NCBI RefSeq assembly: GCF_019793435.1
Contig: NZ_JAILYH010000007.1
Location: forward strand, 186,001-250,000
DNA length: 64,000 nt
From: Rhizobium redzepovicii
GTDB taxonomy: Bacteria > Pseudomonadota > Alphaproteobacteria > Rhizobiales > Rhizobiaceae
Direction: 5' to 3'
Shown here: piece by piece, positions 1-64,000 of the stretch
Layout: each line of letters opens with the position of its first letter
Numbering within the stretch: the first letter of the stretch is position 1
Position numbers and translations under genes: made by a program
The notes under the pieces: model-generated
Told to the model about the DNA's origin: nothing
Databases searched by the model: none
The model's input: only the letters and a program-made list of their open reading frames with translations

Positions 1-831
1 GTCTTCCAGAATTATGCGCTCTTTCCGCATATGTCGATCGCCGACAACATCGCCTTTCCTCTGAGGATGCGCGGGGTCGGACGAAGCGAGATCGACGAGC
101 GCGTGAAACGCGCCCTCGATATGGTGCAACTGTCGGCGATGAGCAGCAGGAGGCCCGCCCAGCTTTCCGGCGGCCAGCAGCAGCGCGTGGCGCTTGCCCG
201 CTCCCTGGTGTTCGAGCCGGCCGTCGTGCTGATGGACGAGCCGCTTGGGGCACTCGACAAACAGCTGCGCGAACAGATGCAGCTCGATATCCGAGCCCTC
301 CACAAGCGCCTGGAACTGACCGTGGTGTTCGTGACCCACGATCAATCCGAGGCACTGACCATGTCGGACCGGATTGCGGTCTTCAACCACGGCAACATCG
401 AGCAGATCGGTTCGCCGCGTGATATTTACGACCGCCCGCAGACACGTGTCGTCGCCGAATTCATCGGCGAAACCAATCTGATAGAAGGAACGGTCAAGGT
501 GACGGGCACAGCCGGCACCTCCGTCGAGATCGCCGACGGACGGCATGTGATGGTACCGGGCAACAGTTCTCTCTCTGTCGGAAGCCGTGTCCACATTTCC
601 GTTCGCCCCGAGCGCATTTCTCTGGCGGCCGGCGGCATCGGCGCAGCGGCGAACGCCCTGCCGGCAAAAATACTCGACAGCGTCTATCAGGGCGACCACC
701 TGCGGGTGCAGCTCGATGAGGATGCCTTCCGCTTCGTGGTCCGGACGGACATGCGATCGGCGGAGTGGCCGATCGGAGCCGAGGTGGTGGCGCACTTCAC
801 ACCTGATGACTGCTGGGTGATCGCAGCATGA
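1..831 (+). CDS. ABC transporter ATP-binding protein, polyamine (PotA) type, 5' truncated
   Basis: This is the ATPase of a PotABC-type importer, which hydrolyses ATP in the cytoplasm to drive uptake through the two permeases that follow. The reading frame is open from base 1, and the first visible residues, VFQNYALFPH, form the Q-loop, so the Walker A region lies outside the window. Visible motifs are the signature LSGGQQQRVALARS, Walker B VVLMDEPLGALDK and the H-loop VFVTHDQ. A TOBE-like regulatory domain occupies roughly the last 80 residues. The stop overlaps the start of the next gene by 4 bp (ATGA), indicating translational coupling. Polyamine specificity is inferred from family resemblance and gene order only. 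No periplasmic binding protein is visible; it probably lies upstream of the window. Confidence 0.93.
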   Translation, partial: VFQNYALFPHMSIADNIAFPLRMRGVGRSEIDERVKRALDMVQLSAMSSRRPAQLSGGQQQRVALARSLVFEPAVVLMDEPLGALDKQLREQMQLDIRALHKRLELTVVFVTHDQSEALTMSDRIAVFNHGNIEQIGSPRDIYDRPQTRVVAEFIGETNLIEGTVKVTGTAGTSVEIADGRHVMVPGNSSLSVGSRVHISVRPERISLAAGGIGAAANALPAKILDSVYQGDHLRVQLDEDAFRFVVRTDMRSAEWPIGAEVVAHFTPDDCWVIAA

Positions 832-1997
832 GTGCTTTCCGTCGACGCACCGGCACCTTTGCCCTCATCCTCCCCCTGACCCTGTTCCTGGGTGTCTTCT
901 TCATCTGGCCGCTTCTGACCGTGCTGGAGCAGGCGGTGTCCGATCCAGTCGTCAGTAAAAACCTGCCGCGGACGACAGCGGCGATTTCGGCCTGGAACCT
1001 TAACTCCGAACCCACCGACGAAATGCGGAGGGCTCTTGTCGACGACCTGAAATCGCTCGACGACGACCAGAAACTGGGAGAGGTGGTTCGAAGACTGAAC
1101 AGCGCCCAGCCGGGTTTCCGCACACTGATGCGAAAGACCGTCGCGGCCGTGAGAGACAGTACCGGGCCGGTAAGCCTCGCAGAGATCGACGCTCGATGGA
1201 ACGACGTTGCCTTCTGGCGGGCAATCGCCGAAGCGACCTATCCTTATACCGATCGCAACCTGCTTGCCGCGGTCGATCTTCAGCATGACGCATCGGGGGC
1301 GATCGTGGCGATGCCGGCCGGAGAGTCCGCCAATCAGGCGATTCTGCTGAGAACATTCGCCGTGGCCGCCGTCGTGACGCTCGCGACCTGTCTCATCGGC
1401 CTGCCATATGCGATGCTGGCCGCCGCCTCGAGCGGCTGGCGACGACAACTCCTGCTTGCGGCGGTCCTCCTGCCGCTATGGACATCGCTGCTGGTGCGCA
1501 CGGCCGCCTGGTACGTGCTCCTTCAGGACAAAGGACTCATCAACTCCCTCCTCGTATCGCTCGGCCTCCTCAACACTCCGTTGCCGCTTCTTTTCAATCG
1601 GACGGGTGTCGTCATCGCCATGACGCATGTGCTGCTGCCGTTCATGGTTCTGCCGATCTACAGCGTCCTTATCGCAATCCCGCGGAACCTGATGCCGGCG
1701 GCAGCCTCTCTCGGCGCGAGGCCGATCCGGGGCTTTCTGCATATCCTGCTGCCTCTGGCCCTGCGCGGCATTGCCTCCGGCGGACTGCTCGTGTTCATGG
1801 CAGCACTCGGTTACTACATCACACCGGCGCTCATCGGCGGACCGAAGGACCAGATGATCAGTTCGGTGATCGCCTTCTACGCCGCGGGCTCCGCCAATTG
1901 GGGCATGGCCGGTGCGCTCGGTATGGTGCTGCTCGCCGTGACGATCGCGCTCTACGGCGTTTACGGCCGGATATCCATGAAGACGACGGGGGCGTGA
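828..1997 (+). CDS. ABC transporter permease, PotB-like, with large periplasmic insert
   Basis: This is the first inner-membrane permease of the importer, a BPD_transp_1 family protein. One N-terminal membrane segment (residues about 8–30) is followed by a hydrophilic stretch of about 130 residues. The usual permease core then starts near residue 170, with the EAA-type loop around ASLGARPIRGFLHILLP. At 389 residues it is about 100 longer than a typical PotB, and the excess is this soluble insert. The start overlaps the ATPase stop, and the stop lies 1 bp before the next permease start, so the three genes form one operon. Spermidine/putrescine transport is the closest family reading, but the substrate cannot be deduced from this sequence. 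Confidence 0.92.
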   Translation: MSAFRRRTGTFALILPLTLFLGVFFIWPLLTVLEQAVSDPVVSKNLPRTTAAISAWNLNSEPTDEMRRALVDDLKSLDDDQKLGEVVRRLNSAQPGFRTLMRKTVAAVRDSTGPVSLAEIDARWNDVAFWRAIAEATYPYTDRNLLAAVDLQHDASGAIVAMPAGESANQAILLRTFAVAAVVTLATCLIGLPYAMLAAASSGWRRQLLLAAVLLPLWTSLLVRTAAWYVLLQDKGLINSLLVSLGLLNTPLPLLFNRTGVVIAMTHVLLPFMVLPIYSVLIAIPRNLMPAAASLGARPIRGFLHILLPLALRGIASGGLLVFMAALGYYITPALIGGPKDQMISSVIAFYAAGSANWGMAGALGMVLLAVTIALYGVYGRISMKTTGA

Positions 1998-1998
1998 C

Positions 1999-2787
1999 AT
2001 GACAATTCGGTTGCTAAAATTTCTGTTCGGCGCAGCAACGGTCACTTTTCTGCTGGCTCCGCTTTTGGCGATCCTTCCGATCGCATTTACCTCCAGCAGC
2101 TTCCTGGCCTATCCCATTCCTTCTTTTTCGGCTCGCTGGTTTGCGGAACTGGCAACCGAGGAGGCCTGGCGACGATCCATCGTCAACAGCTTGCTGATCG
2201 GAACGGGGACCACTTTGCTTTCCACCATGCTCGGCATTCTGGCTGCACTGGCGTTGCGCAGGCGCGTTGTTTTTGCCGCGGCGCTGAGGACGATATTCCT
2301 CCTGCCGATGGTCGTTCCAGCCGTGGTGCTCGGCGTCGGGCTGCAGATCCTGTTTGCCGGCCTCGGATTTCCAAACACATTTGCGGCCGTGATCGTGGCG
2401 CATACGGTTGTCGCCGTGCCCTTTGTGCTGGTTAGCATCACCGCCTCGCTTGAGGGCATCGACTGTCGCACCGAGCGTGCGGCCGCGAGCCTGGGGGCTT
2501 CTCCGGCGAAGGTCTTCTGGAAAGTGACGCTGCCGCTCGCCATGCCCGGCGTCCTCTCCGGCGCCGTGCTTGCCTTTGCCACCTCGCTGGATGAAGTCGT
2601 CCTGACCCTGTTCGTCGCCGGACCAAACCAGCTGACGCTCGCCCGCCAGATGTTCTCGTCGATTCGCGAAAACATCAGCCCGGCCATCGTGGCGGCGGCA
2701 TTTCTGTTTATCGTCGGGACGATCTTTCTCGGAGGCCTGCTCGCGGTGGTGCACAAACGCGCCGCCCGGTCTGCGGCCCCAGCCTGA
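1999..2787 (+). CDS. ABC transporter permease, PotC-like
   Basis: This is the second inner-membrane permease of the importer, 262 residues, which is normal for PotC-type proteins. It has about six hydrophobic segments starting at residue 10. The EAA loop, AAASLGASPAKVFWKVTLP, would contact the ATPase, and it is followed by a segment carrying the TSLDEVVLTLF sequence typical of PotC. The ATG sits 1 bp after the previous stop. The gene ends the operon and converges on ftsK, with about 40 bp between the two stop codons. No convincing terminator is visible in that gap. Confidence 0.93.
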   Translation: MTIRLLKFLFGAATVTFLLAPLLAILPIAFTSSSFLAYPIPSFSARWFAELATEEAWRRSIVNSLLIGTGTTLLSTMLGILAALALRRRVVFAAALRTIFLLPMVVPAVVLGVGLQILFAGLGFPNTFAAVIVAHTVVAVPFVLVSITASLEGIDCRTERAAASLGASPAKVFWKVTLPLAMPGVLSGAVLAFATSLDEVVLTLFVAGPNQLTLARQMFSSIRENISPAIVAAAFLFIVGTIFLGGLLAVVHKRAARSAAPA

Positions 2788-2827
2788 GGCCAGGGCCGTT
2801 CGTCCTTCGGGGAACCGATGACTCCCG

Positions 2828-5206
2828 TTACTCGCCGTCACCCCGACCGGAAACGATCTCGCGCTTGCCGACATGGTTGGCCGGCCCGACCAGGCCTTCC
2901 TTTTCCATGCGTTCGACCAACGAGGCGGCTCTGTTGTAGCCAATGCCGAGGCGGCGCTGGATGTAGGAGGTGGAGCACTTCTTGTCGCGCATGACGACCT
3001 TGACCGCCTGCTCGTAGAGCTCGTTGCCATCCTCGGAGGCCATGGCGCTCTTGTCGAAGACGGCGCCGGCTTCCTCCTCTTCGGGCTCTTCCTCCTCGTC
3101 GGCGGTGACGGTGTCGAGATATTCGGGGCGGCCCTGGGTCTTCAGGTGGGCAACGACCTTTTCGACCTCGGCATCAGAGACGAAGGGACCGTGGACGCGG
3201 GAAATCCGCCCGCCGCCCTGCATGTGCAGCATGTCGCCCTGGCCGAGCAGCTGCTCGGCCCCCTGTTCGCCGAGAATGGTGCGGCTGTCGATCTTCGAGG
3301 TCACCTGGAAGGAGATGCGGGTCGGGAAGTTCGCCTTGATCGTGCCGGTGATCACGTCGACCGACGGGCGCTGCGTCGCCATGATCAGGTGGATGCCGGC
3401 GGCACGCGCCATCTGCGCTAGACGCTGGATCGCGCCTTCGATCTCCTTGCCGGCGACCATCATCAGGTCGGCCATTTCGTCGACGATGACGACGATATAA
3501 GGCATCGGCGTCAGGTCCAGCGCTTGGTTTTCTTCGATCGGGGCACCGGTGCCCTTGTCGAAGCCGACCTGGACCATGACATGGATGGTCTCGCCCTTGT
3601 CGCGGGCCTGCGCCACGCGGTCGTTATAGCCATCGATGTTGCGCACGCCGAGGCGCGACATCTTGCGGTAACGCTCTTCCATCTCGCGCACGGCCCATTT
3701 CAGCGCCATGACCGCCTTCTTCGGATCGGTGACGACGGGCGTCAGCAGATGCGGGATGCCGTCATAGACGGAAAGTTCGAGCATCTTCGGGTCGACCATG
3801 ATCAGCCGGCACTGTTCCGGCGTCATGCGGTAGAGGAGCGACAGGATCATCGTGTTGATGGCGACCGATTTGCCCGAGCCGGTGGTGCCGGCGACGAGCA
3901 GATGCGGCATCTTCGCCAGCTCGGCGATCACGGGCTCGCCGCCGATGGTCTTGCCGAGGCCGAGCGCCAGCTTGTAGCCGCTCTTCTCGAAATCCTGGCT
4001 TTCGATCATCTCGCGGAAATAGACTGTTTCACGGGTGACATTCGGCAGTTCGATGCCGATGACGTTGCGGCCGGGCACGACGGCGACGCGGGCCGAAAGC
4101 GCCGACATCGAGCGGGCGATATCGTCGGCCAGGCCGATGACGCGCGATGACTTCACGCCGGGCGCCGGCTCGAACTCATAGAGGGTGACGACGGGGCCGG
4201 GGCGGACATGAATGATCTCGCCCTTGATGCCGAAATCCTCAAGCACGCTTTCCAGAAGCCCGGCATTCTGCTCCAGCGTCTCCTGCGACATGATCTCGCC
4301 GAGCCGTTCCGGCGGCTCCTGCAACAGGGCACGCGGCGGGAATTCATAGCCGGAGGCGTCGATCCTTTCCGGCCTTGCCGCCAGGCGCGGCGACGGCAGA
4401 ACCGCGGCGACGGGCGGCGTGCGCTGGGGCACAGGCGCGGCCTGAGGGGCTGGAGCGACGTGAAGAGCAGGCGCCGGCTGAGGCACGGGCGCAATCGGAG
4501 AGGTCAGCGCAGGCGCAGGGGCCGGCACAACAGGGATCTCGACGGGGATGCGCCTTGGCCGTTCCAGGGATATGGCGGCCGGGGGGCGCGGGGCAGGCTT
4601 TGCGGAGGGCGCAGCGGCCGGCAGAACCGGGCGGGAGGCGGCGGTAGCAGCGGCCGGCCGGCCCGGGCGCCATTCCATGATGCGGAACAGCGACGTGATC
4701 GATTCTGGCGCCGTCTCGGCCTTCGGGAACGAGATCACGGCAGGCGCGCGAACCGGCTCGGCCTCTTCGAAGGCCATGACCTCCCAGAAGGCGAAATCCG
4801 AAATGGAAGAAAGCTCGGCGGTGGCCCGGAAAGCAGGCGCGGCCAGCTCGTCGGGAACAAGGGATGGCTGCAGTTCGATCATCTGCGGTGCTGCGGGAAG
4901 TTCGTCCGGCTCCGGCAGATAGATATCGAAGGGCACGTCGACGGCGACCGGCTCGATCCGTATCGCCTGCTGCCCCATCTGCGAATCATCGCGGACGGGT
5001 TCATCCGGCACCCGCCGCTTGCTGATCAGCGTTTCCGGCGTGCGGGTAAAACGGACGTTCGGCGCGAGGGAAAAATTGCTCTGCCAGATCGGCGCCGCCG
5101 GCTTTTCTCCCGGCTCGACCGCCGGAAGGTCCGTTTCAGTCCCGCTGGAAAAGTCCCCGGCGTCCGTCAAATTGGTTCTGGGAAAACGCATGCGTCCGCT
5201 ACTCAC
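2828..5206 (-). CDS. ftsK: FtsK/SpoIIIE-type DNA translocase lacking the membrane domain
   Basis: This is a hexameric dsDNA pump of the kind used to clear chromosome ends at division and activate XerCD recombination. The N-terminal 270 residues are hydrophilic and contain a Pro/Ala-rich linker (about 195–275), with none of the four transmembrane helices of full-length FtsK. The motor domain follows, with Walker A GTTGSGKS near residue 440 and Walker [13 protein letters not shown]-terminal winged-helix gamma domain ([17 protein letters not shown]), which in FtsK reads KOPS sites, is present. The start codon is GTG, with ATG five codons later as an alternative. The motor is complete. Whether this is the main FtsK or a second soluble copy, as found in some rhizobia, cannot be settled here. 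Confidence 0.9.
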
Positions 5207-5244
5207 TCATGCCTAACAAATTACGACCCTACCGGGATAGAAAA

Positions 5245-5266
5245 GGAAGGTTAATAAGTTCCTTCC
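5245..5266 (-). terminator. Possible polA terminator
   Basis: Read on the minus strand, the arms GGAAGG and CCTTCC enclose a 10-nt AT-rich loop and are followed by TTTTCT. The site lies about 100 nt past the polA stop and before the ftsK start. The stem is short, so it is a weak candidate. Confidence 0.45.
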
Positions 5267-5364
5267 CGCCGTATCGTTCCGACACGGCTCCCGTCGCTAA
5301 TTCGCTGCGATTTCAGTGAGTTGAATTGAACGGAAAAATCTTTGCCGATTTTGTGGAGACGAGG

Positions 5365-8361
5365 CTAATGCGCCTCGTCCCAATTGCTGGCGGCGCGCGC
5401 GTCGACCCTCAGCGGCACGCGCATTTCGAGCGCCGGCATGGTGGCGTTTTCCATGACCGAGACGATAACCGGCATCGCCTTTTCGACATCCTCGTCCTCG
5501 ACTTCGAAAATGAGTTCGTCATGCACCTGCAACAGCATGCGGACGCGATCGCCAAGACCGACTTCGGCGAGCGCCGGCTCCATCCTGATCATCGCCCGGC
5601 GGATGACGTCGGCGGCCGAGCCCTGGATCGGCGCGTTGATCGCGGCACGCTCGTTGAAGGCGCGCACGGACGGGTTGGAAGAGCGGATTTCGGGATAGTT
5701 GATTCGCCGGCCGAAGATCGTCTCGACATAACCTTTGTCGCGCGCCATCGCCTTGCGGCTTTCCATATAATCGCGGATGCCGGGGAAACGCTCGAAATAC
5801 TTCTTGATGTAGTCGCCGGCTTCCGAGCGCTCGATCGACAGCTGGTTGGCAAGGCCGAAGGCCGAAATGCCGTAGATGATGCCGAAATTGATCGCCTTGG
5901 CGCGGCGGCGGACTTCGCCCGGCATGCCTTCAACCGGCACGCCGAACATTTCCGAGGCGGTCATGGCGTGGATATCGACGCCATCCTCGAAGGCCTTGGT
6001 CAGCTGCGGGATCTCGGCCACATGGGCAAGCACGCGCAATTCGATCTGGCTGTAGTCGGCGGAAATCAGCTTGTGGCCCGGCGTCGAGATGAAGGCGGTG
6101 CGGATCTTGCGGCCTTCGGCGGTGCGCACCGGAATATTCTGCAGGTTCGGCTCGGAAGAGGACAAGCGCCCCGTCGTCGTCGATGCCAGCGAATAGGAGG
6201 TGTGGACCCGCTTCGTCTCGGCGTGGACATAGCCGGGGAGCGCATCGGTATAGGTGGATTTCAGCTTGGTCAGCTGGCGCCAGTCGACGATCTTGCGCGG
6301 CAGCTCGAAACCGGCGGCGGCTAGATCCTCAAGCACCTGCGCCGAGGTGGACCATTGCCCGGTTTTCGTCTTGCTGCCGCCGGCAAGACCCATCTTGCCG
6401 AACAGAATATCGCCGAGCTGCTTCGGCGAGCCGATGTTGAACCGCTCGCCGGCGAGCATATAGATCTCGTCTTCCAGCCTGGCGGCGCCCTGGGCCAATT
6501 CACCGGACAGGCGCGACAGGATCTGCCGGTCGACGGTGATTCCGCGCGCTTCCATGCGCGCCAGCACCGGCAGCAGCGGCCGTTCCAGCCGTTCATAGAC
6601 GCTGGTCAGGCCGGCCGCCACCAGCCGCGGTTTCAGCACCAGCCAGAGCCGCAGCGTCACGTCGGCATCTTCGGCGGCATAATGGGTGGCGCGGTCGATA
6701 TCGACGAGATCGAAGGTGACGTTCGCCTTGCCGCTGCCCGCCACATCCTTGTAGGGGATCGGCGTGTGGCCGAGGAATTTTTCCGAGAGCGGGTCCATGC
6801 CGTGGGCGCCGGTGCCGGCGTCGAGCACGTAGGAGATCAGCATCGTGTCGTCGAAACTCCTAGTCTCGATGCCGTAGCGCTGCATCAGCAGGTAATCGTA
6901 TTTGAGGTTCTGGGCGACCTTGAGGACCGCAGCGTCCTCCAGCAGGGCCTTCAGCCGCGGCAGAGCGTCACGCATGGGGATCTGGTTGTCGGCAAGGCCG
7001 CCGCCGAGCAGATCGCCGACGCCGTTCTTGTGGGCGAGCGGTATATAGGCGGCGCGGATCTTCGTGCCGGTGGGATCCGCCGTATTGTCGGCGATTGCCA
7101 GCGAGAAGCCGACAAGCTCGGCCTGCATCGCATCCAGCGACGTTGTCTCGGTATCGAAAGCAACGAGGCCTGTGGCGCGCGCATCGGCGATCCACCGGTC
7201 GAGCGTGGCGAGATCCCGGATCGTCGCATAGGCCGTGTGATCGAAGGGCAGCGTCGCAAAGGCTTCGGCCCGCGCCTTGGCCAGATCGGCGGGCGAAAAG
7301 GCGCCTTCGACTGAAGCCTTGGCCTTCGCACGCGGCGGCACCGGCACCGATTCGCCGGAAACCTCGGGTATGCCGCCGGCAACCGGGGCCGGCTCGGCCG
7401 CATCGAGATCGGGGCCATGGGCAGCCTTGCCCCATTCAATGTTGACGATCGCCGGTTCGATGGCGCTCGCATCGCAATCGCAGACCTCGGCGACGCGGCG
7501 CGTCAGCGTCGTGAATTCCATCGTCTTCAGGAAACCGATCAGCTTCGGGCCGTTTTGCGGCTCCAGCACCAGCGCGTCGAGATCGAGGTCGAGCGGTACA
7601 TCGGTGCGCAGCCGCACGAGGTCGCGCGAGAGCCTGGCCATATCGATATTGGCAAGGATCGTCTCGCGGCGCTTGACCTGCTTGATCTCGGTGGCCCGAT
7701 CGAGCAGCGTGTCGAGATCACCATATTCCTCGAGCAGCTGGGCGGCGGTTTTCGGGCCGATGCCGGGAATGCCGGGCACATTGTCGACGGAATCACCGGT
7801 CATCGCCTGCAGGTCGATCATCTTTTCCGGCGGCACGCCCCATTTCTCGATGACATCGGGAATGCCGATCTGCTTGTCCTTCATGCTGTCATACATATGG
7901 ACATTCGGGCTGACGAGCTGCATCAGGTCCTTGTCGGAAGAGACGATGGTGACATCGGCCCCCGAGGCCTCGGCCTGGCGGGCATAGGTGGCGATGATAT
8001 CGTCGGCCTCAAAACCTTCGGTCTCGATGCAGGGCAGATTGAAGGCGCGGGTCGCCTCGCGGATCAGACCGAATTGCGGAATGAGCTCTTCCGGCGGGGC
8101 GGAGCGGTTCGCCTTATAGGCGTCGTAGAGATCCTTGCGAAAGGTCTTGGCGGAATAATCGAAGATGACGGCAAGATGCGTCGGCGTGACGCCGACATCG
8201 GTGTTGCGCGCGTCCCGCAACAGCTTCCACAGCATGTTGCAGAAACCGGAAACGGCGCCGATCGGCAGGCCGTCGGTCTTGCGGGTCAGTGGCGGAAGTG
8301 CATGAAACGCCCGGAAGATGAACCCGGAACCATCGACTAGGAAGAGGTGATCGCCTTTTTT
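5365..8361 (-). CDS. polA: DNA polymerase I
   Basis: This polymerase fills gaps in excision repair and removes RNA primers from Okazaki fragments. The protein has 998 residues with three domains. The N-terminal 5'-3' exonuclease starts with HLFLVDGSGFIFRAFHAL. A proofreading domain near residue 400 keeps the catalytic DTET motif, so it looks active. The polymerase domain carries motif A SADYSQIELRV (near 765), motif B RRAKAINFGIIYG and motif C VHDELIFEVED. I start at the ATG giving MKKGDHLFLVDG; an in-frame ATG 33 bp upstream would add 11 residues with no family support. It is slightly longer than E. coli PolA because of a linker near residues 315–370. Confidence 0.97.
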   Translation of the reverse strand, partial: KKGDHLFLVDGSGFIFRAFHALPPLTRKTDGLPIGAVSGFCNMLWKLLRDARNTDVGVTPTHLAVIFDYSAKTFRKDLYDAYKANRSAPPEELIPQFGLIREATRAFNLPCIETEGFEADDIIATYARQAEASGADVTIVSSDKDLMQLVSPNVHMYDSMKDKQIGIPDVIEKWGVPPEKMIDLQAMTGDSVDNVPGIPGIGPKTAAQLLEEYGDLDTLLDRATEIKQVKRRETILANIDMARLSRDLVRLRTDVPLDLDLDALVLEPQNGPKLIGFLKTMEFTTLTRRVAEVCDCDASAIEPAIVNIEWGKAAHGPDLDAAEPAPVAGGIPEVSGESVPVPPRAKAKASVEGAFSPADLAKARAEAFATLPFDHTAYATIRDLATLDRWIADARATGLVAFDTETTSLDAMQAELVGFSLAIADNTADPTGTKIRAAYIPLAHKNGVGDLLGGGLADNQIPMRDALPRLKALLEDAAVLKVAQNLKYDYLLMQRYGIETRSFDDTMLISYVLDAGTGAHGMDPLSEKFLGHTPIPYKDVAGSGKANVTFDLVDIDRATHYAAEDADVTLRLWLVLKPRLVAAGLTSVYERLERPLLPVLARMEARGITVDRQILSRLSGELAQGAARLEDEIYMLAGERFNIGSPKQLGDILFGKMGLAGGSKTKTGQWSTSAQVLEDLAAAGFELPRKIVDWRQLTKLKSTYTDALPGYVHAETKRVHTSYSLASTTTGRLSSSEPNLQNIPVRTAEGRKIRTAFISTPGHKLISADYSQIELRVLAHVAEIPQLTKAFEDGVDIHAMTASEMFGVPVEGMPGEVRRRAKAINFGIIYGISAFGLANQLSIERSEAGDYIKKYFERFPGIRDYMESRKAMARDKGYVETIFGRRINYPEIRSSNPSVRAFNERAAINAPIQGSAADVIRRAMIRMEPALAEVGLGDRVRMLLQVHDELIFEVEDEDVEKAMPVIVSVMENATMPALEMRVPLRVDARAASNWDEAH

Positions 8362-8544
8362 CATGGCTGCATGGATAGCGCGGGCACGGGACAAGGTCCA
8401 TATAAAGTTCGGCGGGCGAGGCGGAAGATTCCGCTCACCAAACTGTTACCGATTTGTAACGATCACCCTCCCTTGAAAAACCACATTCTCAAGCACAAAT
8501 CCATGTCACCGGCGCTTGATCGCGCCGCGGGTCTGATTACCGGC

Positions 8545-8655
8545 TTGTCCCCCGCCGCGTCAGGCTTGGACAAAGGCCTTATCCCCCTCTCCGGGCCTTT
8601 GTCCCCACTTTAAGGTCGCCATGGCCAACCTCCAGGCCATGGCGACTTTTGTTTT
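8545..8655 (+). ncRNA. Candidate AbcR/alpha-r15-like trans-acting sRNA
   Basis: A strong + strand intrinsic terminator (12-bp perfect stem at 8615–8626/8635–8646, then TTTTGTTTTT) lies in the polA–marR intergenic region with no + strand gene before it. Just upstream is a perfect 11-bp hairpin (GGACAAAGGCC at 8568–8578, GGCCTTTGTCC at 8594–8604). Its 15-nt loop is C/U-rich (ATCCCCCTCTCC), a typical ribosome-binding-site pairing loop. From memory, rhizobial AbcR (alpha-r15) sRNAs, Hfq-dependent repressors of ABC-transporter mRNAs, lie beside polA. The 5' end is not determined: a weak promoter-like CTTGAA-N17-ACAAAT at 8472–8500 would start the RNA near 8507. Only one terminator is seen, although other rhizobia carry tandem copies. 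Confidence 0.68.
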
Positions 8656-8699
8656 TCCAGGCACTCGAAATTATCGTCGCGGCTTGCATATTTTGGAGT

Positions 8700-8711
8700 A
8701 TCGCATGCGAT
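8700..8711. promoter_or_regulatory. Possible MarR operator palindrome
   Basis: The perfect 12-bp palindrome ATCGCATGCGAT lies 45 nt before the marR-family start. MarR proteins often bind palindromes near their own promoter. The assignment rests on position only. Confidence 0.3.
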
Positions 8712-8755
8712 TTGCTGCATTGTCTCCGGCATGGTTTTGAGCCTAACTTGCAATC

Positions 8756-9187
8756 ATGGGATTTAACCGCATGGATTCGGGAGCCTACCTTGCCAGCCAG
8801 CTGGCGAAGGGTTTTGCCCGCTCGCTGCACCAGCGCGCGGTCGGGCTCGGTTTTTCTCCCGGCCAGTTCCCCATCCTGCTGGAACTCTGGGCCGAGGACG
8901 GACTGACCCAGAAACAGCTTCTCGAGCGGGTCGATATCGAGCAGGCGACCATGGCCAATACGCTGTCGCGCATGGTCCGCGACGGGCTGATCGAACGCCG
9001 GCCGCATCCATCCGACAAGCGGGCGCAACTGCTCTTCCTGACGCCGAAAGCCCGCGCCATGGAGGCCGAGGCGATCGAAACCGCGCGCAAGGCCGACCTT
9101 GCGTTGTTTAAAGGTTTTCGGGTTTTCGAGCGCGAGCTGACGCTCGAATATATCCGCCGTCTTCTGGAAAACGCCAAGGCGCTCTGA
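8756..9187 (+). CDS. MarR-family transcriptional regulator
   Basis: This is a 143-residue winged-helix regulator of the MarR family, which act as dimers that sense small molecules. The DNA-binding core runs from about residue 30 to 100: LTQKQLLERVDIEQATMANTL gives the helix-turn-helix, and RMVRDGLIERRPHPSDKR the wing with its conserved DxR-type signature. The ATG at 8756 gives MGFNRMDSGAYL; the ATG five codons later is also possible. A perfect palindrome lies 45 nt upstream. The gene converges on the c-di-GMP enzyme gene, with 6 bp between stops. Neighbouring genes do not suggest a target or ligand. Confidence 0.9.
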   Translation: MGFNRMDSGAYLASQLAKGFARSLHQRAVGLGFSPGQFPILLELWAEDGLTQKQLLERVDIEQATMANTLSRMVRDGLIERRPHPSDKRAQLLFLTPKARAMEAEAIETARKADLALFKGFRVFERELTLEYIRRLLENAKAL

Positions 9188-9193
9188 GCGCGA

Positions 9194-11590
9194 TCATTCG
9201 CTGCGATTTTCGCTGACAAGGCGTGTGCGCCGTCGCGGCGGCACGGCGGTTCCGGCTTGCTCCGACAGGATGCTTTTGCGAACGGCCGGCTTCATGCTCG
9301 GCTCGATATCCGGCTTGCCGAGCAGCAGGCCCTGCACCTGCGCGCAGCCTTCCTCGACGACGATCCGGCGCTGCATCTCGGTTTCCACACCCTCGGTGAC
9401 GACGGGCATGCCGAGGCTGTGGCCGAGACCGATAATCGCCCGCACGATCGATCGCGCCGCCGCGTCATGCTCCAGCACCCCGGTGAAGCTGCGGTCGACC
9501 TTGATCTTGTCGAAGGGAAACGAGCGCAGGTTCGAAAGCGAAGAGTAGCCGGTGCCGAAATCGTCCATGACGATGTGCACCCCCAACCGACGCAGGCGCT
9601 GCAGCGTTGCCATCACCCGGTCGCGATCGCGGATCAGGGCTGTCTCGGTGATTTCAAGCTCCAGCCGATCGGCTGCTAGCCCCGTCTCGGCGAGGACCGC
9701 CTCGACCCGCTCGCACAGGTTGGGCAGCATGAACTGCACCGGCGAAACATTGACCGCAATCCTCAGCGGCTGCGGCCAGCGCGCGGCCTCCATGCAGGCC
9801 TGCTGCAATATCCATTCGCCGAGCTGAACAATCGATCCGCTTTCCTCGGCGATCGGGATGAAAATGTCGGGCTCGGTCATGCCGTGGCCCGGCCGGTGCC
9901 AACGCATCAAGGCCTCGTAGCCGCTGATCTCGCCGTTCTGCGCGTTGAGGATCGGCTGATAGCTGACATAGAGTTGGTTGCGGATGATCGCGTGGCGCAA
10001 GTCACTTTCGATCTGGCGGCGGTTGCGCGCCGCTTCGTCCATTTCCGCGTCGAAGAAACAGGCCCTGCCGCGGCCATCATGCTTGACCCGGTAGAGCGCG
10101 GTATCGGCGTTGTTGCAGAGTTCTTCGGCCGTGCTCCCATCTCTTGGATAGAGCGCGATGCCGAGGCTGACGCCGACCGCTGTGGGGTCACGGGCCGTGT
10201 CCATCTCGGCAGCGAATTCGTCGATGATATCAGCCGCAAGCTTTTGCGCCGCCGCCGGCTGCTGCCCATCGGACTGGATGATGGCGAATTCGTCGCCGCC
10301 GAGCCGGGCGATCGTATCACTCTCACCGGCAACCCGGCGCAGGATAGCGGCGACCTTGCGGAGAATCCGGTCGCCCTCGGCATGGCCGAAGATGTCATTG
10401 ACGGCCTTGAACCGATCGAGGTCGAGACAGAACAGCGCAACCTCGGTGTTCTTGCGTTCCGCCACCTGCAGCGCCTGCCGGATGCGGGTGTCGAACAACG
10501 ACCTGTTCGGCAGATCGGTGAGCACGTCGTGGTGGGCGAGATGCTCGATCATCTCCTCGGCCTGTTTGCGCTCGGTGAGATCGCGCACCGCCAGCACCTC
10601 GCAATCGCGGCCACGATAGACGATCCTGCTGGAGTTTACGTCTACGGCAATCTCTCTGCCGGTGCGGGTGTTCAGCAGCGTCTCGCCGGGCCTGTTCTCC
10701 CGGGGCGCCTGAACGACCGTCAGCACATCCGAGGGCGCCTTGCCCGAGAGATCGGCTAGCTTCCAGCCCGATAATGCCTGGAACCGTTCGTTGACATCGA
10801 TGATCCGGCCTTCGCGCAGGATCAGCAGGCCCTCCTGCGAGGCATTGGCAAGTCCGCGCAGATCCGTCAGATGGCTTTGGACGAAGACCACGGCAAGGGC
10901 GACGAGGATAAGAGCCGTTGCCGCCACCACGACGATCGCGGCGAGCACCCGCGTGTCGAGCACCAATGTCGGAACCTGCATGCCGGGGTCCGGCACAAAG
11001 GTAATGCTGCCCATCGAGATGAAGTGAAGTGTGCAGATGGCGAGGACGAAGACCAGCGATGAGGTTAGGAGACGCCTCATGCCCTTCAGATTGAAAAAAA
11101 TGTGGAAGGCGGCGCTCGACAGAAGCATTCCGGCGACGACCGCCGTCAGCGTCATCAAGGGATCGTAGAGGATGACCGCCTGTGTCTCGATCGCCTGCAT
11201 GCCGGTCAGGTGCATGGAGGCGATGCCGAGTGCCATCAGCGCCCCGCCGCGAATGGAGGAAAATCTTCCCTCACGTTGCGAGGCGGCGAGGATCGCCACC
11301 CACGAGCCTCCGACCGACAGGAAAAAGGAGAGCAGCGTCAGGTCGAGCGCATAACTGATCGGCGTGCCACCATCATAAGCGAGCATGGCGATAAAGTGGG
11401 TTGCCCACACGCCGGTGCCGAAGGCAAAGCCCGACGCGCCGACCCAAAGCTTGCGCTGCCCGGCGTCGCACTCCTGGGCACGGGAATACAGCAGCATCGC
11501 CGCCATGGCGCCGACCAGGCAGACCACGGCCGCCACGATGACCAAGCGCCAATCATGATTGTCGCGAATACATGCAATGACCGAAAACAT
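9194..11590 (-). CDS. Membrane c-di-GMP enzyme: MHYT–PAS–GGDEF–EAL
   Basis: This is a 798-residue inner-membrane signalling protein. The first 220 residues form an MHYT sensor of about seven helices with the diagnostic motifs THFIAM, MHLTGM and LHFISM. These are thought to bind metal and sense a diatomic gas. A PAS-like segment follows (about 245–340). The GGDEF domain (near residue 430, RLGGDEFAII) makes c-di-GMP, and the EAL domain (from near 555, SGYEALMRWHRPG, with VMDDFGTGYSSL) degrades it. Both active-site signatures are intact, so either activity is possible and the net direction cannot be predicted. It is a single gene, convergent with marR, with an AT-rich upstream region. Confidence 0.94.
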   Translation of the reverse strand: MFSVIACIRDNHDWRLVIVAAVVCLVGAMAAMLLYSRAQECDAGQRKLWVGASGFAFGTGVWATHFIAMLAYDGGTPISYALDLTLLSFFLSVGGSWVAILAASQREGRFSSIRGGALMALGIASMHLTGMQAIETQAVILYDPLMTLTAVVAGMLLSSAAFHIFFNLKGMRRLLTSSLVFVLAICTLHFISMGSITFVPDPGMQVPTLVLDTRVLAAIVVVAATALILVALAVVFVQSHLTDLRGLANASQEGLLILREGRIIDVNERFQALSGWKLADLSGKAPSDVLTVVQAPRENRPGETLLNTRTGREIAVDVNSSRIVYRGRDCEVLAVRDLTERKQAEEMIEHLAHHDVLTDLPNRSLFDTRIRQALQVAERKNTEVALFCLDLDRFKAVNDIFGHAEGDRILRKVAAILRRVAGESDTIARLGGDEFAIIQSDGQQPAAAQKLAADIIDEFAAEMDTARDPTAVGVSLGIALYPRDGSTAEELCNNADTALYRVKHDGRGRACFFDAEMDEAARNRRQIESDLRHAIIRNQLYVSYQPILNAQNGEISGYEALMRWHRPGHGMTEPDIFIPIAEESGSIVQLGEWILQQACMEAARWPQPLRIAVNVSPVQFMLPNLCERVEAVLAETGLAADRLELEITETALIRDRDRVMATLQRLRRLGVHIVMDDFGTGYSSLSNLRSFPFDKIKVDRSFTGVLEHDAAARSIVRAIIGLGHSLGMPVVTEGVETEMQRRIVVEEGCAQVQGLLLGKPDIEPSMKPAVRKSILSEQAGTAVPPRRRTRLVSENRSE

Positions 11591-11813
11591 GTGCGCGCCC
11601 CCGAACAGCTGATTTTCGGCCGATGCTATTTAGGTTGTGCTAATTAACTGTAAATTGAATTAGATCTTTCTTTATTATCGCGGCAGATGTTTCCACAAGA
11701 CCGAATTGCGTGGTTTCAGCATGCTAGCGCGCCCCTGATTTTTTACTTTTTGCGCCTCGCCTGCTTTCCCGGTTTGGTCTATCGTCCCGCCGAATTTCGA
11801 AAAGGAGTCGAAA

Positions 11814-13202
11814 ATGGCCGACATACAACCGGTTCTTTCGCGTGCGGACCAGAATCTTTCATCGAGCCTCGAAAAACTGTTCGAGCTGCTGCGCATCCAG
11901 TCGATTTCCACCGATCCCGCCTACAAAGCCGAATGCCGCAAGGCCGCCGAATGGCTCGTCGCCTATCTCGAAGCGCTCGGCTTCGAAGCCTCCGTTCGCG
12001 ACACGCCAGGCCATCCGATGGTCGTCGCTCACCATGCCGGCGCGTCCACCGGCGCGCCGCACGTTCTGTTCTACGGCCATTACGACGTTCAGCCGGTCGA
12101 CCCGATCGAGCTTTGGGAAAACGACCCCTTCGAGCCGACGATCAAGGATGTCGGCAACGGCCGCAAGATCCTGACCGGCCGCGGCACGTCCGACGACAAG
12201 GGCCAGTTGATGACCTTCCTCGAGGCCTGCCGCGCCTATAAGGAGATCAACGGCGCGCTTCCCTGCCGCGTCACCATTCTCTTCGAAGGCGAGGAAGAAT
12301 CCGGCTCGCCATCGCTGAAGCCCTTCCTCGAAGCCAATGCCGCCGAGCTCAAGGCCGATTATGCGCTGGTTTGCGATACCGGTATGTGGGACCGCGACAC
12401 CCCGGCGATCGCCGCGGCACTGCGCGGCCTTGTCGGCGAGGAAGTCACCGTGACGGCCGCCGACCGCGACCTGCATTCCGGCCTCTTCGGGGGCGCTGCC
12501 GCCAATCCCATCCACATCCTCGTCGAGGCTCTCGCCGGCCTGCATGACGAGACCGGCCGCATCACGCTCGAGGGCTTCTACAACGGCGTCGAGGAAACGC
12601 CCGACAACATCAAGGCCTCATGGGAGACGCTGGGCAAGACCGCCGAGACCTTCCTCGGCGAAGTCGGCCTTTCCATTCCATCCGGCGAAAAGGGCCGTTC
12701 GGTGCTGGAACTCACCTGGGCGCGGCCGACCGCCGAAATCAACGGCATCTGGGGCGGATATACCGGCGAAGGCTTCAAAACGGTGATCGCCGCCAAGGCA
12801 TCGGCGAAAGTTTCGTTCCGGCTTGTCGGCACGCAGGATCCGGCCGCCATCCGCAAAGCCTTCCGCAGCTATATCAGCTCGAAGATTCCCGCCGATTGCT
12901 CGGTCGAGTTCCATCCGCATGGCGGCTCGCCGGCGATCCACCTCTCCTATGATTCGCCGGTTCTGACCAAGGCGAAGACCGCACTTTCCGACGAGTGGCC
13001 GAAACCCGCCATCGTCATCGGCATGGGCGGATCGATCCCGATCGTCGGCGACTTCCAGAAGATGCTCGGCATGGAATCTCTGCTCGTGGGCTTCGGCCTC
13101 AGCGACGACCGCATCCATTCGCCGAACGAGAAATACGAGCTCGTCTCCTACCACAAGGGCATCCGCTCCTGGGTGCGGATTCTTCAGGCGCTCGCCGCCT
13201 GA
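11814..13202 (+). CDS. M20-family metallopeptidase (dipeptidase-like)
   Basis: This is a 462-residue zinc-dependent exopeptidase of the M20/ArgE/DapE/carnosinase group, with no signal peptide, so probably cytoplasmic. The metal-site motifs are in order: YGHYDVQPVDP (first His and Asp), GRGTSDDKGQ (bridging Asp) and FEGEEESGS (catalytic Glu and metal Glu). The dimerisation lid lies between about residues 195 and 345. The ATG follows AAAGGAG at a good distance. A strong terminator lies 30 bp past the stop, so the gene is monocistronic. The family includes non-specific dipeptidases and acyl-amino-acid hydrolases; the substrate cannot be read from sequence. Confidence 0.9.
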   Translation: MADIQPVLSRADQNLSSSLEKLFELLRIQSISTDPAYKAECRKAAEWLVAYLEALGFEASVRDTPGHPMVVAHHAGASTGAPHVLFYGHYDVQPVDPIELWENDPFEPTIKDVGNGRKILTGRGTSDDKGQLMTFLEACRAYKEINGALPCRVTILFEGEEESGSPSLKPFLEANAAELKADYALVCDTGMWDRDTPAIAAALRGLVGEEVTVTAADRDLHSGLFGGAAANPIHILVEALAGLHDETGRITLEGFYNGVEETPDNIKASWETLGKTAETFLGEVGLSIPSGEKGRSVLELTWARPTAEINGIWGGYTGEGFKTVIAAKASAKVSFRLVGTQDPAAIRKAFRSYISSKIPADCSVEFHPHGGSPAIHLSYDSPVLTKAKTALSDEWPKPAIVIGMGGSIPIVGDFQKMLGMESLLVGFGLSDDRIHSPNEKYELVSYHKGIRSWVRILQALAA

Positions 13203-13231
13203 GCGTAAGGCATGCCAGATCGCAATAACAA

Positions 13232-13255
13232 AAAGGCCGGTTAAAACCGGCCTTT
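13232..13255 (+). terminator. Intrinsic terminator of the M20 peptidase gene
   Basis: The 11-bp perfect stem AAAGGCCGGTT/AACCGGCCTTT has a 2-nt loop and lies 30 bp after the stop codon. Flanking A and T runs could let it work in both directions. Confidence 0.85.
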
Positions 13256-13605
13256 CGTCATCCGCTCGCTCAGTGCCAGTTCATCCGTGGTCAATGAGAA
13301 GCAGGTATTGCAGCCAGACTGCCTCGGAAAGGTTAACGGATCGTTAATGTATCGCAGAGCCGACAACTTTCGCGTCCTGCGCATTCGCGATTTCATCCGG
13401 CATATCGAAAACGCCATACCACATCACAAAATCCCCCTCGTTCAAGCTGCGTTCATCGCGACCCGGATATAAACCCTTGAAAGACAAGGAGAATGGCGAC
13501 GCCCTAACAAATGCGGGCGATCGCTCTATCTTTTCTATAGATGGCATATGCCAAGAGAAGGCAGCGCCGCGCTGCCTGAAAACGCGCCAACCAGGAGTGA
13601 GAAGC
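13256..13605. other. Intergenic region with a CtrA-like box
   Basis: This 350-bp stretch has no convincing gene. Small open frames on both strands lack codon bias and ribosome sites. It contains the TTAA-N7-TTAA box listed separately and must hold the promoter of the downstream SH3-domain gene. Confidence 0.6.
13333..13347. promoter_or_regulatory. TTAA-N7-TTAA box (candidate CtrA site)
   Basis: TTAACGGATCGTTAA matches the full alphaproteobacterial CtrA consensus TTAA-N7-TTAA, and its arms TTAACG/CGTTAA are also symmetric. It lies about 260 bp before the SH3-domain gene. Function is inferred from the motif only. Confidence 0.45.
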
Positions 13606-14292
13606 GTGAAAAATCTCATTGTTAAGATCGCCGCGGCTGGCCTGTTTGTGCTGGCGCCGGTGATCGCACAGGCCGCCGAGGGCTACTCGACGGCGAACGT
13701 CAACATGCGAGCGGGTCCGAGCACCCGATATCCAGCCGTCGCAGTCGTGCCTGCCGGTTCCCCCGTCGAAATTCGTGGATGTCTTTCCAACGTCAACTGG
13801 TGCGACGTCGAATTCTATGGCGGTCGCGGCTGGGTGTCCGGCCAATATGTACAGGCCGTCTACCAGCAACGCCGTGTCTATGTCGGTCCGCAATATTACC
13901 GCCCGCTCGGCATTCCGATGATCAGCTTCAGCGTCGGCAATTATTGGGACCGCAACTACCGCGACCGCGATTTCTACCGTGAGCGCGACCGCTGGAGCCG
14001 CGGCCCCGATTATTACTACCGTAACCGGGATCGGGATCGCGACTACGGCGACCGCAACCGGGATCGCGATTACGGGGACCGCAACCGGGACTGGCGCGAC
14101 GACAATCGAAGGGACGACCGCAGAGACGAAAGCCGCAGGTCGGACCGTCGAGATGACAACAGAGATAATACCAGGAGTTCGGATTTCCGCGACCTGCCGC
14201 AGTTCAGGGGCGGGAAGGCCGATACCTACAATCGCCCGGACCCCAGGGCTTCGCCCTTCGTCTGCCGCCCGGGCGATCCGTCCTGCGACTGA
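13606..14292 (+). CDS. Secreted SH3b-domain protein with Arg/Asp-rich tail
   Basis: A 228-residue exported protein. I chose the GTG start because AGGAG lies 8 nt upstream and a clean signal peptide follows (KNLIVKIAAAGLFVLAPVIAQAA). Residues about 23–85 form a bacterial SH3 domain (NVNMRAGPSTRYPAV, GWVSGQYV), a fold that often binds cell-wall peptides. A Tyr/Arg-rich linker leads to a low-complexity region (about 120–190) built from RD, RDRDYGDRN and RRDDRRD repeats. Four cysteines (two in the SH3 domain, two in the last 15 residues) could form disulfides in the periplasm. Similar proteins in rhizobia have no assigned function. Confidence 0.85.
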   Translation: MKNLIVKIAAAGLFVLAPVIAQAAEGYSTANVNMRAGPSTRYPAVAVVPAGSPVEIRGCLSNVNWCDVEFYGGRGWVSGQYVQAVYQQRRVYVGPQYYRPLGIPMISFSVGNYWDRNYRDRDFYRERDRWSRGPDYYYRNRDRDRDYGDRNRDRDYGDRNRDWRDDNRRDDRRDESRRSDRRDDNRDNTRSSDFRDLPQFRGGKADTYNRPDPRASPFVCRPGDPSCD

Positions 14293-14301
14293 GATATCAG
14301 G

Positions 14302-14325
14302 AGCGGCGGCCGCAAGGCCGCCGCT
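14302..14325 (+). terminator. GC-rich hairpin after the SH3-domain gene
   Basis: The 10-bp perfect stem AGCGGCGGCC/GGCCGCCGCT has a GCAA tetraloop and lies 10 bp past the stop. The downstream run is poor (TATCT), so termination is probable but not certain. Confidence 0.6.
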
Positions 14326-14375
14326 TATCTCAATGGCAGCGTCCATCGCGCGGAAAAGGCGAGAAGGACGCCGTA

Positions 14376-14500
14376 AGAAAAAGCCCGGCGCTCCCAAGAG
14401 GGATGCACCGGGCCTGATGTCGATCGGCGCGTGTTGAGGGGAGACGGCCGATCATGCGCGGGACGTGAGGGGTTGAGGGGTGTCCCGCTTCTCCCTAAAC
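14376..14500 (-). ncRNA. Candidate sRNA with two CCCCUCAAC hairpin loops
   Basis: On the minus strand a terminator (stem GCCCGG/CCGGGC with a long partly paired interior, 14383–14413, then TTTTT) ends a transcript with no open frame. Upstream are two separate 7-bp perfect hairpins: GATCGGC/GCCGATC (14422–14428/14447–14453) and GCGGGAC/GTCCCGC (14458–14464/14482–14488). Each 17–18-nt loop contains the same nine bases CCCCTCAAC. C-rich unpaired loops before a terminator are the layout of trans-acting rhizobial sRNAs that pair with ribosome-binding sites. The 5' end is uncertain (a GATAGT box lies just upstream). I do not recognise the family. Confidence 0.6.
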
Positions 14501-14831
14501 TATCGCGGACGCACTTGGTTCCGCCGGCCGGTCAGAAGATTGCGGCGGCGCAGCGAAAGCAGCCCGCACAATTCGGCGCAACGCATGGTCAGGCTGGTTT
14601 CCTCGCTCCTCGCGAGGCGGCATCGCCCCGCGAAAGCAAGCACGCTCCAGACGCGCGCAAGTCGGCGCGACGCTGTCAGATCGTGACAGTCGCGACGACC
14701 GGCAATCATGCCTGTGGGAGGTCAGCGACAATTTGATGTGAGAGCATCGTGATGCTCTTGTCTTGCAGCATTCTTTATTGCAGTTTTGAGATGTTGCGGA
14801 TCGATTTTGATCCGTTCGAGGCTGGACCCTG
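14501..14831. other. Intergenic region, no supported gene
   Basis: Short open frames here are Arg/Ser-rich with no ribosome site and look spurious. There is one hairpin (AGAGCATC/GATGCTCT, 14741–14758), otherwise nothing. The promoter of the minus-strand sRNA candidate should lie in the left part. Confidence 0.5.
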
Positions 14832-15053
14832 ATGACGCGAGACTACCTGGTTTTCCCAAGGCTTTTCGGCGCTCGGGCAGCCGCTATTGATGTTACCGTC
14901 TGGCATAAACACAACCCCCTCCTTCCTGTGCGACTTACCGATGGGGCGAACCTCAATCCTTCCGGCCAGATCTGGCGGCGTTTTCATCTCGGAGAATGGG
15001 AATATAAGCAGGATCCGGAAACGCTCGACGATTACGAAGCTCGCCAGTTTTGA
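14832..15053 (+). CDS. Small hypothetical protein
   Basis: A 73-residue open frame starting MTRDYLVFPRLFGARAAA and ending in an acidic, aromatic tail (WRRFHLGEWEYKQDP). It has no signal peptide or membrane segment. Third-position GC and the balanced amino-acid mix look like a real Rhizobium protein, unlike the competing antisense frame. A GAGG lies about 10 nt upstream of the ATG. I do not recognise a family. It precedes the penicillin-binding protein gene by about 250 bp and is probably transcribed alone. Confidence 0.5.
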   Translation: MTRDYLVFPRLFGARAAAIDVTVWHKHNPLLPVRLTDGANLNPSGQIWRRFHLGEWEYKQDPETLDDYEARQF

Positions 15054-15187
15054 GCGCCGATGCATGTTGCCCACAACTGTGCAGCGGTTTTGGGATAACG
15101 ACATCCATAAAACGAGTTGAAACGCAGCGCACGAAGCCGGAATGACGCAAAGCGCTTTATCGGCGCGTTCTGCTTTGCTTTCCATAA

Positions 15188-15202
15188 TTAACACCCCGTT
15201 AA
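15188..15202. promoter_or_regulatory. TTAA-N7-TTAA box upstream of the PBP1 gene (candidate CtrA site)
   Basis: TTAACACCCCGTTAA matches the CtrA full-site spacing and lies about 100 bp before the likely start of the class A penicillin-binding protein, a plausible cell-cycle target. This is motif-based inference. Confidence 0.5.
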
Positions 15203-15301
15203 ATCGCCGCATTTACAGTTCAGTCGGGTGACGGCGACTGCAAGAGTGCCGTTGTGCGAAGTCACGCTTCGCGATCGAACATGGGGTGTGACCGGTCGGC
15301 G

Positions 15302-17626
15302 ATGGCAGGCAGAGGCAGATCAGGCGACAGAATCGAACCGTCCTTCAGCGGCCGCCCGGCCCGCGACGATGACGAGTTTTCCCTCGATGCCGATGACCGC
15401 ATTGCCAGGAGCCGATCCACACGGCGCGGCAGCTCCAAGCCGCCCGAACGCCCTGCCCCCCGGCGGCGGCGCGAACCGCGGGAACGCGAAGGCGGCGGCT
15501 TGTTCGGCTTCGTGCGACGCGTGATCTACTGGTGCGTCGTGCTGTTCATCTGGGCCGGCATCGGCGTTGCCGGGCTGGTGGTCTATTATGGCTCGCGCAT
15601 GCCGAGCGCCAGCACATGGGCGATCCCGGAACGGCCGCCGAACGTCAAGATCACCGCCGTCGACGGCAGCGTCATCGCCAATCGCGGTGCCACTGGCGGC
15701 GAGGCGTTGTCGCTCGAAAACATGTCGCCCTATATTCCGGAGGCCGTCATCGCCATCGAGGATCGGCGCTTCTATTCGCATTTCGGCGTCGATCCGCTCG
15801 GCCTCGGCCGGGCTGTAGTGACCAACTTCACGGCTGGCCACATGGTGCAGGGTGGCTCGACGCTGACGCAGCAACTCGCCAAGAACCTCTTCCTCTCCCC
15901 GGAAAGAACGCTGGAACGCAAGGTGCAGGAGGTGCTGCTCTCGCTCTGGCTGGAGCAGAAATACACCAAGGACCAGATCCTTGCCATGTATCTCAACCGG
16001 GTGTTCTTCGGATCGAACGCCTATGGCGTCGAGGCGGCGTCACGCCGCTATTTCAACAAATCGGCGCGGGATGTGAACCTCGGCGAGGCGGCGGTGCTGG
16101 CCGGCCTGCTCAAGGCGCCGTCGCGGCTTTCGCCGGCCCGCGACGCGGACGCTGCCAATGCCCGCGCCCAGCTCGTGCTTGCGGCAATGCGCGAGCAGGG
16201 TTTCATCACCGACTCCGAGGTCAAGACCGCAATGTCGCAGACCCCGGCTTCAGCCAAGAGCTATTGGTCGGGCGCCGGACACTATGTTGCCGACATGGTG
16301 ATGGACGAGCTGCCGGGTCTGATCGGTGACGTCAAGGAAGACGTCATCGTCGATACGACCATCGACAAGTCGCTGGAAAAGAAAGCCGAGCAATCGCTGG
16401 TCGACGTGCTCGACAAGGAGGGCGGAAAGCTCGACGCTTCGCAGGCGGCCCTCGTCTCGATCGACGGCACCGGCGCGATCCGGGCGCTCGTCGGCGGCAG
16501 GGATTATGCGACGAGCCAGTTCAACCGAGCCGTCAAGGCCAAACGCCAGCCGGGCTCCTCGTTCAAGCCCTTCGTCTATGCCGCCGCGCTCGAAAAAGGA
16601 CTGACGCCCTTTTCGGTGTTCAACGACGCGCCGATCCGCATCGGCGACTGGACGCCCGAAAATTACGAGAAGAAATACAATGGCGAGGTGACGCTGGCCA
16701 CCGCACTTGCCAAGTCGCTGAATACGGTGGCCGCCCAGCTGGTGATGTATGACGGGCCGGATCAGGTGATCAAGCTTGCGCACCGGCTCGGCATCGAAAG
16801 CGAGCTGCAGCCGAATGCCTCGATCGCGCTCGGCACCTCTGAGGTGTCGCTGATGGAACTCACCGCCTCCTATGCCGCCTTCATGAACGGCGGCTACAAG
16901 GCGACGCCGCACGTCATCCGCCGGGTGACGACCGCCGAGGGCAAGGTTCTCTACGAAAATACTTATGACAGCCCGCCGCGCGTGCTGTCCGAGCAGATCG
17001 TCGCCGAAATGGATGCGATGATGATGGGCGTCATCGACAGCGGCACCGGCAAGAGCGCCAAGATCCCCGGCTGGCAGGCGGCGGGAAAGACCGGCACGAC
17101 GCAGAATTCACGCGACGCACTCTTCGTCGGCTTCACCAGCAACCTCACCACCGGCGTCTGGTTCGGCAATGACGACGGCAAGCCGATGAAGAAGGTGACC
17201 GGCGGCGGTCTTCCGGCCAAAGCCTGGAAGGAATTCATGATCGCCGCCCACAAGGGTCTTTCGCCGGCGCCGCTGTTCGGCAACGGCCAGTTGATCGGCG
17301 ATCCCAATGGTCAGCCGATGGCGCAGACGGCACCGGGCGGTGGACAATCGGGCAGCGGACAACCGATGACGGCCGAGGCGCCGCCGTCGACAATCGGCGG
17401 CATCATTTCCGGCGTCTTCGGCGGCGGCGACAGTGCTAACCGCTATCCGCAGGCGCCTGTCCGGCAACAGAGTGCGACCTCCGGCAACGGGCCCGTTCCT
17501 CCCGCCGACGTTGCCGAAGGCGGCTACGACAGCATGGTGCCGCCCGGCGATGTCGGGGGGCCGCAATCGACCTCTTCGGTCCAGCCGCGGCGCACGACCC
17601 TGCTCGATCTGATCATGGGCCAGTGA
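15302..17626 (+). CDS. Class A penicillin-binding protein (PBP1A family)
   Basis: A bifunctional peptidoglycan synthase that polymerises glycan strands and cross-links peptides outside the inner membrane. A cytoplasmic Arg-rich tail (residues 1–70) precedes one membrane anchor (about 72–95). The glycosyltransferase domain carries the catalytic IEDRRFYSHFG (near 153) and GGSTLTQQLAKN. The transpeptidase has the nucleophile motif SSFKP (near 419), SLNT and KTGTT (near 595). The C-terminal 90 residues are a Gly/Pro/Gln-rich tail. I use the ATG giving MAGRGRSGDR; an ATG 48 bp upstream is possible. A CtrA-like box lies about 100 bp before the start. Confidence 0.93.
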   Translation: MAGRGRSGDRIEPSFSGRPARDDDEFSLDADDRIARSRSTRRGSSKPPERPAPRRRREPREREGGGLFGFVRRVIYWCVVLFIWAGIGVAGLVVYYGSRMPSASTWAIPERPPNVKITAVDGSVIANRGATGGEALSLENMSPYIPEAVIAIEDRRFYSHFGVDPLGLGRAVVTNFTAGHMVQGGSTLTQQLAKNLFLSPERTLERKVQEVLLSLWLEQKYTKDQILAMYLNRVFFGSNAYGVEAASRRYFNKSARDVNLGEAAVLAGLLKAPSRLSPARDADAANARAQLVLAAMREQGFITDSEVKTAMSQTPASAKSYWSGAGHYVADMVMDELPGLIGDVKEDVIVDTTIDKSLEKKAEQSLVDVLDKEGGKLDASQAALVSIDGTGAIRALVGGRDYATSQFNRAVKAKRQPGSSFKPFVYAAALEKGLTPFSVFNDAPIRIGDWTPENYEKKYNGEVTLATALAKSLNTVAAQLVMYDGPDQVIKLAHRLGIESELQPNASIALGTSEVSLMELTASYAAFMNGGYKATPHVIRRVTTAEGKVLYENTYDSPPRVLSEQIVAEMDAMMMGVIDSGTGKSAKIPGWQAAGKTGTTQNSRDALFVGFTSNLTTGVWFGNDDGKPMKKVTGGGLPAKAWKEFMIAAHKGLSPAPLFGNGQLIGDPNGQPMAQTAPGGGQSGSGQPMTAEAPPSTIGGIISGVFGGGDSANRYPQAPVRQQSATSGNGPVPPADVAEGGYDSMVPPGDVGGPQSTSSVQPRRTTLLDLIMGQ

Positions 17627-17765
17627 GATCTATGGCTGCACGGCCGGCACAAGCCGGATACGCTGGAAATCGGCCACTTTCCGGACGGCGGGCGGTCTGT
17701 TTCCCGGTGACTGTAAAAATTGAATGCACCACATTCGTTTTGCTGGATTCCGGGCCATTTCTCGC

Positions 17766-17793
17766 CTTGCAGTCCAGAAAACCGCTCCTTATA
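17766..17793 (+). promoter_or_regulatory. Probable dnaK promoter (RpoH/RpoD type)
   Basis: CTTGCA, 16 bp, then CTTATA lies about 115 bp before the dnaK start. Alphaproteobacterial RpoH and RpoD promoters share a CTTG -35 core, so sigma-32 control of dnaK, expected from the family, is plausible. Confidence 0.5.
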
Positions 17794-17907
17794 TACGCCG
17801 CATCACCGCAATCACGATTGCGTAATCTTAAGTAGACCCATCCCGTAAGGGGCTGTCAGGGAATGCCTTCTCGGGGTTCAGACAGCTTGCTTCAAGGAGA
17901 GAATGAC

Positions 17908-19827
<1,920 letters not shown>

Positions 19828-19861
19828 TCCGCGACGGCGTGGTTATGCTTCAACACCTGAT

Positions 19862-19885
19862 CCGGCTGCTCACCATGGCAGCCGG
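19862..19885 (+). terminator. Hairpin between dnaK and dnaJ
   Basis: An 8-bp perfect stem CCGGCTGC/GCAGCCGG with an 8-nt loop and no T-run. It is more likely an mRNA-stability or partial-attenuation hairpin that lowers dnaJ relative to dnaK than a full terminator. Confidence 0.5.
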
Positions 19886-19912
19886 AAATCCATTTCCGGG
19901 GTTTAATCCTTA

Positions 19913-21043
19913 ATGGCAAAAGCGGACTTTTACGAAACTCTGGGTGTAGCCAAGACGGCGGATGAGAAAGAGCTGAAGAGCGCCTTCCGCAAACTGGCGA
20001 TGAAATTCCATCCGGACAAGAACCCGGATGACAAGGACGCCGAACGCAAGTTCAAGGAAATCAACGAAGCCTACGAGATGCTCAAGGACCCGCAGAAGCG
20101 GGCCGCCTATGATCGTTATGGTCATGCGGCGTTCGAGCATGGCGGCATGGGCGGCGGTGGCGGCGGCGGATTTGCCGGCGGCGGCTTCTCCGACATCTTC
20201 GAGGATATTTTTGGCGAGATGATGGGTGGCGGTCGTGCGCGCCAGCGCTCATCGGGCGGCCGCGAACGCGGCGCCGATCTTCGCTATAACATGGAAATCA
20301 CGCTGGAAGAGGCTTTCTCCGGCAAGACGGCGCAGATCCGCGTTCCCACCTCGATCACCTGCGACGTCTGTTCGGGTTCGGGCGCCAAGCCCGGCACGCA
20401 GCCGAAGAATTGCGGCACCTGCCAGGGAAGTGGGCGCGTGCGCGCCGCACAGGGCTTCTTCTCGATCGAGCGGACCTGTCCGACCTGCCACGGCCGCGGC
20501 CAGATCATTCCCGATCCCTGCCCGAAGTGTCACGGCCAGGGCCGGGTGACGGAAGAGCGCTCGCTCTCGGTCAATATCCCGGCCGGCATCGAGGACGGTA
20601 CCCGCATCCGCCTGCAGGGCGAAGGCGAAGCCGGCGCCCGCGGCGGACCGGCAGGCGACCTTTATATCTTCCTGTCGGTGAAGCCGCATGAATTCTACCA
20701 GCGCGACGGCGCCGATCTCTATTGCGCCGTTCCGATCTCGATGACGACGGCTGCTCTCGGCGGCACCTTCGACGTGGCGACGCTCGACGGCACCAAGTCG
20801 CGCGTCAGCGTGCCCGAAGGCACGCAGGCGGGCAAACAGTTCCGCCTGAAAAGCAAGGGCATGCCGGTGCTGCGTTCGGCGCAGACAGGCGATCTCTACA
20901 TCCAGATCCAGATCGAGACACCGCAAAAGCTGACCAAGCGCCAGCGCGAGCTGCTGCAGGAATTCGAGCAGCTGTCCTCCAAGGAGAACAATCCCGAATC
21001 GACCGGCTTCTTCGCCCGGATGAAGGAATTCTTCGAAGGCTGA
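19913..21043 (+). CDS. dnaJ: Chaperone DnaJ (Hsp40)
   Basis: The co-chaperone that delivers clients to DnaK and stimulates its ATPase. The protein has 376 residues. The J domain has the essential HPD in KFHPDKN (residues about 33–35), then a Gly/Phe-rich linker (about 75–105). Four zinc-binding repeats follow: [24 protein letters not shown] and CPKCHGQG. Two client-binding beta domains and a short C-terminal dimerisation helix complete the protein. It sits directly after dnaK, as usual in alphaproteobacteria, and is followed by a terminator. Confidence 0.98.
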
Positions 21044-21067
21044 GACGCGATCGATTAGAGCATCTCG

Positions 21068-21099
21068 AAAGCCGGGGACCGAAACGTTTCCGGCTTTTT
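21068..21099 (+). terminator. dnaJ terminator
   Basis: AAAGCCGG and CCGGCTTT frame an inner palindrome GAAACGTTTC, and the stem runs into a T-run (TTTTTC). It lies 25 bp past the dnaJ stop. Confidence 0.8.
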
Positions 21100-21358
21100 C
21101 GTTTCAGCGGATCCCGATTTGAGACATTTGCCGTTCGACGCCGCCAGTTTGTCCCAGATCGGCACGGCGATGGGTCGGCTCATGACTTGCGTTAACGCAG
21201 CCGCGTGATGCCGCTTGCAAGTTTTCCAAATGAATTCAGTCTCTGCCGTCAGCGCATAAGCCCGAAAATCGGAATCGATATCCGGAAAGGATTAGGCGCG
21301 GAATCAAACAACAGAGCGTCCTCAGACGCGCGGGACAATCAAACCAAGGGTATCTGCC
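21100..21358. other. Intergenic region, no supported gene
   Basis: No convincing open frame or RNA gene is seen. It contains a 12-bp palindrome TGCGTTAACGCA near 21188 and should hold the promoter of the small gene that follows. Confidence 0.5.
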
Positions 21359-21559
21359 ATGGCGCCAGCCTTTTCCTCTCAGTCCGAAGACGTCGACGTT
21401 CTCGCCGGCGCCATCTACACATGGTGCGCCGAGCGCAACATCAAGCTTCGCAGCCAGCAGGGCCTTTCCATCGCCAGCATCGCGATCGACCTCTATCACG
21501 CGGGCCACCAGACGCAGGACGAGCTGCTGACGGCGCTGCACGAATGCGAGATCCACTGA
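21359..21559 (+). CDS. Small conserved-looking hypothetical protein
   Basis: A 66-residue soluble protein (MAPAFSSQSEDVDVLAG...) with two amphipathic helical stretches separated by RSQQGLSIAS, and a His/Glu-rich end. AAGGG lies 9 nt upstream of the ATG. Amino-acid composition and third-position GC are those of a true gene. It has no membrane segment or known motif. It converges on the XRE regulator gene, with about 50 bp between stops. Function unknown; no context suggests one. Confidence 0.65.
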   Translation: MAPAFSSQSEDVDVLAGAIYTWCAERNIKLRSQQGLSIASIAIDLYHAGHQTQDELLTALHECEIH

Positions 21560-21606
21560 ACGCAGCGTGCGGACCGTGAACGAGCGCGCTATCCCGCTCG
21601 GCGAGA

Positions 21607-21972
21607 TCAGGCGGCGTTTTCGGCTGTTTCCCCACTCATGATCGTGACGATGGTCTTGACCGCTTCCTTGCCGGCCGATGAGTTCAGTCTGTCGTAGCTC
21701 AGCGCAAGCGCATAGGCGTCGGGGCTGAGTTCGATACGGCTGCCGAATTGCGACATGCCGGCTCCCTCGAAGAGAGCGGAGATCTCGACATCGAGAAAAA
21801 CTGCGATCTGATGCAGCTTGCTGGCGGAAACGCGGTTCGTCCCTTTTTCGTATTTCTGAATCTGCTGGAACGTCAGTCCGAGTGCTTCGCCAAGCTCGAG
21901 CTGGGACACACGGCGAAGGGCGCGAAACTGCCTTACGTTGCGACCAACGATAATATCAACCGGATCTGGCAC
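21607..21972 (-). CDS. XRE-family helix-turn-helix regulator
   Basis: A 121-residue Cro/CI-type DNA-binding protein. The helix-turn-helix occupies residues about 10–65 (VSQLELGEALGLTFQQIQKYEKG, then RVSASKLHQIAVFL). A short C-terminal region of about 50 residues has no known domain and could mediate dimerisation. Rhizobia carry many such short XRE proteins of unknown target. No phage or toxin gene lies next to it, so this is not obviously an immunity repressor. Its promoter must lie in the AT-richer gap before recF, shared divergently. Confidence 0.88.
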   Translation of the reverse strand: MPDPVDIIVGRNVRQFRALRRVSQLELGEALGLTFQQIQKYEKGTNRVSASKLHQIAVFLDVEISALFEGAGMSQFGSRIELSPDAYALALSYDRLNSSAGKEAVKTIVTIMSGETAENAA

Positions 21973-22346
21973 TTCATCACTCTCTGATACCTATACACTT
22001 CGTTTACCATATCGGTTTCAGAGGATAACTCAACCCTGCAGTTGCAAAATTCAACCAACTTTTTTGGGCTTCACGTAACGTCAGTTGGTCGAGGCGATTG
22101 TGGCAGAACCCCGCGTATACCGGGTTCGCAGACACTGAAGAAGGCTGCCGGCCATAGCGCCCGTCCGACACCGGAACGTCCTTCCCTAGGTTGTATTTTC
22201 ATTGAGAATTTGGTTCTGCGCTGCATCGTGCCTGATGCTCATCCCGCACCGAGGGCAGCACCAATGAGCCATGTCAGCGAAGCTGCGAGCCTTGCCATCA
22301 ACGCCGCTTGGGCTTAGCTGTCACGCTTCACGATTCCGGACATTCG
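21973..22346. other. Divergent intergenic region between the XRE gene and recF
   Basis: A 374-bp stretch with no gene I can support. One 91-codon + frame has biased composition and no ribosome site. Promoters for both flanking genes are expected here. No terminator or clear repeat is seen. Confidence 0.55.
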
Positions 22347-23471
22347 ATGCCGCACAAGGTTGCTCTTTCCCGCCTGAAGCTGACAGACTTCCGCAATTAT
22401 GCGGCGGCGGCCCTTGCCCTTGACGGCCGGCACGCCGTGCTGACGGGAGATAACGGCGCCGGCAAGACCAATCTCATGGAGGCGGTCTCGCTGCTTTCGC
22501 CCGGCCGGGGACTGCGCCGTGCTGCCTATGGCGACATTACCCGCGTCGGTGCAGCCGGTGGTTTTTCTATCTTCGCCGCGCTCGACGGCATGGAAGGCGA
22601 AGTCGAAATCGGCACCGGTATCGAAACGGGCGAGGAAACCACGGCCCGCAGGCTACGAATTAACGGTACCCCGGCCAAGACCGCCGACGAACTCACCGAC
22701 CATCTGCGGCTTCTCTGGCTGACACCGGCGATGGACGGCCTCTTTACCGGCGCCTCCTCCGACCGGCGCCGCTTTCTCGACCGGCTGGTGCTGTCGCTCG
22801 ATCCCGCCCATGGCCGCCGCGCCAGCGATTTCGAGCGTGCCATGCGCAGCCGCAACAAATTGCTGGATGAGGGCCGCTTCGACCCCTCCTGGCTTACCGG
22901 CATCGAGGAACAGATGGCGAGCCTCGGCATCGCCATGGCGCTCGCCCGGCAGGAGATGCTCGGCCTGCTGACCCGGCTGATCGAGGAAACGCGCGAGACG
23001 TCACCCTTCCCTTCGGCATCGCTGCAGCTCTCCGGCTTCATGGACGGTCAGTTTTCGCGCCCCTCGGTCGACCTCGAGGACGATTATGCGGCCATGCTGG
23101 CGGAGAGCCGCTACCGCGACGCCGGCGCGGGGCGCACGCTTGACGGGCCGCATCGGGCCGATCTCATCGTGCATCACCGGGAAAAGGCGATGGAAGCGGA
23201 ACGCTGCTCCACCGGCGAGCAGAAAGCGCTGCTAGTCGGCATGGTGCTAGCGCATGCGCGCCTCGTCGGCAATCTCACCGGCCATGCGCCGATCCTGCTG
23301 CTCGACGAGATCGCCGCCCATCTCGACGAGGGCCGCCGCGCCGCGCTGTTCGACCTCATCGACGGGCTGGGCGGCCAGGCCTTCATGACCGGAACGGATC
23401 GCGCGATGTTTTCGGCGTTGGGCGACAGGGCGCAAGTCTTCACGGTGGCCGACGGAAAGGTATTCGAATGA
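22347..23471 (+). CDS. recF: DNA replication/repair protein RecF
   Basis: An SMC-like ATPase of 374 residues that, with RecO and RecR, loads RecA at single-strand gaps. Walker A GDNGAGKTN lies at residues about 36–44, the signature STGEQKALL near 288, and Walker B ILLLDEIAAHLD near 315. I start at the ATG giving MPHKVALSRLKL, since FRNY and the Walker box follow at family-typical distance; an ATG 39 bp upstream adds a non-conserved leader. The gene is not beside dnaA/dnaN here; it overlaps a moeB-like gene by 4 bp instead. recR, its partner, lies about 14 kb downstream. Confidence 0.96.
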   Translation: MPHKVALSRLKLTDFRNYAAAALALDGRHAVLTGDNGAGKTNLMEAVSLLSPGRGLRRAAYGDITRVGAAGGFSIFAALDGMEGEVEIGTGIETGEETTARRLRINGTPAKTADELTDHLRLLWLTPAMDGLFTGASSDRRRFLDRLVLSLDPAHGRRASDFERAMRSRNKLLDEGRFDPSWLTGIEEQMASLGIAMALARQEMLGLLTRLIEETRETSPFPSASLQLSGFMDGQFSRPSVDLEDDYAAMLAESRYRDAGAGRTLDGPHRADLIVHHREKAMEAERCSTGEQKALLVGMVLAHARLVGNLTGHAPILLLDEIAAHLDEGRRAALFDLIDGLGGQAFMTGTDRAMFSALGDRAQVFTVADGKVFE

Positions 23472-24292
23472 CGGAGGCGACTTTTCCCGGTATCGAGCGC
23501 CATGATAAGATCGGCGCCATGGAACCGCTCAGCCCCGACGAAATCGCCCGTTATCACCGTCACATCCTACTCCCCGAAATCGGCGGCGCGGGTCAGCAAA
23601 AGTTGAAAGCCGCTCGTGTGCTGGTGATCGGCGCAGGCGGCCTCGGTGCGCCCGTCCTGCAATATCTGGCCGCAGCCGGGATCGGCACGCTCGGTATCGT
23701 CGACGACGACCGGGTGTCGCTGTCGAACCTGCAGCGCCAGGTGATCCATGATTCCGGCACGATCGGCGAATTAAAGACGGAAAGTGCCGCCTTCGCCATC
23801 GCGAGGCTCAATCCGCATGTCCGGCTGATCCGCTTCGAGGAGCGCTTTTCCTCCGAGACCGCCTTCCGGCAACTGTCCGGCTTCGATCTGCTGATCGACG
23901 GCTCCGACAATTTCGACACGCGTTATGCCGCGGCCGATGCGGCTGAGGAAGCGCGCCTTCCGCTTGTCAGCGGCGCCGTCGGGCGGTTCGACGGCTCGCT
24001 GACGGTTCTCAAACCCTATGAGAGCGCCGAGGACGGGACGCCCAACCCTAGATATCGCGACCTTTTTCCGGAAGCGCCGCCGATGGGGCTCATTCCCGCC
24101 TGCGCCGAGGCCGGGGTCATCGGCGCGCTAACCGGCGTCATCGGCACGATGATGGCGATGGAGGCGATCAAGCTCGTCACCGGCACCGGCGAGCCGCTGA
24201 TCGGACGGCTGCTGCTCTATGACGCGCTCTCGGCCCGCTTCGACACGGTCCGCTATAAACGACGCCGAACAACGCAAAGACAGGCCGGATGA
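23468..24292 (+). CDS. moeB: MoeB/ThiF-family adenylyltransferase
   Basis: This 274-residue E1-like enzyme adenylates the C-terminal glycine of a small sulfur carrier (MoaD or ThiS) for molybdopterin or thiamine synthesis. The nucleotide site is VIGAGGLGAPVLQYLAAAGIG, followed by DDDRVSLSNLQRQ. The GSDNFDTR motif contacts ATP and magnesium. A cysteine in ACAEAGVIG is near the family catalytic position. The CxxC pairs of zinc-binding MoeB are not seen, as in several alphaproteobacterial versions. It overlaps both recF and the next gene by 4 bp. Whether it serves molybdopterin or thiamine cannot be told from this locus. Confidence 0.87.
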   Translation: MTEATFPGIERHDKIGAMEPLSPDEIARYHRHILLPEIGGAGQQKLKAARVLVIGAGGLGAPVLQYLAAAGIGTLGIVDDDRVSLSNLQRQVIHDSGTIGELKTESAAFAIARLNPHVRLIRFEERFSSETAFRQLSGFDLLIDGSDNFDTRYAAADAAEEARLPLVSGAVGRFDGSLTVLKPYESAEDGTPNPRYRDLFPEAPPMGLIPACAEAGVIGALTGVIGTMMAMEAIKLVTGTGEPLIGRLLLYDALSARFDTVRYKRRRTTQRQAG

Positions 24293-24777
24293 CGATTTTT
24301 CCTCTTGATCATAGTTTCACGCGCTGGGACGAGTTGCTCGCACTGATCCTCGCCGCCTTTGCTTCGATGAACGGCAGGATCGATCCGCCATCCTCGGCGC
24401 TGACGCTGACGGCGGAGTCGCTGGCCGAAAAGGCAAGAGCCGAGATCGGTCATGCCGCCGTCGATGAGGGAAAGCTGGTCGGCTGCCTGTTCCTGCGGCC
24501 GGAGGCCGATTGTCTCTATGTCGGCAAGCTCGCCGTTCTGCCTGAGGTCCAGGGCAAGGGCCTCGGCAAGCGGCTGCTGGCGATTGCCGAAGAAACGGCC
24601 GTAAGGCTCGGCCTTCCCGCTTTGCGGCTGGAGACGCGCATCGAGCTCACCGACAATCACGCCGTCTTCGCCGCCTGCGGATTTTCGAGAACCGCCGAGA
24701 AGGCGCATCCGGGCTTTGCCAGGACGACCTTCGTCGAGATGCGCAAGACCCTTGTGCCTCTAATCGAGGTCGTCTGA
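24289..24777 (+). CDS. GNAT-family N-acetyltransferase
   Basis: A 162-residue acetyl-CoA-dependent transferase. The GNAT core includes strand beta4 (LYVGKLAVLPEVQ) and the acetyl-CoA pyrophosphate loop GKGLGKRLL (residues about 88–96), then the LRLETRIELTDNHAVFAACGF segment typical of motif B. The start overlaps the upstream gene by ATGA, so it is co-translated with recF–moeB. The gene ends 12 bp before the convergent dehydrogenase stop. The acceptor substrate cannot be deduced; the family covers small molecules, antibiotics and protein N-termini. Confidence 0.87.
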   Translation: MTIFPLDHSFTRWDELLALILAAFASMNGRIDPPSSALTLTAESLAEKARAEIGHAAVDEGKLVGCLFLRPEADCLYVGKLAVLPEVQGKGLGKRLLAIAEETAVRLGLPALRLETRIELTDNHAVFAACGFSRTAEKAHPGFARTTFVEMRKTLVPLIEVV

Positions 24778-24789
24778 CTCAGCTCGGCT

Positions 24790-25791
24790 TCAGCGGCCGG
24801 GCAGCACCCGGTTCGGCGGCCTGTGACCGTCGATGAAGGTGCGGATATTGATGATGACCTTGTCGCCCATGTCGATGCGGCCCTCGATCGTCGCCGAACT
24901 CATATGCGGCAGCAGCACGACCTTGCCCTCATTGGCGAGCTTGACGAGCTTCGGATTGACGGCGGGCTCGTTTTCGAAGACGTCGAGGCCGGCGCCGGCG
25001 ATCCGACCCTCCCTCAACGACTTGATCAGCGCAGCTTCATCGACGACGTCGCCGCGCGCGGTGTTGACAAGATAGGCCGTCGGCTGCAGCAGCGCCAGCC
25101 GGCGCGCCGAGATCAGGTGGAAGGTTGCCGGAGTCGACGGGCAATTGACCGACACGATGTCGACGCGGGCGAGCATCTGGTCGAGACTTTCCCAATAGGT
25201 CGCTTCCAACTCGTCCTCGACGGCCGGATTGACGCGCTTGCGGTTGTGGTAGTGGATCGACAGGCCGAACGCCTTGGCGCGGCGGGCGACCGCCGTGCCG
25301 ATGCGGCCCATGCCGACGATGCCGATGCGCTTGCCGTGAATGCGCCGGCCGAGCATCCAGGTCGGAGACCAGCCGGCCCATTCGCCGGGCTTGTCGGTGA
25401 GCACACGCGCGCCTTCGCCGAGCCGCCTCGGAACCGCGAGAATGAGCGCCATCGTCATATCGGCGGTATCCTCGGTCAGGACGTTCGGCGTGTTGGTGAC
25501 GGTGATGCCCTTACGCGCCGCCGCCTCGACGTCGATATGGTCGGTGCCGTTGGAGAAGCTTGCAATCAGCTTCATCTGCGGCCCCGCCTGATCGATCAGC
25601 GCCGCATCGATGCGATCGGTGACGGTCGGCACCAGCACGTCGGCGGACTTGACCGCGGCGACGAGTTCGGGAACCGAACGCGGCGCGTCGTCGATGTTCA
25701 GCTCGGCGTCGAAGAGCTCGCGCATGCGGGTTTCGACGGCATCGGGCAGCTTGCGGGTGATGTAGACCTTCGGTTTTTTCTTCGCTGTCAT
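24790..25791 (-). CDS. D-2-hydroxyacid dehydrogenase (glyoxylate/hydroxypyruvate reductase-like)
   Basis: A 333-residue NAD(P)H-dependent enzyme that interconverts 2-oxo and D-2-hydroxy acids. The Rossmann motif is GIVGMGRIGTAVARRAKAFG (from about residue 155). The catalytic set follows: Arg in NTARGDVVDEAAL, Glu in DVFENEP and His in LLPHMSSAT. The N-terminal catalytic half begins KPKVYITRKLPDAVETRM, as in GyaR/GhrB-type glyoxylate reductases. It is transcribed alone and diverges from the SH3-domain gene. Substrate preference among glyoxylate, hydroxypyruvate and others is inferred only at family level. Confidence 0.9.
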   Translation of the reverse strand: MTAKKKPKVYITRKLPDAVETRMRELFDAELNIDDAPRSVPELVAAVKSADVLVPTVTDRIDAALIDQAGPQMKLIASFSNGTDHIDVEAAARKGITVTNTPNVLTEDTADMTMALILAVPRRLGEGARVLTDKPGEWAGWSPTWMLGRRIHGKRIGIVGMGRIGTAVARRAKAFGLSIHYHNRKRVNPAVEDELEATYWESLDQMLARVDIVSVNCPSTPATFHLISARRLALLQPTAYLVNTARGDVVDEAALIKSLREGRIAGAGLDVFENEPAVNPKLVKLANEGKVVLLPHMSSATIEGRIDMGDKVIINIRTFIDGHRPPNRVLPGR

Positions 25792-25975
25792 GGCTGGCTG
25801 TGGTGCCTTGTTCAGAGGTCTTTAACCAAGAGGGGTGATAATTTTCCCATCCGGGCATTTTCTACCAGACCCGCGCGCGAAGACAAACAAAACTCGCGGT
25901 GCAGCTGGGGAATGTCAGAGCCCGGACCGCGAGCAGGCCGGGCCTGCCCGCGAATTCGAGCAAACGGAAACTTCC

Positions 25976-26515
25976 ATGCGCAGCAAAGTCCTGAAGTCCT
26001 GCCTTGCCCTTGCCATCGCTCTGGCCGCATCCATGGGAACCGTCGAATTGGCCCATGCGCAGGCCGCCAAGGGGCCAAGCGGGCTGCCATTGCCGCGTTT
26101 CGTCACCCTGAAATCCAAGCGCGTCAACCTGCGCATCGGCCCGGGAACGGATTATGCCGTTTCGTGGATGTATCTGAAATCCGGATTGCCGGTGGAGATC
26201 ATTCAGGAATACGACAACTGGCGCCGCATCCGCGATGCCGACGGCACCGAAGGCTGGGTCAACCAGTCGCTGCTGTCAGGCCAGCGCGCGGCGATCGCCG
26301 CCCCGTGGATGAAGACGAAGGCCAAGGGCGTCTTCGTCAATCTGCGCCGCGAGGCGCAGCCCTCCGCGTCGATCGTCGCCAGGCTGGAACCCGGCGTGAT
26401 GCTGACGATCGGCGAATGCAACGGCGACTGGTGCCGCGCCGAAATCGACGGCGCCTCCGGCTGGGTGGCGCAGTCGGAAATCTGGGGCGCTTATCCCGGC
26501 GAAGCCTTCAAATAA
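25976..26515 (+). CDS. Secreted protein with two SH3b domains
   Basis: A 179-residue exported protein. The ATG gives MRSKVLKSCLALAIALAAS and a signal peptide cleaved after AHA-Q (near residue 28); longer in-frame starts lack this signal. Two bacterial SH3 domains follow: residues about 40–95 (KRVNLRIGPGTDYAV, GWVNQSLL) and 105–170 (FVNLRREAQPSASIV, GWVAQSEIWG). One disulfide is possible in ECNGDWCRA. Such tandem SH3b modules usually bind peptidoglycan or regulate cell-wall enzymes. The last 8 bp of the gene overlap the end of the adenosine kinase gene on the other strand. Confidence 0.87.
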   Translation: MRSKVLKSCLALAIALAASMGTVELAHAQAAKGPSGLPLPRFVTLKSKRVNLRIGPGTDYAVSWMYLKSGLPVEIIQEYDNWRRIRDADGTEGWVNQSLLSGQRAAIAAPWMKTKAKGVFVNLRREAQPSASIVARLEPGVMLTIGECNGDWCRAEIDGASGWVAQSEIWGAYPGEAFK

Positions 26516-27500
26516 GCCCAGCCTGCTTGGCGGCATCGGACAGCGAGGTCATTGGGCGCGGGCCGATCTGCTGGATAACGATGCCGGCTGCGAGGCAGCC
26601 GAGCTTGCCGCAATCCTCCAGAGAGCGTCCCTGCGTATAGCCATAGAGAAAGCCGGAGGCGAAGAGATCGCCGGCGCCCGTCGTATCGACGACTTCCCTG
26701 ATCCTGATCGCATCGACGTAATAACGCTCGCGGCCCTTCAGGATGACGGCGCCATCCTCGCTCATGGTCACGGCGGCGATCTTGCAATCGGCAGCGATCC
26801 TGTTCAGCGCCTCTTCGAAATCGTCGGTTTCATAAAGCGACAGCGCTTCCTGGCGATTGGCGAAGACGATATCGATCTTGCCGGAGCGCATCAGATCGAG
26901 GAACTCACCACGATAGCGGCCGACGCAGAAGCTGTCGGACAGCGTCATCGACACTTCCCGGCCGTTTTCATGGGCGATGCGGGCGCAATCGAGGATCGCT
27001 TCCTTGGCGCGCGGCGGATCCCAGAGATAACCTTCGAAATAGGTGACCTTGGCGTCGGCCACGACATCGGCCTCGACGTCCTCCGGCCCGAGCTCGACGC
27101 AGGCGCCGAGATAGGTGTTCATCGAACGTTCGCCGTCCTCGGTGACGAAGATCATCGAGCGTGCCGTCGGCGGGAACGTGCCCTTGGGCTTCGTCTGGTA
27201 GTGGACGCCCTGGGCGCGGATGTCGTGGGTGAAGATGTCGCCCAGCTGATCGGCGGCGACATTGCCGAAATAGGCGGCCTTGCCGCCGAGGTTGGCAACG
27301 CCCGCAGCCGTATTGCCGGCGCTGCCGCCGGAGGCTTCGAGCGCCGGCCCCATGCGCGAATACAACAGTTCGGCCCGTTCCGCATCGATGAGGTTCATCG
27401 CCGCCTTGGTGATCTGGTTGTCAATGAGGAACTGGTCGTCGCAACGGGCAATGATATCCACGATCGCGTTGCCGACTGTCAGAACATCGAATCTTGTCAT
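26508..27500 (-). CDS. Adenosine kinase (PfkB family)
   Basis: A 330-residue ribokinase-fold enzyme that phosphorylates adenosine to AMP with ATP. It starts MTRFDVLTVGNAIVDI; a longer open frame upstream has no family support. The Gly-rich substrate motif is SGGSAGNTAAGVANLGG (about residues 54–70), and the catalytic/anion-hole signature DTTGAGDLFASGFLYGY is near residue 270. Rhizobial proteins of this exact type are annotated adenosine kinase, though PfkB specificity is hard to call from sequence. It is monocistronic, and its upstream region is shared with a candidate sRNA on the other strand. Confidence 0.88.
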   Translation of the reverse strand: MTRFDVLTVGNAIVDIIARCDDQFLIDNQITKAAMNLIDAERAELLYSRMGPALEASGGSAGNTAAGVANLGGKAAYFGNVAADQLGDIFTHDIRAQGVHYQTKPKGTFPPTARSMIFVTEDGERSMNTYLGACVELGPEDVEADVVADAKVTYFEGYLWDPPRAKEAILDCARIAHENGREVSMTLSDSFCVGRYRGEFLDLMRSGKIDIVFANRQEALSLYETDDFEEALNRIAADCKIAAVTMSEDGAVILKGRERYYVDAIRIREVVDTTGAGDLFASGFLYGYTQGRSLEDCGKLGCLAAGIVIQQIGPRPMTSLSDAAKQAGLI

Positions 27501-27639
27501 GAAATGGGGAGTCCCGGATTTGTGATAGCCGGGGTTCGGTCTTAGCGAAATTTCCACGGTTTGGAAGGATAAATGGTGGATGGCGCATCTATTTCTTCGC
27601 AAAACTGCCGCTTGTTCGTCATGCCCCTGTCATTTTCGA

Positions 27640-27812
27640 AATCTAGACATAGTCGCGAGAAGACCGGCATGAGCAGCTTTCAGTTGCAGTCGGACGCACG
27701 AGGGATGAAACCCTCGATCTTACCGGCGCGATGCTGACCACGGATGAAATGGCAGCTTCGCGATCGCTCCGGCAAGGCCGGAGCGGAAAAGCGGGCTGTG
27801 CCCGCTTTTTTT
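27640..27812 (+). ncRNA. Candidate structured RNA ending in a strong terminator
   Basis: A textbook intrinsic terminator (GCGGGC/GCCCGC at 27791–27796/27800–27805, then seven T) ends a + strand transcript that contains no supported open frame. Two further perfect hairpins precede it: CGAGGG/CCCTCG near 27695–27712 and GCTCCGGC/GCCGGAGC near 27768–27786. It lies between the divergent adenosine kinase start and the AEC transporter gene, about 165 bp before the latter, so it could be an independent sRNA or a terminated leader. The 5' end is a guess. I do not assign it to a known family. Confidence 0.5.
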
Positions 27813-27975
27813 GTTTCTCGGATGCTGCAGGATCGGCGGCGATTGGTTTTTCAATCCAAGCCGTTTGCTGCTGCAGCATTGTCAAGTGCTGCATAATTTA
27901 TCCTAAAATCGATTCCGATTTACGGAATTATGCGGTAGAGGTGCGACACTCCCCCCGCGCAAAGCAGCCTCCCCC

Positions 27976-28923
27976 ATGTCAGCCATCATCCTCGACGTTC
28001 TTCCTATCTTCATCCTGATCCTCATCGGCTGGGTGATCGTCCGCAGCGGCTTGATGGCATCGAATGTCGGCGAAGCGCTCAGCGAATTCGTATTCAAGAT
28101 CGCCGTGCCGCTCTTACTCTTCCGCACCATTGCCGAGGCGGATTTTCACGGTGCCTCGCCTTTCCGGCTGTGGATCGTCTATTTCTCCGGCGTTGCCATT
28201 ACCTGGGCGACCGGCCATATCGCCGCCACGCGCCTCTTCGGCCGCGACGAGCGGATCGGCGTGCTGGCCGGCGTTTCCTCGGCTTTCGCCAATAATATCT
28301 TCATCGGCCTGCCGCTGGTCGAGCGCACCGTCGGCGACGAAGGGCTGGTGGCGCTGTCAATCCTGCTCGCCGTGCATCTGCCGGTGATGATGGTCGCCGG
28401 CACGGTGCTGATGGAGCATGCCGAGCGCAAGATCGCCGGCAAGAGCGATCGCAGCATGGTGCTGGTGCTTCGCCAGATCGCCGTTAATCTTGTGCGCAAC
28501 CCGTTGGTGATCGGGCTTGCGGCCGGCATGGCGATGCATCTTTCCGGCCTCAGCATGCCGGTAACGCTCGCCACTGTCGTCAAGCAGATCGCCGGCATTG
28601 CCGGCCCGGCAGCGCTGATCTCGCTCGGCATGGCGCTGGAGAAATACGGCATTTCCGGCAATCTCGGCATAGCAAGCGTCACATCGAGCTTGAAGCTGCT
28701 GCTGCTGCCCGGCTGCGTGTGGGCGGCGAGCCATCTCCTCGGCCTCAGCCCGGAATGGACGGCGGCGATCGTGCTGACGTCCTCGGTGCCTACAGGCGTC
28801 AACGCTTGGCTGATCGCCAACCGATTCGGTGTCGGCCATAGTATTGCTGCCTCGACGATCACCGTGACGACAGCGCTCGGCGCCATCACGGTTTCGCTCT
28901 GGGCCTATTTCCTGGGCGCCTGA
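27976..28923 (+). CDS. AEC-family membrane transporter
   Basis: A 315-residue inner-membrane protein of the auxin efflux carrier family, with about ten hydrophobic segments in two five-helix halves. The family's NIFIGLPLV segment is in the first half (near residue 110) and the TSSVPTGVNAW segment is in the second half (near residue 272). Bacterial members export or exchange malate, malonate and other organic anions. The ATG follows CCTCCCCC with no strong ribosome site, so the start is moderately certain. It is transcribed alone, after the candidate RNA and before the cytochrome c gene on the other strand. The substrate is unknown. Confidence 0.88.
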   Translation: MSAIILDVLPIFILILIGWVIVRSGLMASNVGEALSEFVFKIAVPLLLFRTIAEADFHGASPFRLWIVYFSGVAITWATGHIAATRLFGRDERIGVLAGVSSAFANNIFIGLPLVERTVGDEGLVALSILLAVHLPVMMVAGTVLMEHAERKIAGKSDRSMVLVLRQIAVNLVRNPLVIGLAAGMAMHLSGLSMPVTLATVVKQIAGIAGPAALISLGMALEKYGISGNLGIASVTSSLKLLLLPGCVWAASHLLGLSPEWTAAIVLTSSVPTGVNAWLIANRFGVGHSIAASTITVTTALGAITVSLWAYFLGA

Positions 28924-28943
28924 ACACTCTCCGCACAACAAAA

Positions 28944-28966
28944 AGCCCGGCGTCGCGGGCCGGGCT
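28944..28966 (-). terminator. Terminator of the cytochrome c gene (possibly bidirectional)
   Basis: The stem AGCCCGG/CCGGGCT has a 9-nt loop. On the minus strand it runs into TTTTTGTTG, a good T-run, about 30 nt past the cytochrome stop. On the + strand the tail is CTCTCTG, which is weaker, but it could also end the AEC transcript. Confidence 0.8.
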
Positions 28967-28995
28967 CTCTGCGAGGTGCGCTTGTTGCGTCCGCG

Positions 28996-29562
28996 TTACT
29001 GCGTCGCGGTGTTCGGGTCCGGCAGCGGTACCGGCGAATCGGCCAGCGTGTGCAGGTAGAGAATGACATTGGCGCGGTCCTGATCCTTCGCCAGACCGGC
29101 AAAGCCCATGGCCGTGCCCGGAACGTCCTTCTTCGGCGCCAGCAGGAACTTGTTGAGGAATTCGAAGGTCCACTTCTCGCTGCTGCCCTTGGAGAAATCC
29201 TTCATCGCAGCGGAATAGGCGAAGCCCTCATGCGAGGCGATCGGGCGATCTACGACACCAAAGAGGTTGGGACCGACCTTGTTCGGTCCCCCTTTGGTGC
29301 CGTCATGACAGGCCTGACACTTCTTGAAGACCGTTTCACCGGCCTTGGCATCGGCAGAAGCGAGCAATTGCGCGATCGGAACGGCAGCAGCGGCAGGCGC
29401 AGCTTCGCCACCAGCGGCGGGCGCCTCTTCGGCAACGATCGCGAAACCTTCCTTTTCCGGTGCTTCGGAATGGAAGATCCCTTCGGACGCGATAGAGACC
29501 GACATCAGAACGAAAATCGTTCCGAGCAGTGCCCCCACGGCCGTATTGACGTATGAATTCAT
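28996..29562 (-). CDS. cycM: Membrane-anchored c-type cytochrome (CycM-like)
   Basis: A 188-residue electron carrier facing the periplasm. An uncleaved signal anchor ([22 protein letters not shown]) is followed by an Ala/Glu/Pro-rich flexible linker (about 30–70). A class I cytochrome c domain follows, with the heme site CQACH near residue 83 and the axial Met probably in PGTAMGF near 150. This is the layout of rhizobial CycM and mitochondrial-type membrane cytochrome c552, which pass electrons from bc1 to oxidases. GGGGAG lies upstream of the chosen ATG. It diverges from kdsB. Confidence 0.9.
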
Positions 29563-29715
29563 CTGCAATGCTCCCCTTGCAGCCGGCAGACCATAACCGG
29601 ACCATCTTGAAATCGCGCGGAACCTATGTCTTTTGGCTGATCGTTGCAACTGTCTAAATGGTCTTGTGCGTGAGACTTTTTGACACTTTTCAGCCCGGAA
29701 TAGAAGGCCCGACCA

Positions 29716-30471
29716 ATGAGTGATTCAAATTTAGACGGTGTGCTCGTACTGATCCCGGCGCGGATGGCTTCCACCCGGCTTCCGGGCAAGCCGCTCGCCG
29801 ATATTTGCGGGCTGCCGATGATCGTCCAAGTGGCGATGCGCGCCCAAGAGGCAGCCATCGGCCGCGTCGTCGTCGCTGTCGACGACATCAGGGTGTTCGA
29901 TGCGGTTTCTGCCGCCGGCTTCGAAGTCGTCATGACCAGCAGCGATCATCAATCGGGTTCCGATAGGATCTTTGAGGCGCTGCAGAAGGTCGATCCTGCC
30001 GGCAGGGCAAAATTCATCGTCAACGTCCAGGGCGATCTGCCGACGATCGATCCGGAAACCGTGCGCGCGGCTTTGCGCCCTCTGGAGAACGAGGCGGTCG
30101 ATATCGGCACGCTAACGACCGAAATCGATAATGAAGAGGACAAAACCGCGCCGCACATCGTCAAGGTCGTCGGCTCGCCCGTTTCCGACACCCGACTGCG
30201 CGGGCTCTATTTCACGCGCGCGACCGCACCTTACGGCAAGGGTCCGCTCTACCATCATATCGGCCTTTACGCCTATCGGCGCGCGGCGCTGGAACGGTTC
30301 GTCTCGCTCGGGCCTTCGACACTCGAAAGGCGCGAAGCGCTGGAGCAGCTGCGGGCGCTGGAGGCCGGCATGCGCATCGACGCCGAGATCGTTGACACGG
30401 TTCCGCTCGGTGTCGATACTCCCGCCGACCTCGAAAAAGCGCGGCGCATCCTCTCCGCCAGAACAGGATGA
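29716..30471 (+). CDS. kdsB: 3-deoxy-manno-octulosonate cytidylyltransferase
   Basis: This cytoplasmic enzyme makes CMP-Kdo from Kdo and CTP, the activated sugar needed to build the lipopolysaccharide inner core. The protein has 251 residues, the family norm. The nucleotide-binding start is [20 protein letters not shown], then [12 protein letters not shown] and [12 protein letters not shown], which carries the metal-binding Asp. The C-terminal [13 protein letters not shown] stretch is conserved in KdsB. Unusually, the last codons and the stop lie inside a palindromic repeat that begins at about 30460, so the final residues (RTG) are repeat-encoded. The gene precedes pheA. Confidence 0.96.
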
Positions 30472-30572
30472 TTTTAGGCTCGGTTGGCCTAAAATCTGAA
30501 TCCTGTTCTCAATTAAAGAGTTAGAGCATGATGTCATCCGAAAACCGCTCACACTTTTCGGCATCATGCTCT
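30460..30572. repeat. RIME-like mosaic element of two palindromes
   Basis: The first palindrome has arms AGAACAGGATGATTTTAGGC and, at 30487–30510, its imperfect complement ending ATCCTGTTCT. The second (30523–30572) has perfect 11-bp arms AGAGCATGATG/CATCATGCTCT around an AACCGCTCACACTTTT core. Two large palindromes in about 110 bp is the layout of rhizobial RIME elements. It fills the kdsB–pheA gap and reaches into the kdsB 3' end. Confidence 0.75.
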
Positions 30573-30594
30573 AAGTCGAACTGACGGAACCATC

Positions 30595-31449
30595 ATGAAC
30601 ATCAAGACCAACAGGATCGCCTTCCAGGGCGAATTCGGCGCCAATTCCGACATGGCCAGCCGCGACATGTTCCCCACCATGGAGCCGCTGCCCTGCCAGA
30701 CCTTCGAGGATGCGTTCACGGCGGTCGACAATGGCGACGCCGACATCGGGATGATCCCGATCGAGAACACGATCGCCGGGCGGGTCGCCGATATCCACCA
30801 TCTGCTGCCGGAATCGCGGCTGCACATCATCGGCGAATATTTCATGCCGATTCGCTTCCAGCTGATGGTGCTGCCGGGTGTGACCAAGGACGAGATCCGC
30901 ACGGTGCACAGCCATATCCACGCGCTCGGCCAGTGCCGGAAGATCGTCCGCGCCAACGGCTGGAAGCCTATCATCGCCGGCGATACAGCCGGTGCAGCAA
31001 AGCTGGTGAAAGAAACCGGCGACCGCTCCATGGCCGCCTTGGCGCCACGCCTTGCCGCCGATCTCTATGGGCTCGAGATCATCGCCGAAAATGTCGAGGA
31101 TACGGAAAACAACGTCACCCGCTTCGTCGTGCTGTCGCGCGACGAGGAATGGGCGCAACGGAATTCGGCTGATGAAAAGGTTGTCACCACCTTCGTCTTC
31201 AACGTCCGCAACATTCCGGCCGCGCTCTATAAAGCGCTCGGCGGGTTCGCCACCAACAACATCAACATGACGAAGCTGGAAAGCTATCAGCTCGGTGGAA
31301 GATTCGTGGCAACGCAGTTCTACGCCGATATCGAAGGCCACCCGAACGATCCGAACGTGCGCCGGGCATTGGAAGAATTGCGGTTCTTCTCCGAGAAGGT
31401 GCGCATCCTCGGCGTCTACAAGGGGCATGCGATGCGAGGCCTGCTGTAA
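30595..31449 (+). CDS. pheA: Prephenate dehydratase
   Basis: This cytoplasmic enzyme converts prephenate to phenylpyruvate in phenylalanine synthesis. The protein has 284 residues and no chorismate mutase domain, so it is the monofunctional form. The catalytic region begins NRIAFQGEFGANSDMA and contains the diagnostic TRF motif (NVTRFVVLSRD, near residue 178). A C-terminal ACT domain (from about 200, VFNVRNIPAALYKALGGFA) with ESYQLGG senses phenylalanine for feedback control. It lies after kdsB, separated by a RIME-like repeat, and is followed by a very long perfect hairpin. Confidence 0.96.
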   Translation: MNIKTNRIAFQGEFGANSDMASRDMFPTMEPLPCQTFEDAFTAVDNGDADIGMIPIENTIAGRVADIHHLLPESRLHIIGEYFMPIRFQLMVLPGVTKDEIRTVHSHIHALGQCRKIVRANGWKPIIAGDTAGAAKLVKETGDRSMAALAPRLAADLYGLEIIAENVEDTENNVTRFVVLSRDEEWAQRNSADEKVVTTFVFNVRNIPAALYKALGGFATNNINMTKLESYQLGGRFVATQFYADIEGHPNDPNVRRALEELRFFSEKVRILGVYKGHAMRGLL

Positions 31450-31460
31450 CTCCTCAGTTC

Positions 31461-31505
31461 CATGCATATGCCCGGAAGCGCTGAAGACTTCCGGGCATAT
31501 GCATG
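31461..31505. repeat. 18-bp perfect inverted repeat after pheA
   Basis: The arms CATGCATATGCCCGGAAG and CTTCCGGGCATATGCATG are separated by a 9-nt loop and lie 12 bp past the pheA stop. There is no T-run on the + strand, so it is not a classical terminator. It sits between convergent pheA and VOC genes and could stop both or protect the 3' end. Confidence 0.75.
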
Positions 31506-31525
31506 AGACGCCTCCATATCAGCTA

Positions 31526-31894
31526 TTATTTATCCGGCTCACAGACGCGAAGGCGATGGCCGTCCGGATCGAGCACGACGAAGGTCGGGCCGAAATCCAG
31601 TTCGGTCAGTTCCTGGGCGATCGGCAGACCGCGACCGCGCCAGTCCTCGTAATGATTGGCGACGGCGTTTTCCCCCTTGACCATGAAGGCCACTTCGCCG
31701 CGGTTGCCGATCGCGGAAGGCTGCGGCTCGACCTTGCTGCGCCGCCAGAGGCCGAGGGTGAAGCCGCCCTCGAGCGGAAAGGCGACAAAATTCGGTGCTT
31801 CCACGGCTGGTTCGCGGTTCAGGAGGTTGCGGTAGAAGCTGGCGCTTTCGCCGGGGTCCTTGACGTACAGGATAATCAGGTTCGGACTGGTCAT
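31526..31894 (-). CDS. VOC (glyoxalase/bleomycin-resistance fold) family protein
   Basis: A 122-residue protein of the vicinal oxygen chelate superfamily with two beta-alpha-beta-beta-beta modules (LIILYVKDPGESASFYRNLL at the start; FVVLDPDGHRLRVCEP at the end). Members bind a metal and act as glyoxalases or dioxygenases, or sequester drugs. The metal ligands are not clearly complete here, and the LDPDGHRLRV ending is typical of uncharacterised single-domain members. A 23-bp inverted repeat starts 46 nt upstream of the ATG; the same sequence at the same distance precedes the small gene beside the WYL regulator, suggesting co-regulation. No reaction can be assigned. Confidence 0.88.
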   Translation of the reverse strand: MTSPNLIILYVKDPGESASFYRNLLNREPAVEAPNFVAFPLEGGFTLGLWRRSKVEPQPSAIGNRGEVAFMVKGENAVANHYEDWRGRGLPIAQELTELDFGPTFVVLDPDGHRLRVCEPDK

Positions 31895-31939
31895 TTCGGT
31901 TCTCCCGTTGATGTGAAATGATAAGGACGATGGACCCGA

Positions 31940-31962
31940 CTGCTGCCAATGGATGGCAGCAG
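31940..31962. promoter_or_regulatory. Candidate WYL-regulator operator, VOC copy
   Basis: The perfect 9-bp arms CTGCTGCCA/TGGCAGCAG have a 5-nt centre. It starts 46 nt before the VOC start codon. Its last ten bases, ATGGCAGCAG, and first six, CTGCTG, are identical to the repeat at 32325–32347. Confidence 0.65.
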
Positions 31963-32018
31963 GAAGTGGAGGCGCGCGCCCCGTTCGTCGGGTGGAATAT
32001 CAATGGTAATGAAGTGGC

Positions 32019-32279
32019 TTAGAGCGGAAAACGATCCTCGCGGCGCGGGCCGCGCCCATCCAGAAAGCCGAGGTCACGCTTCAAGGAATCCGATGTCGTT
32101 TCAAGATCGAGTTTCGAGCGGTTTCCCCCGGGATTGCGGAGAAGGCCGATGACCCGTCCCAGCAAGCCGGAGCGCGCCGATTGGCGGACGTCGGCAAAAG
32201 TTTCGGCCGAAATGACATCGGCAAAGGTCTCAGCTGCAAAACGCTCGTTGGCGAAATGGATGGCGGGAGGCATTGCCAT
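32019..32279 (-). CDS. Small hypothetical protein beside the WYL regulator
   Basis: An 86-residue soluble protein (MAMPPAIHFANERFAAE...) with an internal repeat FAAETFADVISAETFADV and a C-terminal SLKRDLGFLDGRGPRR segment that loosely recalls DUF1127-type endings. A strong ribosome site (AGGAAGGAG, 8 nt upstream) supports the start. A 23-bp inverted repeat matching the one before the VOC gene starts 46 nt upstream of the ATG. The gene lies between the WYL regulator and the VOC gene on the same strand. Function unknown; co-regulation with VOC is inferred from the shared repeat. Confidence 0.7.
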   Translation of the reverse strand: MAMPPAIHFANERFAAETFADVISAETFADVRQSARSGLLGRVIGLLRNPGGNRSKLDLETTSDSLKRDLGFLDGRGPRREDRFPL

Positions 32280-32324
32280 GATCAGTACTCCTTCCTGGTG
32301 GATTGGTACTGATAATAACGCCCG

Positions 32325-32347
32325 CTGCTGACAGTTTATGGCAGCAG
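32325..32347. promoter_or_regulatory. Candidate WYL-regulator operator, small-gene copy
   Basis: An inverted repeat with arms CGCTGCTG/CAGCAGCG (including one extra pair on each side) around ACAGTTTATGG. It matches the repeat at 31940–31962 in 18 of 23 positions and also starts 46 nt before a start codon. A TATTAT -10-like box follows on the minus strand. Confidence 0.65.
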
Positions 32348-32351
32348 CGTT

Positions 32352-33044
32352 TCAGTTCTCAAGCGGCACATCCTGCTCGCGCCATTCTTTCAGAAGAACC
32401 GTGCGGCGGCGCGGATAACGCACCTCATGCAGCGTCATGTCGATGATGCGGTCGGTGCGGAAATGGCGGAAGTCCTGGCGCAGTTCGCACCAGGCCATGA
32501 GGACCCGCACATGCTCGAAATAGCCGAGTGCGAAAGGCCAGACCCGGCGACGCGAGATCCGGCCCTGTTCGTCGCCGTAATGCAGTTCGAGGATACGCTC
32601 AAGGCGGATCGCCCGGCGGATGGCCGAAACGTCAGCCTTGTCCTCGTCCCGGCGCTTAGGGCCGACGAAGAGGGCGGCCGAATCGATCATGTCCCGCATG
32701 TCCGCCGGCAGCACCGCGGCAATCTTGGCTAGCGCATCGGCGCCGGCGCCGGCCAGGCGCGGCTCGGCGGCGCGGGCGACCCAGCGCGAACCGAGGACCA
32801 GCGCCTCCAGCTCCTCTTCGGAAAACATCATCGGCGGCAGCATGAAGCCGGGCTTCAGCACGTAGCCGATGCCGGCTTCGCCTTCGATCATCGCCCCCTG
32901 GGCCTGGAGGCTGGCAATATCGCGATAGAGCGTACGCAGGCTGACGCCGGTCTCCTCGGCAAGCACCGTGCCGGTCACCGGCCGCCGGTAACGCCGAAGC
33001 GTCTGAAGCAGCGTCAGCAGCCGTTCCGAGCGCGCGACCGGCAT
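32352..33044 (-). CDS. YafY-type transcriptional regulator (HTH + WYL domain)
   Basis: A 230-residue regulator. The N-terminal winged helix (RSERLLTLLQTLRRYRRPVTG, SLRTLYRDIASLQAQGA) resembles DeoR-type domains. The C-terminal WYL domain (from about 135, IRLERILELHYGDEQGRISRR) ends in RTDRIIDMTLHE. WYL domains sense small molecules or nucleic acids. Genes of this type often sit next to a VOC/glyoxalase gene that they repress. Two matching inverted repeats in front of the neighbouring genes are candidate binding sites. Its ATG lies only 4 bp after the nudC stop, so it may be co-transcribed with nudC. Confidence 0.9.
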   Translation of the reverse strand: MPVARSERLLTLLQTLRRYRRPVTGTVLAEETGVSLRTLYRDIASLQAQGAMIEGEAGIGYVLKPGFMLPPMMFSEEELEALVLGSRWVARAAEPRLAGAGADALAKIAAVLPADMRDMIDSAALFVGPKRRDEDKADVSAIRRAIRLERILELHYGDEQGRISRRRVWPFALGYFEHVRVLMAWCELRQDFRHFRTDRIIDMTLHEVRYPRRRTVLLKEWREQDVPLEN

Positions 33045-33048
33045 GGTG

Positions 33049-34008
33049 TTACCGCTTCCACTCCACCCAGTCGCGCATCAGGCGGTGGGCGATCGCCCCT
33101 TTCGGCGGCGAGGCCTTGCCAGTCGCGCTCGGGCGTTCCAGCATCTCGATCGTTTCCTCGCGGGTGAACCAGCGGCAATCCTCGAGTTCCGTCTCGTCGC
33201 GGGTGATTTCGGTGGATTTGGCCTCGGCGTAGCAGCCGATCATCAGCGAGTGCGGCATCGGCCAGGGCTGCGAGGCGTGGTAGCGGATGCGGCCGGTGCG
33301 GATGCCCGACTCCTCCAGCGTTTCGCGCCGCACGGCGTTTTCGATGGTCTCGCCGGGTTCGAGGAAGCCGGCAAGGCAGGAATACATGCCAGGCGCAAAA
33401 TGCGGGCTGCGGCCGAGCAAGCAGAGGTCGCGGCTCTCGTCGACCGTCAGCATGATGACGACCGGGTCGGTGCGCGGGAAGATCATGTGTTCGCAGGCAG
33501 CGCAGACACGCTTGTAGCCGCCGATGTGGATCTCCATCGCCGAGCCACAGCGGCCGCAGAAGCGGTTGTCGCCATTCCAGCGGATCAGGCTCGCGGCCTG
33601 GGCGAATTCGCCGAGTAGCACCTCGTCGATCAGCATTTCGCGAAACAAAGTGCGGCCGTCGGCAGGCTTGTAATGGCTGGCGAGGTCGTCGACGTCGATG
33701 CCGACGGGGACGGCAAGCCGCGGCTCGCCCGATTTGCGGTAGCCGAGAAGCACGGTCTCGTCCCAATCCGGCTGCAATTCCTGCAGCTCGTAGCGGGCAA
33801 AGAGCGGATCGAGCACCTGACCGTCATGCTTCAGCACCAGCCTGTCTCTGGCGAAGGCGAAGATATGCGTGCCGTCCCTTGCCAGCGCCTTTTCGACGGA
33901 GTGTTCGTCGCGATGCTCGGAATCGCGATTGAGGTCGTTGGCGGCAAAAGCCGTGAGATTGCTGGGTTCGGGATGCGGCACATCCGAATCGAAAAGCGAA
34001 TGACTCAT
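33049..34008 (-). CDS. nudC: NAD(+) diphosphatase / NADH pyrophosphatase
   Basis: A Nudix hydrolase of 319 residues that cleaves NAD(H) to nicotinamide mononucleotide and AMP and can remove NAD caps from RNA. A four-cysteine zinc site lies near residue 155–185 (CGRCGSAMEIH, VCAACEH). The Nudix box GFLEPGETIENAVRRETLEE is near 218. The NudC-specific SQPWPMPHSLM motif, which sets NADH specificity, is near 260. I start at the ATG giving MSHSLFDSDV; it overlaps the upstream HIT gene stop by 4 bp, so the two are coupled. The WYL regulator follows directly. Confidence 0.94.
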   Translation of the reverse strand: MSHSLFDSDVPHPEPSNLTAFAANDLNRDSEHRDEHSVEKALARDGTHIFAFARDRLVLKHDGQVLDPLFARYELQELQPDWDETVLLGYRKSGEPRLAVPVGIDVDDLASHYKPADGRTLFREMLIDEVLLGEFAQAASLIRWNGDNRFCGRCGSAMEIHIGGYKRVCAACEHMIFPRTDPVVIMLTVDESRDLCLLGRSPHFAPGMYSCLAGFLEPGETIENAVRRETLEESGIRTGRIRYHASQPWPMPHSLMIGCYAEAKSTEITRDETELEDCRWFTREETIEMLERPSATGKASPPKGAIAHRLMRDWVEWKR

Positions 34009-34415
34009 GATGAAAGGGCTTCCCGCAGCTTCGCTATGAATTCGTCTCTCTTTCCGTCCTCGTAGGGCTCCGCGCGCCCGAATCCCCAAACGGGACCCGG
34101 CCAATTGGCATCGCCTTCGAAGCGGGCAATGACATGAACATGAAGCTGGCGGACGATATTGCCAAGAGCCCCGATATTGATTTTTGTTGCGCCGGTGATC
34201 TCTTTCAGGGCTTTGGCGACAAGCTCCGTCTCGAAGGCAAGCAGCACCTGGTCGAGCGGCGTCAGCTCGAAGATTTCGGTGATTTCAGCCCGGCGCGGCA
34301 CGAGAATGAGCCAGGGCCAGCGGGCATCCCTCGACAATCTGAGATCACAGAGGCCGGTGACCATGACGCTGGTGCTGTCGTTTTCCAGCCGGGGGTCGAG
34401 CACGAAACCGTTCAA
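34005..34415 (-). CDS. HIT-family nucleotide-binding protein, TTG start
   Basis: A histidine-triad protein of the nucleotide hydrolase/transferase superfamily, with the triad in RQLHVHVIARFEGD (near residue 96). The open frame extends 5' into the SRP RNA gene on the opposite strand, which is unlikely to be translated. I therefore start at a TTG preceded by GGGAGGA at 6 nt, giving LNGFVLDPRLENDS and 136 residues, the usual size for this family. It couples to nudC by a 4-bp overlap; both proteins act on nucleotide conjugates. The exact substrate is unknown. Confidence 0.85.
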   Translation of the reverse strand: MNGFVLDPRLENDSTSVMVTGLCDLRLSRDARWPWLILVPRRAEITEIFELTPLDQVLLAFETELVAKALKEITGATKINIGALGNIVRQLHVHVIARFEGDANWPGPVWGFGRAEPYEDGKRDEFIAKLREALSS

Positions 34416-34501
34416 AGGGCATTCCTCCCATGTTTTCCAACGACTAGCAGTTTTTTCGCATGTTGGCTTGCTTTTGATGACGATATTGCCGATATGTGCA
34501 T

Positions 34502-34604
34502 CCGGGAGGTTGGTGGTGGACGAGCCACTCGCCAACCGGGTCAGGTCCGGAAGGAAGCAGCCCTAACGAGCCCGGCACGGGTCATCGTGCCAGCCTCCCA
34601 CCTT
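34502..34604 (+). ncRNA. ffs: Signal recognition particle RNA (4.5S, small SRP type)
   Basis: The RNA that with Ffh targets membrane proteins to the Sec/YidC machinery. The conserved apical hairpin core is unmistakable: GGTCAGGTCCGGAAGGAAGC and AGCCCTAACGAG, with the GGAA tetraloop and asymmetric loop bound by Ffh. The ends pair (GGGAGG at 34504 with CCTCCC at 34594). It lies directly upstream of dnaX, as in many alphaproteobacteria. Ends are placed by pairing and may be off by a few bases. Confidence 0.95.
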
Positions 34605-34646
34605 CTCTCCACGAAGTGCCCAACGATCCGGGCGACAAGCAGGGCG

Positions 34647-36524
34647 ATGAGCGACACCGAGCGACAATCAAAAGATGCCGCCTCGACGGGCACCGGATAC
34701 CGGGTGCTGGCTCGCAAATACCGCCCCAAGGATTTCACGGACCTGATGGTCGGCCAGGAGCCGATGGTCCGCACCCTGACCAACGCCTTCGAAACCGGCC
34801 GCATTGCCCAGGCCTACATGCTGACCGGCGTGCGCGGCGTCGGCAAAACGACGACGGCGCGCATCCTGGCGCGGGCGCTGAATTACAAGACATCCGATGT
34901 CGACAAGCCGACGATCGACCTTCGCACGCCCGGCGAACACTGCCAGGCGATCATGGAAGGCCGGCATGTCGACGTGATCGAGATGGACGCCGCCTCCCAT
35001 ACCGGCATCGACGATATAAGAGAGATCATCGAGCAGGTGCGCTACCGGCCAGTTTCGGCGCGCTACAAGGTCTATATCATCGACGAAGTGCACATGCTGT
35101 CGACGCAGGCCTTCAACGGCTTGTTGAAGACGCTGGAAGAGCCGCCGGAGCATGTGAAGTTCATCTTCGCCACCACGGAAATCCGCAAGGTGCCGATCAC
35201 CGTGCTGTCGCGCTGCCAGCGTTTCGACCTGCGCCGCATCAGCGCGTCGGATCTCGTCGGGTTGTTTTCGACAATCGCCGCCAAGGAAGGCATCGAGGCC
35301 GAACCGGACGCGCTGGCGATGATCGCACGTGCCGCCGAAGGCTCGGCGCGCGACGGGCTGTCGCTGCTCGACCAAGCGATCGCCCATGGCGCGGGTGCGG
35401 TGCAGGCGGAAGCCGTGCGCGGAATGCTCGGCCTTGCCGACCGCGCCCGGATCGTCGACCTCTTCCAGCATGTCGTCAAGGGCGACGTCGCCGCAGCCCT
35501 CGGTGAATTCCAGAGCCAGTACGAGGCCGGCGCCAATCCGGTGGTGGTGCTGACCGATCTTGCCGATTTCACCCATCTGGTGACGCGGCTAAAATATGTG
35601 CCGGATGCGGCAAACGACCCCTCGCTCAGCGAGGTCGAGCGTACCAAGGCCGCCGAATTCGCCAAGGGCGTCGCGGTCACGACGCTGTCGCGCATCTGGC
35701 AGATGCTGCTGAAAGGCATTCCCGAAACGGAAGGCTCGTCGCGGACGGCGGGTGCGGCCGAAATGGTGCTGATCCGGCTCGCGCATGCGGCGCATCTGCC
35801 GGCGCCCGAGGATGCAGCGCGGCGGCTTGCCGAATTTTCCGGCGACAATGCCGGCCCGCGGCCCTCCTCCCCGCCTTCCGGCAACGGCGGCGGCAGCGGC
35901 ACGCGCGTTCCCTATCAAAGCAGCGTCGCACGCGCGCCGGACATCGCACCTGGCAAGCCGCAGGCGTCCGCGCCGGTGGCGATGCTGCGCGCCGTGCCGA
36001 GCAGCCAGCCGGAGACGATGCCTGTCGGGCGGATCGAGACGATACCGGCCGAGACACCGAAGCCGCTCGTTCCGGTCAATTCGGTCAGCGATATCGTCGA
36101 TCTCGCCGCCGAAAAGCGGGACGTCAAGCTGAAGGCGCTGGTGCGTAACTTCGTGCGGCCCGTCCGCATCGAACCCGGCCGCCTCGATGTGAACTTGACC
36201 GAAGGCGCACCCGGCACACTGCTGAACGAGCTTGCCGTCAAGCTGAAGGAATGGACGGGCATCCACTGGATCGTCAGCACCAGCCGCGAAGAAGGCGGGC
36301 CGACGATGGTCGAGGCGGAAGCCAAGGCTCAGCAACAGCGCGTCAGCGATGCCCGCCAGGACCCCGATGTCGCGGCCATCCTGACGCAGTTTCCGGGCGC
36401 CAAGATCATCGACGTGCGCGTCAGGGCGCCGACCCCCGAGGAAGAAGCGGATGAGGCGACGCCGCCTGCCGCCGCCGAATCGGAAGACGGTGATATCCTG
36501 CCCGGCGACGACATAGAATTCTGA
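34647..36524 (+). CDS. dnaX: DNA polymerase III subunits tau/gamma
   Basis: The clamp-loader ATPase (625 residues) that loads the beta clamp and links polymerases at the fork. The ATG giving [10 protein letters not shown] lies 20 residues before [10 protein letters not shown]; the frame continues upstream through the SRP RNA but is not coding. Walker [11 protein letters not shown] is near residue 65, DEVHMLS near 144, and the sensor SRC motif near 188. The zinc module is degenerate: only EHC remains of the usual four cysteines. The C-terminal 200 residues include a Pro-rich linker and the tau domain. No slippery A-run for a gamma frameshift is seen. ybaB follows. Confidence 0.96.
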
Positions 36525-36544
36525 TTTCAAGAAGGAGCGAGACG

Positions 36545-36868
36545 ATGCGCGACATCATGGGCATGATGGGCAAAGTCAAGGAAATGCAGGCCAAGATGGA
36601 GCAGATGCAGGCGGAGATCGCCGAGCTCACGGCCGAAGGTAAGGCGGGCGGCGGCCTCGTTACCGTCATCATCTCCGGCAAGGGCGAGCTGAAGAGCCTG
36701 AAGATCGACCCGTCGCTGTTCAAGGAAGACGATGTCGAGATCCTCGAGGACCTGATCGTCGCCGCCCACAAGGACGCCAAGGACAAGGCCGAGGCGCTCG
36801 CCGCCGAAAAGACCAAGGCGCTGACCGCCGGCCTGCCGATCCCGCCCGGGTTCAAGCTGCCATTCTGA
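36545..36868 (+). CDS. YbaB/EbfC nucleoid-associated protein
   Basis: A 107-residue DNA-binding protein that forms dimers and coats the nucleoid. It starts [15 protein letters not shown] with a coiled-coil helix (residues about 5–35), and the central sheet [21 protein letters not shown] is family-typical. GAAGGAG lies upstream of the ATG, 20 bp after dnaX. Gene order dnaX–ybaB–recR is conserved in bacteria; here a MOSC gene on the other strand is inserted before recR. Confidence 0.95.
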
Positions 36869-36952
36869 TAGCAGGCAACTTAATTTATTGCATCGCTGCC
36901 CGGATGGACGATGCGATCATCGCCCTCGCGATCCGAGGGTGACAAATTGTTC

Positions 36953-37570
36953 CTAGCGCTGCGCTTCCAGCATTGCCCGCAGCTTGTAATGAATAGGAGC
37001 AGCGAGATATCGCGCCCGGTCCGTCTCCGAAAGCCGCCGGCCGAAGGTTTCCATCAGTTCCGGCATCGTCACCTTTTTTCCGGGAAAAGGCTGATATTCC
37101 ACCGGCGTCCCGGCTTCGGCCACGCCACCCGCGACAACCCGGCAATAGATGCCGGGGCGGGCGGCTGCGGTATAGCGCTTGGCAAATTTCGGATCGTTCA
37201 TCCTGGCGGCGAAGGTGGCGCAGGGGATGCGGCATGCGCTGACTTCGAGGACGAGATCGCCTGATATGAAGCGATCGCCGACGGAAACGTCGCGATTGTC
37301 GAGACCTGAGATCACCATGTTTTCGCCGAAAGTGCCAGCCTCGTATGGCCGGCCAAGCTCGCCGCTCCACCAGTCGAGCGTCAGCGATCCCTCGATATAA
37401 ACAGCCTGATCGACGCCGCCATGGTGTTTGCGGTTGCAGATGGCATCACCGACCAGCCCCTCGGCATCGATCATCACCGCGCCGTTGACCGCGTGTTTGA
37501 AGATGCCGGTCTTGTAGCTCTTGCCGGCCAGCCTTTCCGGATTGCCGATGCACAGCGCCAGGATTTTCAT
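36953..37570 (-). CDS. MOSC-domain protein (YiiM-like)
   Basis: A 205-residue member of the MOSC superfamily, domains related to the molybdenum-cofactor sulfurase C-terminus that handle reactive sulfur or molybdopterin. It starts MKILALCIGNPERL; the upstream extension is not conserved-looking. The core contains GDAICNRKHHGGVDQAVYI and the metal/sulfur-site cysteine in SACRIPCATFAARM (near residue 120). YiiM in E. coli takes part in reduction of N-hydroxylated bases, but this protein could have another role. It is inserted between ybaB and recR on the opposite strand. Confidence 0.87.
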   Translation of the reverse strand: MKILALCIGNPERLAGKSYKTGIFKHAVNGAVMIDAEGLVGDAICNRKHHGGVDQAVYIEGSLTLDWWSGELGRPYEAGTFGENMVISGLDNRDVSVGDRFISGDLVLEVSACRIPCATFAARMNDPKFAKRYTAAARPGIYCRVVAGGVAEAGTPVEYQPFPGKKVTMPELMETFGRRLSETDRARYLAAPIHYKLRAMLEAQR

Positions 37571-37627
37571 GGGACGGCCGATCCTTCCGCGATTCCGTTT
37601 TCGTTGCATATCAGCTAAGAACGGCGC

Positions 37628-38233
37628 ATGGCAAAACGAGTCACCGGCCCCGAAATCGAAAAACTCATCCAGCTTTTGGCGAAGGTGCCGGGCCTCGGGC
37701 CGCGCTCGGCGCGCCGGGCGGCACTACATCTGATCAAGAAGAAGGACCAGCTGCTGGGGCCCCTGTCGAATGCGATGGGCGAAGCTTACGACAAGGTGAA
37801 GATCTGCTCGCGCTGCGGCAATGTCGATACCGTCGATCCCTGCACCGTCTGCACCGACACGCAGCGCGATCAATCGATCATCATCGTCGTCGAGGACGTC
37901 TCCGACCTCTGGGCGCTGGAGCGGGCGGGCGCGATGAACGCCGCCTATCACGTGCTCGGCGGCACGCTTTCGCCGCTCGACGGGATCGGTCCCGACGATC
38001 TGAATATTCGCGGCCTGATCGACCGGATCGGCGAAGGCGGCATCCGGGAGCTGATCATCGCGGTCAACGCCACCGTTGAGGGACAGACGACGGCGCATTA
38101 CATCACCGACCAGCTGCAGGGGCTTAACGTGAAGATCACCCGCCTGGCGCACGGGGTGCCGGTCGGCGGCGAGCTCGACTATCTCGACGAGGGCACTCTT
38201 GCCGCAGCACTTCGGGCACGGACGGTAATATGA
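37628..38233 (+). CDS. recR: Recombination mediator RecR
   Basis: A toroidal clamp protein of 201 residues working with RecF and RecO to load RecA at gaps. The N-terminal helix-hairpin-helix ([18 protein letters not shown]) is followed by the four-cysteine zinc finger [16 protein letters not shown] (near residues 58–73). The Toprim domain runs from about 80 ([15 protein letters not shown]) and ends with the Walker-like [15 protein letters not shown]. The stop overlaps the start of the transglycosylase by 4 bp. recF is also in this window. Confidence 0.97.
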
Positions 38234-39483
38234 GACGGTTTCATTTGCCGCGGATATTCGCCCTCGCGATAACAACCGCCCTCCTCCCCCTCTGCGCCCA
38301 CGCAGCCCCTTCAAAAGCCGATGTCGAGGCGCAGTTCGAGACGTGGGTGCAGAAGGACCTCTGGCCGGAGGCGAAGGCGAACGGGATTTCCGAGAAGAGC
38401 TTCAAGGCCGCCTTCTCCGGTATCACCCTGAACTGGAACCTGCCCGATCTCGCGCCGCCCGGTTTCCCTCCGCCGAAGCAGCAGAAGCAGACGCAGGCGG
38501 AATTTTCCTCGCCCGGTCCCTATTTCAACGAGGACCATCTGAAGAGGCTTGCCGCAACCGGCCGCGGCTTTGCCGCGCAATATGGCTCGACGCTGAAGCG
38601 GATCGAGAAGACCTATGGCGTGCCGGGGCCGATCGTGCTGGCCATCTGGGGCCGGGAGACCGGCTTCGGCGCCGCGAAGATCCCGAATTCGGCGATCGAG
38701 GTGCTGGCGACCAAGGCCTTCATGTCGACGCGCAAGGAGATGTTCCGCACCGAGCTGGTGGCGGCGCTGCATATTCTCGACGGCGGTGACGTGACGCCGG
38801 CCGGTTTCAAGGGTTCGTGGGCCGGCGCGCTCGGGCAGCCGCAATTCATGCCGACGAGCTACCTGAAATATGCCGTCGATTTCGACGGCGACGGCCATCG
38901 CAATATCTGGACCTCAGTGCCGGATACGCTCGCCTCGATCGCCAATTTCCTGGTCAAGAAGGGCTGGCAGCGCGACCACGACTGGGGTTTCGAGGTGTCG
39001 ATACCGGAGGCGGTCTCCTGTGCGCAGGAAGGGCCGGATCTCTCAAAACCGCTGTCGCACTGGGCCTCGCTCGGCATCGACCGCATCTCCGGCAAGGATT
39101 TCCCCTCAAGCGAGATGAAGGCCGAGGGCATGATGCTGGTTCCGGCGGGCCGCGATGGGCCTGAGTTCATCGTCACCCCGAATTTCTACATCATCAAGGA
39201 ATATAACAATTCCGATCTCTACGCGCTCTATATCGGCAATCTCGCCGACCGGATCGGCTCTAATGCCGGTGCCTTTGAGGGTCGATGGGGCGATGTTGGC
39301 AAGATGCTGCGCTCCGATGTCGCCGCCATGCAGAAGGCGCTGGAGCGCCAGGGCTACGATGTCGGGGGCTCCGACGGTCTGCCTGGTTACAAGACCCGGC
39401 GTTCGATCGGCCAGTGGCAGGCGAAGAACGGCATGGCACCGACCTGCTTTCCCGAGGCGACGATGAAGAGCAAGCTGAAGTAG
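38230..39483 (+). CDS. Lytic murein transglycosylase, MltB type, with peptidoglycan-binding domain
   Basis: A periplasmic enzyme (417 residues) that cleaves glycan strands to 1,6-anhydro ends for wall remodelling. A signal peptide ([26 protein letters not shown]) is followed by the SLT_2 domain (about 35–335) with the catalytic Glu in [12 protein letters not shown] and the [21 protein letters not shown] segment. A C-terminal PG_binding_1 domain (about 355–412, [14 protein letters not shown]) anchors it to the wall. The start overlaps recR by 4 bp. It is not a lipoprotein: no lipobox is seen. Confidence 0.94.
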
Positions 39484-39487
39484 TTGT

Positions 39488-39943
39488 TCAGAGACTGCGC
39501 TTCAGCCCTTCGTGGCTCGCCACGAAACCGAGCCTCTCGTAGAAGCGGATCGAATCCGCTCGCGTCTTGTCCGACGTCAGCTGAACCAAGCTGCAGCCGC
39601 GCGCGGCGCATTGGCCGACCGCCCATTCGACGAACGCGGAGCCGAGGCCCGAGCCGCGAACATCCCTTGCGACACGCACGCTTTCGATCTGGCCGCGCCA
39701 CATGCCCGTCCTCGACAGGCCGGGAATGAAGCTCAGCTGCAGGCAGCCGACGACCCGATCGGAAGGATCGATGGCGACGGCCAAGAGCTGATTGGCATCC
39801 GACTCGATCGCCGCGAAGGCCGAGAGGTAGCGCGCATCGACGGGATCAGAGGTGATTTCCCTGGCGCTGCCGAGATCGTCGTCGGCCAGAAGCCGGACGA
39901 TGGCGACGAGATCGGACTGGCGGGCGAGCCTGAATTGATACAT
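39488..39943 (-). CDS. GNAT-family N-acetyltransferase
   Basis: A 151-residue acetyltransferase. It starts MYQFRLARQSDLVAIVRLL (typical beta1-alpha1 of the fold) and has the acetyl-CoA loop RDVRGSGLGSAFVEWA (near residue 90–105) and the C-terminal FYERLGFVASHEGLKR. GAGGA lies 6 nt before this ATG; a TTG 12 bp earlier is in frame but has a worse context. The stop is 4 bp from the convergent transglycosylase stop. It lies 8 bp after the MFS exporter gene on the same strand, so the two may form an operon. Substrate unknown. Confidence 0.87.
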   Translation of the reverse strand: MYQFRLARQSDLVAIVRLLADDDLGSAREITSDPVDARYLSAFAAIESDANQLLAVAIDPSDRVVGCLQLSFIPGLSRTGMWRGQIESVRVARDVRGSGLGSAFVEWAVGQCAARGCSLVQLTSDKTRADSIRFYERLGFVASHEGLKRSL

Positions 39944-39951
39944 GGCTGTCC

Positions 39952-41583
39952 TCAATGATGCAGGTCGATCGGCGCCTTGTGGAAGACGTCGGTATCCGGT
40001 GGAATGGCCTGGCGTTCGATCATGCGGTGGACATGCAACGGACCTTCGCCGCGATGAAGCGCACGAAGCCTGTCGGTGTTTTCGGCATCGGCCTGCGTGC
40101 GCCGCTGGTTGTGTCTTATATATTCGACCCAGGTCGGCGTATGGTAGGTTTCCGTCCAGAGCCCGGGATTTTCGAGATCGCGCATCAGCGCCCAGTTGCG
40201 GGCGCCGTCGCGGATGCGGATACGGCGGCGCTCGCCCATCAGCTGCATGAATTCGGCAAGGTCGTCATCTCCGATCTCGTAATCGACCTGGATGACGATC
40301 GGGCCGCTGCGCGGGGTGATGTCGAGACTGAGAGCCGGCTCGGTGAAGCGATTCAACGGATCGAGATTGAGCGAGGCGAAGGCCGGCATGGAAAAACGCA
40401 GGCCGATGACGATGCCGAGCAGCATGACGACCGATGACATCAGCAGCGCATCGGCGACGCCATAGCGATCGGCGGCAACACCCCAGAGCCAGCTGCCGCC
40501 GGCGATGCCGCCGAAGGTGACGGTCTGGTAGAGCGACAGGGCGCGACCCACCACCCAGCGCGGCGTCGACAGCTGGACGATGGTGTTGAAGAGCGACAGG
40601 GCGGAGACCCAGCAGGCGCCGGAGACGAGCAGCCCGGCCGAGGTGAGCACCGCGCTTGGGCTGAAGGCGGCAATGACGGCGCTCAGCGCGAAGCCTGTAA
40701 AGGCCAGGCGGATGATCATCTCGCTCGACAGCATCTGGCGCAGCCGCGCGTTCAGCACCGCGCCGCCGATCGCGCCGATGCCGAAGGCGCCGAGCATGAA
40801 ACCATAGGTCAGCGGGCCGCCGCCGACGAGATCGAGTGCGACAACCGGCAGCAGCGCCAGGATCGAGCTGGCGCCGATGCCGAAGAGCAGGCCCCGGAGG
40901 AGAACCTTTTCGAGATTGGGCGACATCGAGACATAACGCAGGCCGGCGAAGATGGCGCTGCCGAGCGCCTCGCGCGGCAGGGTCGAGACCGGCGTGCTCG
41001 GGCGCCAGCGCAGCAGGGCATAGATCAAAGCGAGGTAGCTCACGGTGTTCACCGCGAAGGCCGCCGCCGCGCCGGCTGCGGCGACGATGACGCCGCCGAT
41101 GGCCGGGCCGACGCTGCGGGTAATGTTGAAACCCATGCTGTTCAGCGTGACGGCGCCCGGCAGATCGGCGCGCGGCACCATGTCGCCGACCGAGGCCTGC
41201 CAGGATGGGTTGTTGAGCGCGGTGCCGCAGCCGATCAGGAAGGTGAAGAACAGCAGCAGCCAGGGGGTGATCCAGCCGAGAAGGGCCGTGACCGTCAGCA
41301 GCGCCGAGACCGTCAGCATCAGGCACTGCGCCGTCAGCATCACCCGGCGGCGATCATAATTGTCGGCGAGCGCACCGGAAATCAGCGAAAACAGCATGAT
41401 CGGCAGCGCCGTCGAGGTCTGCACCAGCGCGACCATGTCCTCCGAGGCGGTGATCGTCGTCATCATCCAGGCGGCACCGACCGCCTGGATCAGTCCGCCG
41501 AAATTCGAGGACAGGCTGGCGAACCAGATGGTGCGGTAGGTATCGTGCCGCAAAGGCGCCAATGTCGACGAAGTGTAGGCCAC
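39952..41583 (-). CDS. MFS exporter with C-terminal soluble domain
   Basis: A 543-residue major-facilitator protein of the EntS-like MFS_3 type. About twelve membrane segments (residues 15–400) include FASLSSNFGGLIQAVGAAWM and the DNYDRRRVML loop between helices 2 and 3. The last 125 residues are soluble (IVIQVDYEIGDDDLAEFMQLM...) and resemble a ferredoxin-like antibiotic-monooxygenase fold, a fusion known in this MFS group. The start is GTG with GGAG 6 nt upstream; the frame extends further but through AT-rich promoter DNA. The exported compound is unknown; EntS relatives export siderophores. Confidence 0.88.
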   Translation of the reverse strand: MAYTSSTLAPLRHDTYRTIWFASLSSNFGGLIQAVGAAWMMTTITASEDMVALVQTSTALPIMLFSLISGALADNYDRRRVMLTAQCLMLTVSALLTVTALLGWITPWLLLFFTFLIGCGTALNNPSWQASVGDMVPRADLPGAVTLNSMGFNITRSVGPAIGGVIVAAAGAAAAFAVNTVSYLALIYALLRWRPSTPVSTLPREALGSAIFAGLRYVSMSPNLEKVLLRGLLFGIGASSILALLPVVALDLVGGGPLTYGFMLGAFGIGAIGGAVLNARLRQMLSSEMIIRLAFTGFALSAVIAAFSPSAVLTSAGLLVSGACWVSALSLFNTIVQLSTPRWVVGRALSLYQTVTFGGIAGGSWLWGVAADRYGVADALLMSSVVMLLGIVIGLRFSMPAFASLNLDPLNRFTEPALSLDITPRSGPIVIQVDYEIGDDDLAEFMQLMGERRRIRIRDGARNWALMRDLENPGLWTETYHTPTWVEYIRHNQRRTQADAENTDRLRALHRGEGPLHVHRMIERQAIPPDTDVFHKAPIDLHH

Positions 41584-41693
41584 GATTTCTCCGCTTTTGT
41601 TGTTGCGCCCCACGGCAATATATTCGCAAGACCGGCGCTGGCCATAGGTCTCGTCACCCCACCGTAAGCGAATTGGCCGAATCGGTCGCAGAC

Positions 41694-41722
41694 CTTGCAA
41701 TTTCGGAAAAACCCGACTATAT
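41694..41722 (+). promoter_or_regulatory. Near-consensus promoter of the rimP–nusA–infB operon
   Basis: CTTGCA, exactly 17 bp, then CTATAT. This is one base from the alphaproteobacterial housekeeping consensus (CTTGAC-N17-CTATAT). Transcription should start near 41729. Confidence 0.75.
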
Positions 41723-41749
41723 GGCTCTCAAATTCTTGATCGCTTGATG

Positions 41750-41780
41750 AAGAGTGGGCCGCAAGGACCCGCTCTTTTTT
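41750..41780 (+). terminator. Leader terminator/attenuator before rimP
   Basis: A stem of about 11 pairs, AAGAGTGGGCC/GGACCCGCTCTT, with one bulged A, one G-T pair and a GCAA tetraloop, running into TTTTTT. It starts about 20 nt after the predicted transcription start and 50 nt before the rimP start, so part of the transcripts should end here. It could allow NusA-dependent attenuation of the operon. Confidence 0.75.
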
Positions 41781-41826
41781 ATTAGCGCGATCCCTAAACA
41801 GCATGAAATTGCGAGGAGCGCATCGC

Positions 41827-42432
41827 TTGTCGGACATGACAAACGCAGACAACGAACTTGAGCCGCGGCTGATTACCGAAACCGGGCTTGACCAGCGTCT
41901 TGCCGATATCATCGAACCCGTCCTCGTCGGCCTGGGCTTTCGGCTGATCCGCGTCCGTATGATGAACCAGAACGGCGCGACGATGCAGGTCATGGCCGAG
42001 CGCAACGACGGGACGATGACGGTCCAGGACTGCGAAGAAATCTCGATGGCGATTTCTCCCGTCCTCGATGTGGAAGATCCGATCGATAAAGAGTATCATC
42101 TCGAAGTGTCTTCGCCCGGCATCGACCGTCCGATGGTTCGGAAATCCGATTTCGTCCGCTGGCAGGGCCACCTTGTGAAATGCGAGACGTCGATCCTGAT
42201 CGACAATCGCAAGCGCTTCCGCGGCAAGATCGTCGAAGCAGGCGTAGATGGTTTCACGCTCGAGCGTGACCAGGTCGCTTACGGGGAAGAGCAAAAGGTC
42301 ACCATTCCCTTCACGGCGCTTAGCGATGCGAAGCTCATTCTGACCGACGACCTGATCCGCGATGCGTTGCGCGCCGACAAGCTGGCGAAAGCCCAGGCCG
42401 CCAACCAGAACGAAGCGGACGACCAGGAATAA
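41827..42432 (+). CDS. rimP: Ribosome maturation factor RimP
   Basis: This protein helps assemble the 30S subunit. It has about 201 residues. The N-terminal alpha/beta domain contains [21 protein letters not shown] and [16 protein letters not shown], and [12 protein letters not shown] marks the linker to the C-terminal SH3-like domain. The start is uncertain: TTG at 41827 has GAGGAG about 8 nt upstream, ATG at 41836 gives [10 protein letters not shown], and ATG at 41803 has no ribosome site. It is first in the operon rimP–nusA–ylxR–infB behind an attenuator-like hairpin. Confidence 0.94.
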
Positions 42433-42491
42433 CCGATCAACAGACCGCTCCAGGGACGGGAACCCCGGGGTTAAGACGGAGAAACAAGACA

Positions 42492-44093
42492 ATGGCAGTC
42501 AGTGCGAACCGGCTCGAACTTCTGCAGATCGCAGATGCAGTGGCGCGCGAAAAGGTCATCGACCGCGAGATCGTGCTGGCCGCAATGGCCGACGCCATCC
42601 AGAAGGCGGCACGCTCCCGTTACGGCACCGAGTCCAACATCAGGGCCGACATCAATCCGAAGACCGGCGAAATCCGTTTGCAGCGCCTGCTCGAAGTCGT
42701 CGACAAGGCCGAGGATTATTCGACGCAGATCCCGCTGGAGCTTGCCCGCGACCGCAACCCGGATGCCGCACTCGGCGATTTCATCGCCGATCCGCTGCCG
42801 CCGATGGATTTCGGCCGCATCGCCGCACAATCCGCCAAGCAGGTGATCGTGCAGAAGGTGCGTGAAGCCGAGCGCGACCGCCAGTTCGACGAATTCAAGG
42901 ATCGCGTCGGCGAAATCGTCAACGGCACGGTCAAGCGCGTCGAATACGGCAACGTCATCGTCGATCTCGGCCGCGGCGAAGGCATCATCCGCCGCGACGA
43001 AATGATCCCGCGCGAAAACGTCCGTTATGGCGATCGCGTCCGCGCCTATGTCTACGATGTCCGTCGCGAACAGCGCGGCCCGCAGATCTTCCTGTCGCGC
43101 ACGCATCCGCAGTTCATGGTGAAGCTGTTCACCATGGAAGTGCCTGAGATCTACGACGGCATCATCCAGGTGAAGTCGGTTGCCCGCGATCCGGGCTCGC
43201 GCGCCAAGATCGCCGTGATCTCGAACGACAGTTCGATCGATCCGGTCGGCGCCTGCGTCGGTATGCGCGGTTCGCGCGTTCAGGCCGTCGTCGGCGAGCT
43301 TCAGGGCGAGAAGATCGACATCATTCCGTGGAGCCAGGACCCAGCGACCTTCGTCGTCAACGCCCTGCAGCCGGCCGAAGTCGCCAAGGTTGTTCTCGAC
43401 GAGGATGCCGAGCGCATCGAAGTCGTCGTTCCCGACGAGCAGCTGTCGCTTGCGATCGGCCGCCGCGGCCAGAACGTCCGCCTCGCTTCGCAGCTGACCG
43501 GCTGGGACATCGACATCATGACGGAGGCCGAGGAATCGGAACGCCGCCAGAAGGAATTCAACGAGCGCACCAACCTGTTCATGGATTCGCTCGACGTCGA
43601 CGAAATGGTCGGCCAGGTTCTGGCCTCCGAGGGCTTTGCCGCGGTCGAAGAACTGGCTTATGTCGATCTGGACGAAATCTCCTCGATCGACGGTTTCGAC
43701 GAAGAGACTGCGCAGGAAATCCAGCAGCGCGCCCGGGAGTTCCTCGAGCGCCTCGAAGCCGAGATGGACGAGAAGCGCAAGGCGCTCGGCGTTCAGGACG
43801 AGCTGCGCGAAATCGACGGCATGACCGCCCAGATGATGGTGGCGCTCGGCGAAGACGGCATCAAGACGATCGAGGATTTTGCCGGCTGTGCCGCCGACGA
43901 TCTCGTCGGCTGGACGGAACGCAAGAACGGCGAAACGAAGAAATTCGAAGGCCTGTTCTCGAAGTTCGACGTCTCGCGCGTCGAAGCCGAGCAGATGATC
44001 GTCCAGGCCCGCCTGTCGGCTGGCTGGATTACCGAAGAAGACCTGGCGAAGGGGACCGAAGAAGAGGTCGCCGAAGCCGAACAAGAAGCATGA
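42492..44093 (+). CDS. nusA: Transcription termination/antitermination factor NusA
   Basis: An RNA-polymerase-binding factor of 533 residues that controls pausing, termination and antitermination. The N-terminal polymerase-binding domain (about 1–130) is followed by an S1 domain (about 140–200, [17 protein letters not shown]). Two KH domains follow ([30 protein letters not shown]). The C-terminus has acidic helix-hairpin-helix repeats and is extended, as in alphaproteobacteria. The stop overlaps the ylxR-like start by 4 bp. NusA may regulate its own operon through the leader terminator. Confidence 0.97.
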
Positions 44094-44785
44094 TGACCGC
44101 GCATGAGCCGGACGCTCTCCCTGACGAGGACGACGATCTTGCAGGTTATGACGTGAACGGACGCATGTGCATCGTGACGCGCGAAAGCGGATCGCCGGAA
44201 GAGCTGATCCGCTTCGTTGCCGCTCCCGATGGAACCGTTGTCGCCGATCTGAAGCGCGAGCTTCCGGGACGCGGATGCTGGGTGAAGATCGACCGGTCGC
44301 TGGTCGACAGGGCAGTGGCGAAGAAACTCTTCGCCCGCGCGCTGAAAATGGACGTGAAGGCGGCAGACGATCTCGGCGCAGGCGTCGACCGGCTGCTTGC
44401 GGCGCAATTGATGCAGATGATGAACATGGCGCGGAAAGCCGGCCAGTTCGTCAGCGGGTCCTCGAAAGTGGATGCCGCGGTCAGGAGCGGGGCTGCCCTT
44501 GCGGTGTTCCATGCGACTGATGCAGCGGATGACGGCGTCCGGAAAATCGACCAGGCCCGCAAGGCCTGGCACCTCGGAATGGAGACCGAGGAGGAGATAC
44601 CTTCCTTCCGTCTCTTCTCGGAGAGCGAAATGGAAGGCCTGATGGGCCAGAATGCTTTTATCCATGCCGCAGTGCTTGCAGGGCAGGCGGGTGAGGGTGT
44701 AGTGAAGCGCGCAAAGATGCTCGAACAGTACCGTATTGGCGGTCAGTCCCGGGCAGCGGGCGGCGCTGGCCGGCAAAAACAATGA
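44090..44785 (+). CDS. YlxR/L7Ae-type RNA-binding protein
   Basis: A 231-residue protein in the NusA–InfB interval. The N-terminal YlxR (DUF448) domain has the signature CIVTRESGSPEELIRFV and LPGRGCWVKIDR (residues about 20–65). It continues into an L7Ae/L30e-like domain (LLAAQLMQMMNMARKAGQFVSG, to about 190), a fold that binds kink-turn RNA. The start overlaps nusA by 4 bp (ATGA), so it is translationally coupled. YlxR proteins have been linked to ribosome and RNase P functions in other bacteria, but the role here is inferred from position. Confidence 0.92.
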   Translation: MMTAHEPDALPDEDDDLAGYDVNGRMCIVTRESGSPEELIRFVAAPDGTVVADLKRELPGRGCWVKIDRSLVDRAVAKKLFARALKMDVKAADDLGAGVDRLLAAQLMQMMNMARKAGQFVSGSSKVDAAVRSGAALAVFHATDAADDGVRKIDQARKAWHLGMETEEEIPSFRLFSESEMEGLMGQNAFIHAAVLAGQAGEGVVKRAKMLEQYRIGGQSRAAGGAGRQKQ

Positions 44786-44887
44786 GGCGGTCACCGGCAT
44801 GGGCCGGTCGCATTCTCATTGATCGACAAGTATTGAACGACAGGGTCTGATCTAGTCATCGCTCCCTGTCCGAAGGAACGGGAACGA

Positions 44888-47632
44888 ATGACCGATAGTA
44901 ACGACGACAAGACAATCAGCGTGACGGGCAAAAAGACGCTTACCCTGAAACCATCGGGGATGAGCCAGGGCACCGTTCGCCAGGATATGGGTCGAGGTCG
45001 CACCAAGGCGGTCGTCGTCGAGACCCGCAAGCGGCGCCCGATGCGCCCGGAAGACGAAAAGCCGATCACACCTGTCGCTCCGGTGGCTCCCGTGCGTGCA
45101 GCCGAACCGGCGCCCGCGCCGGTGCAGGCACGCCCGCAGCAGCCGACGCCGGCACCGCGGATACAGCAGGGCAACAACAGCCAGACGAACCAGCGTCCGC
45201 AGCAGTCCCACCAGGCGCCGCGCCAGAACGACCGTCCGCGGCCGGTGGTGCTTAACCATCTGTCGCCTGAGGAAATGGACGCTCGCCGCCGGGCGCTTGC
45301 CGACGCCCAAGCGCGTGACGCCCAGGATGCGATCCGCCGCGCCGAGGAAGAAAAGCGCAGGGCCGCCGAAGAGGTGATCCGCAAGGCAGCCGAAGCCGAA
45401 GAAGCTGCCCGCAGGGCCGCCGAAGAAGCTATCCGGCAGGCTGAAGCGCCCGCTCCAGTTGCTGAACCGGCAGCCGCAGTAGCGGCTCCAGCCGACGCCC
45501 CGCAGCCACAGCAACCGGCATCCTCGGCACCTGCCGCGCGCCGGCCCGATGCGGCTGGAGCAGCAACTGCTGCCCGTCCGGCAGCGGGTGCTGTCGCCCC
45601 CGGCGCCGTTCGCGGCCGCCGCGACGAAAAGGAAGACGACGATCGGGGTGCCGCGCGAGGCGGCCCGGTTCGTGGCCGCGTCGTTCGTCCGGAACCGGCA
45701 AAGCCGGTCACGACACGTCCGAAGACGGATGAAGAGCGCCGTCGCGGCAAGCTGACGATCTCCACTGCCAACGTCGACGGCGAGGATAATGCCCGCGGCC
45801 GTTCGCTCTCGGCCATGCGCCGCCGGCAGGAGAAATTCCGTCGCGGCCAGATGCAGGAAACCCGCGAGAAGATCTCCCGCGAGGTGGTTCTGCCAGAGAC
45901 GATTACCATTCAGGAACTGTCGCAGCGTATGTCCGAACGCGCCGTCGACGTCATCAAGTACCTGATGAAGGAAGGCCAGATGATGAAGCCGGGCGACGTC
46001 ATCGACGCCGACCTTGCCGAACTCATCGCCAGCGAATTCGGCCATACGGTCCGACGCGTGTCGGAATCCGACGTCGAACTCGGCATCTTCAACGTCTCCG
46101 ACGAGGATGGCGAACTGGTTTCGCGCCCGCCCGTCGTCACCATCATGGGCCATGTCGACCACGGCAAGACCTCGCTGCTCGACGCCATCCGCCATGCCAA
46201 CGTGGTCTCCGGCGAAGCCGGCGGCATCACGCAGCATATCGGCGCCTATCAGGTGGAGCAGAGCGGTCAGAAGATCACCTTCATCGACACTCCCGGCCAC
46301 GCCGCCTTTACGGCCATGCGTGCTCGCGGCGCCCAGGCGACGGACATCGCGATCCTGGTCGTTGCAGCCGACGACAGCGTCATGCCGCAGACGATCGAAT
46401 CGATCAACCACGCCAAGGCGGCCGGTGTTCCGATCATCGTTGCGATCAACAAGGTCGACAAGCACGAGGCCGATCCGCAGAAGGTCCGCAACCAGTTGCT
46501 GCAGCACGAAGTCTTCGTGGAATCTATGGGCGGTGAAGTGCTCGACGTCGAAGTTTCGGCCAAAACCGGCAAGAACCTCGACAAGCTGCTTGAGGCGATC
46601 TTGCTGCAGGCGGAAATTCTCGATCTCAAGGCCAACCCGAACCGGACTGCCGAAGGCACCGTCATCGAAGCCCAGCTCGATCGTGGCCGCGGTTCGGTCG
46701 CGACCGTGCTCGTCCAGAAGGGCACGCTGCGTCCGGGCCAGATCATCGTCGCCGGCGACGTCTGGGGCCGCGTGCGCGCCCTCGTCACCGACAAGGGTGA
46801 CCATGTGAAGGAAGCGGGTCCCGCGACTCCGGTCGAGGTTCTCGGTCTTTCCGGCACGCCGCAGGCGGGCGACAAGTTCGCCGTCGTCGAAAGCGAAAGC
46901 CGCGCCCGCGAGATCTCCGAATATCGTCAGCGTCTGGCCCGCGACAAGGCTGCTGCCCGCCAGTCGGGACAGCGCGGTTCGCTGGAACAGATGATGATGC
47001 AGCGCCAAAGCGCCGGCATCAAGGAGTTCCCGCTGGTTATCAAGGGTGACGTGCAGGGCTCGATCGAAGCGATTGCCGGCGCACTGGAAAAGCTCGGCAC
47101 CGATGAGGTCCGCGCCCGCATCGTCCATTCGGGCGCCGGCGGCATCACCGAGTCGGATATCTCGCTCGCCGAAGCGTCGAACGCGGCCATCATTGGCTTC
47201 AACGTTCGCGCCAATACGCAGGCACGCCAGTTCGCCGAGCGCGAAGGCATCGAAATCCGCTACTACAACATCATCTACGACCTGGTGGATGACGTGAAGG
47301 CAGCGATGTCGGGCCTGCTCTCTCCGGAACGGCGCGAAACCTTCATCGGCAATGCCGAAATCCTCGAGGTGTTCAACATCACCAAGGTCGGTAAGGTCGC
47401 AGGCTGCCGTGTTGTCGAAGGCAAGGTCGAACGCGGTGCGGGCGTCCGCCTCATCCGCAACGACGTCGTCGTTCACGAAGGCAAGCTCAAGACCCTCAAG
47501 CGCTTCAAGGACGAAGTCTCCGAAGTACCGATGGGCCAGGAATGCGGCATGGCCTTCGAAAATTACGAGGATATGCGCGCCGGCGACGTCATCGAGTGCT
47601 TCCGCGTCGAACATATCACGCGCACGCTCTAA
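44888..47632 (+). CDS. infB: Translation initiation factor IF-2
   Basis: A GTPase that brings initiator tRNA to the 30S subunit and promotes subunit joining. It has 914 residues. A long N-terminal extension includes a Pro/Gln-rich part and an Ala/Glu/Arg coiled coil (about 135–190, [14 protein letters not shown]). The G domain starts near residue 415 with [18 protein letters not shown], then DTPGHAAF and NKVDKHEAD. Domains II–IV end [10 protein letters not shown]. The ATG at 44888 follows CGAAGGAACGGGAACGA. It is the last gene before a strong hairpin and rbfA. Confidence 0.98.
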
Positions 47633-47679
47633 ACCGCCGCGCTTTAGGCGCAGCATCAGCTTTCCGAAAGCCATTCGCC

Positions 47680-47712
47680 AGCCGGCGGATGGCTTTCGGG
47701 CATCCGCCGGCT
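47680..47712 (+). terminator. Hairpin between infB and rbfA
   Basis: A 12-bp perfect stem AGCCGGCGGATG/CATCCGCCGGCT with a 9-nt loop, followed by TGACCTTTT. With a poor T-run it probably gives partial termination or RNA processing. Confidence 0.6.
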
Positions 47713-47793
47713 TGACCTTTTCGGCCAAAGGAGTCATTGACGCTCTCCTTTGACGGGTTCGATTCCCAGCCGCATCGGCAAATAGAGATAACA

Positions 47794-48198
47794 ATGACCA
47801 GAGCAACTTCTTCCGCGCCTTCGCAGCGCATGCTGCGCGTTGGCGAACAGGTCCGCGCCGCGATTACCCAGGTACTGCAGCGCGGCGAAGTGCGCGACGA
47901 TGTCATCGAAGCGACGGTGATCTCGATCTCGGAAGTGCGCATGTCGCCCGACCTGAAGATCGCCACCGCCTATGTGACGCCGCTCGGCGTTTCCGACCAC
48001 AGCGTGGTCATCGAGGCGCTGAACCGTCATGCGAAGTATATCCGCGGCAGGCTCGGGCAGCAGCTTCGGCAGATGAAATACATGCCGGAAGTGCGCTTCC
48101 GCGACGATACCAGCTTCGACAACTACAAGAAAATCGACGAGCTGCTGCGTTCGCCCGAGGTGCGCCGCGACCTCGACGGCGATAACGACGAACAATAA
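47794..48198 (+). CDS. rbfA: Ribosome-binding factor A
   Basis: A small KH-fold protein (134 residues) that matures the 5' end of 16S rRNA and is important in the cold. [21 protein letters not shown] opens the domain, [23 protein letters not shown] is the core, and [21 protein letters not shown] the end. The ATG giving [10 protein letters not shown] is preferred; an in-frame ATG 57 bp upstream adds a leader with tRNA-like sequence and no conservation. It is followed by truB after 13 bp. Confidence 0.96.
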
Positions 48199-48211
48199 AC
48201 AGAAGAGACGC

Positions 48212-49144
48212 ATGTCCAAACCACGCAAACCCAAAGGCCGGCCGATTTCCGGCTGGCTGATCCTCGACAAGCCGGTGGATTTCGGCTCGACGGAAGCCGT
48301 TTCCAAGATCAAGTGGCTCTACAAGGCGCAGAAGGCCGGTCATGCCGGCACGCTCGATCCGCTCGCCTCCGGCATGCTGCCGATCGCGCTCGGCGATGCG
48401 ACGAAGACCGTTCCCTATGTGATGGACGGCCGCAAGATCTATGAATTCACGGTCAGCTGGGGCGAAGAGCGGGCAACGGACGATCTCGAAGGCGAGGTGA
48501 CCGCAAGCTCGGACAACCGTCCCAGCGAACAACAGATCCGCGATATCCTGCCCGGCTACATCGGCACCATCAGCCAGGTGCCGCCGCAGTTTTCCGCCAT
48601 CAAGATATCGGGTGAACGCGCCTATGATCTGGCGCGTGAAGGCGAAACCGTCGAAATCCCCTCGCGTGAAGTCGATATCTTCCGGCTGACCCTGCTCGCC
48701 TGCCCGGATGCGAATAGCGCGCATTTCGAAGTGGAATGCGGCAAGGGCACCTATGTCAGGGCGCTTGCCCGCGATTTCGGCCGCGAGCTCGGCTGTTACG
48801 GCCATGTGTCCGGGCTGCGGCGCACTTTCGTGGCGCCCTTCGCGGAAGAAGCGATGGTGCCGCTCGCGGACCTCGTGGCGCTGGAAGCGATCGAGGACAT
48901 GGACGAGCGGCTTGCCGCCCTCGACGCGCTGCTGATCGACACCTGCGAGGCGCTATCGGCCCTGCCTCACCTCGTCATCAACGACGACCAGGCGCACAGG
49001 CTGAAGATGGGCAACCCGATCCTCGTGCGCGGCCGCGATGCGCCGATTGCCGAAAGCGAAGCCTATGCGACGGCCCGCGGCAGGCTGATCGCGATCGGTG
49101 AGATCGGCCAGGGCGAGTTTCGCCCGAAGCGGGTTTTTGCCTGA
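48212..49144 (+). CDS. truB: tRNA pseudouridine(55) synthase
   Basis: This enzyme converts uridine 55 of the tRNA T-loop to pseudouridine and acts as a tRNA folding chaperone. The protein has 310 residues. [17 protein letters not shown] is the family start. The catalytic Asp lies in [16 protein letters not shown] (near residue 47), and [21 protein letters not shown] and [15 protein letters not shown] follow. The C-terminal PUA-like region is present. It is spaced 13 bp from rbfA in one operon. Confidence 0.97.
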
Positions 49145-49238
49145 ACCTATGCAGCTGACGATTGTCAGGCGGTAGCGATGCGATATCTTCCTTTCGGGCG
49201 ATGGCCGCCCGAGGGGCCGTTGCGGCCCGGCAAGGGGG

Positions 49239-50096
49239 ATGATGATGCGCGCAACCGCGATCCGCATGCTGACGTTCTTTTCGATGTTTCTCACCGTTAC
49301 CGGCGCTCAATCCGGCGAGCGCTGGGCCGAGCTGCCGGCTTTTCCGGCGATGCCCGTGCCGAAGACCAGCGGCATGGCTGAGGTGAACGACATCAAGATG
49401 TATTACGCCGAATATGGTGAAGGCGAGCCGATGCTCTTCATCCATGGCGGGCTTGGCAATGCCGATGTCTGGGGTCACCAGATCGCCGAATTCGCCAAAG
49501 ACCACCTGGTCATCGTTGCCGACAGCCGCGGGCATGGGCGCTCGACGCGCAGCCAAAAGCCCTTCGGCTACGACCTGATGACATCGGATTATGCAGCCCT
49601 TCTCGACCATCTGAAGATCGGCAAGGTGACCCTGGTGGGATGGTCGGACGGCGGCATCATCGGCATCGACATGGCGATGAACCATCCGGAAAAGCTGACG
49701 CGCGTCATTGCCCAGGCCGCCAACGTCACGACCGACGGCGTCAAGCCTGACGTCATGAGCAACAAGACCTTCAACGACTATATCAACGTCGCCGGCGAAC
49801 AGTACCGGAAGCTGTCGCCGACGCCGAACGAGTACGACGCCTTCGTCACCCAGATCTCCGAGATGTGGGCGACACAGCCGGCCTGGACGGCAGCGGATCT
49901 CGGAAAGATCACGGTGCCGGTCACGCTCGCCATCGGCGATCACGACGAAGCCGTGAAGCTCGACCATAACGAGATGATGGCGAAAGAAATTCCGGGCGCA
50001 AAGCTGGTGATCCTGAAAGAGGCCAGCCATTTCGCCATGCTGCAGGATCCCGCGGGTTACGATGCGATGATCCGGGAGGCGATGGCGGGCCGCTGA
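49239..50096 (+). CDS. Secreted alpha/beta-hydrolase
   Basis: A 285-residue hydrolase with an N-terminal signal (RATAIRMLTFFSMFLTVTGAQSG), so it acts in the periplasm. The fold is marked by FIHGGLGNADVWGHQ (oxyanion hole), the nucleophile elbow VGWSDGGIIG with catalytic Ser, the Asp in IGDHDEAV and the His in EASHFAML. Three ATGs are in tandem at the start; any could serve after AGGGGG. It is inserted between truB and rpsO, which usually adjoin, so this is a local insertion of unrelated function. Ester or amide substrate unknown. Confidence 0.88.
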   Translation: MMMRATAIRMLTFFSMFLTVTGAQSGERWAELPAFPAMPVPKTSGMAEVNDIKMYYAEYGEGEPMLFIHGGLGNADVWGHQIAEFAKDHLVIVADSRGHGRSTRSQKPFGYDLMTSDYAALLDHLKIGKVTLVGWSDGGIIGIDMAMNHPEKLTRVIAQAANVTTDGVKPDVMSNKTFNDYINVAGEQYRKLSPTPNEYDAFVTQISEMWATQPAWTAADLGKITVPVTLAIGDHDEAVKLDHNEMMAKEIPGAKLVILKEASHFAMLQDPAGYDAMIREAMAGR

Positions 50097-50249
50097 AAAC
50101 CGCCGCGGGCGCTCCCCTCTTTCCATCGCTGCTTAATTGGTTTATAGGCAGCGCCAGCGTCAGGTTCGCCTGCTCGCATTCACGGCCAAAGCTGGACGGC
50201 ATCCCGGCTTTTGGCGACCTTTATCTCCTCTCTTAGAAAGGATCACCCG

Positions 50250-50519
50250 ATGTCGATCACTGCTGAGCGCAAGTCTGCGCTGATCAAGGAATACGCAACC
50301 GCCGAAGGCGATACCGGTTCTCCGGAAGTCCAGGTCGCGATCCTGACCGAACGCATCAACAACCTGACCGAACACTTCAAGGACCACAAGAAGGATAACC
50401 ATTCCCGCCGTGGCCTGTTGACGATGGTTTCGAGCCGCCGCTCGCTTCTTGATTATCTCAAGAAGAAGGATGAAGGCCGCTATTCCAAGCTGATCTCCAG
50501 CCTGGGTATCCGCCGCTAA
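50250..50519 (+). CDS. rpsO: 30S ribosomal protein S15
   Basis: An 89-residue ribosomal protein that binds the 16S central domain early in assembly. [34 protein letters not shown] and [19 protein letters not shown] are all family-typical. GAAAGGA lies 8 nt before the ATG. It is followed by a strong hairpin and then pnp; in E. coli S15 represses its own translation and the same rpsO–pnp order is found. Confidence 0.98.
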
Positions 50520-50525
50520 GATTGC

Positions 50526-50554
50526 CCGGCGGGCGCTTTCCGAGCGCCCGCCGG
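50526..50554 (+). terminator. Hairpin after rpsO
   Basis: An 11-bp perfect stem CCGGCGGGCGC/GCGCCCGCCGG with a 7-nt loop, 6 bp past the stop, then ATCCTGTTT. It could be the rpsO terminator or an RNase III target between rpsO and pnp. Confidence 0.7.
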
Positions 50555-50875
50555 ATCCTGTTTGGGGACACGGTTCCCGATGAAATGTTCCAGCCGCGCC
50601 CTATCTGCAAGCGGTGGAAAGATCGGCGGACCCGGATGGGCCGGTTCTGCCAAACCAACCGTTGACCTGTCATGGGGCAGGATTGCCGGATGCTTTCGGC
50701 CAAGGCTTCTTCAAAGCTTTGGCCTGGTTTTCTAAGGGATCTCGGATTTGTCGAGGAACCGAGGATGAAAAGCCTCCCGTTGTCTTGCCCGTGATACGTC
50801 ACATTATTTGCGGTCGACTGTGCGCTGCGCCCTGGTATCGGCGATGGCGCGTGCTCCCGCATTGAAGGACAAATC
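50555..50875. other. rpsO–pnp leader region
   Basis: A 320-bp stretch with no supported gene. It holds the hairpin at 50698–50724 and a TTGACC box near 50662 with no clear -10. It is probably the pnp promoter and 5' untranslated region. Confidence 0.5.
50698..50733 (+). terminator. Hairpin in the pnp leader
   Basis: GGCCAAGGCTT/AAGCTTTGGCC (11 pairs, one G-T) has a 5-nt loop and is followed by TGGTTTTCT. It is either an attenuator or the RNase III/PNPase autoregulation hairpin expected in front of pnp. Confidence 0.5.
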
Positions 50876-53014
50876 ATGTTTGATACACACACAGTCGAAA
50901 TCGAGTGGGCCGGCCGCCCGCTGAAGCTCGAAACCGGCAAGATCGCCCGTCAGGCCGACGGCGCCGTTCTTGCCACCTACGGCGAAACCGTCGTTCTCGC
51001 CACCGTCGTCTCGGCCAAGGCGCCGAAGCCCGGCCAGGACTTCTTTCCGCTCACCGTCAACTACCAGGAAAAGACCTACGCAGCCGGCAAGATCCCCGGC
51101 GGCTATTTCAAGCGCGAAGGGCGCCCTAGCGAGAACGAGACCCTCGTCTCCCGCCTGATCGACCGCCCGATCCGCCCGCTCTTCCCGGAAGGTTACAAGA
51201 ACGACACGCAGGTCGTCGTTACCGTCATCCAGCATGACCTCGAGAACAACCCGGACATCCTGTCCATGGTCGCGACCTCGGCAGCGCTGACGCTCTCCGG
51301 CGTTCCCTTCATGGGCCCGGTGGGCGGTGCGCGTGTCGGCTACATCAACGGCGAATACGTTCTCAACCCGCATCTCGACGAGATGGACGAATCGAGCCTC
51401 GATCTCGTCGTCGCCGGCACCTACGACGCCGTGCTGATGGTTGAATCCGAAGCCAAGGAACTCAACGAAGAAGTCATGCTCGGCGCCGTCATGTTCGGCC
51501 ATAAGGGCTTCCAGCCGGTTCTTGACGCGATCATCAAGCTCGCCGAAGTGGCCGCCAAGGAGCCGCGCGACTTCCAGCCGGAAGACTATTCCGCTCTCGA
51601 AACCGAGATGCTCGGCCTTGCCGAAGCTGAACTTCGCCAAGCCTACAAGATCACTCAGAAGGCTGACCGCTACGCCGCCGTCGACGCCGTCAAGGCCAAG
51701 GTGAAGGCACACTTCCTGCCCGAGGAAGGCGAAGCCAAGTACACGGCCGAAGAAGTCGGCGCGATCTTCAAGCACCTGCAGGCGAAAATCGTCCGCTGGA
51801 ACATCCTCGACACCAAGAGCCGCATCGACGGCCGCGACCTCGAAACCGTTCGTCCGATCGTATCGGAAGTCGGCCTTCTGCCGCGCACCCATGGTTCGGC
51901 ACTGTTCACCCGCGGTGAAACGCAGGCCATCGTGGTTGCCACGCTCGGCACCGGCGAAGACGAACAGTATGTCGACAGCCTGACGGGCATGTACAAGGAG
52001 CGCTTCCTGCTCCATTACAACTTCCCTCCCTACTCGGTTGGCGAAACCGGCCGCATGGGCTCCCCGGGCCGCCGCGAAATCGGCCACGGCAAGCTCGCAT
52101 GGCGCGCCATCCGTCCGATGCTGCCGACGCCTGAGCAGTTCCCCTACACGTTGCGCGTCGTCTCCGAGATCACCGAGTCGAACGGCTCGTCCTCGATGGC
52201 GACCGTCTGCGGCACCTCGCTCGCCCTGATGGATGCAGGCGTTCCGCTGGCAAAGCCGGTTGCCGGTATCGCCATGGGCCTGATCCTGGAAGGCGATCGC
52301 TTCGCCGTCCTCTCCGACATTCTCGGTGACGAAGACCACCTCGGCGACATGGACTTCAAGGTTGCAGGTACTGCCGACGGCATCACCTCGCTGCAGATGG
52401 ACATCAAGATCGCCGGCATCACCGAAGAGATCATGAAGGTCGCCCTTGGCCAGGCCCAGGGCGGTCGTGCCCACATTCTCGGCGAAATGGCGAAGGCCAT
52501 TACCGAAAGCCGCGGCCAGCTCGGCGAATTCGCTCCGCGCATCGAAGTCATGAACATCCCGGTCGACAAGATCCGCGAAGTCATCGGCTCCGGCGGCAAG
52601 GTCATCCGCGAAATCGTCGAAAAGACCGGCGCCAAGATCAACATCGAGGACGACGGCACCGTCAAGATCGCCTCCTCCTCAGGCAAGGAGATCGAAGCGG
52701 CCCGCAAGTGGATCCACTCGATCGTCGCCGAGCCTGAAATCGGTCAGATCTACGAAGGCACTGTTGTCAAGACCGCCGACTTTGGCGCCTTCGTCAACTT
52801 CTTCGGCGCCCGTGACGGCCTCGTCCACATCTCGCAGCTGGCGTCCGAGCGCGTTGCCAAGACGCAGGACGTCGTCAAGGAAGGCGACAAGGTCTGGGTC
52901 AAGCTGCTCGGCTTCGACGAACGCGGCAAGGTTCGCCTGTCGATGAAGGTCGTCGACCAGGCCACCGGCCAGGAGATCGCGAACGAGAAGAAGAAGGAAG
53001 AAGCGGCCGAATAA
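50876..53014 (+). CDS. pnp: Polynucleotide phosphorylase
   Basis: A phosphate-dependent 3'-5' exoribonuclease of the degradosome, 712 residues. Two RNase PH domains (about 10–230 and 310–545) flank a helical domain; [15 protein letters not shown] marks the second. A KH domain (near 560, [17 protein letters not shown]) and S1 domain (near 622, [17 protein letters not shown]) bind RNA. The ATG gives [16 protein letters not shown]. It is followed by a strong terminator. Autoregulation through the leader hairpin is likely by analogy with E. coli. Confidence 0.98.
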
Positions 53015-53038
53015 GCCGCGTCTCCCAGATTTCACTCC

Positions 53039-53066
53039 GGGCGCGGGAATCTTCCGCGCCCTTTTT
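53039..53066 (+). terminator. pnp terminator
   Basis: An 8-bp perfect GC stem GGGCGCGG/CCGCGCCC with a 7-nt loop and TTTTT. A classical intrinsic terminator 25 bp past the stop. Confidence 0.9.
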
Positions 53067-53081
53067 GCATCCTGGTTTTGC

Positions 53082-53126
53082 GCATGTCGTGGCCTTGAAA
53101 CCGCTCGACACTTTTGCGCGACATGC
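53082..53126. repeat. Dispersed palindromic repeat, copy A
   Basis: The arms GCATGTCG/CGACATGC enclose a core containing AACCGCTCGACACTTT. Copies with the same arms or core occur at 58315–58366 and inside the RIME-like element near 30523. It lies between pnp and the methyltransferase gene. Confidence 0.65.
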
Positions 53127-53144
53127 TTTAACGAGACGAGACCC

Positions 53145-54161
53145 ATGAGCCGCGAGACGCTGAAGACCCTGTTCCATCCCTTTGCCAGCGGCACGGTCGC
53201 GGCGCCCGGCGAGGCCGAGCGCGTGCTCTTCCTCGGTGCCGAGGCAGGCTTTGCGCTGCCGGAAGGTTTTGCCGCCACGCTGAGCGCCGTCCAGGGCTTC
53301 CGGCCGCTCTACCGGCAGCTTCAGGCGCAGCGGATCGAAGCAAAGCCTGAGATCGAGGGCGAGGACTACGATGCTGCCTTGGTGCTCTGCACGAAGCACA
53401 AGGGCGAGAACGAGGCCAATCTTGCCGCCGCCATCGCTCGCACGCGGGCCGGCGGCCTGATCGTCGTTGCCGGCGCCAAGGAAGACGGCATCCAGCCGCT
53501 GCGCAAGCGCCTCGAAGGTTTCGGCCTCGCCATCGACCATATGCCGAAATATCACGGTGTCGCCTTCTGGTTCGGCCGCCCTGCCGACGCCGACGAGATC
53601 GTCTCCAAGCTGGCAAAGGCGCCGGTACGCGTCGACGGCCGTTTCAATGCCACCGCCGGCATGTTCTCACATGACCGGGTCGATGCCGGGTCGGAACTGC
53701 TCGCCTCGCGCCTGCCGCAGGATTTTACCGGCGATGTTGCGGATTTCGGCGCCGGATGGGGTTATCTCTCCGTCGAGTTGGCACAGAGGTCGCGCGGACT
53801 GACCCGCCTCGACCTCTACGAGGCCGATCACGCGGCTCTGGAGGCTGCTAGGGACAATCTGGCGGAGAACTGCCCGAACGCGCCTGCGCGCTTCTTCTGG
53901 CACGATCTGGCGGGCGAGCCGGTCAAGGACAAATACGATCTCGTCATCATGAACCCGCCCTTCCATGAGGGCCACGCAGCCGAGCCGGCGCTCGGCCAGG
54001 CAATGATCAAAACCGCCGCATCTGCGCTACGCGGCGGCGGCCGTCTGATGCTGGTCGCCAATCGCGGCCTGCCCTACGAGCCGGTTCTGGCGGCGAATTT
54101 CAGGGAAAGCGGCGAAACCTGCCGCAACGCCCGCTTCAAGGTGCTGTGGGCGAAGAAATAG
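53145..54161 (+). CDS. RsmC-like 16S rRNA guanine-N2 methyltransferase
   Basis: A 338-residue SAM-dependent methyltransferase. The N-terminal half is an inactive duplicated methyltransferase-like domain (about 1–155), as in RsmC. The active domain has the SAM motif VADFGAGWGYLSVEL (near residue 198) and the catalytic NPPF in IMNPPFHEGHA (near 268). RsmC methylates G1207 and RlmG G1835; the family assignment is firm and the exact site is not. The gene converges on fabI, and a bidirectional terminator separates them. Confidence 0.9.
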   Translation: MSRETLKTLFHPFASGTVAAPGEAERVLFLGAEAGFALPEGFAATLSAVQGFRPLYRQLQAQRIEAKPEIEGEDYDAALVLCTKHKGENEANLAAAIARTRAGGLIVVAGAKEDGIQPLRKRLEGFGLAIDHMPKYHGVAFWFGRPADADEIVSKLAKAPVRVDGRFNATAGMFSHDRVDAGSELLASRLPQDFTGDVADFGAGWGYLSVELAQRSRGLTRLDLYEADHAALEAARDNLAENCPNAPARFFWHDLAGEPVKDKYDLVIMNPPFHEGHAAEPALGQAMIKTAASALRGGGRLMLVANRGLPYEPVLAANFRESGETCRNARFKVLWAKK

Positions 54162-54201
54162 AGTTTAGCCTGCCTCGCTACCGGGCATTCCATCGATAGA
54201 A

Positions 54202-54234
54202 AAAGGCCGTGCGCATCATCTGCGCACGGCCTTT
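54202..54234. terminator. Bidirectional terminator between the rsmC-like gene and fabI
   Basis: A 14-bp perfect stem AAAGGCCGTGCGCA/TGCGCACGGCCTTT with a 5-nt loop sits between the convergent stops. A and T runs at both ends allow action in both directions. Confidence 0.85.
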
Positions 54235-54256
54235 ACGTTTCACATCAAAGGAGTGT

Positions 54257-55063
54257 CTACTCGACGTCGGCCCTGCGCAGCGTGTCTAGCGTCGGCATGG
54301 AGGTAACGTTGAAACCGGCGTCGACGAAGTGGATTTCCCCGGTGACGCCGGCGGAAAGGTCAGAAAGCAGGTAGAGAGCCGAATTGCCGACCTGGTCGAT
54401 GGTGACGGTCTTGCGCAGCGGCGCGTTACGCTGGTTCCAGGAGAGGATCGCGCGCGCATCTGAGATGCCGGCACCGGCGAGCGTGCGGATCGGGCCGGCC
54501 GATATAGCGTTGACGCGGATGCCGCGGGGGCCGTAATCGGCGGCAAGATAACGCACCGAAGCTTCGAGCGCTGCCTTGGCGACCCCCATGACATTGTAAT
54601 TCGGGATGACCCGCGTCGAGCCGTTATAGGTCAGCGTCAGCATCGCGCCGCCGTCTTCCATTAACGGCGCGCAGCGCTTGGCGATCTCGGTGAAAGAGAA
54701 ACAGGAAATGACCATGGTGCGGCTGAAATTCTCGCGCGTCGTGTCGGCGTAGAGACCCTTCAGCTCGTTCTTGTCGGAAAAACCGATCGCGTGGACAATG
54801 AAATCCAGCTTGCCCCAGCGCTGTTCGATCGCGTCGACCAAAGCGTCGACCGAGGCGATGTCCTCGACGTCGCAGGGCACCACGAAATCGGAGCCGACTT
54901 CGGCGGCAAGCGGCTTGACGCGCTTGCCCAGCGCATCGCCCTGATAGGTGAAGGCGAGTTCCGCACCCTGTGCGGCAAGAGCTTTTGAAATTCCCCAGGC
55001 GATCGAGTGGTTGTTTGCGACGCCCATGATGAGGCCGCGTTTACCCTGCATGATTCCAGTCAT
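54257..55063 (-). CDS. fabI: Enoyl-ACP reductase (NADH)
   Basis: This enzyme completes each elongation cycle by reducing enoyl-ACP. It has 268 residues. MGVANNHSIAWGISKAL is the nucleotide site. The catalytic Tyr and Lys are in NYNVMGVAKAALEA (spaced Y-x6-K), and SAGPIRTLAGAGI follows. This is the triclosan-sensitive short-chain dehydrogenase type. I start at the ATG giving MTGIMQGKRG, 4 bp after the fabB stop; a longer frame overlaps fabB. It closes the fabA–fabB–fabI operon for unsaturated fatty acids. Confidence 0.96.
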   Translation of the reverse strand: MTGIMQGKRGLIMGVANNHSIAWGISKALAAQGAELAFTYQGDALGKRVKPLAAEVGSDFVVPCDVEDIASVDALVDAIEQRWGKLDFIVHAIGFSDKNELKGLYADTTRENFSRTMVISCFSFTEIAKRCAPLMEDGGAMLTLTYNGSTRVIPNYNVMGVAKAALEASVRYLAADYGPRGIRVNAISAGPIRTLAGAGISDARAILSWNQRNAPLRKTVTIDQVGNSALYLLSDLSAGVTGEIHFVDAGFNVTSMPTLDTLRRADVE

Positions 55064-55067
55064 TTTA

Positions 55068-56300
55068 TTATCCGTTATAGCGCTGGAAGACGAGCGTGGC
55101 GTTCGTCCCGCCGAAGCCGAAGGAGTTGGAGAGGGCGATATCGATCTTCGCATCGTCGATACGCTTGCGCACGATCGGCACGCCTTCGAATTCGGGATCG
55201 AGCTCGGTGATGTGGGCGCTTTCGCCGATGAAGCCGTGCTGCATCATCAGCAGGGAATAGATCGATTCCTGCACGCCGGCCGCACCCAGCGAATGGCCGG
55301 TCAGCGACTTGGTCGACTGAATATGCGGGATCTTGGCGCCGAACACTTCACGGATGGCGCCGATTTCCTTGCTGTCGCCGACCGGCGTCGAGGTGCCGTG
55401 AGTGTTGACGTAGTCGACGTCGCCTTTGACTGATGCAAGCGCCTGGCGCATGCAGCGGATGGCGCCCTCGCCCGAGGGGGCGACCATGTCGTAACCGTCC
55501 GAGGTTGCGCCGTAGCCGACGATTTCGGCATAGATCTTCGCACCGCGGGCCTTGGCGCGCTCCAGCTCCTCGAGCACCAGCACGCCGGCGCCGCCGGCGA
55601 TGACGAATCCGTCGCGGTTGACGTCATAGGCGCGCGAGGCGCTGTCCGGCGTATCGTTGTACTTGGAGGACATGGCGCCCATGGCATCGAAGAGGTTGGA
55701 CATCGTCCAGTCGAGATCTTCGTGGCCGCCGGCAAACATCACGTCCTGCTTGCCCCACTGGATCATCTCGGCGGCGTTGCCGATGCAATGCGCTGATGTC
55801 GAGCAGGCTGACGAGATCGAGTAATTGACGCCGTGGATCTTGAACCAGGTGGCAAGTGTCGCAGATGCGGTCGAGGACATCGCCTTCGGCACGGCGAAGG
55901 GGCCGATGCGCTTCGGGCTGTTGTTCTTGACGGTGATGTCGGCCGCCTCGATCAGTGTGCGGGTGGATGGGCCGCCAGAGCCCATGATAATGCCGGTGCG
56001 CTCGTTCTGAGCGTAGTCCTTCTCTTCCAGCCCGGAATCGGCAAGTGCCTGTTTCATGGCGACATGGTTCCAGGCGCCGCCCTGCGACAGGAAGCGCATG
56101 GCGCGGCGATCGACCAGTTCGGCAAGGTCCGCAGCGCCGAGCGCGGGGCTGCCCCAAACCTGGCACTTGAAGCCGTGTTCTGCGAAATCGCTGGAGAAGG
56201 AGATACCCGACTTTGCCTGCCGCAAGGATTCGGTGACTTCGGCGGCGTCGTTTCCGATCGAGGACACGATACCCAGACCCGTGACAACTACCCGTCTCAT
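55068..56300 (-). CDS. fabB: 3-oxoacyl-ACP synthase I
   Basis: This condensing enzyme elongates cis-3-decenoyl-ACP and is essential for unsaturated fatty acids. It has 410 residues. The thiolase-fold start is [17 protein letters not shown]. The catalytic Cys lies in [12 protein letters not shown], with the two His residues in [11 protein letters not shown] and [11 protein letters not shown]. The ATG at 56300 is chosen; the frame runs further into fabA's downstream region but without homology. It lies between fabA (44 bp) and fabI (4 bp) in one operon. Confidence 0.97.
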
Positions 56301-56344
56301 CTGATCAAACCTTTTTTTGTTTCGTGAGCCGCTCAAGATGCGGT

Positions 56345-56860
56345 TCAGGCCGTCTTGTCTTTTGAGAGACCGACACGAAGATCGGCCGCCTGATATATGG
56401 TTTCGCCGTCCGCCTTCAACCAGCCATCGGCCGTACCGAGGACCAGGCGGCCGCGCATGACGCGCTTGAAGTCGATGCCATATTCGATCAGCTTCGTGTG
56501 CGGACGGACCATGCCCTTGAACTTCACTTCGCCTGTCGACAGCGCCATGCCGCGGCCTTCCTCGCCGAGCCAGCCCAGGAAGAAGCCGGTCAGCTGCCAC
56601 ATGCCGTCAAGGCCGAGGCAGCCCGGCATGATCGGATTGCCTTCGAAATGGCAGGGAAAATACCAATCGTCGGGGCGTACGTCGTATTCGGCCCTGAGAT
56701 ACCCTTTGTCGAAGGTCCCGCCCGTTTCGGAAATGTCGGTGATGCGGTGAACCATCAGCATGGGCGGCAGCGGAAGCTGCGCATTGCCGGGTCCGAACAG
56801 CTCGCCATGTGCGCAGGCGATGAGTTCGTCGTACGAGAAGCTGGACTGTCTGGTCGTCAT
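56345..56860 (-). CDS. fabA: 3-hydroxydecanoyl-ACP dehydratase/isomerase
   Basis: This enzyme introduces the cis double bond at C10, the branch point to unsaturated fatty acids. It has 171 residues in the hot-dog fold. The active-site His lies in [17 protein letters not shown] (near residue 73), with the Asp in the same segment (GLDGMWQ). It is first in the operon fabA–fabB–fabI, and the upstream region diverges from the irr gene. This gene pair is the classical anaerobic-type unsaturated fatty acid route. Confidence 0.97.
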
Positions 56861-57160
56861 AAAGTTTCTTTTCCCTCCCGCGTGAGCCCATGGATGTGAA
56901 CGTGTAGTCCAAGTTCTTCAGAAAATGAAGCACGAGCAAGGCGGCTTCATCCATGGTCCCGGACCAAGCTTGCGCTATTATTTGGTGGTCGCATACAGGA
57001 AGGCCAGGGCTGCGACCAGACCTATTTGCGTTAAAAGCCGGTTTTGGCGGCGTTTATCAGGCTCTTGTCCCCATTGAACTATTGAAAGGCTCCTGTGCAA
57101 AAGTTATACCGCTTGAAGAAACATGATTGAATTATGCAGGAATAATCGGAGTTGGTTTTG
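56861..57160. other. Divergent fabA–irr intergenic region
   Basis: A 300-bp stretch with no supported gene; promoters for fabA and irr are expected. I looked for an iron control element (TTTAGAA-N-TTCTAAA) and did not find one. Confidence 0.5.
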
Positions 57161-57580
57161 ATGACGGGTGCACTCCCGATCGCCATTGAGGTCAGGCTGC
57201 GCGGCGCAGGCCTGCGGCCTACCCGCCAGCGCGTCGCGCTCGGCGACCTGCTCTTTGCCAAGGGCGACCGGCACTTGACGGTCGAGGAACTGCATGAGGA
57301 GGCCGTTGCCGCCGGCGTGCCGGTGTCACTGGCAACCGTCTACAACACGCTGCATCAGTTCACCGAAGCCGGCCTCATCCGCGTTCTCGCCGTCGAGAGC
57401 GCCAAGACCTATTTCGACACCAATGTTTCTGACCACCACCATTTCTTCGTCGAAGGCGAGAACGAGGTGCTCGACATTCCGGTCAGCAACCTGACGATCG
57501 CCAATCTGCCAGAGCCGCCTGAAGGCATGGAGATCGCCCATGTCGACGTGGTAATCCGGCTGCGGGCGAAGCAGGGCTGA
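57161..57580 (+). CDS. irr: Iron response regulator Irr (Fur family)
   Basis: A heme-responsive Fur-family regulator of 139 residues controlling heme synthesis and iron uptake in Rhizobiales. The winged helix (about 15–85) has GLRPTRQRVALGDLL and PVSLATVYNTLHQFTEAGLI. The histidine cluster DHHHFF (near residue 100) is the conserved heme/metal site. The Cys-Pro heme motif of the Bradyrhizobium protein is absent, as in other Rhizobiaceae. The start is ATG with GGAG about 9 nt upstream; an earlier TTG is less likely. It diverges from fabA and converges on a TRIC gene. Confidence 0.93.
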   Translation: MTGALPIAIEVRLRGAGLRPTRQRVALGDLLFAKGDRHLTVEELHEEAVAAGVPVSLATVYNTLHQFTEAGLIRVLAVESAKTYFDTNVSDHHHFFVEGENEVLDIPVSNLTIANLPEPPEGMEIAHVDVVIRLRAKQG

Positions 57581-57588
57581 CGCCCGCG

Positions 57589-58224
57589 TTACATGACATC
57601 GTCAGGGTGCCGGCCGGGCTTGTGCCTGTAGGTCGGAAAAGTCCAGCCGAACCACAGAGCGCCGCCGCGCACCGCAAAGGCCGCCACGACACCGCAGGCA
57701 GACGCCAGATAGAGCGGCATTCCCAGCCCATTGGCGAGCGTGAACACGCCGGCGCCAATAAGGGCCGCGGTCACGTAAATCTCCGGCCTGAGCAGCACCG
57801 AAGGCTCGTTTGCCATCAGATCACGCAGAATGCCGCCGAAGGTTGCCGTCAGCGTGCCGGTGACGATCGCGATGGTCGGTGAGCCGGTGGCGGCGAGCCC
57901 CTTGGCGGCGCCGAGCACGCAATAGGCGGCAAGGCCGATCGCATCCAGCCAGATCAGCAGGCGATAGCGTGATTCCAAGAGGTGGGCGGTGAAGAAAACC
58001 ACGACGCCCACGATGCAGCAGACCAGGATATAGGCCGGATTCAGCACCCAGAAGACCGGCACGCGGCCGAGCACGATATCGCGCACGGTGCCGCCGCCCG
58101 TTCCCGTCACCATGGCGAAAAACAGAAAACCGATCAGGTCCAGCTGCTTGCGCGAGGCGGCGAGCGCGCCCGTCGCGGCAAACAGCGCGATGCCGGCGTA
58201 ATCGAGATAGACGAGCAAGGACAT
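57589..58224 (-). CDS. TRIC/YadS-type membrane protein (UPF0126)
   Basis: A 211-residue inner-membrane protein made of two three-helix repeats with a seventh helix. Each repeat contains a GGGxxRD signature: TGTGGGTVRDIVLG and TATFGGILRDLMAN. The fold is that of trimeric intracellular cation channels; bacterial members have been linked to potassium or glycine transport. I start at MSLLVYLDYAG; the longer open frame runs through a palindromic repeat. It converges on irr, with 8 bp between stops. Confidence 0.9.
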   Translation of the reverse strand: MSLLVYLDYAGIALFAATGALAASRKQLDLIGFLFFAMVTGTGGGTVRDIVLGRVPVFWVLNPAYILVCCIVGVVVFFTAHLLESRYRLLIWLDAIGLAAYCVLGAAKGLAATGSPTIAIVTGTLTATFGGILRDLMANEPSVLLRPEIYVTAALIGAGVFTLANGLGMPLYLASACGVVAAFAVRGGALWFGWTFPTYRHKPGRHPDDVM

Positions 58225-58314
58225 GCGAACCCCGGAACGGCGGAATATTTCACCAAAAACCACGGCGGCAAGGGCGGCGCAAGGCGGTGGGGCCATAAAG
58301 ATAATGTCTTTATT

Positions 58315-58366
58315 GATGCATGTCGTTGACCAAGAACCGCTGCACACTTTGTGGGCGACATGCATC
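58315..58366. repeat. Dispersed palindromic repeat, copy B
   Basis: The 11-bp perfect arms GATGCATGTCG/CGACATGCATC enclose a core containing GAACCGCTGCACACTTT. It is related to the copy at 53082–53126. It lies in the divergent region before a secreted-protein gene. Confidence 0.7.
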
Positions 58367-58399
58367 GGGCTGCAGAGCCTTATCCAAAAGAGGAAAGCC

Positions 58400-58873
58400 G
58401 TGAAAACGCTGGTGCTCGCCGTTCTGAATATTCTCCTGCTGGTCATCATGCCGGCTGTGGCCTTCGGTCAGCAATCGCTGATCTCCGATCCGGAGATCTA
58501 CGAGAAGAAACATTTCCAGGAGCAATGCAAGGCGGCCGAATTCGCCGATGGCTTCGTCACTCGGCAGGACATCAACAATGACGGGCTGATCGATGCCGTA
58601 GTCAACGAGGGCCAGCTGACCTGCGACGGGCAGAAGGGGCCGCAATGCAACGACGACGGCTGCACCTATAATTTCTATCTGCAGGTGGCTGAAGGCGGCT
58701 ATTTCATGATCGCGACGGCGCAGATCTACGGCTACGACTTCGTCCAGCGCTTCGGCAACATGGTGCTGGCAATGAAGATGCATCCGCGTTTCTGCGACCG
58801 CACCGAAGGTGACCCCTGCATTGTCACCGCGCGTGTGCGCGGCACGAAGTTCGTCACAATTTCAAAAAAGTAA
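58400..58873 (+). CDS. Secreted protein with calcium-loop-like motif
   Basis: A 157-residue exported protein with a GTG start (AGAGGAAA upstream) and signal peptide KTLVLAVLNILLLVIMPAVAFG. The stretch DINNDGLIDAVV (near residue 58) matches the EF-hand/FG-GAP-type calcium-binding loop D-x-N-x-D-G. Six cysteines (for example CDGQKGPQCNDDGC and CDRTEGDPC) suggest disulfides in the periplasm. I do not recognise a named family. It is 1 bp from the convergent YdcF-type gene and starts just after a palindromic repeat. Confidence 0.82.
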   Translation: MKTLVLAVLNILLLVIMPAVAFGQQSLISDPEIYEKKHFQEQCKAAEFADGFVTRQDINNDGLIDAVVNEGQLTCDGQKGPQCNDDGCTYNFYLQVAEGGYFMIATAQIYGYDFVQRFGNMVLAMKMHPRFCDRTEGDPCIVTARVRGTKFVTISKK

Positions 58874-58874
58874 C

Positions 58875-59663
58875 TCAGCGCGGATACAGCTCCGACGTCC
58901 GGCCGGCGAGATAATAGCCGATCAGGCCGTACCATTCGCGGATCGCCGTCGCCATGTTCTGGGCATTGAGGTTCGGCTGGGTGAAATCCAGGCCCAGCCT
59001 GACCTGACCGTCGGTGCGATAATCGGTCGGCCAGGGCACGATATCGATACCGAGCTTGCGAAAGATGCCGACGGAGCGCGGCATATGGAAACCCGAGGTG
59101 ATCAGCAGGCACTTGGAAAGCCCCTGGCTCGCCAGGAATTCCTTGGTATTGACGGCGTTTTCGAAAGTGGTGCGCGACTGCGTCTCCTCGATCAGCCGAT
59201 CCCTGCCGACGCCGAAGAGCGGGAAGAAGCGCTCGGATGCCGCCGCATCACCTTCATAGACGCCCGAGATGGAGCCGTCGCCGCCCGAGACCAGGATGCG
59301 CGAGTCGGGAAATTTCTGCGCAAGCCGCAGGGCCTCGACGAAGCGGTCGGCGCCGCCGTTGAATTCGATGCCGTGGCGTACCGTATTCACCTCATTTTCG
59401 AAGGCGCCGCCGAGCACGATCATGCATTGCAGGCTCTCCGGATCGCCGGCTGGCTTGGCGAAGCGCTGCTCAAGGCCCTGCATCATGAGGTTGCCGGCCG
59501 TGGTGTAGAGCGTGACGAAGAGGATGAGGGCCGAAGCCGCGGCACCGAGGATGCTTAAGATACGCCAGCGCAGAAGGCCGGCCATGAGGGCCAGGAAGAC
59601 GAGGAAGAATGCCAGCGACAGCGGCTGAGCGAAAATCCATACAAGCTTCGAAATCAGGAACAA
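58875..59663 (-). CDS. YdcF/ElyC-type DUF218 membrane protein
   Basis: A 262-residue protein with two membrane helices at the N-terminus (about 5–65) and a periplasmic DUF218 domain. The core contains CMIVLGGAFENE, ILVSGGDGSISG, SRTTFENAVNTKEFL and LITSGFHMPRSVGIFRKLG, the typical layout of ElyC/SanA/YdcF. E. coli ElyC is needed for envelope integrity and lipid-carrier use in peptidoglycan synthesis. A similar envelope role here is inferred from family. It lies on the minus strand next to a DUF1275 gene. Confidence 0.9.
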   Translation of the reverse strand: MFLISKLVWIFAQPLSLAFFLVFLALMAGLLRWRILSILGAAASALILFVTLYTTAGNLMMQGLEQRFAKPAGDPESLQCMIVLGGAFENEVNTVRHGIEFNGGADRFVEALRLAQKFPDSRILVSGGDGSISGVYEGDAAASERFFPLFGVGRDRLIEETQSRTTFENAVNTKEFLASQGLSKCLLITSGFHMPRSVGIFRKLGIDIVPWPTDYRTDGQVRLGLDFTQPNLNAQNMATAIREWYGLIGYYLAGRTSELYPR

Positions 59664-59730
59664 GACCTACTCCTTGAGACGGACGACGATGCTTCCTATC
59701 CGATTCGAGGGTAACAGGAATGCGACGCTT

Positions 59731-60453
59731 CTATTTGCCGCGTGCAATGGCCGAGTGGTGCGGCGCGGGCTTCTGGTTGAAGCGCCGCTGAAGCGGCCGG
59801 GGAATGAACATGGCGGCAAGCGCCAGCGCCATCGCAAAGATGGCGACCAGCCACAGCGCATGCGCGCCGGTCTGCCGCGTCAGCACCGCGCCGGCGATCG
59901 CGCCGAGCACCATGCCGCCCCAGGGCACGATTTGGATCGTCCATTCGATATGGCGGTCTCCGATGATCCAGCGGCCGATGCCGCGGCCGAGGCGCGACAG
60001 CGCGCCTGTGACATAAGTCAGCCCGATCGGCAGTCCTTCGATGTGTTCGACGGCGGCATTCACCATGCCCATGGCAAAAACGATCATATAGAAGCGTGCA
60101 AGCAGCAGGCCCTGCACCGTCGTCAGCGAGGCGAGCGCCAGGACGAGACCGACGCAGCCGAGCACCACGAAAATGCGACGCTCGGAGACATGGGCGATGA
60201 CGATCCCCGCCGCATTGCCGAGCACGAAAGCGCCGATGGCGGAGATCAGCACCGCCGCGTGATAGAGATTGCCTTGGCTCAAGGCGAGTGCTGCCCGCGT
60301 CGTATTGCCGGTCATGAAGGAGACGAAATCGCCGGTCAGCAGCAGACCGGTCGCGTCGGTCATGCCGGCCAGAAATGAGATGGCGCCGACGAGGGCAAGC
60401 CCGGTTGCGGTGCGTCGGGTGCGGATGAGACGGCGGCGTCTTGCTCTGGTCAT
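59731..60453 (-). CDS. YoaK-type DUF1275 membrane protein
   Basis: A 240-residue inner-membrane protein with about six helices. The start gives MTRARRRRLIRTRRTATG, an Arg-rich cytoplasmic end, then LVGAISFLAGMTDATGLLLTGDFVSFMTGNTT, the family hallmark. No catalytic motif is visible and the family has no established function. Longer in-frame starts up to 60729 add non-conserved sequence. The neighbouring YdcF gene is on the same strand after a 67-bp gap; co-transcription is possible. Confidence 0.88.
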   Translation of the reverse strand: MTRARRRRLIRTRRTATGLALVGAISFLAGMTDATGLLLTGDFVSFMTGNTTRAALALSQGNLYHAAVLISAIGAFVLGNAAGIVIAHVSERRIFVVLGCVGLVLALASLTTVQGLLLARFYMIVFAMGMVNAAVEHIEGLPIGLTYVTGALSRLGRGIGRWIIGDRHIEWTIQIVPWGGMVLGAIAGAVLTRQTGAHALWLVAIFAMALALAAMFIPRPLQRRFNQKPAPHHSAIARGK

Positions 60454-60678
60454 GGGTTGCGGATCCTGAAGCCGAATCGCTGCGATTCCGGCAGCAAAGA
60501 TACATCCTCTTCGTTGAGGAATTGGCAAAGGGGATCGGAATGGCTGAAAATGTGCTGGCCGACGAGCCGGATCGGCTTGAAAGCCACAGATATTACGTGA
60601 TGCTACAGGCGCCGCCATACCCCGCCTGCTAGTATCCAGGGCTCGGAAAGCCTCCTTGGGCGACTGCTGGATGTGTGA

Positions 60679-61890
60679 ATGCCAAGACGTGGCGTGGCTC
60701 TTTTTCTTCTGCTGGCAAGTTGCGGGCATCCGGGCGGCGTGATGACGCCGGTTTCCAGTTCGTCGGCAATGCCGCCGACATCAAGGGTCGACATGCTGGT
60801 TGCGACCACGCGCGAGCCTTCCGGGAACCCGGCGACGCTGTTCAACGGCGAGCGCAGTTCGAAGCCGCATCTGACGCAGATTTCGATTTCCATCCCGGCA
60901 AAGCGCGAAGCCGGCACCGTGCAATGGCCGAAGCGCCTTCCGCCCGATCCTGCCACCGACTTTGCCGTGACCAACGTCCAGCAGATCGACACGGTGGCGC
61001 AGGGCCGTGTCTGGTTCCGGCAGCATGTGCACAGCGGGCATGCGCTCGTCTTCATTCACGGCTTCAACAACACCTATGAAGATTCCGTCTTCCGGCTGGC
61101 GCAGATCATGCACGACAGCAAGATGCAGGCGACGCCTGTCTTGTTCACCTGGCCGTCGAGAGCGGAGATCACCGCCTACGAATACGACAAGGAAAGCACC
61201 AACTACTCGCGCACGGCACTGGAGCAGGCGCTGCGTACGCTGGCAGCCGACCCCGACGTCAAGGACATCACCCTCATGGCCCACTCGATGGGGACCTGGC
61301 TTGCCATGGAATCGCTGCGGCAGATGGGGATACGCGACGGCCACGTCAATTCGAAGATCCACAACGTCATCCTGGCCTCACCCGACATCGACATCCAGGT
61401 CTTCGCCAAACAATATGTAGAGATGGGCGAGCCGCGTCCAAAATTCACGATCTTCGTTTCCCAGGACGACAAGGCTCTCGCCGTCTCCAGCTTCATCACC
61501 GGACGCGTTTCCCGTCTCGGCGCGATCAATCCGGCGGAAGAGCCCTACCGTTCGAAGCTTGAGAAAGCCGGCATCACGGCCATCGACCTGACGAAGGTGA
61601 AGACCAACGACAGGCTCAACCACGGCAAATTCGCCGAAAGTCCCGAGATCGTCCAGCTCATCGGCCAGCGCCTGATGACCGGCCAGACGCTGACCGATTC
61701 CAAGGTCACGCTGGGCCAGGGTATTACCGCCGTCGTCGGCGGAACGGTGACGAATATCGGCACTGTTGCCGCGACCGCGGTGGCGGCGCCGGTTGCGATC
61801 ATCGAGCAGCCGGTTACGCGCCAGAGACCGCCACGACCCGCCGACGAGACGCTCGACGGCGACCTGAAAAAACAGCCGCTGACGCAGTGA
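60679..61890 (+). CDS. Lipoprotein alpha/beta-hydrolase (DUF900 type)
   Basis: A 403-residue hydrolase. The N-terminal GVALFLLLASCG ends in a lipobox (LASC), so it is probably lipid-anchored in the periplasm. The DUF900 fold contains ALVFIHGFNNTYEDSVF (oxyanion region), LFTWPSRAEITAY and the nucleophile elbow MAHSMGTWLAMESL with catalytic Ser (near residue 207). The last 60 residues are Val/Ala/Pro-rich and low in complexity. It is followed by an MscS channel whose possible GTG start overlaps its stop, so they form one operon. Substrate unknown. Confidence 0.88.
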   Translation: MPRRGVALFLLLASCGHPGGVMTPVSSSSAMPPTSRVDMLVATTREPSGNPATLFNGERSSKPHLTQISISIPAKREAGTVQWPKRLPPDPATDFAVTNVQQIDTVAQGRVWFRQHVHSGHALVFIHGFNNTYEDSVFRLAQIMHDSKMQATPVLFTWPSRAEITAYEYDKESTNYSRTALEQALRTLAADPDVKDITLMAHSMGTWLAMESLRQMGIRDGHVNSKIHNVILASPDIDIQVFAKQYVEMGEPRPKFTIFVSQDDKALAVSSFITGRVSRLGAINPAEEPYRSKLEKAGITAIDLTKVKTNDRLNHGKFAESPEIVQLIGQRLMTGQTLTDSKVTLGQGITAVVGGTVTNIGTVAATAVAAPVAIIEQPVTRQRPPRPADETLDGDLKKQPLTQ

Positions 61891-61901
61891 GGAGTTCCAG
61901 C

Positions 61902-63842
61902 TTGAAATGGCTTCTTTCCTTCACCGCCGCTTTTTTCTTCGCGCTGAGTGCTTTGGCGCAGGCTCAGCCAGCGGCCCCGCAACAGAAGATCGACGAACTC
62001 GTGCGCCTGTTGCAAGATCCCGAGGTGAAAGCCTGGCTCGATAGCCGCAAGCAGGAAAGCGGGGCCGCGACACCCGCCACGCCAGCGGGCAATTCGACCT
62101 TGGCCAACTGGGAGGCGGGCGCGCGGGCGCGTGTGCATGCGATTTTGTCAGCAATCCCAGCAATCCCGGCTGAGGTGACGGCGGCGGCGACGAGAGCCCG
62201 GAGCGAAGCCGCCAGCAGAGGCTATGCGCCTGTTTTCCTCATATTCGGCGGCCTGGTCGCTTTCGGTCTTGCCGCCGAGGCGATCTATCGCAGATTTGCC
62301 GCGCGCCGCGATGCATTGCTCGGCCGGCTGATCCCGGTCGGCATATTCGCGGGCGCGATGGGCATCGTCTTTTTCGCGGTGGAATGGCCGCCGCTCGCGC
62401 GCGTGACGCTGCTTGCCTATCTCTCGGCCTTCATCCTGTTTCGATTGGTGGCCGCACTGCTGTCTGCGGCGGCGATGGGAGCATCCCTGCGGCGGAGGCT
62501 ATTGATCCTGTTCGGCCTCGTTTGTTTTGCGGGCGCGACCGCGGCCGCAAGCGAGCCGCTTGGCGTTTCCCCTGACGTCATCAAGGCCATCACCTACTGC
62601 TTCTCGGTGCTCGGACTGCTGCTTGCGATCGAGGCGGTGTGGTCGGTGTGGGAGGGAAGCCGCGCCAGGAAAGCGGCGATAGCGGCCTTCCTGGTCGTGC
62701 TGTGGCTCGTCTGGTGCCTCAATATGAGAGGCCTGTTCTGGATCGGCATCTACGCGCTGGTACTGCCCGGCATCCTGAATGCGGTCGGCCGGTTCGCGCT
62801 ATCCTTCACCAGCGATCCCGGCAGCTTGCGCGGTATCCTCATCGCCCGAGGCGCACGCGCCGGTGTTATCGCGCTTGCGGTGGGATGGCTGGCGCTCGTC
62901 TGGCAGCTCAATCCCGATACGCTCGGTCAGCGCGACCCGATGATCGTCGCCTTGTTCTATGGCGGCCTGAAGAGCGTTCTGATTCTCGTGGTTGCCGACC
63001 TACTCTGGCAGGCAGCTCGCGGCTGGATCGACCGAACCTTGCGCATATCGACCAGCACGACATCGCTTGCGCCGGCCGACGCCGCCCGGCGCGCACGGTT
63101 CCGCACGCTTCTGCCGATCTTTCGCAATGCGCTCGCGGTCGCTGTTGCGGTCATGGCGGGGCTGATTGTGCTGGCGCAACTCGGCGTGCAGATCGGCCCG
63201 CTGATCGCCGGCGCGGGCATCTTCGGCGTCGCTATCGGTTTCGGCTCGCAGACCCTCGTCAAGGACGTCATCAACGGTGTGTTCTACATGCTCGACGATG
63301 CCTTCCGGGTGGGCGAATACATCCAGGCCAAGGACTACAAGGGAACGGTGGAGAGTTTTAGCCTGCGCTCGGTGCGTCTCCGCCATCATCGCGGCCCGGT
63401 GTTCACGGTCCCGTTCAGCGAATTGGGCGCTGTCGAGAATATGAGCCGGGACTGGGTGATCGATAAGTTCAGGATCACCGTCGGCTTCGACACCGACATC
63501 GACAAGGCGCGCAAGCTAACCAAGAAAATCGGGGCTGAGCTGATCGAAGATCCGGAACTCGGCCAGCACTTCATCGAACCGCTGAAGATGAAGGGTGTCG
63601 AGCAGTTCGGCGACTACGGCATCGTCCTGAGCTTCGCCATGACCACGGTTCCGGGCATGCAGACCTATATTCGCCGCAAGGCCTATGCCAGGATTCGCGA
63701 GGTGTTCCTGGCTAACGGCATCGCATTCGCGCAGCCGACGGTGCAGGTCGGCGGCGACGACAAGGGTGGCGGCGCCGCGGCGGCGGCCGCGCAAGCGATC
63801 CGCGCGCAACAGGCGGCAAACACGGCGGCGCCGGCAAAGTGA
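61902..63842 (+). CDS. Mechanosensitive ion channel, MscS family, large type
   Basis: An inner-membrane channel of about 646 residues that releases osmolytes on hypo-osmotic shock. A signal peptide (KWLLSFTAAFFFALSALAQA) and a periplasmic helical part precede about ten membrane helices. The conserved pore-lining and beta domain start near residue 440 with GIFGVAIGFGSQTLVKDVINGVFYMLDDAFRVGEY. The C-terminus is Ala-rich. TTG at 61902 has GAGGAG 7 nt upstream and gives the clean signal peptide; GTG at 61887 overlaps the previous stop and is the alternative. Confidence 0.9.
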   Translation: MKWLLSFTAAFFFALSALAQAQPAAPQQKIDELVRLLQDPEVKAWLDSRKQESGAATPATPAGNSTLANWEAGARARVHAILSAIPAIPAEVTAAATRARSEAASRGYAPVFLIFGGLVAFGLAAEAIYRRFAARRDALLGRLIPVGIFAGAMGIVFFAVEWPPLARVTLLAYLSAFILFRLVAALLSAAAMGASLRRRLLILFGLVCFAGATAAASEPLGVSPDVIKAITYCFSVLGLLLAIEAVWSVWEGSRARKAAIAAFLVVLWLVWCLNMRGLFWIGIYALVLPGILNAVGRFALSFTSDPGSLRGILIARGARAGVIALAVGWLALVWQLNPDTLGQRDPMIVALFYGGLKSVLILVVADLLWQAARGWIDRTLRISTSTTSLAPADAARRARFRTLLPIFRNALAVAVAVMAGLIVLAQLGVQIGPLIAGAGIFGVAIGFGSQTLVKDVINGVFYMLDDAFRVGEYIQAKDYKGTVESFSLRSVRLRHHRGPVFTVPFSELGAVENMSRDWVIDKFRITVGFDTDIDKARKLTKKIGAELIEDPELGQHFIEPLKMKGVEQFGDYGIVLSFAMTTVPGMQTYIRRKAYARIREVFLANGIAFAQPTVQVGGDDKGGGAAAAAAQAIRAQQAANTAAPAK

Positions 63843-63867
63843 CCTCGCCGGCAAGGCGGATGAAGCG

Positions 63868-64000
63868 CTAAGGCTTCAAATCATAGGCCTGATGCGATGC
63901 ACGAAGCTCCACCAGCGTTTTGCCGACACAGCTCCCACCGCCGGCACCGCCGATCGCTTTTGCCTGTCCGCCGAGCGTGATCGTGCCGGCGATCCGGTCG
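63868..64000 (-). CDS. C-terminal end of a gene cut by the window edge
   Basis: The minus-strand frame is open from the window edge to a TAG and encodes the last 43 residues (start DRIAGTITLGGQAKAIGG, end ASHQAYDLKP). Composition and third-position GC look coding, and it converges on the MscS gene, with 25 bp between stops. Only the end is visible, so no family can be named. Confidence 0.6.
   Translation of the reverse strand, partial: DRIAGTITLGGQAKAIGGAGGGSCVGKTLVELRASHQAYDLKP

Follow-up and report, generated by a model that had tools for sequence, protein, structure and literature searches.

Putative operators of an HTH-WYL regulator lie at a conserved distance from a -10-like element in Rhizobium redzepovicii and its relatives

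The window analyzed here is the whole 64,000-nucleotide (64-kb) stretch of Rhizobium redzepovicii DNA. On its minus strand, the locus of interest runs in the order NUDIX gene, WYL gene, operator 1, small gene, operator 2, and VOC gene. The features are as follows.

33049..34104, minus strand: NUDIX gene of the NADH pyrophosphatase type, 4 nt upstream of the WYL gene
32352..33044, minus strand: WYL regulator gene (230 aa), the presumed binder of the repeats, with Pfam HTH_11 and WYL matches
32325..32347, no strand assigned: putative operator 1, palindrome CTGCTGCCATAAACTGTCAGCAG (written for the minus strand), upstream of the small gene
32312..32317, minus strand: TATTAT, the putative -10 for the small gene, 10 nt beyond the core of operator 1, with G at -14
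32019..32279, minus strand: gene of the small protein (86 aa), first presumed target, with a C-terminal motif kept among relatives
31940..31962, no strand assigned: putative operator 2, perfect palindrome CTGCTGCCATCCATTGGCAGCAG (written for the minus strand), upstream of the VOC gene
31927..31932, minus strand: position expected for the VOC -10 by the conserved spacing, where the sequence is CATCGT, not a -10
31918..31923, minus strand: TATCAT, at +19 behind operator 2, found in the window only when compared with 25 representatives
31526..31894, minus strand: VOC-fold gene (122 aa), EhpR/ATC0852-like, second presumed target, assigned by Pfam Glyoxalase and profile matches

Since the WYL gene starts 4 nt after the NUDIX gene, the two are probably co-transcribed. 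At the other end of the locus, the VOC gene is convergent with a prephenate dehydratase gene. Between these two genes, at 31461-31505, we observed an inverted repeat whose perfect 18-bp arms enclose a 9-nt loop (RNA fold of -37.3 kcal/mol, z -6.7). It looks like a shared two-way terminator; it is not among the matches of the terminator scan of the region.

The two inverted repeats lie at 31940-31962 and 32325-32347, exactly where a preliminary description of this DNA had placed them. The former pairs at 9 of 9 arm positions and the latter at 8 of 9, and direct alignment of the two 23-mers gives 19 of 23 identical positions rather than the 18 counted before. Each repeat does start 46 nt above an ATG, leaving 45 nt in between, but the meaning that had been attached to this equal distance did not survive: it is a coincidence of this genome, as the gaps vary among relatives. 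With up to 3 mismatches allowed, the 23-mer pattern occurs 2 times in the window against 0.28 expected, and 3 of 100 shuffles reach 2. Searches elsewhere used the core pattern CTGNCA-N5-TGNCAG, with the reversed pattern as the control. First-order simulations of 64 kb held a mean of 0.053 exact cores, and two within 500 nt were seen in 0 of 300. The window itself holds three, and no core palindrome lies before its WYL gene. The third core, at 14673-14689 (L010; CTGTCAGATCGTGACAG), is without TANNNT at +10 and belongs outside the WYL/VOC module.

We examined the best 80 of 222 loci with WYL relatives, 530 kb in all, and found 116 exact cores compared to 1 match of the reversed pattern. Every one of the 116 falls in the interval from the WYL match end (set as a fixed coordinate near that end) to the VOC start, and 78 of these 80 loci have at least one. 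The outer CTG...CAG bases, which are outside the search pattern, carry 1.0 to 1.7 bits per base compared to 0.45 to 0.63 in the upstream flank; for operator 2 of two-operator relatives, the value is 1.7 bits per base.

If the repeats matter to this locus, as the preliminary description held, they should be conserved in relatives that keep its genes. For operator 1 this is fully the case, with an exact core in 55 of 55 relatives that have the small gene. For operator 2 it is the case in part: 42 of the 55 have it (38 exact, 4 with one mismatch), and it is absent at 13. The 55 small genes were located by looking behind the core; 50 of them were also found by tblastn alone, and no locus had a tblastn match to the small gene without a core. 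The counts of 55, 24 (VOC promoters without the small gene), and 42 include many near-copy loci and so are not independent. The window is in none of the sets of 55, 24, 15, and 42 loci used below. The imperfect arm of operator 1 is itself conserved, with C against T in 52 and C against A in 3 of the 55 relatives.

From core end to VOC start, most relatives have 39 to 49 nt, with outliers of 58 to 78 nt (L060 to L062, L065, and L079). From core end to small-gene start, the distance is 41 to 63 nt, or about 120 nt with an insert (for L055, the gap was read from a longer start). This insert of about 70 nt, beginning ctacagcgccgcgc, stands directly after operator 1 in seven loci (L017, L026, L033, L051, L052, L054, and L055), separating the small gene from its promoter. 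We take it to resemble the rhizobial RIME repeat. Around position 4114 of L063, the VOC gene has no in-frame ATG at its expected start, and the ATG that lies one base further is in another frame. In a WYL tree of 82 rows, several forks of which are weak, the small gene is missing from each of the 21 rows in the Neorhizobium-type clade and arises inside the Rhizobium clade (L058 and L059 there are without it), and the second operator requires three changes.

Outside the genus, we took the 28 next best matches to the WYL protein from other genera and families, with 47 to 66% identity. An exact core was found at 12 of these 28 loci, with 0 for the reversed pattern; at up to one mismatch, the counts were 16 and 4, respectively. 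Scanning 121 family genomes with the 23-mer gave 13 sites in 11 genomes and none for the reversed pattern, leaving 110 of the 121 without a site. Four of the 13 are those of the window and of a same-genus genome. Among the 9 from other genera, 5 adjoin a WYL gene (54 to 70% identical) and a VOC gene, 1 is near a distant WYL gene (37%), and 3 adjoin neither. Near WYL homologues of other families, the core adjoins glutathione S-transferase (GST; L115 and L121) and epoxide hydrolase (L119) genes. At L104, the core is near a WYL homologue and a bleomycin-resistance-like VOC gene is further off, and at L117, a core with one mismatch has a MarR-type gene as its neighbor. The GST, epoxide hydrolase, and VOC genes near the core point to detoxification as a common theme of these neighborhoods.

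The same genome encodes a second WYL protein (gene at C1:309277-309942) that is 62% identical to the first. A core lies 25 nt before its ATG, and a second core precedes the VOC gene that comes next after it. For two further WYL genes (44%), no exact core was found within the surrounding 3.6 kb. The VOC subfamily has two strong matches in the genome, each paired with such a WYL gene, and a third that is weak (2.2e-8). Judging from these shared motifs, the regulon should be widened to take in the paralogous WYL-VOC pair. The local regulon of small protein, VOC protein, and WYL regulator that had been proposed was drawn too narrowly. In its 7.0 Mb, the genome has 12 exact cores compared to 2 for the reversed pattern, and 8 of the 12 are away from the two modules. 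We considered a genome-wide regulon beyond the two modules and rejected it: at least three of these stray cores are inside open reading frames (L006, L008, and L009), and TANNNT at +10 was missing from all 8, whichever way the core is read. Of the six whose position was judged (all but L003 and L004), the other three, L005, L007, and L010, appear intergenic by eye. Taken together, the cores track the regulator across genera and at the paralogue, and the neighboring HTH-WYL regulator very probably uses the repeats as its operators, as the preliminary description had supposed.

Downstream of the cores, we identified a -10-like TANNNT element exactly 10 nt past the core in 55/55 small-gene promoters, compared to 9/2035 at other offsets. 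The element is at +10 in 21/24 VOC promoters without the small gene (other offsets, 10/888; the misses are L079, L080, and L089) and in 10/15 far promoters (other offsets, 2/555). The far set consists of loci with a VOC gene and a core of up to one mismatch within 120 nt of it, namely L098 to L103, L105 to L108, L126, L128, L132, L136, and the window genome's own paralogue; L104, L109 to L125, L127, L129 to L131, and L133 were excluded. Its misses are L099, L103, L105, L132, and L136, four of which keep TA at +10. Among representatives below 80% identity, TANNNT is at +10 in 14/14 small-gene promoters, 10/12 VOC promoters without the small gene, and 2/25 two-operator VOC promoters. These alignments indicate that the conserved quantity is the distance from the operator to the -10-like element, not that from the operator to the ATG.

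Taking TANNNT as the -10 puts the palindrome center near -31. With an assumed 17-nt spacer, the -35 falls on the palindrome middle, which in the window is CATAAA (2 of 6). Across 34 representatives that have this -10, hexamers at a spacer of 15 to 19 agreed with TTGACA at 3 of 6 positions at most. G at -14 is present in 52/55 small-gene promoters, compared to 15/24, 3/15, and 8/42 in the VOC promoters without the small gene, the far promoters, and the two-operator VOC promoters, respectively. The -10s of the VOC promoters without the small gene are weak (TAATCT and TAAGGT). The left half-site, CTGCCA, is -35-like (mean of 4.26 of 6) but at a 21-nt spacer; we do not favor a MerR-like reading, with this half as the -35 and an overlong spacer, in which the dyad would include that -35.

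The VOC promoter of two-operator relatives is different. Only 2 of 42 (L063 and L070, neither of them in the main clade, to which the window belongs) have TANNNT at +10, and in the window, the element is present at the small-gene promoter only. We found no conserved shifted -10 to replace it; the TATCAT at +19 in the window has no counterpart, with TANNNT at that offset in 0 of 25 representative two-operator relatives. Since operator 2 is kept while TANNNT is at +10 in 2/42, a single activation geometry does not account for the two targets together. The matched look of the two window operators hides two different promoters. Three arrangements are possible for the VOC gene of two-operator loci: transcription from the small-gene promoter, use of a different -10, or restraint at operator 2.

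The 230-residue WYL protein has HTH_11 at 8-61 (9.8e-16; 57.8 bits, cut-off 25) and WYL at 140-204 (1.5e-11; 44.5 bits, cut-off 21.8). With both above the Pfam cut-offs, it belongs to the WYL-domain regulators. Neither Pfam nor the structure model gave a WCX domain; the protein ends 26 residues past the WYL match, and the predicted tail is little more than one helix. The model (pLDDT of 73.6, pTM of 0.44) served only to confirm domain order, and its best fold matches, PafBC, DriD, CapW, and BrxR at a TM of 0.3 to 0.4, are domain-level only. In PafC, R201 and R204 are described as arginines that bind single-stranded DNA (PMC11804915). R196 and R199 align with this pair, assuming that chain numbering equals protein numbering, and both are invariant in 33 of 33 chosen sequences.

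The closest parallel is DriD, the Caulobacter crescentus activator. Its sites are centered on a degenerate -35, stand at one distance from the -10, and have a conserved G-14 (PMC12340889). The system described here shares the HTH and WYL fold, the palindrome on a degenerate -35, the fixed -10 distance, and, at the small-gene promoters, the G-14. An operator at a fixed -10 distance over a degenerate -35 is a DriD/PafBC-like feature, present here but not at the window VOC promoter; the C-terminal WCX, also DriD/PafBC-like, is lacking from the window protein. DriD has WCX and binds ATACGAC-N7-GTCGTAT (PMC12340889), whereas the putative site in the present case reads CTGCTGNCA-N5-TGNCAGCAG and the presumed targets are not DNA-repair genes. 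Because the HTH-WYL fold and the arginine pair are shared and WCX is absent, the WYL protein may work like DriD without belonging to the DriD group.

Two further systems are related in part. The Mycobacterium smegmatis activator SiwR likewise controls adjacent genes via a core-promoter palindrome, but its site is described as falling within the spacer from -35 to -10 and as dependent on the -26 region, its main targets are DinB/YfiT-like, and it has WCX (PMC10693628). BrxR and CapW are HTH-WYL proteins, and BrxR, which apparently acts as a dimer, recognizes inverted repeats spaced by 5 bp (PMC9122601). Their targets are in phage defense, whereas the neighbors here are of the detoxification type.

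How would such a protein act on this promoter? In our model, the operator is read as CTGCTGNCA-N5-TGNCAGCAG, and an HTH-WYL dimer would bind it with both of its HTH domains. The palindrome of the small-gene promoter would be centered near -31, over the degenerate -35 (CATAAA). Once the WYL domain has sensed a signal, the bound regulator, in analogy to DriD and PafBC, would recruit RNA polymerase with the housekeeping sigma factor to a promoter without its own -35. Transcription would then start some 22 nt beyond the operator 1 core, near 32305. We lean moderately toward the WYL protein being an activator rather than a repressor, because the palindrome sits over a degenerate -35, an arrangement shared with the WYL activator DriD. 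This promoter geometry leans away from the "ligand-sensing repressor" of the preliminary description.

That the protein is a repressor is nevertheless a serious possibility, if not the one we would expect. A dimer would then cover the -35 region and spacer and block RNA polymerase until a ligand frees it from the DNA. The operator does cover the core promoter, yet a simple block would have no need of the strict +10 spacing, and the 34 representatives keep no -35-like hexamer at a spacer of 15 to 19. Operator 2, conserved without a -10 at the activator spacing, suits a roadblock. Promoters with no -35 kept, and with -10s as weak as those of the VOC promoters without the small gene, seem however to be in need of help and not of repression. 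BrxR is a WYL repressor on inverted repeats, and CapW is also named a repressor (PMC9122601 and PMC10693628), although the BrxR repeats are downstream of its predicted -10 (PMC9122601). The paralogue core just before its own gene would fit too, as this is often seen in autorepressors. A scan of the region for consensus promoters gave one match, with 0.5 expected, whose -10 (TAAACT) is inside operator 1, as repression would have it; its first hexamer is not conserved by eye.

It is very improbable that the repeats are sites of another regulator encoded elsewhere, with the WYL gene merely a neighbor. Such a regulator could account for the 8 of 12 genome cores not beside a WYL gene found by search and for those 3 of the 9 sites elsewhere in the family that have no adjoining WYL gene (the locus of one, L133, is incomplete). 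But at least 3 of the 8 stray cores are inside open reading frames and none has the +10 element; distant cores are near WYL genes even at loci where the search gave no VOC gene of this subfamily (L115, L121, L119, and L104), and each of the two strong VOC-subfamily matches in the genome has a WYL gene of this kind as its partner. We give almost no credence to the repeats being RNA hairpins, whether for attenuation or for mRNA stability, or members of a repeat family. The perfect 9-bp arms would fold in RNA, and read-through from the small gene would carry operator 2 into the transcript, but operator 1 is upstream of the inferred transcription start and has in 55/55 relatives an arm mismatch that no hairpin needs, 7.0 Mb hold only 12 core matches, and the terminator scan found no terminator-like site in the region.

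The VOC product matches Pfam Glyoxalase at 3e-10. By profile comparison, it matches ATC0852 (2KJZ) at 7.9e-49, EhpR at 1.1e-22, and mitomycin-binding protein at 6.5e-9, with 3RHE also among its nearest solved relatives; the metal-dependent FosB and FosA match more weakly (5e-8 and 3.3e-6). The alignment with FosA (1LQK) runs as far as query residue 116, opposite residue 110 of the FosA chain, which is a metal ligand there; Arg occupies position 116 in 21 of the 21 sequences compared. Profile similarity and the missing metal-ligand Glu place the protein with the EhpR/bleomycin-resistance type. Given its EhpR-like nearest relatives and the Arg at the FosA-110 position, a binding or sequestering role appears more likely than catalysis, and the earlier label "VOC enzyme" should give way. 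EhpR itself binds a phenazine derivative and is without the catalytic or binding residues of many relatives (PMC3175449). While EhpR and ATC0852 are among the closest solved relatives, ehpR is in the gene set of a phenazine producer, whereas the VOC neighbors here are NUDIX, WYL, and prephenate dehydratase genes.

The small protein has a variable N-terminus and a conserved C-terminal LDLExxPDxxKRDLGFxDGR. Its gene has a median dN/dS of 0.33 over 377 pairs from 28 sequences, all 86-codon open reading frames (L023, L036, L055, and shorter versions were excluded). No Pfam or NCBIfam match was found for the window copy at E up to 1, and 18 members searched against Pfam gave two stray weak matches and no family. 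From its conservation, we conclude that this is a real, unnamed family. We tried DUF1127 and rejected it, as 0 of 18 members match PF06568 at E up to 10; an hhalign comparison with four DUF1127 proteins (probability of 13%, E of 0.0022, over KRDLGF) is a hint only. Searching the genome with the small-protein profile gave a single further match, a paralogue with the same KRDLGFLDGR end (L150, C46:96700-96858), whose neighboring gene looks LysR-like by eye. Small proteins of this kind may have been partnered with regulators more than once.

As for what the system does, the antibiotic-binding-like VOC protein and the small protein would together give protection against a toxic small molecule or its damage. 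We offer this output, like the regulator's signal and the function of both products, as a weak suggestion. A broader picture, which we hold tentatively as one joint reading, is possible rather than probable. HTH-WYL proteins without WCX would be widespread -35-replacing activators in the order, sharing the one operator code CTGNCA-N5-TGNCAG set at a constant spacing from the -10; they would sense toxic small molecules or the resulting nucleic-acid damage and induce drug-binding VOC proteins, GSTs, and epoxide hydrolases; and the R. leguminosarum/etli group would have recruited the small protein and re-wired the VOC promoter.

That YafY/WYL regulators often adjoin VOC genes had been put forward as established. 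We did not find YafY, WYL, and glyoxalase together in the open-licence papers searched, and the nearest statement is that a glyoxalase-like (pfam18029) gene is upstream of siwR in some Actinobacteria (PMC10693628). Neither the motif nor the module was described among the titles and abstract starts listed from the open-licence papers searched. In the literature consulted, WYL regulators act mostly in DNA damage or phage defense. The present case offers an operator, a promoter geometry, two candidate targets, and a paralogous pair in one genome. It ties a shorter WYL subclass to detoxification-type genes, with binding, direction of control, and signal accessible by a few reporter constructs. The fixed position of operator and promoter suggests that a little-studied kind of regulator switches on a drug-binding-type protein.
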